Below, piece after piece: positions 1 to 38,572 of a stretch of DNA of 38,572 nt. The position numbers and the translations under genes were made by a program. The stretch covers positions 1 to 38,572 of the forward strand of contig JAATFC010000091.1 in assembly GCA_015655435.1 (NCBI GenBank), written 5' to 3'. Every line of letters starts with the position of its first letter. Within the stretch, counting starts at the first letter, position 1. The notes under the pieces were generated by a model that ran no database searches, was not told where the DNA came from, and saw nothing but the letters and a program-made list of their open reading frames with translations. Origin of the DNA: Chitinophagales bacterium (GTDB lineage: Bacteria > Bacteroidota > Bacteroidia > Chitinophagales > Chitinophagaceae).

Positions 1-843
1 CGTCCTAATTTCTTCCAACTGTTGCCGATAGTCGATGCGTCCAATCCGTATAACTTATCCCAAGGTAACCCTAACTTGAAACCGGAATTTACCAGCAACT
101 ATGAATTGTCATACAACAAAACATATGCGCATAGCGGTAATTTCTTGGCAACAACTTACATGCGTTACACATCCGGCCTTATTACAAGTTATCAATATGC
201 GCTTGGTGGCGATACGTTGATGAATACTTACCAAAATGCAAACCATAGTTACACTTACGGATTGGAACTGACCAATAGTATCCAGGCAACGAAGATGTGG
301 AATGTCATGTTGAATGCCAATATATTTAACACAAAAATTGATGCTACCAATACAGATGCTGCAGCATCTAACGAACGTTGGAGTTGGAATGCTAAAATGA
401 ATAATGACTTCAAATTACCAGCAGGTCTTACCCTGCAGTTGAATGCAAGCTATTGGGGCAAAACAGTCCTTCCTAACGCAGGCGGAAGCAGTAGTAGTGG
501 CGGCCGTGGAAATGGTGGATTTAACTTTAGCCCACTCGGTTCTGCCCAAGGTTATATTGGCGAACGTTTCAACCTGGATGCCGCGTTGAAGAAAGACTGG
601 AAAGCCAAAAACGGCAACTCCTTCTCTCTCATCCTAGCAATGAATGACATCCTGAGAACCAACTATACTAAATCCTATTCGGAAACAGACTTCATGACCC
701 AATACCAAAAACGTCTGAACAATCCACAGGTATTCCGTTTGACATTCAGTTGGAGATTTGGAAAATTGGATGCCAACTTGTTCAAGAGAAAGAACAACAA
801 AGATGTTGACAACGGAGATGGCGGTGGTATGATAGGTGGATAA
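1..843 (+). CDS. TonB-dependent receptor / outer-membrane beta-barrel protein, C-terminal part (5' end outside window)
   Basis: The frame is open from the first base (reads RPNFFQLLPIVDASNPYNL), so the gene begins upstream and only about 280 C-terminal residues are seen. The motif NPNLKPEFTSNYELSY is typical of the barrel of Bacteroidota TonB-dependent receptors (OMP_b-brl_3-like), and alternating hydrophobic/polar strands follow, e.g. GLTLQLNASYWG and QVFRLTFSWRFG. The true barrel appears to end near WRFGKLDANLF; a basic then Gly/Asp-rich tail (DNGDGGGMIGG) follows. The receptor encoded at 31850-34699 has a similar Gly-rich end, so the two may be relatives. The substrate cannot be read from this fragment. 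A strong hairpin terminator follows the stop. Confidence 0.88.
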   Translation, partial: RPNFFQLLPIVDASNPYNLSQGNPNLKPEFTSNYELSYNKTYAHSGNFLATTYMRYTSGLITSYQYALGGDTLMNTYQNANHSYTYGLELTNSIQATKMWNVMLNANIFNTKIDATNTDAAASNERWSWNAKMNNDFKLPAGLTLQLNASYWGKTVLPNAGGSSSSGGRGNGGFNFSPLGSAQGYIGERFNLDAALKKDWKAKNGNSFSLILAMNDILRTNYTKSYSETDFMTQYQKRLNNPQVFRLTFSWRFGKLDANLFKRKNNKDVDNGDGGGMIGG

Positions 844-865
844 TATAACCGTCAATTATTATACA

Positions 866-897
866 AAAATAGCGACCGAAAAATCGGTCGCTATTTT
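866..897. terminator. Bidirectional intrinsic terminator between convergent genes
   Basis: A 14-bp perfect stem (AAAATAGCGACCGA at 866-879, complement at 884-897) closes an AAAA loop and has A/T runs on both sides. It lies between the receptor stop (843) and the convergent YkgJ-type stop (900), so it can serve both strands. Confidence 0.85.
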
Positions 898-899
898 AT

Positions 900-1403
900 T
901 TATACCTGAAAAGCAAATGTATCTTTCAGACGCTCAACTACATTGTAAATAATGGGACACCGACCATAGTGCATGAATACGGTGAACAATCTTTTTGTAA
1001 AAAAAGGTCTGTCCAAAGCTGGAAATTCCCTACAGCCTGCAAACCTATATGGATAAACGGTACAGCTATTTTCTTCCAAAAAATGACAAGGCATTGTATC
1101 AATCAACATCCTGTCCGAATGCTCACTTTTTTCCAGATAACGTTCATCAAATACAGCACGGGAGATTGCTAGATGTTCTGCCAATACATCCGCTTCAGCA
1201 GGTTCGACATTAATCATCAACGTTTTGCAGCAATTACCGCAAGAAGTGCAATCAATCTGCGGTTCGATTACCGTGTTGAGCTGTGCAACTTTTTCGTCAA
1301 CGACAATACCATCCAACGTTTTCAGCATTTTCACAAACTGCTGGTTCTCGTCAGTCTTTGCTTCTGCATCTATTGCAATAAAAGATAAATCGGTTTGTAT
1401 CAC
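900..1403 (-). CDS. YkgJ-type cysteine-cluster protein (putative zinc/iron-chelating)
   Basis: 167 residues. The cysteine signature of the UPF0153/YkgJ family is visible: CTSCGNCCK in the middle, then CHFLEENSCTVYPYRFAGCREFP. Family members are thought to bind zinc or iron through these cysteines; no precise reaction is established. No signal peptide or membrane segment is seen, so it is probably cytoplasmic. It is transcribed alone on the minus strand, convergent with the upstream receptor and divergent from dgt. A -7 box (TACTTTTG on the minus strand) lies about 26 nt upstream of the ATG. Confidence 0.85.
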   Translation of the reverse strand: MIQTDLSFIAIDAEAKTDENQQFVKMLKTLDGIVVDEKVAQLNTVIEPQIDCTSCGNCCKTLMINVEPAEADVLAEHLAISRAVFDERYLEKSEHSDRMLIDTMPCHFLEENSCTVYPYRFAGCREFPALDRPFFTKRLFTVFMHYGRCPIIYNVVERLKDTFAFQV

Positions 1404-1428
1404 TATGGAAAAGTAAAAGATAAAGAGG

Positions 1429-1436
1429 CAAAAGTA
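1429..1436 (-). promoter_or_regulatory. -7 box for the YkgJ-type gene
   Basis: The minus strand reads TACTTTTG, matching the Bacteroidota TAnnTTTG element, 26 nt from the start codon. No TTG is present at the expected -33 spacing, so only half the promoter is supported. Confidence 0.4.
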
Positions 1437-1525
1437 TGGAAGAGTTACGATTTATAAATTATGAGTTATGAAAGCTCCAACCATTTGCACCAATACAATA
1501 CTATTGGTCACTAATTACCAGCTAC

Positions 1526-1550
1526 TTATAAGTTATAACTTATAACTTTG
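1526..1550 (+). promoter_or_regulatory. dgt -7 box overlapping a 20-bp perfect palindrome
   Basis: TTATAAGTTATAACTTATAA (1526-1545) is a perfect palindrome and overlaps TAACTTTG (1543-1550), a match to the Bacteroidota -7 element. The dgt ATG at 1555 is 4 nt downstream of the box, so a transcript from it would be essentially leaderless. No -33 TTG is seen at the right distance. The palindrome could be an operator, but AT-only sequence makes chance palindromes more likely. Confidence 0.4.
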
Positions 1551-1554
1551 TTCC

Positions 1555-2925
1555 ATGTCTTCCATTTTGAACCAGTTATACACGACACGCAGGACGGGAC
1601 CGCAATATCCTAACAAGAATACGACTTCGGACAACCGAACCGCTTTTCAGCGCGATTATGACCGTATTATATTCTCATCTGCTTTTCGGCGCTTGCAGAA
1701 CAAAACGCAGGTTTTCCCATTGCCCGGCAGCGTATTCGTGCACAACCGATTGACGCATTCGTTGGAGGTCAGTTCGGTCGGACGTTCGCTAGGTACCCTT
1801 GCTGGAGCTTTTATTGCGGAAAAGTTCGCGTCAGAATTGACACCTGAAAGCCGTGAGTTTTATTTGTATAGTCTGAACTATGTGATTTCCGCAGCTTGTC
1901 TTTGCCATGATATTGGCAATCCTGCATTTGGACATTCTGGAGAAGATGCGATCGCAAGTTTTTTTCAGGAAAACAAAACAGAACTTAAACTTCATGTCTC
2001 CGAAAAAGAATGGTCCGACTTGGTACACTTTGAGGGAAACGCCAATGCCATAAGGGTTTTGACGCAGCAGCAAAACGGAAAATCGGAAGGTGGTCTCATG
2101 CTGACCTATTCCACGTTAAGCGCTATTGCCAAGTATCCATGTGAGGCAATTGCATCCACCAAAGAGTTTCTGCACCGCAAAAAATTCGGTTTTTTCCAAT
2201 CGGAAAAAACCATTTTCGAACAGATTGCACAGGACACGCAGATGCAGCAAGAAAGCTCAGAACCCTTGATATACAAGCGTCATCCATTTGTTTGGCTGGT
2301 AGAAGCGGCGGACGATATTTGTTACAATATCATGGACATGGAAGACGCGCACCGTCTGCATATCATTGACCATCGTGATTGTTTGGAAATATTTTTAAAT
2401 CTGGTTTCGGATTTGGATGCGGACAGTTTGCAAAAAACAAAAAACAAAATCGACTCCATCGCGGACAAAAACGACCGCATCAGTTATCTCCGCGCGAAAT
2501 GTATTTCCCTATTGGTCAAAAGGATTATCCAACTATACGAAAACAACTTTGAAACCATATTGGACGGAAATTTTGACAAAGGGCTATTCAATATAATCAG
2601 CACTGAAAGTAAAGCGCTGCAAGAGATTGGTGATTTTTCCATAAAACACATTTACAATAATTCCGCTGTCGTAGAAATCGAAAATGCGGGCTATAACGTC
2701 TTGTCCGAACTATTGAAACATTTCGCAATTCCCATACTGAAAACCCAAAAATCCAATGCCGAAAAGAAAGCTCTGAGCCTGTTGCCTGAACAGTTCCGAT
2801 ATAAAAACGGAACTTCTTACGAGCAGACTTTGGGCGTATTGGACTATATTTCCGGAATGACGGACAACTATGCAACAGAACTCTACCGAAAGATAAAAGG
2901 GATTGAAATTGGAAAGATTCGGTAG
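1555..2925 (+). CDS. dgt: Deoxyguanosinetriphosphate triphosphohydrolase (dGTPase)
   Basis: 456 residues, an HD-domain dNTPase that hydrolyses dGTP (or other dNTPs) to the nucleoside plus triphosphate. The N-terminal RAFQRDYDRIIFSSAFRRLQ-like block is characteristic of Dgt. The metal-binding HD residues are visible as NRLTHSLEV (His68), CHDIGNPAFGHSG (His118-Asp119) and the later Asp in EAADDICY. Length fits the long bacterial Dgt subfamily. It stands alone downstream of a near-leaderless promoter. The stop codon lies inside an 18-bp sequence repeated 73 bp downstream (2984-3001), next to a palindromic repeat. Together with dcd at 31199 it is one of two dNTP-pool enzymes in the window. Confidence 0.93.
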   Translation: MSSILNQLYTTRRTGPQYPNKNTTSDNRTAFQRDYDRIIFSSAFRRLQNKTQVFPLPGSVFVHNRLTHSLEVSSVGRSLGTLAGAFIAEKFASELTPESREFYLYSLNYVISAACLCHDIGNPAFGHSGEDAIASFFQENKTELKLHVSEKEWSDLVHFEGNANAIRVLTQQQNGKSEGGLMLTYSTLSAIAKYPCEAIASTKEFLHRKKFGFFQSEKTIFEQIAQDTQMQQESSEPLIYKRHPFVWLVEAADDICYNIMDMEDAHRLHIIDHRDCLEIFLNLVSDLDADSLQKTKNKIDSIADKNDRISYLRAKCISLLVKRIIQLYENNFETILDGNFDKGLFNIISTESKALQEIGDFSIKHIYNNSAVVEIENAGYNVLSELLKHFAIPILKTQKSNAEKKALSLLPEQFRYKNGTSYEQTLGVLDYISGMTDNYATELYRKIKGIEIGKIR

Positions 2926-3001
2926 GATATAAATTGGGACTTCGTAATCTATATTATTGTTGGTGATAACACCAACAAAGGCAGGAAAGATTCGGTAGGA
3001 T
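2911..3001. repeat. 18-bp direct repeats bracketing a palindromic repeat at the dgt 3' end
   Basis: The same 18 nt (GGAAAGATTCGGTAGGAT) occur at 2911-2928, spanning the dgt stop codon, and at 2984-3001. The 55 bp between them ends in the palindromic repeat at 2957-2978. The arrangement resembles a duplication made when the palindromic element arrived, although part of the 18 nt (GGAAA-ATT) is also part of that element's own tail. Confidence 0.7.
2957..2978 (+). repeat. Dispersed palindromic (REP-like) repeat, copy 1
   Basis: Core TGTTGGTGATAACACCAACA (2958-2977): 9-bp arms TTGTTGGTG/CACCAACAA around ATAA. It is followed by AGGCAGGAAAGATT. Copies 2 (5577-5598) and 3 (6016-6037, opposite orientation) share the 20-nt core and a GGCGG-AAA tail. 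Confidence 0.8.
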
Positions 3002-3046
3002 TGGGAGATGATATGAGACTTTCCACTTTTCGGATTTCCTTAACGA

Positions 3047-3078
3047 CCATTGTCCATCGTCAACTTTCCATTGTCCAT
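3047..3078. repeat. Short direct repeat CCATTGTCCAT, two copies
   Basis: CCATTGTCCAT occurs at 3047-3057 and 3068-3078 in the dgt-lptB spacer. It looks like simple-sequence spacer repetition; no function is apparent. Confidence 0.45.
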
Positions 3079-3114
3079 TAAAGAACTATCTTTGACCAAT
3101 ATAAAATTTGTATT

Positions 3115-3960
3115 TTGAGTTTAACAATCCAGACCAAAGACCTTGTCAAGATATACCACAGTCGCACGGTTGTCAACCACGTTTCCGTCAAGGTAAACCA
3201 AGGTGAAATCGTCGGACTATTGGGACCGAACGGTGCGGGCAAAACCACAACTTTTTACATGGTTGTAGGACTGATACAACCCGAGGAAGGAAGCGTGTAC
3301 CTGAACGAGGAAGACATTACCAAATTGCCCATGTACAAACGGGCACAGATGGGCATCGGTTATCTGCCGCAGGAGGCTTCCGTTTTCCGCAAACTCAGCG
3401 TTGAAGACAATATCATGGCAATTCTGGAAATGACTAATCTCACAAAAGACGAACGTAAGGACAAACTGGAATCGTTGCTCAACGAATTCGGATTACAACA
3501 CGTGCGCAAAAACAATGGCGACAGCCTGAGTGGTGGCGAACGTCGTCGTACGGAGATTGCGCGAGCATTGGCTATAGACCCGAAGTTTATCCTATTGGAC
3601 GAACCGTTTGCAGGCGTTGACCCAATAGCAGTGGAGGATATCCAGTCCGTCGTCGCTAGACTGAAATACAAAAACATCGGCATCCTCATTACCGACCACA
3701 ACGTAAATGAAACGTTGTCCATCTGCGACCGTGCCTACTTGTTGATTGACGGTAAAATATTCCGCCACGGAACAGCCGAGGAACTTGCCGAAAACGAACA
3801 AGTCAGACGTTTGTATCTTGGTACTAACTTCGAGTTGAAACGAAAAGACTGGATTTTGGAAATGGGAAAAACGCACGGCGAAAGCTTAAAAAACAAAGAC
3901 AACAAGGAAGCGGAAAGAGATGTAGAGGAAGAAAAGATTGAAGAGAGCGAGGAGAATTAA
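3115..3960 (+). CDS. lptB: LPS export ABC transporter ATP-binding protein LptB
   Basis: 281 residues, the cytoplasmic ATPase that powers LPS extraction by the LptBFGC complex. It shows Walker [11 protein letters not shown]-loop [17 protein letters not shown] (typical of LptB), signature LSGGERRR, Walker [14 protein letters not shown] and switch His in TDHNV. The best start is TTG at 3115, giving [14 protein letters not shown]; no in-frame ATG fits. LptB is usually about 240 residues, so the highly charged C-terminal tail of about 40 residues (ending [11 protein letters not shown]) is an extension. lptFG are not in the window. The next gene is also LPS-related. Confidence 0.9.
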
Positions 3961-3975
3961 AAGACATAGTTAACA

Positions 3976-4013
3976 CGATTTGATTCTTCTTTCTTTGTCT
4001 TTAAATCAAATCG
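3976..4013. terminator. Weak inverted repeat after lptB
   Basis: CGATTTGATT (3976-3985) pairs with AATCAAATCG (4004-4013) across an 18-nt pyrimidine-rich loop. It may be a weak terminator between lptB and the transferase gene; the long loop and low GC leave this uncertain. Confidence 0.3.
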
Positions 4014-4038
4014 ATCATTTCGTTATTTATAATTAAGA

Positions 4039-5565
4039 ATGTTCAAGTTAAAAAATACTTTAAGTCTAAGTCGCTTTGCGGCGATAATGAGTGTCCTCAA
4101 TTTTGTATTGTATCATTATGGATTCTTTTCTTTCGTAGCCAAAAACGTTGAGCCTAAAAGCCTAAATGGAATTATTATCATAGTGAGCCTAGTAATAATA
4201 ATGTCGGTTGCGAACTTTTTTACTTTTTATCTGATATGTTTTTTGTCTCGTATTGTCGGAAAATCCTTATTGGTATTATTTTTCCTACTCAACGCTATTG
4301 CAGTTTACTTTGTCAATACTTATAGTGCAATAGTGGACGAAAGCATGATTGGAAATGTACTTAATACCAATTATTCGGAGTCAAGTAGTTTCTTTTCTTT
4401 TAAACTAGTACTATACATTATTTTTCTGGGCATTCTTCCTAGCATTTATGTTATCAGAACCAAAATAGAAAAAACACGTATAAAAAGGTTTCTTGTAATC
4501 TCTTCTTCTGCATTGGTATTCCTTCTAGTTTTGGCATTTGCAAACGCTAAGAATTGGTTGTGGATTGACAAAAATTCAAAGCAGTTGGGAGGCTTGGCAA
4601 TGCCTTGGTCGTATACTGTAAACACTACACTTTTTTACGTCCATCAACACCAAAAAAACAAAAAGGAAATCCTGTTGCCCAACGCTACTATAAAGGACGA
4701 CAAAAAATCGATTGTGGTATTGGTCATTGGCGAATCGGCAAGAAGTGAGAATTTCTCATTGTACGGATACAAGAAAAATACAAATCCGTTGCTTTCCAAA
4801 ACGCCAAATGTCTTTCCTTTCAAAGCAACATCGTGCGCAACGTACACCACGGCTGGCGTAAAATGTATTTTGGAACACAAAAACTCCAGCGACCTATACG
4901 AAATCCTACCCAATTATCTATACAGAAACAAAGTAGAAGTAATCTGGCGAACGACAAACTGGGGCGAACCTCCCGTGCATATCAAAAACTACGAGAACAA
5001 AGAGAAACTGGAATCCGAATGCAAAACTGGTGATTGCAAATACGACGAGGTACTCTTGACCGGATTGAAAGAGGAGATATTGGCAAGCAAAAGCAATAAA
5101 ATATTTATAGTACTGCACACAAGCACAAGCCATGGACCATCATACAGCAAAAAATATCCACCACAATTTGAAACATTCAAACCCGTATGCAATAGCGTCG
5201 AACTAGGCAATTGTTCGAAAGACGAACTCGTCAATGCTTATGACAACACCATTGTTTACACAGACTATATATTGCATAATGTAATCGAGGATTTGAAACA
5301 GTTGAAAGACTATAGCAGTACAATGCTTTTTGTTTCGGACCACGGCGAATCCTTGGGAGAAAACAACCTCTATATGCACGGACTTCCATTGAGTATTGCA
5401 CCAAAAGAACAGTGCGACATTCCATTTATCGTCTGGGTTTCCGACAATTCACGGCAGTTAAAACCGGAACAAGCATTGACTCAAAACAATGTTTTTCATA
5501 GTGTATTGAACTTCCTTGGTATTCAGAGTCCGATTTATGATGAGGGTATGAATATTTTTAAATAG
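4039..5565 (+). CDS. EptA-like lipid A phosphoethanolamine transferase
   Basis: 508 residues. About five hydrophobic segments fill the first ~170 residues (e.g. GIIIIVSLVIIMSVANFF, FLVISSSALVFLLVLAFA), followed by a periplasmic sulfatase-fold domain. Motifs of the EptA/MCR family are present: VIGESARSENFSLYGY (metal-binding Glu), SCATYTTAGVKC (contains the likely phosphoenzyme Thr), LHTSTSHGPSY, and FVSDHGESLGENNLYMHG (Asp-His metal ligands). Cysteine pairs (CKTGDC, CNSVELGNC) recall family disulfides. The enzyme would transfer phosphoethanolamine from phosphatidylethanolamine to lipid A phosphates, a change that lowers binding of cationic peptides. It follows lptB, which supports an LPS role. 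A different glycan acceptor cannot be excluded. Confidence 0.85.
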   Translation: MFKLKNTLSLSRFAAIMSVLNFVLYHYGFFSFVAKNVEPKSLNGIIIIVSLVIIMSVANFFTFYLICFLSRIVGKSLLVLFFLLNAIAVYFVNTYSAIVDESMIGNVLNTNYSESSSFFSFKLVLYIIFLGILPSIYVIRTKIEKTRIKRFLVISSSALVFLLVLAFANAKNWLWIDKNSKQLGGLAMPWSYTVNTTLFYVHQHQKNKKEILLPNATIKDDKKSIVVLVIGESARSENFSLYGYKKNTNPLLSKTPNVFPFKATSCATYTTAGVKCILEHKNSSDLYEILPNYLYRNKVEVIWRTTNWGEPPVHIKNYENKEKLESECKTGDCKYDEVLLTGLKEEILASKSNKIFIVLHTSTSHGPSYSKKYPPQFETFKPVCNSVELGNCSKDELVNAYDNTIVYTDYILHNVIEDLKQLKDYSSTMLFVSDHGESLGENNLYMHGLPLSIAPKEQCDIPFIVWVSDNSRQLKPEQALTQNNVFHSVLNFLGIQSPIYDEGMNIFK

Positions 5566-5576
5566 CTCTTGTTTAT

Positions 5577-5598
5577 TTGTTGGTGATAACACCAACAA
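5577..5598 (+). repeat. Dispersed palindromic (REP-like) repeat, copy 2
   Basis: Same 20-nt core as copy 1 (5578-5597), followed by TGGCGGGAAAAATT. It lies 11 nt after the transferase stop and faces copy 3 across the small gene at 5641-5922. Confidence 0.8.
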
Positions 5599-5640
5599 TG
5601 GCGGGAAAAATTATAATAAGGTTTAGAATTGGAGATGCGA

Positions 5641-5922
5641 TTAATTCATAGATAATAGTTTTTTCAATTTACGGTATTCATCGAGTAAGACCGCCCGATG
5701 TCCCCAGTTCTCGGCTTCATCTTCTACTTTTGGATTTATGAATGTGCCTTCTGGCGAAATAAAATAGATAGTTTCTAACCCGGCCTGAATAGAATTTCTT
5801 TTCTGCTCCTCTGTTTCTTCCGCTATACCAAGTTGCTCTTTTGTATAATCCCAATCTCTGTCGAAAACCTGTTCAAATGCCTCTATAAACTTATTTATCG
5901 AGTTTATTAAATCTTTGTCCAT
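5641..5922 (-). CDS. Hypothetical protein (93 aa) bracketed by palindromic repeats
   Basis: Not a family I recognise. The frame can be read from 5988, but the first 22 residues (MRVFIYVSSKLESTLQFKIC) look non-coding; the natural start is MDKDLINSINKF at 5922, giving 93 residues. The protein is acidic, probably mostly helical and soluble: KFIEAFEQVFDRDWDYTKEQLG, then ETIYFISPEGTFINPK, and a helical C-terminus (LLDEYRKLKKLLSMN). No signal peptide or membrane segment. It is the only minus-strand gene between eptA and dxr and sits exactly between inward-facing copies of the palindromic repeat, which suggests a small acquired or mobile cassette. Function unknown. Confidence 0.6.
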   Translation of the reverse strand: MDKDLINSINKFIEAFEQVFDRDWDYTKEQLGIAEETEEQKRNSIQAGLETIYFISPEGTFINPKVEDEAENWGHRAVLLDEYRKLKKLLSMN

Positions 5923-6015
5923 ATTAATACATATTTTGAACTGCAGGGTTGATTCAAGCTTGCTACTAACATATATAAATACACGCAATATACCAATTTA
6001 TGCCATTTTCCGCCA

Positions 6016-6037
6016 ATGTTGGTGTTATCACCAACAT
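6016..6037 (-). repeat. Dispersed palindromic (REP-like) repeat, copy 3 (inverted)
   Basis: Reverse-oriented copy of the 20-nt core (6017-6036). Read on the minus strand it continues TTGGCGGAAAATGG, matching the tail of copy 2. Copies 2 and 3 therefore form inverted ends of a 461-bp segment. Confidence 0.8.
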
Positions 6038-6183
6038 ACTTCTATCCTAGTCTGTAAAGTATTTAAAAACGGTACGGACTTACTTGTCAAGTGTCGTTTT
6101 CATTATGGCTAGCCCGTTCTTTTTCATTTTTGTTAAAAGAATAAGCTATATTGTCTTCTTTTCACTATTAGACCATTAACCGT

Positions 6184-6191
6184 TAACTTTG
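6184..6191 (+). promoter_or_regulatory. -7 box for dxr
   Basis: TAACTTTG matches the Bacteroidota -7 element and lies 42 nt upstream of the dxr ATG. At the expected -33 position the sequence is TTC rather than TTG. Confidence 0.5.
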
Positions 6192-6233
6192 CGGACATTG
6201 AAATTTTAGCAAAAACTTATTCTGATATAAATA

Positions 6234-7394
6234 ATGAATTCAACTAAAAGAATTGCCATTTTCGGCTCTACAGGTTCCATTGGCAAGCAGGCACTGGAGG
6301 TCATTGCAGCGCACCCTGACAAATTCTCCGTTGAAGTATTGACCGCCGCGACCAACGACGAGTTACTGATTAGTCAGGCTTTGAAATTCAACCCCAATAT
6401 AGTTGTCATCGTTGACGACTCACGTTACCAGCATGTCAAAGAGGCATTGAAAAGCACGGACATTAAGGTATTTGCAGGCGAACAGTCCCTATTGGACGTG
6501 GCGTCGATGGACTGCTATGACATGATTCTGCAGGCAATCGTCGGTTATGCAGGGCTTTTGCCAACCATAAAAGCAATTGAAACAGGCAAACCAATTGCCC
6601 TTTCCAATAAAGAAACCTTGGTTGTGGCTGGCGACCTGATTATGGGAATGGCTGCGGCAAAACAAGTTCCCATCATTCCCGTTGACAGCGAGCATTCTGC
6701 TATCTTCCAATGTCTGATGGGTGAAGGCAGAAATAAAATAGAAAAAATCATATTGACGGCGAGCGGCGGACCTTTCCGTGGCAAAAAGCCCAACTTTTTG
6801 GTCAATGTAAAAAGAGACCACGCATTGGATCACCCCAACTGGAAAATGGGTGCGAAAATATCTGTTGACTCCGCTACGCTAATCAATAAAGGTCTGGAAA
6901 TGATCGAGGCAAAATGGTTGTTCAACCTCAAGCCAGAACAGATAGAAGTCGTCGTACATCCGCAAAGCATCATCCACAGCATGGTACAGTTTGAGGACGG
7001 CGCTATCAAGGCTCAGATGGGTTTGCCCGATATGAAACTGCCCATCCAATACGCTTTGGGATTTCCGCAAAGACTGCCAAATGCTTATCCACGTTACGAT
7101 TTTCGCCATCCGGGCGAACTGACATTTGAAGAGCCGGACTACAAAACGTTCCGCAATCTCTCTCTTGCCATCGACGCGATGGGTAAAGGCGGCAACATGC
7201 CCTGCATATTGAATGCTGCCAACGAAATCGCGGTTTATGCCTTTTTGAAAAACCGTATTGGATTTTTGGACATTACAGACGTAATCGAACAAGCAATGAC
7301 CAAAGTCAAATTTATCGAAAAACCATCCTTGGAAGATTATATTGACAGTGACGGAGAAGCTCGTAATTTTGCCGCTTCATTGGTACATATTTAA
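6234..7394 (+). CDS. dxr: 1-deoxy-D-xylulose 5-phosphate reductoisomerase
   Basis: 386 residues, the usual Dxr length. Converts 1-deoxyxylulose 5-phosphate to 2-C-methylerythritol 4-phosphate with NADPH, the committed step of the MEP isoprenoid pathway, in the cytoplasm. Evidence: N-terminal NADPH-binding IAIFGSTGSIGKQALEVI, the ALSNKETLVVAG block, metal/substrate residues in IPVDSEHSAIFQCL, LTASGGPFRG, the flexible-loop HPNWKMGAKISVDSATLINKGLE, and the C-terminal NAANEIAV motif. rseP follows after 41 nt on the same strand, so the two are probably co-transcribed, as is common in bacteria. Confidence 0.97.
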   Translation: MNSTKRIAIFGSTGSIGKQALEVIAAHPDKFSVEVLTAATNDELLISQALKFNPNIVVIVDDSRYQHVKEALKSTDIKVFAGEQSLLDVASMDCYDMILQAIVGYAGLLPTIKAIETGKPIALSNKETLVVAGDLIMGMAAAKQVPIIPVDSEHSAIFQCLMGEGRNKIEKIILTASGGPFRGKKPNFLVNVKRDHALDHPNWKMGAKISVDSATLINKGLEMIEAKWLFNLKPEQIEVVVHPQSIIHSMVQFEDGAIKAQMGLPDMKLPIQYALGFPQRLPNAYPRYDFRHPGELTFEEPDYKTFRNLSLAIDAMGKGGNMPCILNAANEIAVYAFLKNRIGFLDITDVIEQAMTKVKFIEKPSLEDYIDSDGEARNFAASLVHI

Positions 7395-7435
7395 ATAAAA
7401 ATCGCAGCGAGCTTCAACATTTATAAAAAACAACA

Positions 7436-8791
7436 ATGACCTTATTAGCAATAGACTGGGGCACAGTAGGTGTCAAGACCTTACAGTTCATTCTTTCTTT
7501 TTCCATATTGGTGACCTTGCATGAGTTTGGTCACTTCATCACCGCCCGAATGTTCAAATGCCGGGTAGAAAAATTTTACCTGTTTTTTGACCCATGGTTT
7601 TCTTTGTTTAAGAAAAAAGTCGGTGATACCGAATATGGTATTGGCTGGGTTCCATTTGGTGGCTATGTCAAAATCGCCGGAATGGTGGACGAAAGCATGG
7701 ACAAGGAGCAGATGAAACAAGAACCCAAACCCTGGGAATTCCGCAGCAAACCAGCTTGGCAACGCTTGATTATCATGTTGGCAGGTATTTTTATGAATCT
7801 GCTGTTGGGTTTTGCGATTTATTCCATGATGCTTTTCCATTGGGGAGACGAATATATACCTAATGCACAGTTGACTAATGGTATCATGGCGGATTCTTTG
7901 GCACAATCCATCGGTTTGAAAAACGGAGACCAGGTTGTGAGTTTGGATAATAAAACTATTGAAAAATTTAACCGTATTTCCACTACTATATTATTGGACG
8001 ACCCAAAATCCATTCAGGTAAAAAGAGACGGGCAAATGGTCAACATTGCCATACCGGATGATTTTGCAAAAAATGTAATCACGTTCAAAGACAAGGATTT
8101 CATCTATCCGAGGATGTTCATGTATCCGGCAAAGGAAGTTCCCGACACATCTATTGCCCATAAAGCCGGCATGCAAAAAGGAGACAAGGTTATCGCCATC
8201 AACGATACGAATATAACGTTCCTTGACCAATACAGAGAAACGTTGGCTCATCTCAAAAATAAGCCAGCCAGCATATCCGTATTGCGTGGAAAAGACACAG
8301 TTCGCTTACAGTTGAATGTTCCAGCAAATGGTCTATTGGGTTTTGTACAAGACTTATCGAAAGACCGTATTCCTACCGATACGGTACATTACGGATTCTG
8401 GGAATCGTTCCCCGCAGGATTCCAAAAAGGAAAAGAAACTTTGCGCAATTATGTATTGCAGTTCAAGTTCTTGTTTGGCAAGCACCGCGTCAATCCAAAT
8501 GAATCATTGGGTGGAGTCATCAGCATGGGCAACCTGTTTCCTTCAACGTGGGATTGGCAATCCTTTTGGGGCATTACGGCATTTTTCTCCTTTGCATTGG
8601 CGTTCATGAACATATTGCCGATTCCGGCTTTGGACGGAGGTCACGCATTGTTCTGTTTGATTGAAATGATTACAGGACGCAAACCAAGTGACAAGACTTT
8701 GGAAATTGCTCAGATGATAGGGATGGTGCTACTATTGGGATTGATGGTGTACGCACTTGGCCTTGACTTCTGGCGATTGTTTAAAAAATAA
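7436..8791 (+). CDS. rseP: RseP-family site-2 zinc metalloprotease
   Basis: 451 residues, an integral inner-membrane protease that cleaves substrates within the membrane. The zinc motif HEFGH (residues 29-33) lies in the first membrane segment, and the third ligand lies in NILPIPALDGGHALF near residue 390. A PDZ region follows the FGGYVKIAGM loop: two GD-V-type stretches (LKNGDQVVSLDN and MQKGDKVIAINDTNI) suggest tandem PDZ domains as in E. coli RseP. The C-terminus has further membrane helices. Whether it serves an anti-sigma cascade or signal-peptide clearance here cannot be told; no anti-sigma factor is nearby. Confidence 0.93.
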   Translation: MTLLAIDWGTVGVKTLQFILSFSILVTLHEFGHFITARMFKCRVEKFYLFFDPWFSLFKKKVGDTEYGIGWVPFGGYVKIAGMVDESMDKEQMKQEPKPWEFRSKPAWQRLIIMLAGIFMNLLLGFAIYSMMLFHWGDEYIPNAQLTNGIMADSLAQSIGLKNGDQVVSLDNKTIEKFNRISTTILLDDPKSIQVKRDGQMVNIAIPDDFAKNVITFKDKDFIYPRMFMYPAKEVPDTSIAHKAGMQKGDKVIAINDTNITFLDQYRETLAHLKNKPASISVLRGKDTVRLQLNVPANGLLGFVQDLSKDRIPTDTVHYGFWESFPAGFQKGKETLRNYVLQFKFLFGKHRVNPNESLGGVISMGNLFPSTWDWQSFWGITAFFSFALAFMNILPIPALDGGHALFCLIEMITGRKPSDKTLEIAQMIGMVLLLGLMVYALGLDFWRLFKK

Positions 8792-8810
8792 TTTTTAGAT
8801 CAAGCAAAAT

Positions 8811-8861
8811 GCAGAAAGCTTAAGGCATAACGCTCTCCGTGTTTGACCTTAGGCTTTCTGC
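8811..8861. terminator. Inverted repeat after rseP (possible terminator)
   Basis: GCAGAAAGCTTAAGG (8811-8825) pairs with 8847-8861 over 15 bp with one wobble pair, around a 21-nt loop. No clean T-run follows, so termination is possible but not certain; it may instead be a spacer repeat. Confidence 0.4.
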
Positions 8862-8883
8862 TTTAAGCCGTTAAGCTATTTAG

Positions 8884-10014
8884 ATGAAAGTTATCATTAT
8901 TGGTTCAGCACATCCACTTCGCGGAGGAGGTCTTGCCACGTTCAATGAACGGTTGGCACGGGCTTTTCAGGCTGACGGCAATAACGATGTCACTATCTAC
9001 ACTTTTTCACTCCAATATCCCAAACTGCTTTTTCCCGGCACGACACAGTATTCGGAATATCCGGCACCCAAAGACCTGAATATTAAGGTGAGAATTAACT
9101 CTGTCAATCCTTTCAATTGGTATTCCGTTGGCAATGAAATAGCAAAAGAAAACGCGGACCTTGTTTTGATACGCTATTGGATGCCCTTCATGGCGCCTGC
9201 GTTTGGGACGATTTTAGGACGAGTTAGAAAAAATAAAAAAACGCGAATCGTTTGCTTGGCGGACAATGTCATACCGCATGAAAAATTTCCCTTGCAAACG
9301 CCCTTGACCAAATATTTCTTCAAATATGTCGATGGTTTCATCACCATGAGCGAGTCCGTTATGGACGACTTACGAAAGTTTACGGACAAGCCGGCACAAC
9401 TAGTGGAGCACCCACTCTATGACAGTTTCGGCGCTCCATTACCTAAAGAAGAAGCTAGAACACATCTAAAACTCGATATTGATAAAAAAATAATTCTCTT
9501 CTTTGGATTTATCCGCCAATATAAAGGACTGGATTTGTTATTGGAAGCAATGAATATATTGCAGGAAAAAAGCTCGGGTATTCAATTATTAATTGCCGGA
9601 GAATTTTACGAAGACCGTGCAAACTATGACAAGATTATCCAAAAATATAGTTTAAAAAATGTCATTCTGCGGACAAATTTTATTCCGGATTCCGAAGTAC
9701 GATTTTACCTAAGTGCCGCGGATTTTGTAGTCCAACCTTATCGTGATGCGACTCAGAGCGGAGTAACACCTCTCGCGTACCATTACGAAAAACCAATGCT
9801 GGTAACGAATGTAGGCGGTCTGCCACGACTTGTTCCCAACGGGAAAGTTGGTGTCGTAGCCGAGCCAGAACCTCGAGCCATCGCCGACGGTATTGAGGAG
9901 TTGTATAAAAACGGCGAAAACTACTATATTCCCAATCTACTGGAAAACCGTAAAAAATATAGTTGGGAAACCTTAGTTGAAGAAATAACAAAAGTTGCAC
10001 AGATACATTCTTAG
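8884..10014 (+). CDS. Glycosyltransferase, GT-B fold, family 4-like
   Basis: 376 residues. The N-terminal IIGSAHPLRGGGLATFNERLARAF is the glycine-rich acceptor-side loop of GT4-type enzymes. The C-terminal half has ILFFGFIRQYKGLDLLLEAM, LLIAGEFYEDR, and AADFVVQPYRDATQSGVTPLAYHYEKPMLVTNVGGLP, the region that binds the sugar nucleotide, although the usual E-x7-E appears modified. No membrane segment; it would act at the cytoplasmic membrane face. It heads a same-strand run with gmhA, gmhB and a PAP2 phosphatase, suggesting addition of a (heptose-containing?) sugar to LPS or another surface glycan. The donor sugar is not readable. Confidence 0.85.
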   Translation: MKVIIIGSAHPLRGGGLATFNERLARAFQADGNNDVTIYTFSLQYPKLLFPGTTQYSEYPAPKDLNIKVRINSVNPFNWYSVGNEIAKENADLVLIRYWMPFMAPAFGTILGRVRKNKKTRIVCLADNVIPHEKFPLQTPLTKYFFKYVDGFITMSESVMDDLRKFTDKPAQLVEHPLYDSFGAPLPKEEARTHLKLDIDKKIILFFGFIRQYKGLDLLLEAMNILQEKSSGIQLLIAGEFYEDRANYDKIIQKYSLKNVILRTNFIPDSEVRFYLSAADFVVQPYRDATQSGVTPLAYHYEKPMLVTNVGGLPRLVPNGKVGVVAEPEPRAIADGIEELYKNGENYYIPNLLENRKKYSWETLVEEITKVAQIHS

Positions 10015-10059
10015 TTTCATTATACTTTTTCATAGTATTGCCATATAAACAGAAAAAAG

Positions 10060-10641
10060 ATGAACGAAAAAATACAAAGCCTGATTAACGATTCTCTTTC
10101 CTTGAAGGAAAAGGTTTTGAAAGACGCCGTATTGGTGGAAAAAACCTCTAAAGCAATCCAAATCATTACCAACGCTTTCCAAAACGGAAACAAAGTACTC
10201 TTCTGCGGAAACGGAGGAAGTGCGGCAGATGCGCAGCACTTAGCAGCGGAATTTAGCGGCAGGTTTTACAAAAATCGCCGTGCACTTCCTGCCGAAGCAT
10301 TGCACTGCAATACGTCATACTTGACTGCAGTTGCCAACGACTATCATTTCGACGAAATCTATGCGCGTCTATTGGATGGTATTGGGTTTGCAGGAGATGT
10401 TGTTATTGGGATGAGTACTTCTGGAAATTCTCCTAACGTTATCAAGGCTTTCGAGGTCGCGAGGCAGAAAGGAATCATCACTATTGGTATGACAGGAGCA
10501 ACAGGCGGAAAGCTGAAACCCTTATCCGACTTACTGTTTGATATTCCATCCAAAACAACACCGCGTATTCAGGAATGCCACATGTTGTTAGGTCATATTA
10601 TTTGCGAATTGGTGGAAGACAATATCTTCCCAGAAAGTTAA
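10060..10641 (+). CDS. gmhA: Sedoheptulose 7-phosphate isomerase
   Basis: 193 residues, the standard GmhA length. A SIS-domain enzyme that converts sedoheptulose 7-phosphate to D-glycero-D-manno-heptose 7-phosphate, the first step of ADP- or GDP-heptose formation. Evidence: FCGNGGSAADAQHLAAEFSGRF, the LHCNTSYLTAVANDY segment with the catalytic-site Asp, the phosphate-binding GMSTSGNSPNV, and the C-terminal TPRIQECHMLLGHIICELVE with zinc/active-site Glu and His. The phosphatase gene follows after 3 nt, so the pair is surely co-transcribed. Confidence 0.95.
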   Translation: MNEKIQSLINDSLSLKEKVLKDAVLVEKTSKAIQIITNAFQNGNKVLFCGNGGSAADAQHLAAEFSGRFYKNRRALPAEALHCNTSYLTAVANDYHFDEIYARLLDGIGFAGDVVIGMSTSGNSPNVIKAFEVARQKGIITIGMTGATGGKLKPLSDLLFDIPSKTTPRIQECHMLLGHIICELVEDNIFPES

Positions 10642-10644
10642 ACT

Positions 10645-11217
10645 ATGCAATTCCAATTATCCAATATAGACAAGTCCTGGACTTTGTTTCTCGACCGTGA
10701 CGGAGTGCTAAACGAAGAGAAAAAAGACAGTTATGTTTTCAATCGTAAGGAGCTGCACCTATTTGACTATGTACCCAAAAGCATCGCACAGCTATCCAAT
10801 ATCTTCAACAAACTCATATTGGTTACCAATCAAAAAGGGATTGGAAAAGGCTTGATGACTGTTGATGACCTTTCGGATATACATAGTTATCTACAAGAAA
10901 ACATTGCGAAAGAAGGTGGAAAAATCGATGCGATATATTTTGCTCCTGACTTGGATTCCAATAGTCCAAACAGGAAACCCAATGCAGGCATGGCTTTGCA
11001 AGCAAAAAAAGATTTTCCGGATATTGACTTTTCGAAAAGCATCATGGTCGGTAATCGAATGAGTGACATGGAGTTTGGACGCAATGCTGGCATGCATACT
11101 ATATTCGTAGCAACGACACATCCCGAAACTCCATTTCCGGACGAGCGTATTGATTTCCGGTTTGACAACCTATCTGATTTCACAGAACGATTAAGAACTA
11201 CTATTGGACAACAATAA
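10645..11217 (+). CDS. gmhB: HAD-superfamily heptose bisphosphate phosphatase (GmhB-like)
   Basis: 190 residues. HAD motif I is LFLDRDGVLNEE, motif II LVTNQKGIGKG, the basic residue is in NRKPNAGM, and motif IV is MVGNRMSDMEFG. By family and by its position 3 nt after gmhA it should remove the C7 phosphate of heptose 1,7-bisphosphate. Two features are odd: the protein contains no cysteine, so the zinc-binding loop of classical GmhB (Cys/His/Cys/Cys before the RKP motif) is absent, and motif IV has Asn where GmhB normally has Asp (GD becomes GN). A related histidinol-phosphatase-type HAD activity is possible, but context favours heptose synthesis. No HldE/HddA kinase or nucleotidyltransferase is in the window. 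Confidence 0.82.
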   Translation: MQFQLSNIDKSWTLFLDRDGVLNEEKKDSYVFNRKELHLFDYVPKSIAQLSNIFNKLILVTNQKGIGKGLMTVDDLSDIHSYLQENIAKEGGKIDAIYFAPDLDSNSPNRKPNAGMALQAKKDFPDIDFSKSIMVGNRMSDMEFGRNAGMHTIFVATTHPETPFPDERIDFRFDNLSDFTERLRTTIGQQ

Positions 11218-11247
11218 TCAACTATATAGTCGTACTATACTTTTTCT

Positions 11248-11907
11248 ATGAAAAATATAAAAGATATAACCAATAAAATAAGCGGCTTCCTTTGGCCGTA
11301 TTTGTTGGTTGTATTGTTTTGCATTTTGATAAAAATTACTTTCAGTAAAAAGGAAATTTATTTTTACGTCAATAGTCTGCACTTTCATTTTGGGGATTTG
11401 TTTTTTCCACGAATTACAGAACTTGGTTCGTCCACGTTCGCAACGGTTGTCACGCTGCTATTGGTTTTGATTGTAAGTTACCGTTCGGCGTTTCTACTTG
11501 GAACTGCTTATTTGTTTACTGCCGCTGTCAATTTTCCATTGAAATATATTTTTCATTCTGCCCGTCCATTTGTCTATTTCCACGATTTGCATTCACACAT
11601 GTATTTTGTACCAGGCGTGGACGTGTTAGCCAATTATTATAGTTTTCCGTCCGGTCATACGGTTTGCGCATTTACGGGAGCCATAATCGCCACTTATTTC
11701 AGCAAGCAAAAAGTATGGGGATTGCTTTATCTATTGTTGGCTATGCTTGTCGGCTACTCTCGTATGTACATGAGCCAGCATTTTTACGAAGATGTTTTTG
11801 GAGGCTCTATAGTTGGCACATCGTTGACTATAGTCTGGTTAGCCATCGCAGCTAATTTTTCTTTTCTGAAAAAAGAAAGCTGGAAGAAATCATTGTTATT
11901 GCGTTAA
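11248..11907 (+). CDS. PAP2-family membrane phosphatase
   Basis: 219 residues, about six membrane helices. The three phosphatase motifs are complete: KYIFHSARPF (K-x6-RP), YSFPSGHTVCAF (PSGH) and GYSRMYMSQHFYEDVFGG (SR-x5-H-x3-D). Such enzymes dephosphorylate lipid phosphates, including undecaprenyl diphosphate (BacA/PgpB role) or lipid A (LpxE/LpxF role). It is 30 nt after gmhB and on the same strand as the heptose genes, which makes an envelope-lipid substrate plausible; lipid A cannot be distinguished from other lipids by sequence reading. Confidence 0.88.
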   Translation: MKNIKDITNKISGFLWPYLLVVLFCILIKITFSKKEIYFYVNSLHFHFGDLFFPRITELGSSTFATVVTLLLVLIVSYRSAFLLGTAYLFTAAVNFPLKYIFHSARPFVYFHDLHSHMYFVPGVDVLANYYSFPSGHTVCAFTGAIIATYFSKQKVWGLLYLLLAMLVGYSRMYMSQHFYEDVFGGSIVGTSLTIVWLAIAANFSFLKKESWKKSLLLR

Positions 11908-12006
11908 GAATTTGCAAAAAAAGTTGTCAATAATTAACAATCTATAATATTTTTCTTCTATAAAGAATACTATTTTTACAAAAGTTAACCTAAGAAAGTA
12001 TCTTTT

Positions 12007-13191
12007 ATGTCAGAATTTAATGCAAGCGCTTTTATGGAGGTACTCTATAAAAGAGATGAAAAATTATTGTTGGGACATTTGGAAAATCTTTCTTCCAAAA
12101 TTCCTCCGGAACAACTCAAAAATCTATTGTCGCAACTAATCCAAAACAAATATTGGGAAACGCTGGATTGGTGTATCGACAAGGGTTATATCGAAAGCGA
12201 TCTGTTCGAGTTTGATGATTTCAATCGTTCTCCTCTATCCGTGTTGCTAAAACCCAATCTGTATAGTCAGCCCGACATGGATGCATATTTACCACATTTG
12301 GAAAAATACCTTTCCAAGATTGACGATATCAACGAAGAAGTGGCGGGGCAAAACCTGCTTTCTTTCGCGCTCGACCAGAAATCTCCGATTGGAATTTTGG
12401 AACTAATTATCAAAGCGGGAATCAACATTGATTATCGTTCGAGATACGGAGAAACATATCTATACAAGTTTAGCCAACAATTGCGGATGCCGCCGCCCAA
12501 CACGGAGCAAATTATACAATTGCTGATTGACAATGGTGTCGATATAAATGCACCGACAATCGAAAATAAAACAGCATTGTTTCAAGCGTTGGAATCAGGA
12601 AAAACTCCATTTGTCAAACTATTGCTCGACAATGGGGCAGATGTCAATATAGCCGATACCAAAGGAGTTACACCATTCATTCTTGCTGCGGCCCATCTAC
12701 AGACTTTGGATTCGCTGAGGCTATTATTTGAATATGGAACGCCAGATTTTTCCCACTTGACAAATGAAAAGGAAAATCTCCTGAATGCGGCTTTGCGTTA
12801 TTTCCAAAGCGGAGAAAGAAACCTACAGATTATTGGTTTGTTGATGGAAAACGGAGCAGACCTCAATGCAACATCCGAATATTATAGTCGACAGAAATCC
12901 GGTATCGACTGGGTTGCGGAGAAATCGTCCGAGCTTCTTTCCTTCCTATTGGAACGCAACTATATCGACGTGAACAATGTGGACAATGACGGCAATACAC
13001 TTTTGATAAAGGTCTGTATGTACGACTGCAACCACGAGGAATCCGTAGCAAAAGAGATTTACCGAAAAGTAAAACTTTTGCTCAAAAACGGAGCAGACGC
13101 CAATATAGAAAACCGTTTTGACAAAAAAGCTGTCGACTATGCCATGCTAGACCAACTAAAAACTAAAATCGTAGAAACTTTATTAGCTTAA
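12007..13191 (+). CDS. Ankyrin-repeat protein
   Basis: 394 residues. Several ankyrin units are visible, e.g. TIENKTALFQALESGKTPFVKLLLDNGADVN, ADTKGVTPFILAAAHLQ-like and GNTLLIKVC units; the first ~100 residues are helical and repeat-like but degenerate. No signal peptide, membrane segment or added enzymatic domain, so a cytoplasmic protein-binding role is likely. It is followed after 10 nt by a second ankyrin gene on the same strand, forming a two-gene operon. No partner is identifiable from the neighbours. Confidence 0.85.
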   Translation: MSEFNASAFMEVLYKRDEKLLLGHLENLSSKIPPEQLKNLLSQLIQNKYWETLDWCIDKGYIESDLFEFDDFNRSPLSVLLKPNLYSQPDMDAYLPHLEKYLSKIDDINEEVAGQNLLSFALDQKSPIGILELIIKAGINIDYRSRYGETYLYKFSQQLRMPPPNTEQIIQLLIDNGVDINAPTIENKTALFQALESGKTPFVKLLLDNGADVNIADTKGVTPFILAAAHLQTLDSLRLLFEYGTPDFSHLTNEKENLLNAALRYFQSGERNLQIIGLLMENGADLNATSEYYSRQKSGIDWVAEKSSELLSFLLERNYIDVNNVDNDGNTLLIKVCMYDCNHEESVAKEIYRKVKLLLKNGADANIENRFDKKAVDYAMLDQLKTKIVETLLA

Positions 13192-13201
13192 AAAATTATT
13201 T

Positions 13202-14542
13202 ATGTCTCAATCATTTATAGTCGCCTGTGAAGGTGGCAAAAGAAAAATCGCGGAAATCCTACTGGAAAAAAATCAAGTAGACGTCAAATACACGGACGAG
13301 AAAGGACGAACTGCACTACACTATGCAGCCTATCAAGGTTATCTTGACATAGCCAAGCAACTTATTGCATCAGAAGCCGACATTAACTATGAAGATCATA
13401 ACGGAGAGACGCCGCTATTCTTTTCTGTCCTCAACAAACAAAAACAAACTATACTATATCTTATTGAGGCAGGCGCAAATACGAATATCAACGATTTTCA
13501 AGGCAATAGTTTATTGCATATAGTTGCCCAAACCGGGCAACAGGATATTGCCGAAAAATTGATTCAGGATGGACTAGATGTCAATGCGCTCAACAAAGAC
13601 GCTATTTCTCCGCTTCTATTGGCAGTTTCAAGAAATTTTCCACCGATGGTAAAAGTTCTTTTGCAAAATGGAGCGAACGTTGATTTCACGGACAAGTCCG
13701 GTAACACTGCATTAAGTACGGCAATCACAAACAATTCCGTTCCTATAGTCAATCTTCTATTGGACAATGGCGCGTCCATCAACCTTCTCAACGACCAGAA
13801 CGAAAGTCCATTACTTCTAGCGGCTCGCGCCGGCAACCGTATCATTTGCGAAAAATTGGTCGAACAAGGTGCGGATATTTTTTCTGAATCCAAGGAGGGT
13901 ATTTCTCCTGTATGGTATGCCGTAGGTGCGAACCAGAAAGAACTTGTCAATGTTTTTTTGAACAAAGGGCTTTCTCCAGACTATGCAAGAAGTGTCGATG
14001 CTTGGGACGGGCGTGATGGACACTATATGGAAAAACTCATTGCCAATACGGGTTCGCGAACTTTTATATTGGGATTTGAGTCCCACTATGCAGGCGAAAC
14101 GCTTTTGCAAACTGCATCAAAATATGGCTATCTTTCCATGGTAAAGTTGCTCTTGGACAATGGAGCAGATGTGGATAAACAAGACGCGTCGGGCAATACC
14201 GCTCTGCATTACGCTACATCTTATGGAAAAAAAGATACAGTCCGTTTTCTATTGACAAATGGTGCAACGACCGACATAGCCAATGTATTGGAACAAAAAC
14301 CAATTGACTACGCCAATATGAATGGCTTCAACGAAATCACGACATTACTGATTGATTTCGGGGCAAAAACAAATGCCATTCAAGATGGAAACGTAAAAGC
14401 AACTGTCACTGCTCCGCCTTCTGAACCTCTGGATATGGAGGCAAAGAAAAAAGCTCTATTTGACTTAAAAGAATTGTTGGATGCAGGCATTATTACAGAT
14501 GAAGAATTTCAGGAGCAGAAAAAGAAAATACTAAGATTTTAA
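13202..14542 (+). CDS. Ankyrin-repeat protein with C-terminal SHOCT domain
   Basis: 446 residues. About ten ankyrin units fill residues ~1-400 (GRTALHYAAYQGYLDIAKQLI, GNTALSTAITNN, GNTALHYATSYGKKDTVRFLL). After a short linker (TVTAPPSEPLDME) the end reads LFDLKELLDAGIITDEEFQEQKKKIL, a clear SHOCT (short C-terminal) domain, a small helical module usually found at the ends of unrelated proteins and thought to mediate oligomerisation or binding. Because it is a natural C-terminal module, the gene is probably complete. Co-transcribed with the ankyrin gene upstream. Function unknown beyond scaffold or interaction. Confidence 0.88.
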   Translation: MSQSFIVACEGGKRKIAEILLEKNQVDVKYTDEKGRTALHYAAYQGYLDIAKQLIASEADINYEDHNGETPLFFSVLNKQKQTILYLIEAGANTNINDFQGNSLLHIVAQTGQQDIAEKLIQDGLDVNALNKDAISPLLLAVSRNFPPMVKVLLQNGANVDFTDKSGNTALSTAITNNSVPIVNLLLDNGASINLLNDQNESPLLLAARAGNRIICEKLVEQGADIFSESKEGISPVWYAVGANQKELVNVFLNKGLSPDYARSVDAWDGRDGHYMEKLIANTGSRTFILGFESHYAGETLLQTASKYGYLSMVKLLLDNGADVDKQDASGNTALHYATSYGKKDTVRFLLTNGATTDIANVLEQKPIDYANMNGFNEITTLLIDFGAKTNAIQDGNVKATVTAPPSEPLDMEAKKKALFDLKELLDAGIITDEEFQEQKKKILRF

Positions 14543-14589
14543 AAACATATAGTCAAGAGATAACTATATATCAAGACAATACCTGTATG

Positions 14590-14622
14590 ATAAAAGGTTC
14601 GGAATGATTCCGAACCTTTTAT
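14590..14622. terminator. Bidirectional intrinsic terminator between ankyrin operon and alaS
   Basis: A 15-bp perfect stem (ATAAAAGGTTCGGAA, 14590-14604, with 14608-14622) around a TGA loop, with T-rich flanks on both strands. It lies between convergent stops at 14542 and 14643. Confidence 0.85.
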
Positions 14623-14642
14623 TGCATATTGAACCATATTCT

Positions 14643-17378
14643 TTATAACAATCCTCTCACCTCTCCTATCACTTTATCCAAATTGCTTGCATCCTGACCA
14701 CCTGCGGTTGCAAGCGTTTTCTGACCACCGCCACCACCTTTGATGATTGGCGCAACTATTTGTTTGATGATTTTTCCGGCATCCAAACCTTTCGTTTCGG
14801 CAACGGCATCATCAATCAATATCGCAACGGAAGCTTTGCCTGCAAAGATTCCGGTCAATACAACTAGATAGTTTTGCAATAAAGGTTTGAGTGCGAAACA
14901 TAGTTTTTTCAGTCCATCACCATTGTCTACATCTATATTGGCTCCAACGAACTGAACGCCATTGACAGTTTCCACTTTAGCAACAAGTTCCTTTGCCGTA
15001 TTAGCGATTTCCTTTGTTTCCAGACCTTCGAGCTTGTGTTCTAGTTGCGCTTTGTCTTCGATTAATTTTTCAACTGCTTTCAGCGGGTCTTTTGTTTTCA
15101 AAAGTTCCATTACCCGCTTGGACTGTGCAACACGTTCCGCAAAATACTGAATTGCAGCCGAACCCGTCAAAGCCTCAATACGCCTCACTCCGGCCGCAAC
15201 TGCGGATTCGGAAGTAATCGTAAACACACCAATCATTCCGGTATTGGGAATGTGTGTACCACCACAAAATTCCAAAGAGAATTTCGGGTCAATAGTTACA
15301 ACCCTAACGACATCGCCATATTTTTCACCGAACAGATGCATCGCGCCAAGTTTCAATGCTTCTTCTTTTGGTAGTTCCTGAATATCGACAACTATATTTT
15401 CTCGAATTTTTTCGTTGACTATATTTTCAACTTTACGTAGTTCTTCGTCCGTCACTTTGGTGAAATGTGAAAAGTCAAAACGTAAAACCTCATCCGAAAC
15501 CAAAGAGCCTTTTTGCATCACATGCGCTCCCAATACTTCACGCAAAGCAGCATGCAGCAAATGCGTTGCGGTGTGGTTATACATGATTTTCAGTCGTCTA
15601 GTCCAATCGATTTTTGCAATTACCGGAACAGAAATATCCTGTGGTAATTTGTTGACGAAATGAATGAACAAATCGTTTTCCTTTTTAGTGTCCAACACTT
15701 GTATAGTTTCCTCTCCGAACTGCAAAACACCTGTATCTCCTACCTGTCCGCCCATCTCTGCATAGAAAGGCGTTGCTGCCAATACGACTTGATATTGTTC
15801 TTTCCCTTTGGCTTTTACTTTTCTATATTTGACAACTTCTGTTTCGATGACAGGATCTCCATAACCGACAAACTTGAAACCTTTGTCCGTATGGACTTCT
15901 ACCCAATCACCTGCATCAATAGCAGTAGCAGCACGACTACGGTTTTTCTGTTGGAGCATTTCAAATTCGAAACCTTTTTCGTCGACAGAAAATCCATTTT
16001 CAGAGGCAATTAATTTTGTTAGGTCAAAAGGAAATCCGTACGTATCATACAATTCAAAAATTTCTTTGCCTCTAATTATTCTTCTCTGTTCTTTATTTCT
16101 ATTTTGTCGAGCAGATGAGCGAGTAGAATTATTTAAAATATGTGCACCCATATCAACAATTTTCTCTTCGTCTATTATTGCCCACCCAATAGAATTCGTA
16201 CCTAAGTCTAACCCCAGAACATAACTATCAATTCTTTTTAACCCTTTTTCCAACGTTCTCAAAAAAGAATCCTCTTCTTCTTTAATTACTTTGGAAACAA
16301 AATCAACTTGTTGGTTCAACTCCGGAAAAACATTTTTAAATTGTTTGGCTATAGTTTGCAACAATTGAAACAGTAATGGTTGCTGATATTCCAAATAGGA
16401 ATAATAGTATCGAACTGCTCGGCGCAATATGCGGCGAATCACATAACCAGCACCAGTATTGGACGGCAATTGTCCATCTGCAATCGCAAAAGAAATCGCA
16501 CGTATATGGTCTGCCAATACACGAAAAGCAATAGACTGCTTAGTGTCATCAAAACCGTATTGTTGTCCCGTGATTTCTTCAATCACTTTTATAGTACCCG
16601 AAAAAATATCTGTGTCGTAGTTGGAATTTTTTCCTTGCAAGATTCTTACCAAGCGTTCAAATCCCATTCCCGTATCGACGTGCTTAGCGGGCAATGGTTG
16701 CAAGCTACCGTCATGCTGACGGTTGAACTGCATGAAGACATTGTTCCATATTTCGATGACTTGCGGATGGTCGTTGTTGACCAAAGACGCACCGGAAACC
16801 TGCGCAATTTCATCTTCCGTGCGGCAGTCCACATGGATTTCCGAACATGGACCACAAGGACCTGTGTCGCCCATTTCCCAAAAGTTATCCTTTTTGTTGC
16901 CTTTCAATATGTGGTCTTCGGGCAGCCATTTTCGCCATTCGTCATACGCTTCCTGGTCAAATGGCAAACCTTCTTTTTCATCTCCTTCAAATACGGTCGC
17001 ATACAACCTGGACTTGTCCATACCGTAAGTTTCGGTCAATAGTTCCCAGCTCCAAGTAATTGCTTCTTTCTTGAAATAGTCTCCAAAGCTCCAGTTACCA
17101 AGCATTTCGAACATCGTATGGTGGTACGTGTCCACGCCAACTTCCTCAAGGTCATTATGCTTTCCGCTTACACGCAGACACTTTTGAGTATCGGCGGCTC
17201 GCTTGTAGGGAGGTATTTTGTTTCCCAAAAAATAATCCTTGAACTGGTTCATCCCCGCATTGGTAAACAACAGCGTGGGATCGTCCTTTACCACGATGGG
17301 CGCGGACGGAACAATCGTGTGACCTCTTTCCTTAAAAAAGTCCAAAAACTTCTGGCGAATCTCAGTGCTTGACAACAT
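14643..17378 (-). CDS. alaS: Alanyl-tRNA synthetase with a Cas9 RuvC-I-like insertion
   Basis: 911 residues from ATG at 17378 (MLSSTEIRQKFLDFF); a longer upstream reading is not AlaRS-like. Charges tRNA-Ala. Class II catalytic core: FTNAGMNQFKDYFLG, RVSGKHNDLEEVG, GPCGPCSEIHVD, GMGFERLVRILQG. Editing domain: HTATHLLHAALREVLG and FCGGTHIPNTG (zinc/editing residues). C-Ala end: IIKGGGGGQKTLATAGG. The family is about 870-880 residues. The extra length is one block, residues ~385-436: instead of the usual ~12-residue linker between GLKRID and GKEIFELYDTYGFP there are 52 residues with GLDLGTNSIGWA and an Arg-rich stretch as in Cas9. Frame is open throughout and all other AlaRS motifs are intact. 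A consensus promoter lies upstream. Confidence 0.93.
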   Translation of the reverse strand: MLSSTEIRQKFLDFFKERGHTIVPSAPIVVKDDPTLLFTNAGMNQFKDYFLGNKIPPYKRAADTQKCLRVSGKHNDLEEVGVDTYHHTMFEMLGNWSFGDYFKKEAITWSWELLTETYGMDKSRLYATVFEGDEKEGLPFDQEAYDEWRKWLPEDHILKGNKKDNFWEMGDTGPCGPCSEIHVDCRTEDEIAQVSGASLVNNDHPQVIEIWNNVFMQFNRQHDGSLQPLPAKHVDTGMGFERLVRILQGKNSNYDTDIFSGTIKVIEEITGQQYGFDDTKQSIAFRVLADHIRAISFAIADGQLPSNTGAGYVIRRILRRAVRYYYSYLEYQQPLLFQLLQTIAKQFKNVFPELNQQVDFVSKVIKEEEDSFLRTLEKGLKRIDSYVLGLDLGTNSIGWAIIDEEKIVDMGAHILNNSTRSSARQNRNKEQRRIIRGKEIFELYDTYGFPFDLTKLIASENGFSVDEKGFEFEMLQQKNRSRAATAIDAGDWVEVHTDKGFKFVGYGDPVIETEVVKYRKVKAKGKEQYQVVLAATPFYAEMGGQVGDTGVLQFGEETIQVLDTKKENDLFIHFVNKLPQDISVPVIAKIDWTRRLKIMYNHTATHLLHAALREVLGAHVMQKGSLVSDEVLRFDFSHFTKVTDEELRKVENIVNEKIRENIVVDIQELPKEEALKLGAMHLFGEKYGDVVRVVTIDPKFSLEFCGGTHIPNTGMIGVFTITSESAVAAGVRRIEALTGSAAIQYFAERVAQSKRVMELLKTKDPLKAVEKLIEDKAQLEHKLEGLETKEIANTAKELVAKVETVNGVQFVGANIDVDNGDGLKKLCFALKPLLQNYLVVLTGIFAGKASVAILIDDAVAETKGLDAGKIIKQIVAPIIKGGGGGQKTLATAGGQDASNLDKVIGEVRGLL
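16071..16226 (-). other. Cas9 RuvC-I / bridge-helix-like segment inside alaS
   Basis: 52 in-frame codons (about residues 385-436 of AlaRS). They contain YVLGLDLGTNSIGWAIIDEE, which aligns without gaps to the SpCas9 start (GLDIGTNSVGWAVITDE) including the catalytic Asp (here residue 391), then KIVDMGAHIL as in type II-C Cas9, then STRSSARQNRNKEQRRIIR, resembling the start of the Arg-rich bridge helix. By my count GC is about 34%; the neighbouring alaS stretch 16261-16380 is about 29%, so composition does not mark it as foreign. Only the first ~50 residues of a Cas9 could be represented; no HNH, REC or later RuvC motif is present. Confidence 0.75.
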
Positions 17379-17405
17379 ATTGCTAAGTAAAAAATAAAAG
17401 TAAAA

Positions 17406-17423
17406 AGCCTTTCTGAAAAGGCT
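17406..17423 (-). terminator. Terminator-like hairpin at the alaS 5' leader
   Basis: On the minus strand AGCCTTT-TCAG-AAAGGCT is followed by TTTTTACTTTTA, a short intrinsic-terminator shape. It could end transcription from the MmcQ/YjbR-type gene (stop 17505). It also begins almost at the start point predicted from the alaS promoter, so it may be the first structure in the alaS leader. Confidence 0.5.
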
Positions 17424-17426
17424 GGG

Positions 17427-17457
17427 CAAAGGTAATCGGAAATACGTTATGACACAA
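17427..17457 (-). promoter_or_regulatory. alaS promoter (TTG-N20-TACCTTTG)
   Basis: On the minus strand TTG (17457-17455), 20 nt, then TACCTTTG (17434-17427): both Bacteroidota promoter elements at good spacing. Expected transcription start is near 17420, giving a leader of about 40 nt before the ATG at 17378. Confidence 0.7.
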
Positions 17458-17504
17458 TAAAGTGCAAGGCAGAATGCCTATATGAAAATATGTACGCAAA
17501 GCCC

Positions 17505-17837
17505 TTATACTTTACGTTTTTTAGGTCTTACCAATACATATGAATCATCAATCATCTCTTTCAACAGTTTACGTGGTAGCGAGCCATCGACGAGAACTGT
17601 ATTCCAGTGTTTTTTGTTCATATGATAACCCGGCAATATGGACGAGTGATTTTCACGCAATTCTTCCGCTTTTTCGGGGTCGCATTTTACGTTGAAGCGC
17701 AGCGGTTGCTCGTCAAGCGCCATCAACAAAAATATTTTCCCGTTGGTTTTGAATACGAGCGTCATTTCCCCAAAAGGGAAACCTTCCTCAACATCTTCTT
17801 TGGACAATGCGTATTCACGGATTTCTTCTACATTCAT
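17505..17837 (-). CDS. MmcQ/YjbR family protein
   Basis: 110 residues, the normal family size. Typical features: EEGFPFGEMTLVFKTNGKIFLLM, QPLRFNVKCDPEKAEELRE, and the C-terminal YHMNKKHWNTVLVDGSLPRKLLKEMIDDSYVLV. The family has a CyaY/frataxin-like double-wing fold and has been described as DNA-binding, but its cellular role is unclear. It lies upstream of alaS on the same strand, separated by 126 bp with a hairpin and alaS's own promoter, so they are probably independent units. Confidence 0.9.
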   Translation of the reverse strand: MNVEEIREYALSKEDVEEGFPFGEMTLVFKTNGKIFLLMALDEQPLRFNVKCDPEKAEELRENHSSILPGYHMNKKHWNTVLVDGSLPRKLLKEMIDDSYVLVRPKKRKV

Positions 17838-17848
17838 AACATTATTAT

Positions 17849-17879
17849 TTGATGTTTTCCCTTTATCTTGCTAACTTGG
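17849..17879 (+). promoter_or_regulatory. Promoter of the small membrane-protein gene
   Basis: TTG (17849-17851), 20 nt, then TAACTTGG (17872-17879), one mismatch from TAnnTTTG. Predicted start about 17886, 22 nt before the ATG at 17908. Confidence 0.5.
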
Positions 17880-17907
17880 GGTTTGATTCTTTTTAAGCGA
17901 ACGCGAT

Positions 17908-18270
17908 ATGAAAATAGTAACTTTTTTTACAACGATTGTAGCTGCTGTTTTGTTTGGCTTTGGCTTTTTCTATGTGAACAAACATAAAACCGTGACGCGT
18001 GACCAATATCTTCATGTTTTTTTACTGTCGCGAAACGATGATGATTTTCACCTGATGGTCGATTCCATCGTATTTAATTCCGATCTGGCAGAGCAAGGCG
18101 ACATGGGATTATATTCCTATGTAGGAAAGATTGCGAAAAACGGCGACTCTGCGGATATTGTCTTCAAGTCCCAAAACATCGACACCACATTTACCATGGC
18201 AGTTGTGGGCATCGACTCTATCGCCATAGGCGCGCAAGGCGACGGACAACTGTTGCTGAAAAAGCTTTAA
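17908..18270 (+). CDS. Hypothetical membrane-anchored protein
   Basis: 120 residues; no family recognised. The N-terminus MKIVTFFTTIVAAVLFGFGFFYV is one hydrophobic segment that could be a signal anchor, so the remaining ~95 residues would be periplasmic. That part is acidic and beta-rich (SADIVFKSQNIDTTFTMAVVGIDSIAIG). No cysteine, hence no lipobox. It has its own near-consensus promoter and is followed 90 bp later by the amylase gene; a functional link is not evident. Confidence 0.7.
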   Translation: MKIVTFFTTIVAAVLFGFGFFYVNKHKTVTRDQYLHVFLLSRNDDDFHLMVDSIVFNSDLAEQGDMGLYSYVGKIAKNGDSADIVFKSQNIDTTFTMAVVGIDSIAIGAQGDGQLLLKKL

Positions 18271-18360
18271 CCTCCATTTCTTTGCAAAACAAGCAACCAA
18301 AATCGTTTTCAAACGTTGATTGTTTTACCTCATTATTCAGAAAACATTAAATAAGACACC

Positions 18361-19848
18361 ATGTCGAACGGCATATTGCTGCAATCGTTTCATTGGTACA
18401 CGGAAGGAAATGGTCAATTTTGGAAAGAAATAAAGGAAAAAGTAGAAGATTTTAAGAAAAAAGGCATCACTGCCATCTGGCTACCTCCTGCGCACAAAGG
18501 AGCAAACGGCGGATATTCCGTGGGCTACGACGCTTACGACTTGTTCGACTTAGGAGAATTTGACCAAAAAAATTCCATTCCTACCAAATACGGAACGAAA
18601 GACGAATATCTAGCAGCGATTGACGCGCTTCGCCAACAAGGAATTGCGGTTTATATCGACGCGGTATTGAACCACAAGATGGGCGGCGATGAAGATGAAT
18701 CCATAAAGATGGTTCGCATGGATGAAAATGACCGAACACAGCATATTGGACAACCTTTCGAAGGAACAGCATTTACCAAGTTCACATTTCCGGGTCGCAA
18801 CAAGCAGTACAACGATTTTGTTTGGGATTTTCAGTGTTTCAGCGGTATTGACTACATCACGGACGAGGACGGAAACGGCACGAGTGGGATTTTTTGCATC
18901 TTTAACCAATATGGCGACAACTGGGAAGATAACGTCTCCAGTGAAAATGTCAATTACGATTTTCTGATGGGATGCGATATTGATTTTCGTAATCCTTCGG
19001 TCCGAAAGCATTTGCAGGACTGGATTCAGTGGTATTTTGATTTGACAAAATTTGAAGGCATTCGTTTGGATGCTGCCAAGCATATCAATTTTGATTTTTT
19101 CATTGAATGGATTGATTTTATTAAGGCGTCCGTGCGTAGTGACTGTTTTTTCGTTGGGGAATATTGGACGTTTAACCATCCGGAGCTAGTCGCTTATATT
19201 GACTCGGTGGAAGGAAGGATGCATTTGTTCGATGCACCTTTGCAAAACAATTTCCATATTGCCAGTCACGAAAAAAACAATTACAACCTTACGGAAATAT
19301 TTGACAATACACTCGTACAGTCGCATCCTGACCTAACCGTAACGCTTGTCGACAATCACGACACACAACCCTTGCAGTCATTGGAAAATCCAGTCGAGCC
19401 TTGGTTCAAGCCATTGGCATACGCGTTGATATTGATGCGAGCAAAAGGCTATCCCTGTGTTTTCGTTCCGGACGTTTACGGTGCGACCTATACGGACAAA
19501 GGGAATGATGGTCAGGACGTGGAAATCTTCATGCCCGCGATTGACAAACTGGATGCGCTGATGACGGCTCGCCAGCTATTTGCCTATGGCGAACAAATCG
19601 ATTATTTTGACCACAACAACTGCATTGCGTGGCGCAGAACCGGTGATGACGAAAAGGAAGGTTGCATTACCATTCTTTCCAACGGAGACGAAGGATTTAA
19701 GGATATTACGTTGGGAGAAGATTTTGCCCATGCTGTTTTTTATGATTTTCTGCAAAACAGACAGGACGAAGTCCAATTGGACGAACAGGGAAATGGAAAT
19801 TTTTTGGTAAATAGCTGCTCCGTAAGTGTGTGGGTAAGAAAAAAATAA
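18361..19848 (+). CDS. Cytoplasmic alpha-amylase (GH13)
   Basis: 495 residues without signal peptide, matching the AmyS/AmyA-like cytoplasmic GH13_5 subfamily. It hydrolyses internal alpha-1,4 bonds of maltodextrin or glycogen-type substrates. Visible: the opening GILLQSFHWYTEGNGQFWKE, AIWLPPAHKGANGGYSVGYDAYDL, region I YIDAVLNHKMGGDE, region II GIRLDAAKHI (nucleophile Asp237), region III FFVGEYW (acid/base Glu267) and region IV LVDNHDTQP (Asp334). All three catalytic residues are present. Domain C follows (CIAWRRTGDDEKEGCITILSNGDEG). It is the first of three same-strand genes with DUF4271 starting 13 nt later, but the link to those is probably incidental. Confidence 0.95.
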   Translation: MSNGILLQSFHWYTEGNGQFWKEIKEKVEDFKKKGITAIWLPPAHKGANGGYSVGYDAYDLFDLGEFDQKNSIPTKYGTKDEYLAAIDALRQQGIAVYIDAVLNHKMGGDEDESIKMVRMDENDRTQHIGQPFEGTAFTKFTFPGRNKQYNDFVWDFQCFSGIDYITDEDGNGTSGIFCIFNQYGDNWEDNVSSENVNYDFLMGCDIDFRNPSVRKHLQDWIQWYFDLTKFEGIRLDAAKHINFDFFIEWIDFIKASVRSDCFFVGEYWTFNHPELVAYIDSVEGRMHLFDAPLQNNFHIASHEKNNYNLTEIFDNTLVQSHPDLTVTLVDNHDTQPLQSLENPVEPWFKPLAYALILMRAKGYPCVFVPDVYGATYTDKGNDGQDVEIFMPAIDKLDALMTARQLFAYGEQIDYFDHNNCIAWRRTGDDEKEGCITILSNGDEGFKDITLGEDFAHAVFYDFLQNRQDEVQLDEQGNGNFLVNSCSVSVWVRKK

Positions 19849-19861
19849 GCAGTTTTGCATT

Positions 19862-21037
19862 ATGTGCAGAAAACACTTGTCTCGATTCTCAATATTCAGC
19901 AAAAGAAAAAACAACTCGGCAGCACGTTTCTTACTGTTTGTGTTGATGGTTTGTTTTTCTTTTTTCCAGACAAATGCACAGCAAACCCAAACTACGCAAA
20001 AACCGACGCAGACCAAACCAAAGTCCAATGCGACTCCGGTTCATACGAAAAAAGATACTGCACAACATCGGACAACCACAACGCAGCACAGACCTGCAAC
20101 AGCCAATACGATTACTTCGAATAAGAAAGACAGCACTGTAAAGAAGAAAGCAACTCCTATAGCTGTTTCCCCAAAAAGGAAAGACAGCACTGCTAGCGCG
20201 ACACCTCGTCCACAACACAAACCAATAGCCGACACATCCAAACATACTGCTATCGTTCCTCATGCAAATACCCAAAAACCATCCGGTAAAAGAACTGATG
20301 CACTCTGGGAAAAGACGATGAACGTTCCGCATTTACCATTAAAAGCCAAACCAATATTCGTATTGGACGAACCGCATCCCTACGAGTCGAAAGATGTTTT
20401 GTTTTTCACGGTTTGTGGGTTGTTTTTATTGTACGGTATCGTCCGTACAGCTTTCCCCAAATACACGGACAGCCTTTTTCGCAATCTGGTTTCATTCTCC
20501 TCTATTGACAGGAACGACACCAACATGGGGCAAAACAACCTGCCGTCACTTTTGCTCAATATACTTTTCTGCCTTTCTACCTCCTTATTGGCAGCGCTTA
20601 TATTGGAACAGACCAATAAAGTAGAATTGCCGGCATGGCAGATATGGCTTATCGGGAGCATGGTAATCGGAGCTATCTATCTGGTCAAGTTCTTGACTAT
20701 ACACCTTTCCGGTTGGATTTTCAATGCAACTGCCGACGCGCAATCCTATATGTACGTTGTGTTTATGGTCAACAAGATTATCGGGATATTGAGCCTTCCC
20801 GCGATATTGATTTTTGCATTTTCCCAAAATCCACAACTTGGCCAATACGTGTTGACCATTGGTGCTATATTGCTGGTTGTACTTTTACTGTACCGTTATG
20901 TCGTCACGTTTTCGTTGATGGCCAGAAATCTCCAATTAAATGCATTCCACTTTTTTTTATACCTTTGCAGCGTAGAAATAGTACCAATACTTATTTTGTA
21001 TAAGTTGTTTTTCAAGGATCTGGTCAATTGGATTTGA
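19862..21037 (+). CDS. DUF4271 membrane protein
   Basis: 391 residues. An N-terminal hydrophobic stretch (ARFLLFVLMVCFSFFQTNAQ) looks like a signal peptide; next comes a long low-complexity Lys/Thr/Pro/Ser-rich region to about residue 145, predicted disordered. About six membrane helices follow (DVLFFTVCGLFLLYGIV, LLLNILFCLSTSLLAALI, WQIWLIGSMVIGAIYLV and others). This layout and its place directly before hemD fit the Bacteroidota DUF4271 family, whose function is not established. The 51-nt gap to hemD suggests co-transcription. The start codon ATG at 19862 is 13 nt after the amylase stop. Confidence 0.85.
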   Translation: MCRKHLSRFSIFSKRKNNSAARFLLFVLMVCFSFFQTNAQQTQTTQKPTQTKPKSNATPVHTKKDTAQHRTTTTQHRPATANTITSNKKDSTVKKKATPIAVSPKRKDSTASATPRPQHKPIADTSKHTAIVPHANTQKPSGKRTDALWEKTMNVPHLPLKAKPIFVLDEPHPYESKDVLFFTVCGLFLLYGIVRTAFPKYTDSLFRNLVSFSSIDRNDTNMGQNNLPSLLLNILFCLSTSLLAALILEQTNKVELPAWQIWLIGSMVIGAIYLVKFLTIHLSGWIFNATADAQSYMYVVFMVNKIIGILSLPAILIFAFSQNPQLGQYVLTIGAILLVVLLLYRYVVTFSLMARNLQLNAFHFFLYLCSVEIVPILILYKLFFKDLVNWI

Positions 21038-21088
21038 TGCAACAGTTGGTTTGATTGTATTTCTTACGAATCGGTAAAGAGACGCTAA

Positions 21089-21865
21089 ATGATATCTATA
21101 TTGAAACAAGAAAAAAAGATCTTAATTACGCAGCCTAAACCTCAGAGTGAAAAATCGCCTTATTTTGATCTTGAAAAAAAATTTGAACTCTCTTTAATAT
21201 TCCATCCACTGTTTACTGTAGAGGGAATCCCGGCTAAAGAATTCAGGCGTCAAAAAATAGATATAACTACTTATTCCGCCGTTATTTTTACAAGTAGGCA
21301 CGCGATAGACCATTTTTTCCGTCTTTGCGAAGAAATGAAAGTATCCGTCAGTCAGGAGACCAAATATTTCTGCATCACGGAAGCCGTCGCACTTTACCTG
21401 CAAAAATTCATCCTGTACAGAAAAAGAAAAGTTTTCTTTGGTGCAAACGGTACCAACCAAAGCCTTCTCGATGTCATCAACAAACATAAAGCAAACGAGA
21501 CTTTCCTTTATGTGACCAGCGAGAACCCGGAAGAAAACTCCATCATGGCTTGGTTGAAAAACAGTAAAAGCATCTACAACAACGCCAGCATGTACCGCAA
21601 CGTCGACAACGGTACGAAAGACATCCTGACCGCTGCACATTACGACATTATCTGCCTGTTCACGCCAGGATCAGTTAAGCAAATACAGGAAACCTTCCCC
21701 GAATTCAAACAAAAAGACACAGCCATCGCCGTGTTTGGAAGCAATACGGAAAAGGCTGCTACCGAAGCTGGATGGAAAGTAGACATTTCTGCTCCCACTC
21801 CACAATCACCCAATATGGGCGTTGCGCTGGATCAATATCTCAGCAAGGATCTGGTAAGTAAATAA
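21089..21865 (+). CDS. hemD: Uroporphyrinogen-III synthase
   Basis: 258 residues. HemD closes hydroxymethylbilane with inversion of ring D to give uroporphyrinogen III in haem/corrinoid synthesis. HemD is weakly conserved; supporting features are the two-lobe pattern: ILITQPKPQSEKSPYFDLEKKF, VIFTSRHAIDHFFRL and FCITEAVALYLQKF in one lobe, then FLYVTSENPEENSIMAWL, NASMYRNV, YDIICLFTPGSVKQIQETFPE and IAVFGSNTEKAATEAGWKVDISAPTP in the other. The last two are the most diagnostic. Other hem genes are not in the window. Coupled to DUF4271 upstream; a strong bidirectional terminator follows. Confidence 0.9.
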   Translation: MISILKQEKKILITQPKPQSEKSPYFDLEKKFELSLIFHPLFTVEGIPAKEFRRQKIDITTYSAVIFTSRHAIDHFFRLCEEMKVSVSQETKYFCITEAVALYLQKFILYRKRKVFFGANGTNQSLLDVINKHKANETFLYVTSENPEENSIMAWLKNSKSIYNNASMYRNVDNGTKDILTAAHYDIICLFTPGSVKQIQETFPEFKQKDTAIAVFGSNTEKAATEAGWKVDISAPTPQSPNMGVALDQYLSKDLVSK

Positions 21866-21880
21866 GGCTATAAACATATT

Positions 21881-21923
21881 GAAATAGAAAAAGGCTTGCG
21901 GTTTGCAAGCCTTTTTCTATTTC
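21881..21923. terminator. Bidirectional intrinsic terminator, hemD / ftsB-like
   Basis: A 19-bp perfect stem (GAAATAGAAAAAGGCTTGC, 21881-21899) with its complement at 21905-21923 around GGTTT. The stop codon of the minus-strand gene (21917-21919) lies inside the stem, so the terminator overlaps the end of that coding region. Confidence 0.9.
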
Positions 21924-22234
21924 TTATCGATAAGCGAATCGTTTTTGTCCAATACGAAAATGTCCTCGCTGTCCTTGCGCATGTACAGTTCTTCCCTCGC
22001 ATAGTGTTCCAGAGCGGAAGGATTGGTACTCAATTCCGAAAGCTGCCTTTTGGTAGAGTCTATTTCCTTTCGGTAAAACTCCTGACTTGCCAACATTTTG
22101 TTGAGCTCTTTTTTGCGCTGTATCTGCGTAAAAATATCGTTTCGGTCAAAGAACAGAAGCAGCAAAGCAAATACCGCCGTAGAGAGGACGTATTTGTTTT
22201 TCATGTATTTGACTATAGTTTCCTTGCTGATCAT
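21917..22234 (-). CDS. FtsB/DivIC-type septum formation initiator protein
   Basis: 105 residues from MISKETIVKYMKNKYVL at 22234; a longer reading from 22315 adds an implausible leader. A single membrane helix (VLSTAVFALLLLFF) is followed by a periplasmic coiled coil (TQIQRKKELNKMLASQEFYRKEIDSTKRQLSEL) and the FtsB/DivIC-type end NPSALEHYAREELYMRKDSEDIFVL. In the divisome this protein pairs with FtsL and FtsQ. It is an isolated gene here. The last codons are part of the shared terminator stem. Confidence 0.88.
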   Translation of the reverse strand: MISKETIVKYMKNKYVLSTAVFALLLLFFDRNDIFTQIQRKKELNKMLASQEFYRKEIDSTKRQLSELSTNPSALEHYAREELYMRKDSEDIFVLDKNDSLIDKK

Positions 22235-22348
22235 TCTTTCTAAATGGAGTATTTTATGTGCGCAATTTATATAATATTGGGAGAATAAAGGAAAGCCTTT
22301 TTCCACAAAAAGCAAAACTCATTCAAACTCAATCCTATTCACATTCAC

Positions 22349-22376
22349 CCACTTTTTTCATCAAGGAAAAAAGTGG
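22349..22376. repeat. 11-bp hairpin in the ftsB-like / MocR spacer
   Basis: CCACTTTTTTC (22349-22359) pairs perfectly with GAAAAAAGTGG (22366-22376) around ATCAAG. It lies ~160 nt downstream of the minus-strand MocR stop, in a 299-bp spacer with no convincing gene. Possible terminator for the MocR gene or a dispersed spacer repeat; part of the spacer (22395-22450) is unusually GC-rich compared with its flanks. Confidence 0.5.
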
Positions 22377-22533
22377 CAAAAAAATCAAGTCTTCCGAAGG
22401 CGAATCCTGCGGACCGTTCGAAAATCGCTTCGCGTACTTTTTTTGCTCCGTATTGAATTTTGAAGATCCTGAATATCACGCAAAAAACACAGCTACGCTA
22501 TTTTCTTCACATTTCGCTACCGAATTCTCCAAA

Positions 22534-23979
22534 TTATATAAAATACGCTTTCCCTTTTTCCACAAAAACGGCCATTTCTTCCTCGTTCCATTTTCCAAAA
22601 CCCAATCGCATCGCAATCCATTTACGAGACTGGTACAACAAACTATTTGGAATAATAATACCTTCATTTCCGTATTTTTTTGCAAAGGAAGATAGGTTGA
22701 AACCCCACTCAAAATTGAGCCAAAGTCCAAGTCCTGCTTTCGGAACTTCAAAATGTGTGTATTGACTCCAATCCCTGTGCAAAAGTTGACAAAGTTGATT
22801 GCGGCGTTCCAAATAACTCTTGGTATTTTTCTTGATGATACGCTGCAAACCTCCAGACTGCAAAGCAGATGCTACAATATGTTGTGCCAATCCAATATGA
22901 CCTGCACCAATATAAACCAGATATTTTCGGATTTCGTCCAATACGTTTTTGGGCGCGACTATGTAACCAATATTCCAGTCGGGGCGCATCACTTGCTCGA
23001 ATGAATGACTATAAACCACGACGCCTTCTGAATCTAACGCTGCCAAAGAGGGTAATTTGTTTTTCTGAAAATTAATCAAACTATCGGTTTCTTCTTCCAA
23101 TATAAAAAAACCATATTGGCTAGCCAGACGCAATAGTTCCAAGCGTTTTGCATAACTCAATATAGTCGTTGTAGGATAATGGTTTTGCGGCTCGACAAAA
23201 ACCATTCTTATAGTCTGTTTTTTACAAATTTCCTCCAACGCGCCCACATCAAAACCGTCCGATTCCATTGGGATAGTTTTCAATACGGCTCCGGTTTGTT
23301 GGATTGCCATATTAATAATATAGTTGCCCGGGTCAGCCACGATAACCACATCATCTTTTTTCAATAAAGCCAGTGTTATCAGCGCAATGTTCATCGCTTT
23401 ATTGGAGGTTATCAGTATTTGGTTTTCCGGCACGGAGATATGGTTGGTTTCGCTGATATATCGACTCAATATATGTTGCAAAAAAGAGGATGTATTTGTA
23501 TAGTTTTTTCCAAACACACCAGAAAATCCAATACCCAATTTTTCTCCCTCAAAAAGCCGTCCATCCGGATTCCCATCATCCAAAACATAATCGGAAATTT
23601 GCTTTCGCGATTCTATTTCCAATATTCGGTTGTGGGGAATCTGGAATTTAGCTTTTTGGGGGAATCCGTTTTTTTCATCTATTGAAGACTGCAATGAACT
23701 AAAAACAATATCGTGGTTGATAAACGTCCCTTTGTTTGGAATCATTATCACGATTCCCTGCAAAGCCAGTTCCTCATAAGTCGCCACTATCGTTTTGCGA
23801 TGCAACTGCAATGCCACCGACAATTGACGTGTCCCCGGTAACGCCGTTCCTGCTTTCAAAATCTCTCCACGCAAAAGCGTAGTTATCTGTTCTGCCAATT
23901 GCATATACACAGCTTTGGTATCTTGTCGATTGACAACAAGCGTATTGGACAGCACATCAATAACCGGACTACCTGACAT
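22534..23979 (-). CDS. MocR-type regulator (GntR-like HTH plus aminotransferase fold) with degenerate PLP site
   Basis: 481 residues from ATG at 23979; the 19-residue extension to a TTG at 24036 would crowd the divergent gene. Residues ~15-90 form a GntR-type winged helix (PGTRQLSVALQLHRKTIVATYEELALQGIVIMIPNKGTF); the rest has the fold type I aminotransferase framework of GabR/PdxR proteins, ending AMRLGFGKWNEEEM. The PLP site is changed: where the family has F-S-K before x6-R-x-GY, this protein has SFEQVMRPDWNIGY, so the Schiff-base Lys is Gln (residue 329) and the Arg is Asn; the E-D-D-Y-D motif reads EEETD. It therefore probably does not use PLP normally. Divergent from a TonB-dependent receptor, its most likely target. 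Confidence 0.88.
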   Translation of the reverse strand: MSGSPVIDVLSNTLVVNRQDTKAVYMQLAEQITTLLRGEILKAGTALPGTRQLSVALQLHRKTIVATYEELALQGIVIMIPNKGTFINHDIVFSSLQSSIDEKNGFPQKAKFQIPHNRILEIESRKQISDYVLDDGNPDGRLFEGEKLGIGFSGVFGKNYTNTSSFLQHILSRYISETNHISVPENQILITSNKAMNIALITLALLKKDDVVIVADPGNYIINMAIQQTGAVLKTIPMESDGFDVGALEEICKKQTIRMVFVEPQNHYPTTTILSYAKRLELLRLASQYGFFILEEETDSLINFQKNKLPSLAALDSEGVVVYSHSFEQVMRPDWNIGYIVAPKNVLDEIRKYLVYIGAGHIGLAQHIVASALQSGGLQRIIKKNTKSYLERRNQLCQLLHRDWSQYTHFEVPKAGLGLWLNFEWGFNLSSFAKKYGNEGIIIPNSLLYQSRKWIAMRLGFGKWNEEEMAVFVEKGKAYFI

Positions 23980-24017
23980 ATTAACAACTGGTACATTTAT
24001 ACCATCCGGCAAGATAA

Positions 24018-24025
24018 TATTTTTG
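24018..24025 (+). promoter_or_regulatory. -7 box for the TonB-dependent receptor
   Basis: TATTTTTG matches TAnnTTTG and lies 29 nt before the ATG at 24055, within the 75-bp divergent spacer. No TTG at the -33 position, which would suit a promoter needing an activator such as the neighbouring MocR protein (inference). Confidence 0.4.
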
Positions 24026-24054
24026 TACCAGAACAAACATTACGAACAAACTCA

Positions 24055-25917
24055 ATGAAAAAAACAGTATTATTTTCAGCCCTTTTACTCGCAGGTTTTT
24101 ATGCGCAAGCACAGATGGAAGGTTCCACATTAGACTCAGTCGTCGTAAAAGAAAACCGTCTACTCTACACCGCCAAAGAACAAAACCGCAATATCCGAAT
24201 CATTACTAAAGAGCAAATCGATGCATTGCCCATCCGCTCGGTCAATGAAGTATTGAGCTATGTCGCAGGTATCGATTTTCGCCAGCGTGGTCCAGGCGGA
24301 GCGCAGGCAGACGTATCTATCGACGGTGGCACTTTTGACCAGACATTGGTTTTGATTAATGGAATCCGAATGACCGATCCGCAATCAGGTCACAATATGA
24401 TGAACCTGCCGATAGCATTAGACGTCATTGATCACATTGAAATATTGAGAGGCTCGGCTGCTCGTATTTATGGTATCAACGCACTGACTGGCGCTATCAA
24501 TTTCGTTACGAAAACACCACAAAAGGACGGGCTTATCGTTACAGGATATGCCGGCAGCAATTTCAAAAAAAGTGAAACGTATGACAACAACTATAACAAT
24601 TGGGGCGCAAGATTAACACTGGCAAAAGTTTCAGGCAAAACGAGCCACCTTTTGTCTTTTTCGCATGACTTGGGAAACGGATTTCGTTACAATACGGCAC
24701 TCAATAACAGCAAAGCATTTTATCAAGGAAAATTTTACACAAAAGACAAAGACTATTTCGATGTATTGGGTGGCTATACTTACAACAAGTTCGGAGCAAA
24801 TGGATTTTACGCAGCACCCGGCGATAAAAATTCAGGCGAAAAAGTAGCCACGGCAATGGCTTCCGTCGGCTATCACGCAACTATAAACCCAAACTGGACA
24901 ATGGCTCCACGCCTCAGCTATCATTTCACGGAAGACGATTATCGCTATATAGTCAATCCATTGACGGCGCGCAACCTACACAAAACACATATCGTCAATC
25001 TTGAATGGAACAATACGGTACACACAACTACGGGCGATATTGGATTTGGATTGGAAGCGAGAAACGAACATATCATAAGTTCCAATCTGGGTAATCACAA
25101 CCGCTACAACTACGGGCTTTCCGGAGAATATCGATTTACCAATCTAGGTAGATTTTCCTTGAACGCAGGAGCTTACCTCAACTACAATACAGAGTATGGT
25201 TGGCAGTTATTTCCCGGATTGGATGCAGGATATTTATTGGCAAAAAATCTGAAATGGTTTGTCAATGTCGGAACAGGTCAACGCCTGCCAACATACACAG
25301 ACTTGTACTACAAAGGACCGTCCAATATTGGCAATGCAAACCTAGTTCCGGAAAATGCTCGGTACGCCGAGTCTGGACTTAAATACAACTATAAGAATTT
25401 CAGTGCGACCACTAGTTATTTTTATAGAAGAGTCAACCATTTCATTGACTGGACTAAAGCAAGTGTTACAGACCCATGGCAACCCAACAATTTCCAACGT
25501 ATCAATATGCAGGGATTGACAGTGGCGATGGATTATAAAATAAAAGGAACGGATAATAGTTTGTTTTCCAATACGCTTTTTGGAATCTCCTATACCAATC
25601 TGCAACCGAAGATAAAGGGATCGTCATCGTCCAATACGATTTCCTTGTATTCCATCAATAGTCTGCGTGACCAACTAGTAACGACTATCAGTTCGGATAT
25701 TTTTCAAAAGCTGAACATCAGCGTTGCAGGACGTTACCAAAAACGTATCAACTATAAGAAATATTTTCTTCTGGACGCAAGGGCAAGCTACAAGTTCCTC
25801 AATAAATTACGTTTTTATATTGACGCGACCAACGTGGGTAATATCACTTATATAGAAGCTGCAGCCGCACCACTTCCAGGAAAATGGTACACAGCAGGAC
25901 TGCAGTTGACATTATAA
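24055..25917 (+). CDS. TonB-dependent receptor (BtuB/vitamin-receptor size)
   Basis: 620 residues, a short receptor without the N-terminal carboxypeptidase-like domain seen in SusC proteins. Signal peptide MKKTVLFSALLLAGFYAQAQ; a TonB-box-like segment DSVVVKENR; a plug domain with NEVLSYVAGIDFRQRG, DVSIDGGTFDQTLVLINGIRMTDPQSGH and IDHIEILRGSAARIYGINALTGAINFVTK; then a ~22-strand barrel ending TYIEAAAAPLPGKWYTAGLQLTL with an aromatic-containing last strand. It imports a ligand across the outer membrane with TonB energy. Size and plug resemble BtuB-like receptors, but the ligand is not readable; no riboswitch was recognised upstream. Divergent from the MocR gene; own terminator. Confidence 0.93.
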   Translation: MKKTVLFSALLLAGFYAQAQMEGSTLDSVVVKENRLLYTAKEQNRNIRIITKEQIDALPIRSVNEVLSYVAGIDFRQRGPGGAQADVSIDGGTFDQTLVLINGIRMTDPQSGHNMMNLPIALDVIDHIEILRGSAARIYGINALTGAINFVTKTPQKDGLIVTGYAGSNFKKSETYDNNYNNWGARLTLAKVSGKTSHLLSFSHDLGNGFRYNTALNNSKAFYQGKFYTKDKDYFDVLGGYTYNKFGANGFYAAPGDKNSGEKVATAMASVGYHATINPNWTMAPRLSYHFTEDDYRYIVNPLTARNLHKTHIVNLEWNNTVHTTTGDIGFGLEARNEHIISSNLGNHNRYNYGLSGEYRFTNLGRFSLNAGAYLNYNTEYGWQLFPGLDAGYLLAKNLKWFVNVGTGQRLPTYTDLYYKGPSNIGNANLVPENARYAESGLKYNYKNFSATTSYFYRRVNHFIDWTKASVTDPWQPNNFQRINMQGLTVAMDYKIKGTDNSLFSNTLFGISYTNLQPKIKGSSSSNTISLYSINSLRDQLVTTISSDIFQKLNISVAGRYQKRINYKKYFLLDARASYKFLNKLRFYIDATNVGNITYIEAAAAPLPGKWYTAGLQLTL

Positions 25918-25980
25918 AAGAATTTACATCCCCTAACTAACCTAGTGGTTCAAATACGAGTTTTATCTATGCTTTTCAAT

Positions 25981-26010
25981 GGCGCGGCTTTCTAGCTGCG
26001 CCTATTTTTT
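25981..26010 (+). terminator. Intrinsic terminator of the TonB-dependent receptor
   Basis: GGCGCGGC-TTTCTA-GCTGCGCC (8-bp stem with one G-T wobble) followed by TATTTTTT, 63 nt after the receptor stop. Confidence 0.75.
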
Positions 26011-26073
26011 ATAGGCACCTCTCCTAAAATAATTTCGGATTTATTTATAATTTAGAGCCTCAATAGAATCTTC

Positions 26074-26757
26074 ATGACCAACGTTTATTTCATTTCCGGT
26101 ATGGGTGCAAGCTGCAATGTTTTTGATGGTTTGCAGTTACCGAACCAATACCAAAAATGCTACATCGAATGGAAACTTCAGGAACAAAACGAGACTTTGG
26201 AAAACTATACAAAAAGGATGATGACGGATATTGACACTACGCAACCTTTTATATTGGTTGGCTATTCTTTTGGCGGGGTTATCATTCAGGAAATGAGCAA
26301 ATATATCGCTCCGCAAAAAACAATTTTATTAGCAAGTATAAAGAACGAAAATCAAAAACCATTTTCTTATTCGATTGGAAAAACTATCAGGATAGAAAAA
26401 CTTATAAAACCTTGGTTATTCAACGACAACCTGATTTCCTGGTTTTTCAATCGTTTTGTCTACAAGACAGAAAAGAAAATCAACTTGAAAGAATTTCTTC
26501 CGCAACTCAACGCATCTTATATGCGCTGGGCAATCCACACCATATTGCACTGGCGACCGACTATAAAAATTCAGAAACTATATCAGATACACGGAACAAA
26601 AGACCATACGATTCCCTACATAAGAATCAACAGGACTTATATTGGCAATCATATTGATTTATTCACCATTGAAAATGCGGGTCATCTGCTGGTATTCGAA
26701 AAACCAAATGAAGTTTCTGCAGTATTGAGAAATATTTTGGAAAAAAGAATAGATTGA
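26074..26757 (+). CDS. Alpha/beta-fold hydrolase
   Basis: 227 residues. The fold opens with YFISGMGASCNVF. The nucleophile elbow is ILVGYSFGGVIIQEM (Ser in G-Y-S-F-G-G), the acid is likely the Asp in HGTKDHTIPYI, and the His is in IENAGHLLVFEKP, in the right order and spacing for a catalytic triad. A basic, hydrophobic cap region (RIEKLIKPWLFNDNLISWFFNRF) lies between. No signal peptide, so cytoplasmic. The substrate is unknown; carboxylesterase, thioesterase or lipase-type activity are all possible. It is monocistronic between two terminated units. Confidence 0.88.
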   Translation: MTNVYFISGMGASCNVFDGLQLPNQYQKCYIEWKLQEQNETLENYTKRMMTDIDTTQPFILVGYSFGGVIIQEMSKYIAPQKTILLASIKNENQKPFSYSIGKTIRIEKLIKPWLFNDNLISWFFNRFVYKTEKKINLKEFLPQLNASYMRWAIHTILHWRPTIKIQKLYQIHGTKDHTIPYIRINRTYIGNHIDLFTIENAGHLLVFEKPNEVSAVLRNILEKRID

Positions 26758-26808
26758 ATGTACGTACTCTAGAATTATAACTCCACTATAAAATATCGTC
26801 AACCAATG

Positions 26809-27906
26809 CTATCTAAACCCAACGCCTTTCGCCAAAGGTTTAAACCTAAAAATATAGAATGGTGCTTTTGTCAAATTTTTTCCGTTATTGAAAACCGCAC
26901 CCAGATGGACTTGTGCTGCCGAAACATACACATAACCGTCAGCAACATTGTAACTAACACCATCCGGCCAAAGCAAATTTTCGTCAGAAAATATATGATG
27001 AACCGTTTTATCTTTCGCCAGAACAACCGCTACACTATTGGTTCCCATGGCGGTTAAATATAAATTTCCATCACTGTCAATGCTCAATCCACCGTTGTTG
27101 GGTTTGTCGGAATACGTTTCAATTTTCTTATCCAATTCAATTTCGCTTAAATTTTCATTCAGCAAATCAAGTATTCGCAATCGATAAATTTTACTTCCGT
27201 TCAAAGGAGCATAATACAACCATTCAAAATCTTTGTCAGCCGTAATTCCATCACAACCAACGAGCAAATTTTTGCCGTTAACTGCCAAAGGTTTTCCATC
27301 AATAACGGTTGGTAAATTTTCAGGTAAAGTACTGCGGTGACCTTCCAGCAATCTTCTCGTTTCCCCTGTTTTCATATCAACAATAATCAAACTTGCTGTG
27401 CTGCCATCTCCACCGTTTCCAATGCCTTCATCGGCAATCACAAAAGCACCGTGTTTGGTATCCACTACCATATCATTGGGCTGAGATGTAGGAACAACGG
27501 CAGTTTCTGGCAAATAGTAAATTCGCGCCAACTTATCTGTTTTGGTATTCCAACCGACAATTTTTGGCGTAATAGGATTTCTTTGTCCCATGTCCAACAT
27601 CCAAACAATTCCGTTTTTATCGTTTCTAATTCCCAAAACATTGCTCAAATAATGATCGTCCGTTTCTCGTGGCGTGTTCCATGCTTCGTTCGGAAATGGT
27701 TTAGTTGTTTTCGTTTTGGCATCGTATTTTACCACTCTGAATTTTGGATTGAAAAACGGATGATGACTATACACCAAATCGCCCTGATGTGTGAACGCAA
27801 TATTTCCTACAGATTGCTCAACAGTTGCAAAAACTTCATGCTTCACGTTTTGAGCGAAACTGCTAAAGCTCAAAAAAACACTTATGGTCCAGAGTAAATT
27901 TTTCAT
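26809..27906 (-). CDS. Major royal jelly / yellow-related beta-propeller protein
   Basis: 365 residues from ATG at 27906 (10 nt after the nitroreductase stop); an upstream start at 27942 would overlap that gene. Signal peptide MKNLLWTISVFLSFSSFAQ, so periplasmic or secreted. The body is a propeller with MRJP/yellow features: GIVWMLDMGQRNPITPKIVGWN, QPNDMVVDTKHGAFVIADEG, ASLIIVDMKTGETRRLLEGH, KDFEWLYYAPLNGSKIYRLR, NNGGLSIDSDGNLYLTAMGTNSVAV and LLWPDGVSYNVADGYVYVS. Related SMP-30/gluconolactonase-like propellers are an alternative. Bacterial members are of unknown activity. Probably co-transcribed with the nitroreductase, thus under the HxlR-type control described at 28534-28609. Confidence 0.82.
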   Translation of the reverse strand: MKNLLWTISVFLSFSSFAQNVKHEVFATVEQSVGNIAFTHQGDLVYSHHPFFNPKFRVVKYDAKTKTTKPFPNEAWNTPRETDDHYLSNVLGIRNDKNGIVWMLDMGQRNPITPKIVGWNTKTDKLARIYYLPETAVVPTSQPNDMVVDTKHGAFVIADEGIGNGGDGSTASLIIVDMKTGETRRLLEGHRSTLPENLPTVIDGKPLAVNGKNLLVGCDGITADKDFEWLYYAPLNGSKIYRLRILDLLNENLSEIELDKKIETYSDKPNNGGLSIDSDGNLYLTAMGTNSVAVVLAKDKTVHHIFSDENLLWPDGVSYNVADGYVYVSAAQVHLGAVFNNGKNLTKAPFYIFRFKPLAKGVGFR

Positions 27907-27916
27907 AATTGAATGT

Positions 27917-28522
27917 TTAAATGGAGTGAATAATGTTTTCAATCGGTAAACGAAATTTGGGTTTTATGGATGGTTGATTGGCATCCTCCGCATCTCTGTA
28001 ACCCAGTGCCACAGCAAACAAAGTTTTGTAGTCTTTCAGTTGTAGAATCGTGTCGTATTCATCATTTTTAATGCCTTCCATCGGACTCGAATCTATTTTC
28101 AAACTGGCACAAGCCGAAAGAAAAAAGCCAAGCGAAAGATAAACCTGATGTTGCAACCATGACTTGATTTCTGCTTTGGACAAGGGTTTCAGAAAATTAT
28201 TATAATAGTTAACAGAACCTTCAGGTAAGTTTTGATGGATTTGTTCTTCAAAATTTTCAACTTTATCAATTACGGCAAACACCACCAAATGACTTGCATC
28301 ATTAATTTTTTGTTCATTGAAATAAGAAACACTTGCTAATTCTTGTTTTACTTTTTCATCCGAAACAAAGAAAAACTTCCAAGGCTGACTGTTTATGGAT
28401 GACGGACTTAAACGAATGATTCCTTTTAATTGTTCAATCTCCTCATCCGATATTTTTTTGTTTGGATTGTATTTTTTTGTCGTGTATCGGTTGTTTGCAA
28501 GTGTTTGAAAATTCATATTCAT
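27917..28522 (-). CDS. NfsB-like nitroreductase
   Basis: 201 residues, an FMN-dependent NAD(P)H oxidoreductase of the nitroreductase family that reduces quinones or nitro compounds. Typical: FQTLANNRYTTKKYNP (FMN-phosphate Arg/Lys), LSPSSINSQPWKFFFV (FMN-binding block), HQVYLSLGFFLSACASLKIDSSPMEG (FMN-binding Pro-Met-Glu-Gly) and LFAVALGYRDAED with a basic residue near the C-terminus. It is divergent from an HxlR-type regulator, the arrangement of the B. subtilis hypR-hypO (regulator-nitroreductase) pair. The first ATG (28522) and the one 6 nt later (28516) are equally possible starts. Confidence 0.93.
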   Translation of the reverse strand: MNMNFQTLANNRYTTKKYNPNKKISDEEIEQLKGIIRLSPSSINSQPWKFFFVSDEKVKQELASVSYFNEQKINDASHLVVFAVIDKVENFEEQIHQNLPEGSVNYYNNFLKPLSKAEIKSWLQHQVYLSLGFFLSACASLKIDSSPMEGIKNDEYDTILQLKDYKTLFAVALGYRDAEDANQPSIKPKFRLPIENIIHSI

Positions 28523-28552
28523 AAAATTTAATTTATACTATACTATTTATTG

Positions 28553-28583
28553 TTGCAAAATTAAGTATAGTAAATTATCTTTG
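28553..28583 (+). promoter_or_regulatory. HxlR gene promoter (TTG-N20-TATCTTTG)
   Basis: TTG 28553-28555, 20 nt, TATCTTTG 28576-28583. Predicted start about 28590, 22 nt before the ATG at 28612. Confidence 0.75.
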
Positions 28584-28586
28584 CAA
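28556..28586 (-). promoter_or_regulatory. Nitroreductase promoter (TTG-N20-TAATTTTG), overlapping the divergent promoter
   Basis: On the minus strand TTG (28586-28584), 20 nt, TAATTTTG (28563-28556). It overlaps the plus-strand promoter almost completely, each -33 box abutting the other's -7 box. Predicted start about 28549, 27 nt before the ATG at 28522. Confidence 0.75.
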
Positions 28587-28611
28587 TAACGGTCAAAAAT
28601 GATAGTATAAA

Positions 28612-28959
28612 ATGTATTGTATAGACAACAAACAATATCCTTGCAGCACCAGCCTGACGATGAAGTTTATCGGTGGGAAATGGAAAGCCGTAATTCTGAT
28701 TCATCTTATCGAAAAAAAGCGATACAATGAATTGCGAAAAGAACTTCCGATGGTTACGGAACGCACTATCAGCCTGCAATTGAAAGAGTTGGAAGAAGAC
28801 GGATTGATAAAAAGAACCGTGTTCACCAGCAAGCCACCTTTGAAAGTCGAATATGAACTCACAAAGTTCGGACAGACACTTGTGCCGCTGCTAAAATCCA
28901 TTGCTCAGTGGGGAAAAGACACAGCGAAAATCAATAAGACGATCAGCTTTATAGAATAA
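28612..28959 (+). CDS. HxlR/DUF24-family winged-helix regulator
   Basis: 115 residues. Typical HxlR motifs: YPCSTSLTMKFIGGKWKAVILIHL, KRYNELRKELPMVTERTISLQLKELEEDGLIKR (recognition helix and wing) and KVEYELTKFGQTLVPLLKSIAQWG. The Cys before the first helix (Cys11) is the redox-active Cys of YodB/HypR/QsrR-type members, which respond to quinones and disulfide stress through it. It is divergent from a nitroreductase with overlapping promoters, so it most likely represses or activates that gene and itself. Effector inferred, not shown. Confidence 0.93.
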   Translation: MYCIDNKQYPCSTSLTMKFIGGKWKAVILIHLIEKKRYNELRKELPMVTERTISLQLKELEEDGLIKRTVFTSKPPLKVEYELTKFGQTLVPLLKSIAQWGKDTAKINKTISFIE

Positions 28960-29029
28960 AGCGGCACATTGTCCTATTCATTTTGAGAATAAGTGTATCT
29001 GTATAGTTTAGAATTTATAGGAATATATC

Positions 29030-30004
29030 TTATGCCTTTTGGTCCAATATCTTTTTTATCTGTTTGACATCTTCCCATAGTTCGGGAATGCGTTTTTGCC
29101 AAACGAGTTCGCGTCTTTTGACTTGCGCATCTTCCGCAGGATAACCGAAATATACTTTGTCGCCTTTCAAGGAAGACGGAACACCACTTTGTGCAAGCAC
29201 TTGCGTATTGGCACCAATAGTCAAGGTTTTGCTTACGCCAACCTGTCCCCAGAGACAAACACCGTCTTCTATAGTAGTCGCTCCGGCAATGCCGACTTGC
29301 GCTGCGAATAAACAGTTTTTGCCAATCGTATTGTCGTGGCCAATATGGACTAGGTTGTCGATTTTAGTACCTTTTCCGATAACTGTCGATGCTGTAACTC
29401 CTCGGTCAATAGTGCAATTGCAACCAATCTCCACATCATCTTCAATCACCACATTACCACAGCTCTGCATCCGACGGTACCAAACTTCGCGGTCTTTTTT
29501 GGTATTATAGTAGAATGCGTCACCACCAATAACAGTTCCGGATTGTATGACCACATTGTCTCCGATTTCTGTATAGTCCAATATCGTTACGTTAGGAAAT
29601 ATTCGGCAGTTTTTGCCAATCTTCACATCGGTTCCGACAAAAACGCCCGGCATCACAATCGTGCCTTCTCCAATAATCGCTTTTTCATTAATCATTTTGT
29701 CAGCGGGCGCGAACGGACGAAAATGGTCAACAATTTTCAGATAAGCTTCAAATGGGTTTTCGGTTACAATCAATGTTTTTCCTTGCGGAACTTGCACTTC
29801 TGAAGTATTGATAATGATATGTGTCGCTGCACTATTCAGACAAGTATCGTAATATTTTGGTGCGTCCACAAATACCAAATCGCCGGATTCCACTTTGTGC
29901 AATTCGTTGATACCTGTCGCCTGAGCATTTTCATCCCCGACAATCGTCGAAGCATTGACCAATTGCCCAATCCACTGGATAGTTACCGGAGCCGGAAATT
30001 TCAT
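29030..30004 (-). CDS. lpxD: UDP-3-O-(acyl)glucosamine N-acyltransferase
   Basis: 324 residues, close to the usual ~340. LpxD adds the N-linked hydroxyacyl chain from acyl-ACP to UDP-3-O-acylglucosamine, the third step of lipid A synthesis. The N-terminal uridine-binding domain is followed by a left-handed beta-helix of hexapeptide repeats ([37 protein letters not shown]). The catalytic His region reads [17 protein letters not shown]-terminal helix ([18 protein letters not shown]) follows. Minus strand, with the VOC and phosphopantetheinyl transferase genes upstream, but with its own -7 box. The usual Bacteroidota neighbours (lpxA/fabZ, lpxC) are not next to it. Confidence 0.95.
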
Positions 30005-30027
30005 ATTGTTTTCCTTTTTATAACAAA

Positions 30028-30035
30028 CAAAGGTA
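30028..30035 (-). promoter_or_regulatory. -7 box for lpxD
   Basis: The minus strand reads TACCTTTG, 23 nt upstream of the lpxD ATG at 30004. No TTG at the expected -33 position. Confidence 0.5.
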
Positions 30036-30039
30036 ACTC

Positions 30040-30072
30040 GAATTATGAGTTATGAATTAGGAATTATGAGTT
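30040..30072. repeat. Direct repeat GAATTATGAGTT, two copies
   Basis: GAATTATGAGTT at 30040-30051 and 30061-30072, in the spacer upstream of lpxD. The first copy continues into AATTATGAGTTATGAA (30041-30056), which also occurs exactly at 1457-1472, in the dgt upstream spacer. Low-complexity spacer repeat family; no function evident. Confidence 0.55.
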
Positions 30073-30101
30073 GATTTGCAAATTGAAAGTTACTTTTTTA
30101 G

Positions 30102-30461
30102 CTAGATTGATTGACCGAATGTCAATAGGTTACTATCGGGATCCAATAGGGAAAATTCCTTTTGTCCCCAAGGTTTTACCTGTAATGCTCCATTCGGATG
30201 GATGGCAACGCCACTATCTATCAAAGCTTGGTATAATGTATCAATATTGTCGGTTCGGATATAGACTTGTCCATAGTTTTCCTCCGGGACAAGTTCTTTA
30301 TATTGGAAAAAGTGTATTTCTATTTGGTCCTTTTTGAGCATTGTATATTGGTCAAAACCCGGAACGCCGCCAATTTCCTTAAATCCTAATTTGTCAATAT
30401 AAAAACGCTTAGTAGCAAGACTGTCTCGCATCGGTATTTTCGGATGGATTTGTGTTAGCAT
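30102..30461 (-). CDS. VOC-superfamily (glyoxalase/bleomycin-resistance-like) protein
   Basis: 119 residues from MLTQIHPKIPMRD at 30461; a longer reading from 30527 would overlap the upstream gene. One VOC unit: IPMRDSLATKRFYIDKLGFKEIG, YTMLKKDQIEIHFFQYKE, GQVYIRTDNIDTLYQAL, and the closing WGQKEFSLLDPDSNLLTFGQ, which has the second-half Glu (KEFSLLDPD) typical of these metal or ligand sites. Bleomycin-binding relatives have this shape and end, but actual substrate is unknown. It lies 44 nt downstream of the phosphopantetheinyl transferase gene on the same strand. Confidence 0.85.
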   Translation of the reverse strand: MLTQIHPKIPMRDSLATKRFYIDKLGFKEIGGVPGFDQYTMLKKDQIEIHFFQYKELVPEENYGQVYIRTDNIDTLYQALIDSGVAIHPNGALQVKPWGQKEFSLLDPDSNLLTFGQSI

Positions 30462-30505
30462 GAAAATCGGATTTATTAAGAAAAATATTGTTTTGCCACT
30501 ACGAT

Positions 30506-31135
30506 TTATTGTTCTACCAGCCAGCACAAAACCATCTCGTCAAACAGTCTGAAAGAAACCTGTAAGGGAAACTCGTTGCCCCCACGGAGAAAATCCACAT
30601 GCACGATCTGATCCGGATCTTCTTCCATATTGCGGATTTTTATATTGTCCTTTAGGCTGATATTGCCGTAGCTCCACCATTTGAATACGGACTCTTTGAC
30701 GCTCCAAAAAGTCGTCAACATCTGCAGGTTCTGTCCACCCATGCTGTCTTCCACCAGATCCATCTCATCCTCATCCAGGAACTTATGGGAGATTCGTTTT
30801 ATCTTTTCAGCAAACAGTTCGATATCAATCCCGACCCTGTTCCTTTCGCTGACAATCGCTGCGGCGTAACCGCCACCATGCGAAATAGAAAAATGGTATT
30901 GTTCGTTAAGCAGATAAGGTTTTTTGGTATCGGCGATTTCAATCTCCTCAGAAGGAAAGTCTGGAAACAGATATTTCAATAAAAAGCGTCCGGCAAGATG
31001 CTGCAAGCGTTTGTGCGGATGGCTGATATCCCTTGCGGAAGGGACACTGTTCAGAAAAAAAGACTCGTCTTCCTCTATTTTCCAAATAGCCAGTCGCGTA
31101 AAATCGTTAATATTGTGTCGAAAAAAAAGCCCCAT
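30506..31135 (-). CDS. 4'-phosphopantetheinyl transferase superfamily protein
   Basis: 209 residues, Sfp-type length. These enzymes attach phosphopantetheine from CoA to carrier-protein serines. Visible: HLAGRFLLKYLFP, YHFSISHGGGYAAAIVS, the metal-binding VGIDIELFAEKIKRI (Asp-Ile-Glu) and FWSVKESVFKWWSYG (Trp-x-x-Lys-Glu). It could serve the fatty-acid ACP or a secondary-metabolite carrier; no carrier-protein gene is in the window. Upstream, dcd runs divergently. Confidence 0.9.
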   Translation of the reverse strand: MGLFFRHNINDFTRLAIWKIEEDESFFLNSVPSARDISHPHKRLQHLAGRFLLKYLFPDFPSEEIEIADTKKPYLLNEQYHFSISHGGGYAAAIVSERNRVGIDIELFAEKIKRISHKFLDEDEMDLVEDSMGGQNLQMLTTFWSVKESVFKWWSYGNISLKDNIKIRNMEEDPDQIVHVDFLRGGNEFPLQVSFRLFDEMVLCWLVEQ

Positions 31136-31198
31136 ATAGCTATTCTAAAAATTTAGTACTTAATATCGGGCTAAAATACATCAATCCCATTGTTTTTT

Positions 31199-31735
31199 AT
31201 GATTTTATCTGATAAAAGTATATTGGAAGAAATTGCCAAAGGTACAATTAAAGTAGAGCCTTATTCGCGTGAATCCCTTGGCAGCAATAGCTATGACGTA
31301 CACCTCGGAAAGGTATTGGCTGTGTATAAAGATGAAGAACTGGATGCAAAAAAACACAACCAGATAGACTATTTCGAAATACCGGAAGAAGGCTATGTAT
31401 TGCAACCTGACAAGTTTTACCTAGGGGTTACGCTAGAGTACACGGAGACGCATGCACACGTTCCTTTCCTGGAAGGGAAATCCTCGACAGGCCGCTTGGG
31501 CATCAACATCCACGCAACGGCGGGGAAAGGCGACGTAGGATTCTGCGGAAACTGGACACTTGAGATTTCCGTCAAGCTGCCCGTTCGTATATATGCAGGC
31601 ATGCCTATCGGGCAATTGATTTATTTTCCAGTGGAAGGTGTGGTAGAGGTTTCGTACGACAACAAGAAAAATGCGAAATATAGCGGACAGCCCAATATGC
31701 CGATAGAAAGCATGATGTGGAAGAACAAATTTTGA
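31199..31735 (+). CDS. dcd: dCTP deaminase
   Basis: 178 residues from MILSDKSILEEIAKG at 31199 (an ATG 9 nt upstream is also possible). It deaminates dCTP to dUTP, feeding dTMP synthesis. Motifs: SLGSNSYDVHLG, VTLEYTETHAHVPFLEGKSSTGRLGI (catalytic Glu region), HATAGKGDVGFCGNWTLEI and AGMPIGQLIYFPVEG, as in the Dcd/Dut trimer family. Whether it is mono- or bifunctional cannot be seen. Divergent from the phosphopantetheinyl transferase. Confidence 0.94.
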   Translation: MILSDKSILEEIAKGTIKVEPYSRESLGSNSYDVHLGKVLAVYKDEELDAKKHNQIDYFEIPEEGYVLQPDKFYLGVTLEYTETHAHVPFLEGKSSTGRLGINIHATAGKGDVGFCGNWTLEISVKLPVRIYAGMPIGQLIYFPVEGVVEVSYDNKKNAKYSGQPNMPIESMMWKNKF

Positions 31736-31787
31736 GTTTGGGAGCTATTGACCTAAACTATTCCTTTTTTTACCGAAAGAAAAAGTT

Positions 31788-31833
31788 AGTCACGATTCGT
31801 TTAGATACTTTTGTAACTAATCGGATCGTGACT
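31788..31833 (+). promoter_or_regulatory. Inverted repeat enclosing the receptor -7 box
   Basis: AGTCACGATTCG (31788-31799) pairs with CGGATCGTGACT (31822-31833) over 12 bp with one G-T wobble. The 22-nt loop contains TACTTTTG (31806-31813), a match to TAnnTTTG, 36 nt before the ATG at 31850. TTTTTC follows the second arm, so RNA from dcd could fold into a terminator, while the DNA carries the promoter of the next gene. Confidence 0.5.
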
Positions 31834-31849
31834 TTTTCAATTTTAAATT

Positions 31850-34699
31850 ATGCTTAGAAAACTGCTATTGCTGAGTTTCGCCCTCGGTAGTTTATTTTGT
31901 GCAAAGGCCCAAGACTCAACCCTAATCGGTCAAATAACCGGGCAGGCCACCGACACACTGAACCACATGCCCCTGAACGGAGCCAAGGTCGTATTGACAT
32001 CTCTTGTCAACGATTCGACCGTATTGCAAACCACCACCGTGAAATCGGACGGGAGTTTTTCCTTTGACAAGTTACCTTTGGACAGCTTTTGGGTAAAAAT
32101 TAGTTTCACGGGTTTTGCCCCCATGAAGCAAAAGGCCTATCTGACAAAAGAGGCCGTAGATTATTCCCTGTCGCCTTTTTACATGGCGATGTCCAGCAAC
32201 AACCTTGATGAAGTCGTGGTAGTGTCGACACCGCCGATTAGCTTCAAGGGAGACACTATGTCTCTTAACGCTGATGCCTTCCATACCAAGCCCAACTCAA
32301 CCGCCGAGGATTTGCTTAAAAAATTACCCGGCATGGAAGTAGATGGTAGTGGTAATATCAAAGCTCAGGGAGAATCGGTATCAAGGGTCTTGGTTAATGG
32401 TAAAAGATTTTTCGGGGATGACCCCAAAATGGCCACACAAAACTTGCCCAAAGACATTATTGACAAAATCGAGGTCTATGATGCCCAGAGTGACCAAAGT
32501 ACGTTTTCAGGTTTTGATGACGGCAACAGAATCAAGACCATCAATATCGTCATAAAAAAAGATAAAAACGTTGGCTATTTCGGCAAGCAAGCCGCTGGTG
32601 TCGGGCATTCCGACCAGACATTGTACAATGCTGGAGGAAGTATCAACCGATTCAACAACGACCAGAAAATTTCGCTATTGGGGCAGGTCAACAATGTTAA
32701 TAGCCAGATGTTTACCATGCAGGACTTGAGCGGCGGAAACGGTCGTAATGCAGGAGGCGGTCGAGGCAGTGGGGCTTCCGGCTCTTTCGGACGTGGTTCG
32801 TCCGGTATTACCAAAACAATTGCCGCAGGTTTGCGTTACGCTGACAAATGGGGAAACACGGACGTCGACGGTAGCTATTTTTACAACAATAGCAAGACAT
32901 GGAACGACGGACATTCTGAGAGAGAGAATCTCTATTCCGATTCGTCACAAAATACCAATCAGAATAGTATCACGAACGTCTTAAGCCGAAACCAGAATCA
33001 TCGTTTACAGTTCAATATTGACTCCAAGATTGATTCTACCAATTCGCTTATCATTCGTCCCAATATGTCTTTCATCACCAGCGACAATCAGAATGGTCAG
33101 ACAACGGACATTTTCAAGGACAACAACGGACAACCTAGCTATATCACACGCTCCAATATAAAAAATATCACACACAATTCCGGTTTCAATGGCAGCGGAA
33201 ATGCATTATATATGCACCGTTTTGCAAAGGCGGGCAGGACTTTTTCTGTAGGTATTGACTGGAGTGGCAATCAAAATGATGGTTTTGGCTATAATACAAA
33301 CATCATAAATTATGTTTCGGAAAATTCCACGGACTCCATCAATCGCTACTATAAAACCAAATCCAATAGTAACACGCTGGGAGAAACGCTGACATATACG
33401 GAGCCTATCGCAAAGTATCAACAAATAGCTTTTAGCTACAACCATACATATACCAAACGCGTTTCTGATAGAAAGACTTACAACTACAATGAGGCAACAA
33501 ACCAATATGACCAGTTGGATTCAACATTGACCAACAACTTCAACAATACCTACAATTCCAACCGTTTAGAGTTGGGTTATCACTTCAACAACAAAACAAT
33601 CAATTTTAGTGCGGGAAGTGGAGTTCAATTCGGAAGTCTTAAAAGCGTGAATTCAACGAAAGGCTACACGATACCTCAGAAATATACCAATTTTTATCCT
33701 ACAGCATCGTTCAGATGGAACCTCGAACAGTCACGTCGTCTGACATTCAATTATAATGGTCGCACAAGCCAACCTTCCGCCAATCAATTGCAACCAGTAT
33801 TGGACAACACTGACCAGTTGAATCAGGTTATTGGTAACGCCAACCTTAAACAGTCTTTCACTCACACTTTCAAAGCTAATTATTTCTTTTTCGACAGGAC
33901 AAATAATAGGCATTTGTTTTCCATGTTGAGCTATTCCTTGACCGACAATAATATTGTAAACATCACGACAAGATTAAGTAATGGTGGACAGCTCACTTCC
34001 TATTCCAATATGAGCGGTTTTTACAATATCAATGGTTCGTTTGACTACGGATTCCCTATTATAAAACCACAATCCAACCTATCGTTCAGAACAGCCCTAA
34101 GTGCCAAAAAATCGCCAGGGCTCGTTGTTGACGCGACCCATGGCGTCAGCGATACGTCTCTTAACGTTACACGCAACTATGGTTTCGGCGAGCGTATTAG
34201 TTGGACGACCAATCTCGATTCATCCTTTGACGTCAATATTAGCACAGAACCATCCTATAATATCTCTAAATACACATTGAATACTAGATCCAATACCAAT
34301 TACTTTTCCCAAAACATAACTTTTGAAGGAACATGGTATACCAAATCTGGTTGGCAAGTCAATGGAACATTCAACTATACATACTATACAGGACTATACA
34401 ATACAAGTGTTCCGATATGGAATATGTATGTATCTAAATCCATATTTAAAAACAAAGCCGGAGAAATCCGTTTTTCCGTCAATGACATATTGAATCAAAA
34501 CAAGGCAGTGAAAAACACCCGTTCAGACAACTATATTCAAACACAGACAAATACAGTCCTAAAACGATATGCAATGCTATCGTTCGTCTACAACCTGAAT
34601 AGCTTCAAAGGAAGAGATTCAGGCAATAGGGAAAGAAGAGGCATGGGCGGAGAACGAGGACCGGGAGGTTTTGGTGGAGGACAAGGTCGTATGAACTAG
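31850..34699 (+). CDS. Large TonB-dependent receptor-type outer-membrane beta-barrel protein
   Basis: 949 residues. Signal peptide MLRKLLLLSFALGSLFCAKAQ; an N-terminal carboxypeptidase-regulatory-like domain (ITGQATDTLNHMPLNGAKVVLTS through FTGFAPMKQKAYL); a plug-like domain with VVVVSTPPISFKGDTMSLNAD, AEDLLKKLPGMEVDGSGNIKAQGESVSRVLVNGKRFFGDD and KIEVYDAQSDQSTFSGFDDG; then an outer-membrane barrel (OMP_b-brl_3-like). Ends FVYNLNSFKGRD followed by a Gly/Arg-rich tail (GPGGFGGGQGRMN) like that of the partial receptor at 1-843. Ligand unknown. An M16 peptidase gene begins 61 nt downstream on the same strand, hinting at a peptide-related role (inference). Confidence 0.9.
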   Translation: MLRKLLLLSFALGSLFCAKAQDSTLIGQITGQATDTLNHMPLNGAKVVLTSLVNDSTVLQTTTVKSDGSFSFDKLPLDSFWVKISFTGFAPMKQKAYLTKEAVDYSLSPFYMAMSSNNLDEVVVVSTPPISFKGDTMSLNADAFHTKPNSTAEDLLKKLPGMEVDGSGNIKAQGESVSRVLVNGKRFFGDDPKMATQNLPKDIIDKIEVYDAQSDQSTFSGFDDGNRIKTINIVIKKDKNVGYFGKQAAGVGHSDQTLYNAGGSINRFNNDQKISLLGQVNNVNSQMFTMQDLSGGNGRNAGGGRGSGASGSFGRGSSGITKTIAAGLRYADKWGNTDVDGSYFYNNSKTWNDGHSERENLYSDSSQNTNQNSITNVLSRNQNHRLQFNIDSKIDSTNSLIIRPNMSFITSDNQNGQTTDIFKDNNGQPSYITRSNIKNITHNSGFNGSGNALYMHRFAKAGRTFSVGIDWSGNQNDGFGYNTNIINYVSENSTDSINRYYKTKSNSNTLGETLTYTEPIAKYQQIAFSYNHTYTKRVSDRKTYNYNEATNQYDQLDSTLTNNFNNTYNSNRLELGYHFNNKTINFSAGSGVQFGSLKSVNSTKGYTIPQKYTNFYPTASFRWNLEQSRRLTFNYNGRTSQPSANQLQPVLDNTDQLNQVIGNANLKQSFTHTFKANYFFFDRTNNRHLFSMLSYSLTDNNIVNITTRLSNGGQLTSYSNMSGFYNINGSFDYGFPIIKPQSNLSFRTALSAKKSPGLVVDATHGVSDTSLNVTRNYGFGERISWTTNLDSSFDVNISTEPSYNISKYTLNTRSNTNYFSQNITFEGTWYTKSGWQVNGTFNYTYYTGLYNTSVPIWNMYVSKSIFKNKAGEIRFSVNDILNQNKAVKNTRSDNYIQTQTNTVLKRYAMLSFVYNLNSFKGRDSGNRERRGMGGERGPGGFGGGQGRMN

Positions 34700-34760
34700 A
34701 AACAAATATTTTCCCGACAATCTCCGCTACTTTTTTATCTTTAGGTATAAATAACTATTT

Positions 34761-37709
34761 ATGCCTAATTTTTTTATGCGGATGGGGATTGTGGCTACAC
34801 TGGCGATTCCCACCACGCTAATTGCTCAGAAAACATATCAATGGAAAGAAGCTACTGCAGCAGGCTATTCCTATAAGTATGTTACCAACGATCCGTTGAA
34901 AGCGAGATTCTATACGCTTAAGAACGGTTTGAAAGTTATCCTTTCGCAAAACAGTAAAGAACCGCGTATCGCTGTCAATATACCCGTCAGAACGGGTAGC
35001 AACAACGACCCTTCTGACCACACAGGTCTTGCACATTACTTGGAGCATCTTTTGTTCAAAGGGACCGACAAGTTTGGTTCGCTTGACTGGGCCAAGGAAA
35101 AACCTTATCTGGACAGGATTACAGCACTGTATGCCGAATATAACGCAATACCTACAACAGATGCAGCGGCAAGAAAAGCAAAATATCACGAGATTGACAG
35201 CGTTTCCGGAGTAGCGTCACACTATTCTATTGCAAATGAGTACGACAAGCTCATGGCCAATATAGGTTCGCAGGGAACGAATGCGCACACTTGGGTAGAA
35301 GAAACAGTCTATGAAGAAAATATTCCGTCCAATGCTTTGGATAAATTCATCCAAATACAGGCAGAAAGATTTCGCAATCCCCAGTTCCGTCTTTTTCATA
35401 CAGAGCTGGAAGCGGTTTACGAAGAGAAAAACCGCGGGTTGGACAACGATGGTTGGAAAGTCAACGAAACCTTGATGGCTTCCGTTTTTCCTACATCCAA
35501 CTACGGTCAGCAGACAACCATCGGAACGATTGACCATCTGAAAAATCCATCCTTGATTGCCATCCGCAACTACTATAACAAATATTATGTCCCAAACAAC
35601 ATGGCGATTGTCCTGTCTGGAGATTTCAATCCGGACGAAGCCATCAAGCTGATAGACAAAAACTTCAGCTACATGACGAGGCAGCCAGTCGAGGATTATA
35701 AAAACCCGGTTGAAAAACCAATCGTTGGGCCAATCGTAAAAGATATCTATGGGCCAAGTGCTGAATCCGTGACTATCGGTTACCGAATCGGAAAAGCGGA
35801 ATCACATGATGCCCTAATGTCCGACCTTATTAGCGAAATCCTCAATAATGGAAAGGCTGGCTTGTTTGACCTAAATCTCAACAAATCCCAAAAGTTGGCA
35901 AAATCTTCCGCTGGTTCTGACCAATACAAGGATTATGGCATATTTGAATTGGAAGGAACACCCAAACAAGGACAGACTTTGGATGAGGTCAAAACGCTAC
36001 TTCTAAGCCAGATTGACTTATTGAAACAAGGAAAATTTGACACAACGCTCATCAAGGCGATTGTTGCCAATAATAAACTTGCCAAGCTAAAAGCACTTGA
36101 CAACAACGATGCCCGCATGGGTATGTTGATGAAGAATTTCATCGTTAGCAAGGGTGAAAACTGGCCTTTCGTAATTTCGGAAGTGGATGCGATGTCCAAT
36201 GTTTCGGCAAAAGAAGTTATTGCTTTCGCCAATGAGATATTCAAAGACAATAACTATGTCGTCATCAACAAACACAAAGGCGAAGACAAAAATATCGTCA
36301 AGGTTGAGAAACCTGCTATTTCTCCTGTGGAAACCAATGCCGGCAAGCAATCCGACTATGTAAAAAATATGACAAGCATAGAGCTGCCGTCCATACAGCC
36401 TAAATGGGTAGACTACGGTACTGCTATACAAAAAGGAACTGCAAAAAATGCGCAAATCCTATATGTTCCGAACAAGGAAAACAGTCTTTTCAACCTGTAC
36501 TATTACTATGATTTCGGTTCTTACAGTAACAAATTGTTGCCTTTGGCTTTGACTTATTTGCAGTATTTGGGTACGGACAAATATAGCGCAGCGGATGTCA
36601 GCAAACAGTTTTACAATCAAGCTGCCAGTTTCTCAGCAAGCGCAGGAGCCGAATCCATGAGCATTTCCATCAATGGCCTGAATGAAAACTTTAGCAAGGC
36701 GGTATCTTTGTTCGAAGATTTGCTACAAAACTGCAAACCTGATCAGGAAGCATTGGCAAGCCTGAAAAACAGGTTGATGAAATCCAGAACAGATTCTAAG
36801 CTGAATAAAGGAACTATTGCAGTTGCGATGCGTAACTACGCGATGTACGGTGCAAAAAACCCATTCAACAATAGCTTGTCTGACAAAGAAATAGCAGACT
36901 TGACAGCAGACCAATTAGTAGCCATTTTACACGATTTACCTAAATACAAACATCGCGTATTGTATTATGGACCTCAATCTTTAACAGAGTTGTTGTCCAA
37001 TATTGGCAAACTACACCAAATGCCTACCGCATGGACAGCAGCACCTAAGGCGATTGAGTTCAAAAAGGTACAGCAATCCGACAATACCGTCTATTTTGCC
37101 AACTATGACATGGTACAGTCTGAGATATATTGGTACCGTACCCTAGATGGTTTTGATACGTCAAAAGTTGCCAATGTCAATGTTTTCAACAACTATTTTG
37201 GTGGAGGTATGGGATCTGTTGTATTCCAAACCATTAGGGAAGCTAAAGCTTTAGCATATTCCACTTATGCGTTTGTCATGCCGCCTTCCAAAAAAAGTGA
37301 CCAATATGGATTTTTGGGATATGTGGGTTCGCAAGCAGATAAACACGACGATGCAATCGCAGCGATGAACGAATTGATTGATACATTGCCAGTCAACCAA
37401 CACAATTTTGATAACGCAGTTGGTTCTTTGAGAAAAGATATTGAAACAGAAAGAATCACGAAAACAGACATTTTGTTCCAATATCTAGCTTTGGAAAAAT
37501 TAGGTATCAACTACGACATCCGCAAATCGTACTACAAACAATACCCAACAATCACAATGGATCAGCTCAAGCAATACCATGATCAAGAATTAACGAAAAA
37601 ACCGTATTCCTATTTCATCGTTGCCTCTGACAAAAAAATAGAGCCGTCTTCATTAAGCCACTATGGTACAGTGAAGGTGCTCAGTTTGGAAGAATTGTTT
37701 GGATATTAA
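34761..37709 (+). CDS. M16-family (insulinase-like) zinc metallopeptidase
   Basis: 982 residues with a signal peptide (IVATLAIPTTLIAQ), so periplasmic. The inverted zinc motif H-x-x-E-H is in GLAHYLEHLLFKGT (His92, Glu95, His96) and the third ligand is a Glu in FHTELEAVYEEKNRG around residues 215-222. A second M16-like half follows from about residue 530 (NAQILYVPNKENSLFNLYYYYDFGSYSN), with the substrate-binding FGGGMGSVVFQTIREAKALAYSTYAF but without a second zinc motif, as usual for the inactive C-terminal half. It degrades peptides. The gap to the upstream receptor is 61 nt, so they may be co-transcribed. Confidence 0.93.
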   Translation: MPNFFMRMGIVATLAIPTTLIAQKTYQWKEATAAGYSYKYVTNDPLKARFYTLKNGLKVILSQNSKEPRIAVNIPVRTGSNNDPSDHTGLAHYLEHLLFKGTDKFGSLDWAKEKPYLDRITALYAEYNAIPTTDAAARKAKYHEIDSVSGVASHYSIANEYDKLMANIGSQGTNAHTWVEETVYEENIPSNALDKFIQIQAERFRNPQFRLFHTELEAVYEEKNRGLDNDGWKVNETLMASVFPTSNYGQQTTIGTIDHLKNPSLIAIRNYYNKYYVPNNMAIVLSGDFNPDEAIKLIDKNFSYMTRQPVEDYKNPVEKPIVGPIVKDIYGPSAESVTIGYRIGKAESHDALMSDLISEILNNGKAGLFDLNLNKSQKLAKSSAGSDQYKDYGIFELEGTPKQGQTLDEVKTLLLSQIDLLKQGKFDTTLIKAIVANNKLAKLKALDNNDARMGMLMKNFIVSKGENWPFVISEVDAMSNVSAKEVIAFANEIFKDNNYVVINKHKGEDKNIVKVEKPAISPVETNAGKQSDYVKNMTSIELPSIQPKWVDYGTAIQKGTAKNAQILYVPNKENSLFNLYYYYDFGSYSNKLLPLALTYLQYLGTDKYSAADVSKQFYNQAASFSASAGAESMSISINGLNENFSKAVSLFEDLLQNCKPDQEALASLKNRLMKSRTDSKLNKGTIAVAMRNYAMYGAKNPFNNSLSDKEIADLTADQLVAILHDLPKYKHRVLYYGPQSLTELLSNIGKLHQMPTAWTAAPKAIEFKKVQQSDNTVYFANYDMVQSEIYWYRTLDGFDTSKVANVNVFNNYFGGGMGSVVFQTIREAKALAYSTYAFVMPPSKKSDQYGFLGYVGSQADKHDDAIAAMNELIDTLPVNQHNFDNAVGSLRKDIETERITKTDILFQYLALEKLGINYDIRKSYYKQYPTITMDQLKQYHDQELTKKPYSYFIVASDKKIEPSSLSHYGTVKVLSLEELFGY

Positions 37710-37735
37710 AAAAACACACTTCTTATTCCAATACG

Positions 37736-37765
37736 AAAACAGCGACCAATGTTGGTCGCTGTTTT
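37736..37765 (+). terminator. Intrinsic terminator after the M16 peptidase
   Basis: A 14-bp stem (AAAACAGCGACCAA, 37736-37749, with 37752-37765) closed by a very tight TG turn, followed by TTTATTTTATT. Same hairpin sequence style as the terminator at 866-897 (both carry GCGACC). Confidence 0.85.
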
Positions 37766-38004
37766 TATTTTATTAAACTCGCAATGATGCTTGATCTTGG
37801 ATAAAATCCCCAAACAATGCAATGGCCTAACCTAAGACTAAATGAGCAACACGACCAATAAAGCTAACCCGAATGCAATCTACGGTTTATATAGTTTTGT
37901 ATTGGGTATTCTAAACATGAAAAGCATAAACAACTTCATTCATTATCTAACAAATGAGGATGCCGAACTCTAATATCCGATACCTATTTGCATAAACAAA
38001 AAAA

Positions 38005-38029
38005 GCGGCTGTGTCATAGACACAGTCGC
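38005..38029 (-). terminator. Intrinsic terminator of the rplU-rpmA operon
   Basis: On the minus strand GCGACTGTGTC-TAT-GACACAGCCGC (11-bp stem, one wobble) followed by TTTTTTTG, 30 nt downstream of the rpmA stop. Confidence 0.85.
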
Positions 38030-38058
38030 ACTAATTTTTTCGAAGGGGAAGCTGTTAA

Positions 38059-38328
38059 CTAAGCTTCTGGAGCTGCAGGAGCATTAACAGAAACATACGT
38101 TCTGCGTTCGCGTCCTTTTTTAAATTCCACGATACCGTCAGTCAGAGCAAACAAGGTAAAATCATTACCAATGCCTACATTTTTACCAACATGGTATCTT
38201 GTACCTCTTTGGCGAAGAATAATGTTACCAGCGATAGCAGGTTGACCACCATATATTTTTACACCAAGGCGTTTACTTTTGGAATCGCGACCGTTCTTAA
38301 CGGAACCTTCACCAACTTTATGTGCCAT
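38059..38328 (-). CDS. rpmA: 50S ribosomal protein bL27
   Basis: 89 residues. [22 protein letters not shown], then [42 protein letters not shown], is unmistakable bL27. Its N-terminal arm reaches the peptidyl-transferase centre. The short acidic/Ala-rich tail (NAPAAPEA) is a normal variation. It follows rplU by 53 nt, the classic rplU-rpmA operon, and has its own terminator. Confidence 0.98.
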
Positions 38329-38381
38329 AATATCTTTATTTTATAAAATTACAATGAAAAAGTACAATCAGCTAAATACGA

Positions 38382-38572
38382 CTAAGCGATGCTGTTGATT
38401 TTGATTTGCGTATATTCGGCTCTGTGTCCGATTTTTTTACGGAAACCTTTACGTCTTTTTTGTTTATAAGCGATAACTTTATCGTCTTGTACTGTAGCGT
38501 TCAACACTTCAGCTTTTACGATGTTTTTGATATCACTACCCAATGTAAGTTTACCGTCGTCATCTACCAACA
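38382..38572 (-). CDS. rplU: 50S ribosomal protein bL21, C-terminal part (5' end outside window)
   Basis: The frame runs off the window end: VDDDGKLTLGSDIKNIVKAEVLNA, then KVIAYKQKRRKGFRKKIGHRAEYTQIKINSI, the conserved C-terminus of bL21. It binds 23S rRNA. About 60 residues are visible, and the start codon lies beyond 38572. First gene of the rplU-rpmA pair. Confidence 0.96.
   Translation of the reverse strand, partial: LVDDDGKLTLGSDIKNIVKAEVLNATVQDDKVIAYKQKRRKGFRKKIGHRAEYTQIKINSIA

Follow-up and report, generated by a model that had tools for sequence, protein, structure and literature searches.

A CGCC-tagged REP family around an orphan gene in a Chitinophagales genome and its probable pairing with RAYTs of Bacteroidetes subclass 2.6

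The DNA under study is a stretch of 38,572 nt from the draft genome of a Chitinophagales bacterium (contig JAATFC010000091.1), referred to below as the window. Between its eptA-like gene and dxr lies a 461-bp segment with a short, tailed repeat at either end and one small orphan gene inside, and the question raised by this locus is whether the segment moves as a unit or whether the repeats stand around the gene by position only. A sequence-only reading had likened it to a minimal mobile or REP-bracketed cassette. The explanation that we propose, with a probability of about 0.88, is that the repeats form a REP family with a RAYT (REP-associated tyrosine transposase) of subclass 2.6 as its probable cognate enzyme, and that the bracketing is positional.

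The window was scanned for TGTTGGTGATAACACCAACA, and exact copies were found at 2958 (+), 5578 (+) and 6017 (-); the chance expectation, determined on shuffles of the window with up to three mismatches allowed, was 0.01 matches. The two tailed repeats in opposite orientation, with tails inward and a single 93-codon gene between them, were confirmed by their coordinates (Table 1). The core had been described as a 20-nt palindrome; the copies and their coordinates are real, while the 20 nt form a perfect 8-bp hairpin with a 4-nt loop (ATAA) and not a full palindrome. Copy B, the tail of which reads TTGGCGGAAAA from 6016 downward, sits in a divergent spacer, and the GGCGG tails of copies A and B both point inward. 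Copy A, when read on the minus strand, consists of a 5'-CGCC tag followed by the hairpin. A comparison of the window with Rfam gave no match.

Table 1. Coordinates of the repeats and of the genes around them in the window.
Feature	Position	Strand	Details	Score or remark
REP copy C, dgt-lptB spacer	2958..2990	+	hairpin 2958-2977 + tail AAGGCAGGAAAGA	46.2 bits
ABC transporter ATPase, called lptB here	3115..3960	+		in same-genus genome dxr directly follows
eptA-like phosphoethanolamine transferase	4039..5565	+	upstream neighbour	
REP copy A	5578..5610	+	hairpin 5578-5597 + tail ATGGCGGGAAAAA (from 5598)	49.7 bits, E 1.7e-10 in genome
Orphan gene, 93 aa	5641..5922	-	between copies A and B	no family, no homologue found; codon score 0.12
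REP copy B, inverted	6004..6036	-	hairpin 6017-6036 + tail TTGGCGGAAAATG	42.2 bits
dxr, 1-deoxy-D-xylulose 5-phosphate reductoisomerase	6234..7394	+	downstream neighbour	

The orphan gene is the only well-supported gene between copies A and B; eptA and dxr are both encoded on the other strand. The codon score of the orphan gene, 0.12, falls within the range of this genome's real genes and exceeds the scores of 97.5% of 197 spurious ORFs. Homologues of the 93-aa product were sought in Pfam, PHROGs, NCBIfam, PADLOC and PDB, and among phages, plasmids, viral contigs, genome contigs and 395 Bacteroidota genomes, with nothing significant found; nor was a relative found in the genome of the same genus (G001).

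The window's genome was searched for the core with up to three mismatches, and the core was found to recur. Sixteen copies, oriented manually according to their tails, were aligned to give a covariance model with an 8-bp stem (R1), and the genome was searched with this model. About 20 sites were located in the draft, including the three in the window, and several of these are close pairs. With the tail placed on the right, most copies read [stem 8-10 bp]-[4 nt]-[stem]-A-N-GGC(G). The GGC(G) tail, which is CGCC on the other strand, is kept in most copies as an unpaired tag at one end, and the consensus of the tag-first strand is 5'-CGCC-N-T-TGTTGGTG-(4-5 nt loop)-CACCAACA-A. On the 5' side of the hairpin CGCC stands where a GT[AG]G tag would be, so the family is not of the GTAG type. 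In the stem 96.9% of the cells are paired and four of the eight pairs have changed on both sides, as in the compensatory arm changes TGCAGGTG with CACCTGCA and TGTTGGAG with CTCCAACA; the pairing values were reached in 0 of 500 shuffles, and slid structures were 27-77% paired. On a crude ORF map all strong sites are intergenic; a weak one of 24.6 bits (L238) overlaps the start of an ORF. The unit that recurs through the genome is the hairpin and tail of ~30 nt only; for the interior of the 461-bp segment no second occurrence was found there.

A perfect 8-bp inverted repeat at about 20 sites could also represent the operators of a DNA-binding regulator, that is, 20-bp inverted repeats with the half-site TGTTGGTG that mark a regulon. 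We consider this extremely unlikely, as the matched changes in both arms preserve pairing and not a read sequence, the one-sided tail is conserved, sites are present at convergent gene ends besides those upstream of genes, and in other genera the repeats flank RAYTs. The hairpins might instead be intrinsic transcription terminators, and some do lie near gene ends, that of copy A starting 12 bp past the eptA stop codon. A T-run is missing on both strands, however, and a terminator scan reported none of the window's three hairpins. Copies were also located in divergent spacers (window 6017; L226 4784), and the conserved GGC tail likewise speaks against termination, to which we assign a minimal probability.

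The relatives of the organism point to a transposase. Several of 20 relatives carry many copies of the repeat, and just two weak matches were found in G001. A Y1_Tnp search gave matching genes in most of the 20, with IS200-type and RAYT-type enzymes together. In G009 the RAYT ORF lies between copies of the window's repeat family, the downstream copy being only a few bases past the stop codon. The hairpins nearest to the RAYT of G005 are TTCGTTGGTC...GACCAACGAA-GGCG, just past the stop codon, and CCGTTGGTC...GACCAACGG upstream. These two RAYTs (45% identical) were aligned, and 149 genomes of the family were then searched. The 30 best loci with a RAYT, each from a different genome of other Chitinophagaceae, were chosen by the RAYT alone and scanned with R1, which had been trained on the window's genome only. 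At E<=0.05 there were 89 matches in 98.7 kb, against none at the same threshold in 1.10 Mb of sequence around dxr from 80 relatives. At a threshold stricter than this one, 19 of the 30 loci had a repeat at <=200 bp from the RAYT, 13 of them with repeats on both sides, and the tails of the nearest copies pointed outward from the RAYT in 12 of 14 cases upstream and 16 of 18 downstream.

The association was also seen at the level of whole genomes. A RAYT was present in 53 of 63 repeat-bearing genomes vs 38 of 86 others (Fisher p 4.6e-7), and a member of the closer RAYT clade in 23 of 63 vs 14 of 86 (p 0.004), with shared ancestry ignored in both tests; in 10 of the 63 repeat-bearing genomes no RAYT was found at E<=1e-8. 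The repeats are REPs, being multi-copy structured hairpins that are extragenic, have a one-sided tag and are associated with RAYTs in relatives. The REP interpretation first made from the window was borne out in this way, with copies of this repeat directly flanking a RAYT in relatives. The expectation of a RAYT gene held for the relatives and not for the window's own genome, where none was found; the draft is 82% complete, so this is weak evidence. With about 20 sites and no RAYT found, the set is therefore a relic, or its RAYT went unassembled. The one candidate, on contig C255 (L017 1138-1404, G000:C255), was rejected as a broken IS200-type TnpA on a contig without window repeats.

Further hairpin forms were observed beside RAYTs of the family. 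In one, the loop is of about 25 nt and not 4-5 nt, with the stem and GGC tail kept (L243 1426-1483; L250 1424-1480 and 2119-2175; L251 2036-2096). Hairpins of another type, with a 3-nt loop (e.g. CCTCGTTTGTAACGAGG), stand beside some RAYTs (L073, L096, L099, L100), those of G009b and G013 having such neighbours and that of G007 having both this kind of hairpin and the window's kind nearby; the 3-nt-loop hairpins suggest a second RAYT-REP specificity. G007 also contains several copies of a ~190-nt unit (L060-L064) composed of two inverted REPs with the tags outermost and a conserved interior, which looks like a REPIN.

If the 461-bp segment were a mobile cassette, the inverted REPs would have served a RAYT as ends and been moved together with the orphan gene as passenger, the whole being a non-autonomous unit. 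A RAYT would then be capable of transporting a passenger gene. In agreement with this, inverted REPs flank a single orphan gene, and gene and repeats are both missing at the corresponding place in G001. The inward tails, however, are opposite to those of the RAYT-bracketing pairs and of the conserved ~190-nt REP pair of G007, and neither the segment nor the gene has a second copy. A search for other genes bracketed likewise showed that REP-to-REP segments hold unrelated genes; the inward REP pairs of G007 share no cassette gene. One of these pairs (L059 1248-1849) encloses two small genes, which by eye look like a RelE/ParE-type toxin-antitoxin pair.

The comparison with G001 also bears on the cassette. 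In that genome dxr comes directly after lptB, and similarity to the window resumes at about 6174, so that by this comparison window positions 3961-6173 are a variable spot. The difference amounts to ~2.2 kb and includes eptA, an eptA-family gene being located at another place (G001:C1:1277935), and its edges are not at the repeats. An empty eptA-dxr site, which the cassette reading had led one to look for in close relatives, was not found with its ends at the repeats in G001, the one other genome of the genus compared; no empty site fits the bracket because G001 is without eptA there as well as without the segment. In the 80 dxr loci of more distant relatives, neither lptB nor eptA was found beside dxr in the stretches covered. 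As a separate observation, a dehydrogenase-like gene was seen between dgt and lptB in G001. With its tails opposite to those of the RAYT pairs and no second copy, the cassette is not supported and we judge it very unlikely; the bracketing of the orphan gene is a result of position and not a mobile unit.

For the REP family with positional bracketing, a course of events can be proposed. By analogy with characterised TnpAREPs (PMC8266576), a RAYT would bind the single-stranded hairpin beside its tag, then cut and rejoin the DNA, and would act on the repeats with strand specificity. On the same analogy, copies may have spread into intergenic DNA either singly or as inverted pairs. Copies A and B would have entered, or been carried into, the two spacers around the small orphan gene, and probably arrived there independently of each other.

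The RAYTs of the relatives were compared with known enzymes. With the NCBIfam model REP_Tyr_transpos the G005 RAYT scored 92.2 bits (cut-off 80) and the G009 RAYT 74.5 bits, just below the cut-off, and the sole sequence match of the RAYT among solved structures was TnpAREP 4ER8. The motifs are NHIH/WQ/YIHQNP in G005 and NHIH/WE/YIHDNP in G009, the latter two residues off the published ones. In subclass 2.6 (Bertels group 5), which comprises TnpAREPs of Bacteroidetes, the motifs are NH[LIV]H, WQ and YIH[QN]NP (Quentin et al. 2018, PMC6006769). Members of this subclass are flanked by 'atypical' REPs without GT[AG]G, found by manual inspection, with copies elsewhere in the genome (PMC6006769). 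The relatives' RAYTs fit subclass 2.6, the repeats are matched to those of the subclass by taxon, motifs and description, and the cognate enzyme of the window's repeats is most likely a RAYT/TnpAREP of this subclass.

In the literature consulted, the REPs of subclass 2.6 are described only as 'atypical' structures (PMC6006769), and for REPs of a RAYT subclass a searchable consensus, a CGCC tag with a TTGTTGGTG hairpin, is now available. The pairing of RAYT and repeat holds over many Chitinophagaceae genera, with the dxr loci as control. The tag rule can now be put to the test by asking whether CGCC is the tag read by a RAYT that has no GTAG guide.

Three known systems can be set beside this family. 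The subclass 2.6 REPs (PMC6006769) agree with it in phylum, in RAYT motifs (NH[LIV]H, W[EQ], YIHxNP), in an enzyme of ~175-185 aa, in flanking hairpins without GT[AG]G and in having further genomic copies; they differ in that WQ is replaced by WE in one of the two reference RAYTs, and in that the window's genome has repeats but no RAYT found in the 82% complete draft. The GTAG REPs and REPINs, mostly from gamma-Proteobacteria (PMC3733652), are likewise short intergenic hairpins with an unpaired one-sided tag, occurring singly or in inverted pairs and associated with RAYTs, whereas the window's tag is CGCC, in the place of the GTAG guide of classical REPs, and the RAYT is from a different subclass. 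The CGTC REPs (PMC3733652), a type known in Bacteroidetes, resemble the window's repeats in a stem of 8-9 bp, a loop of 4-5 nt, an A-T pair at the foot and a C-rich tag of similar form. In the window's family, by contrast, the tag is CGCC and no CCA tail was seen on the opposite side, and the repeats adjoin RAYTs, whereas no transposase was found adjacent to CGTC repeats (PMC3733652); the likeness in form to REPs reported without a transposase is a lead.
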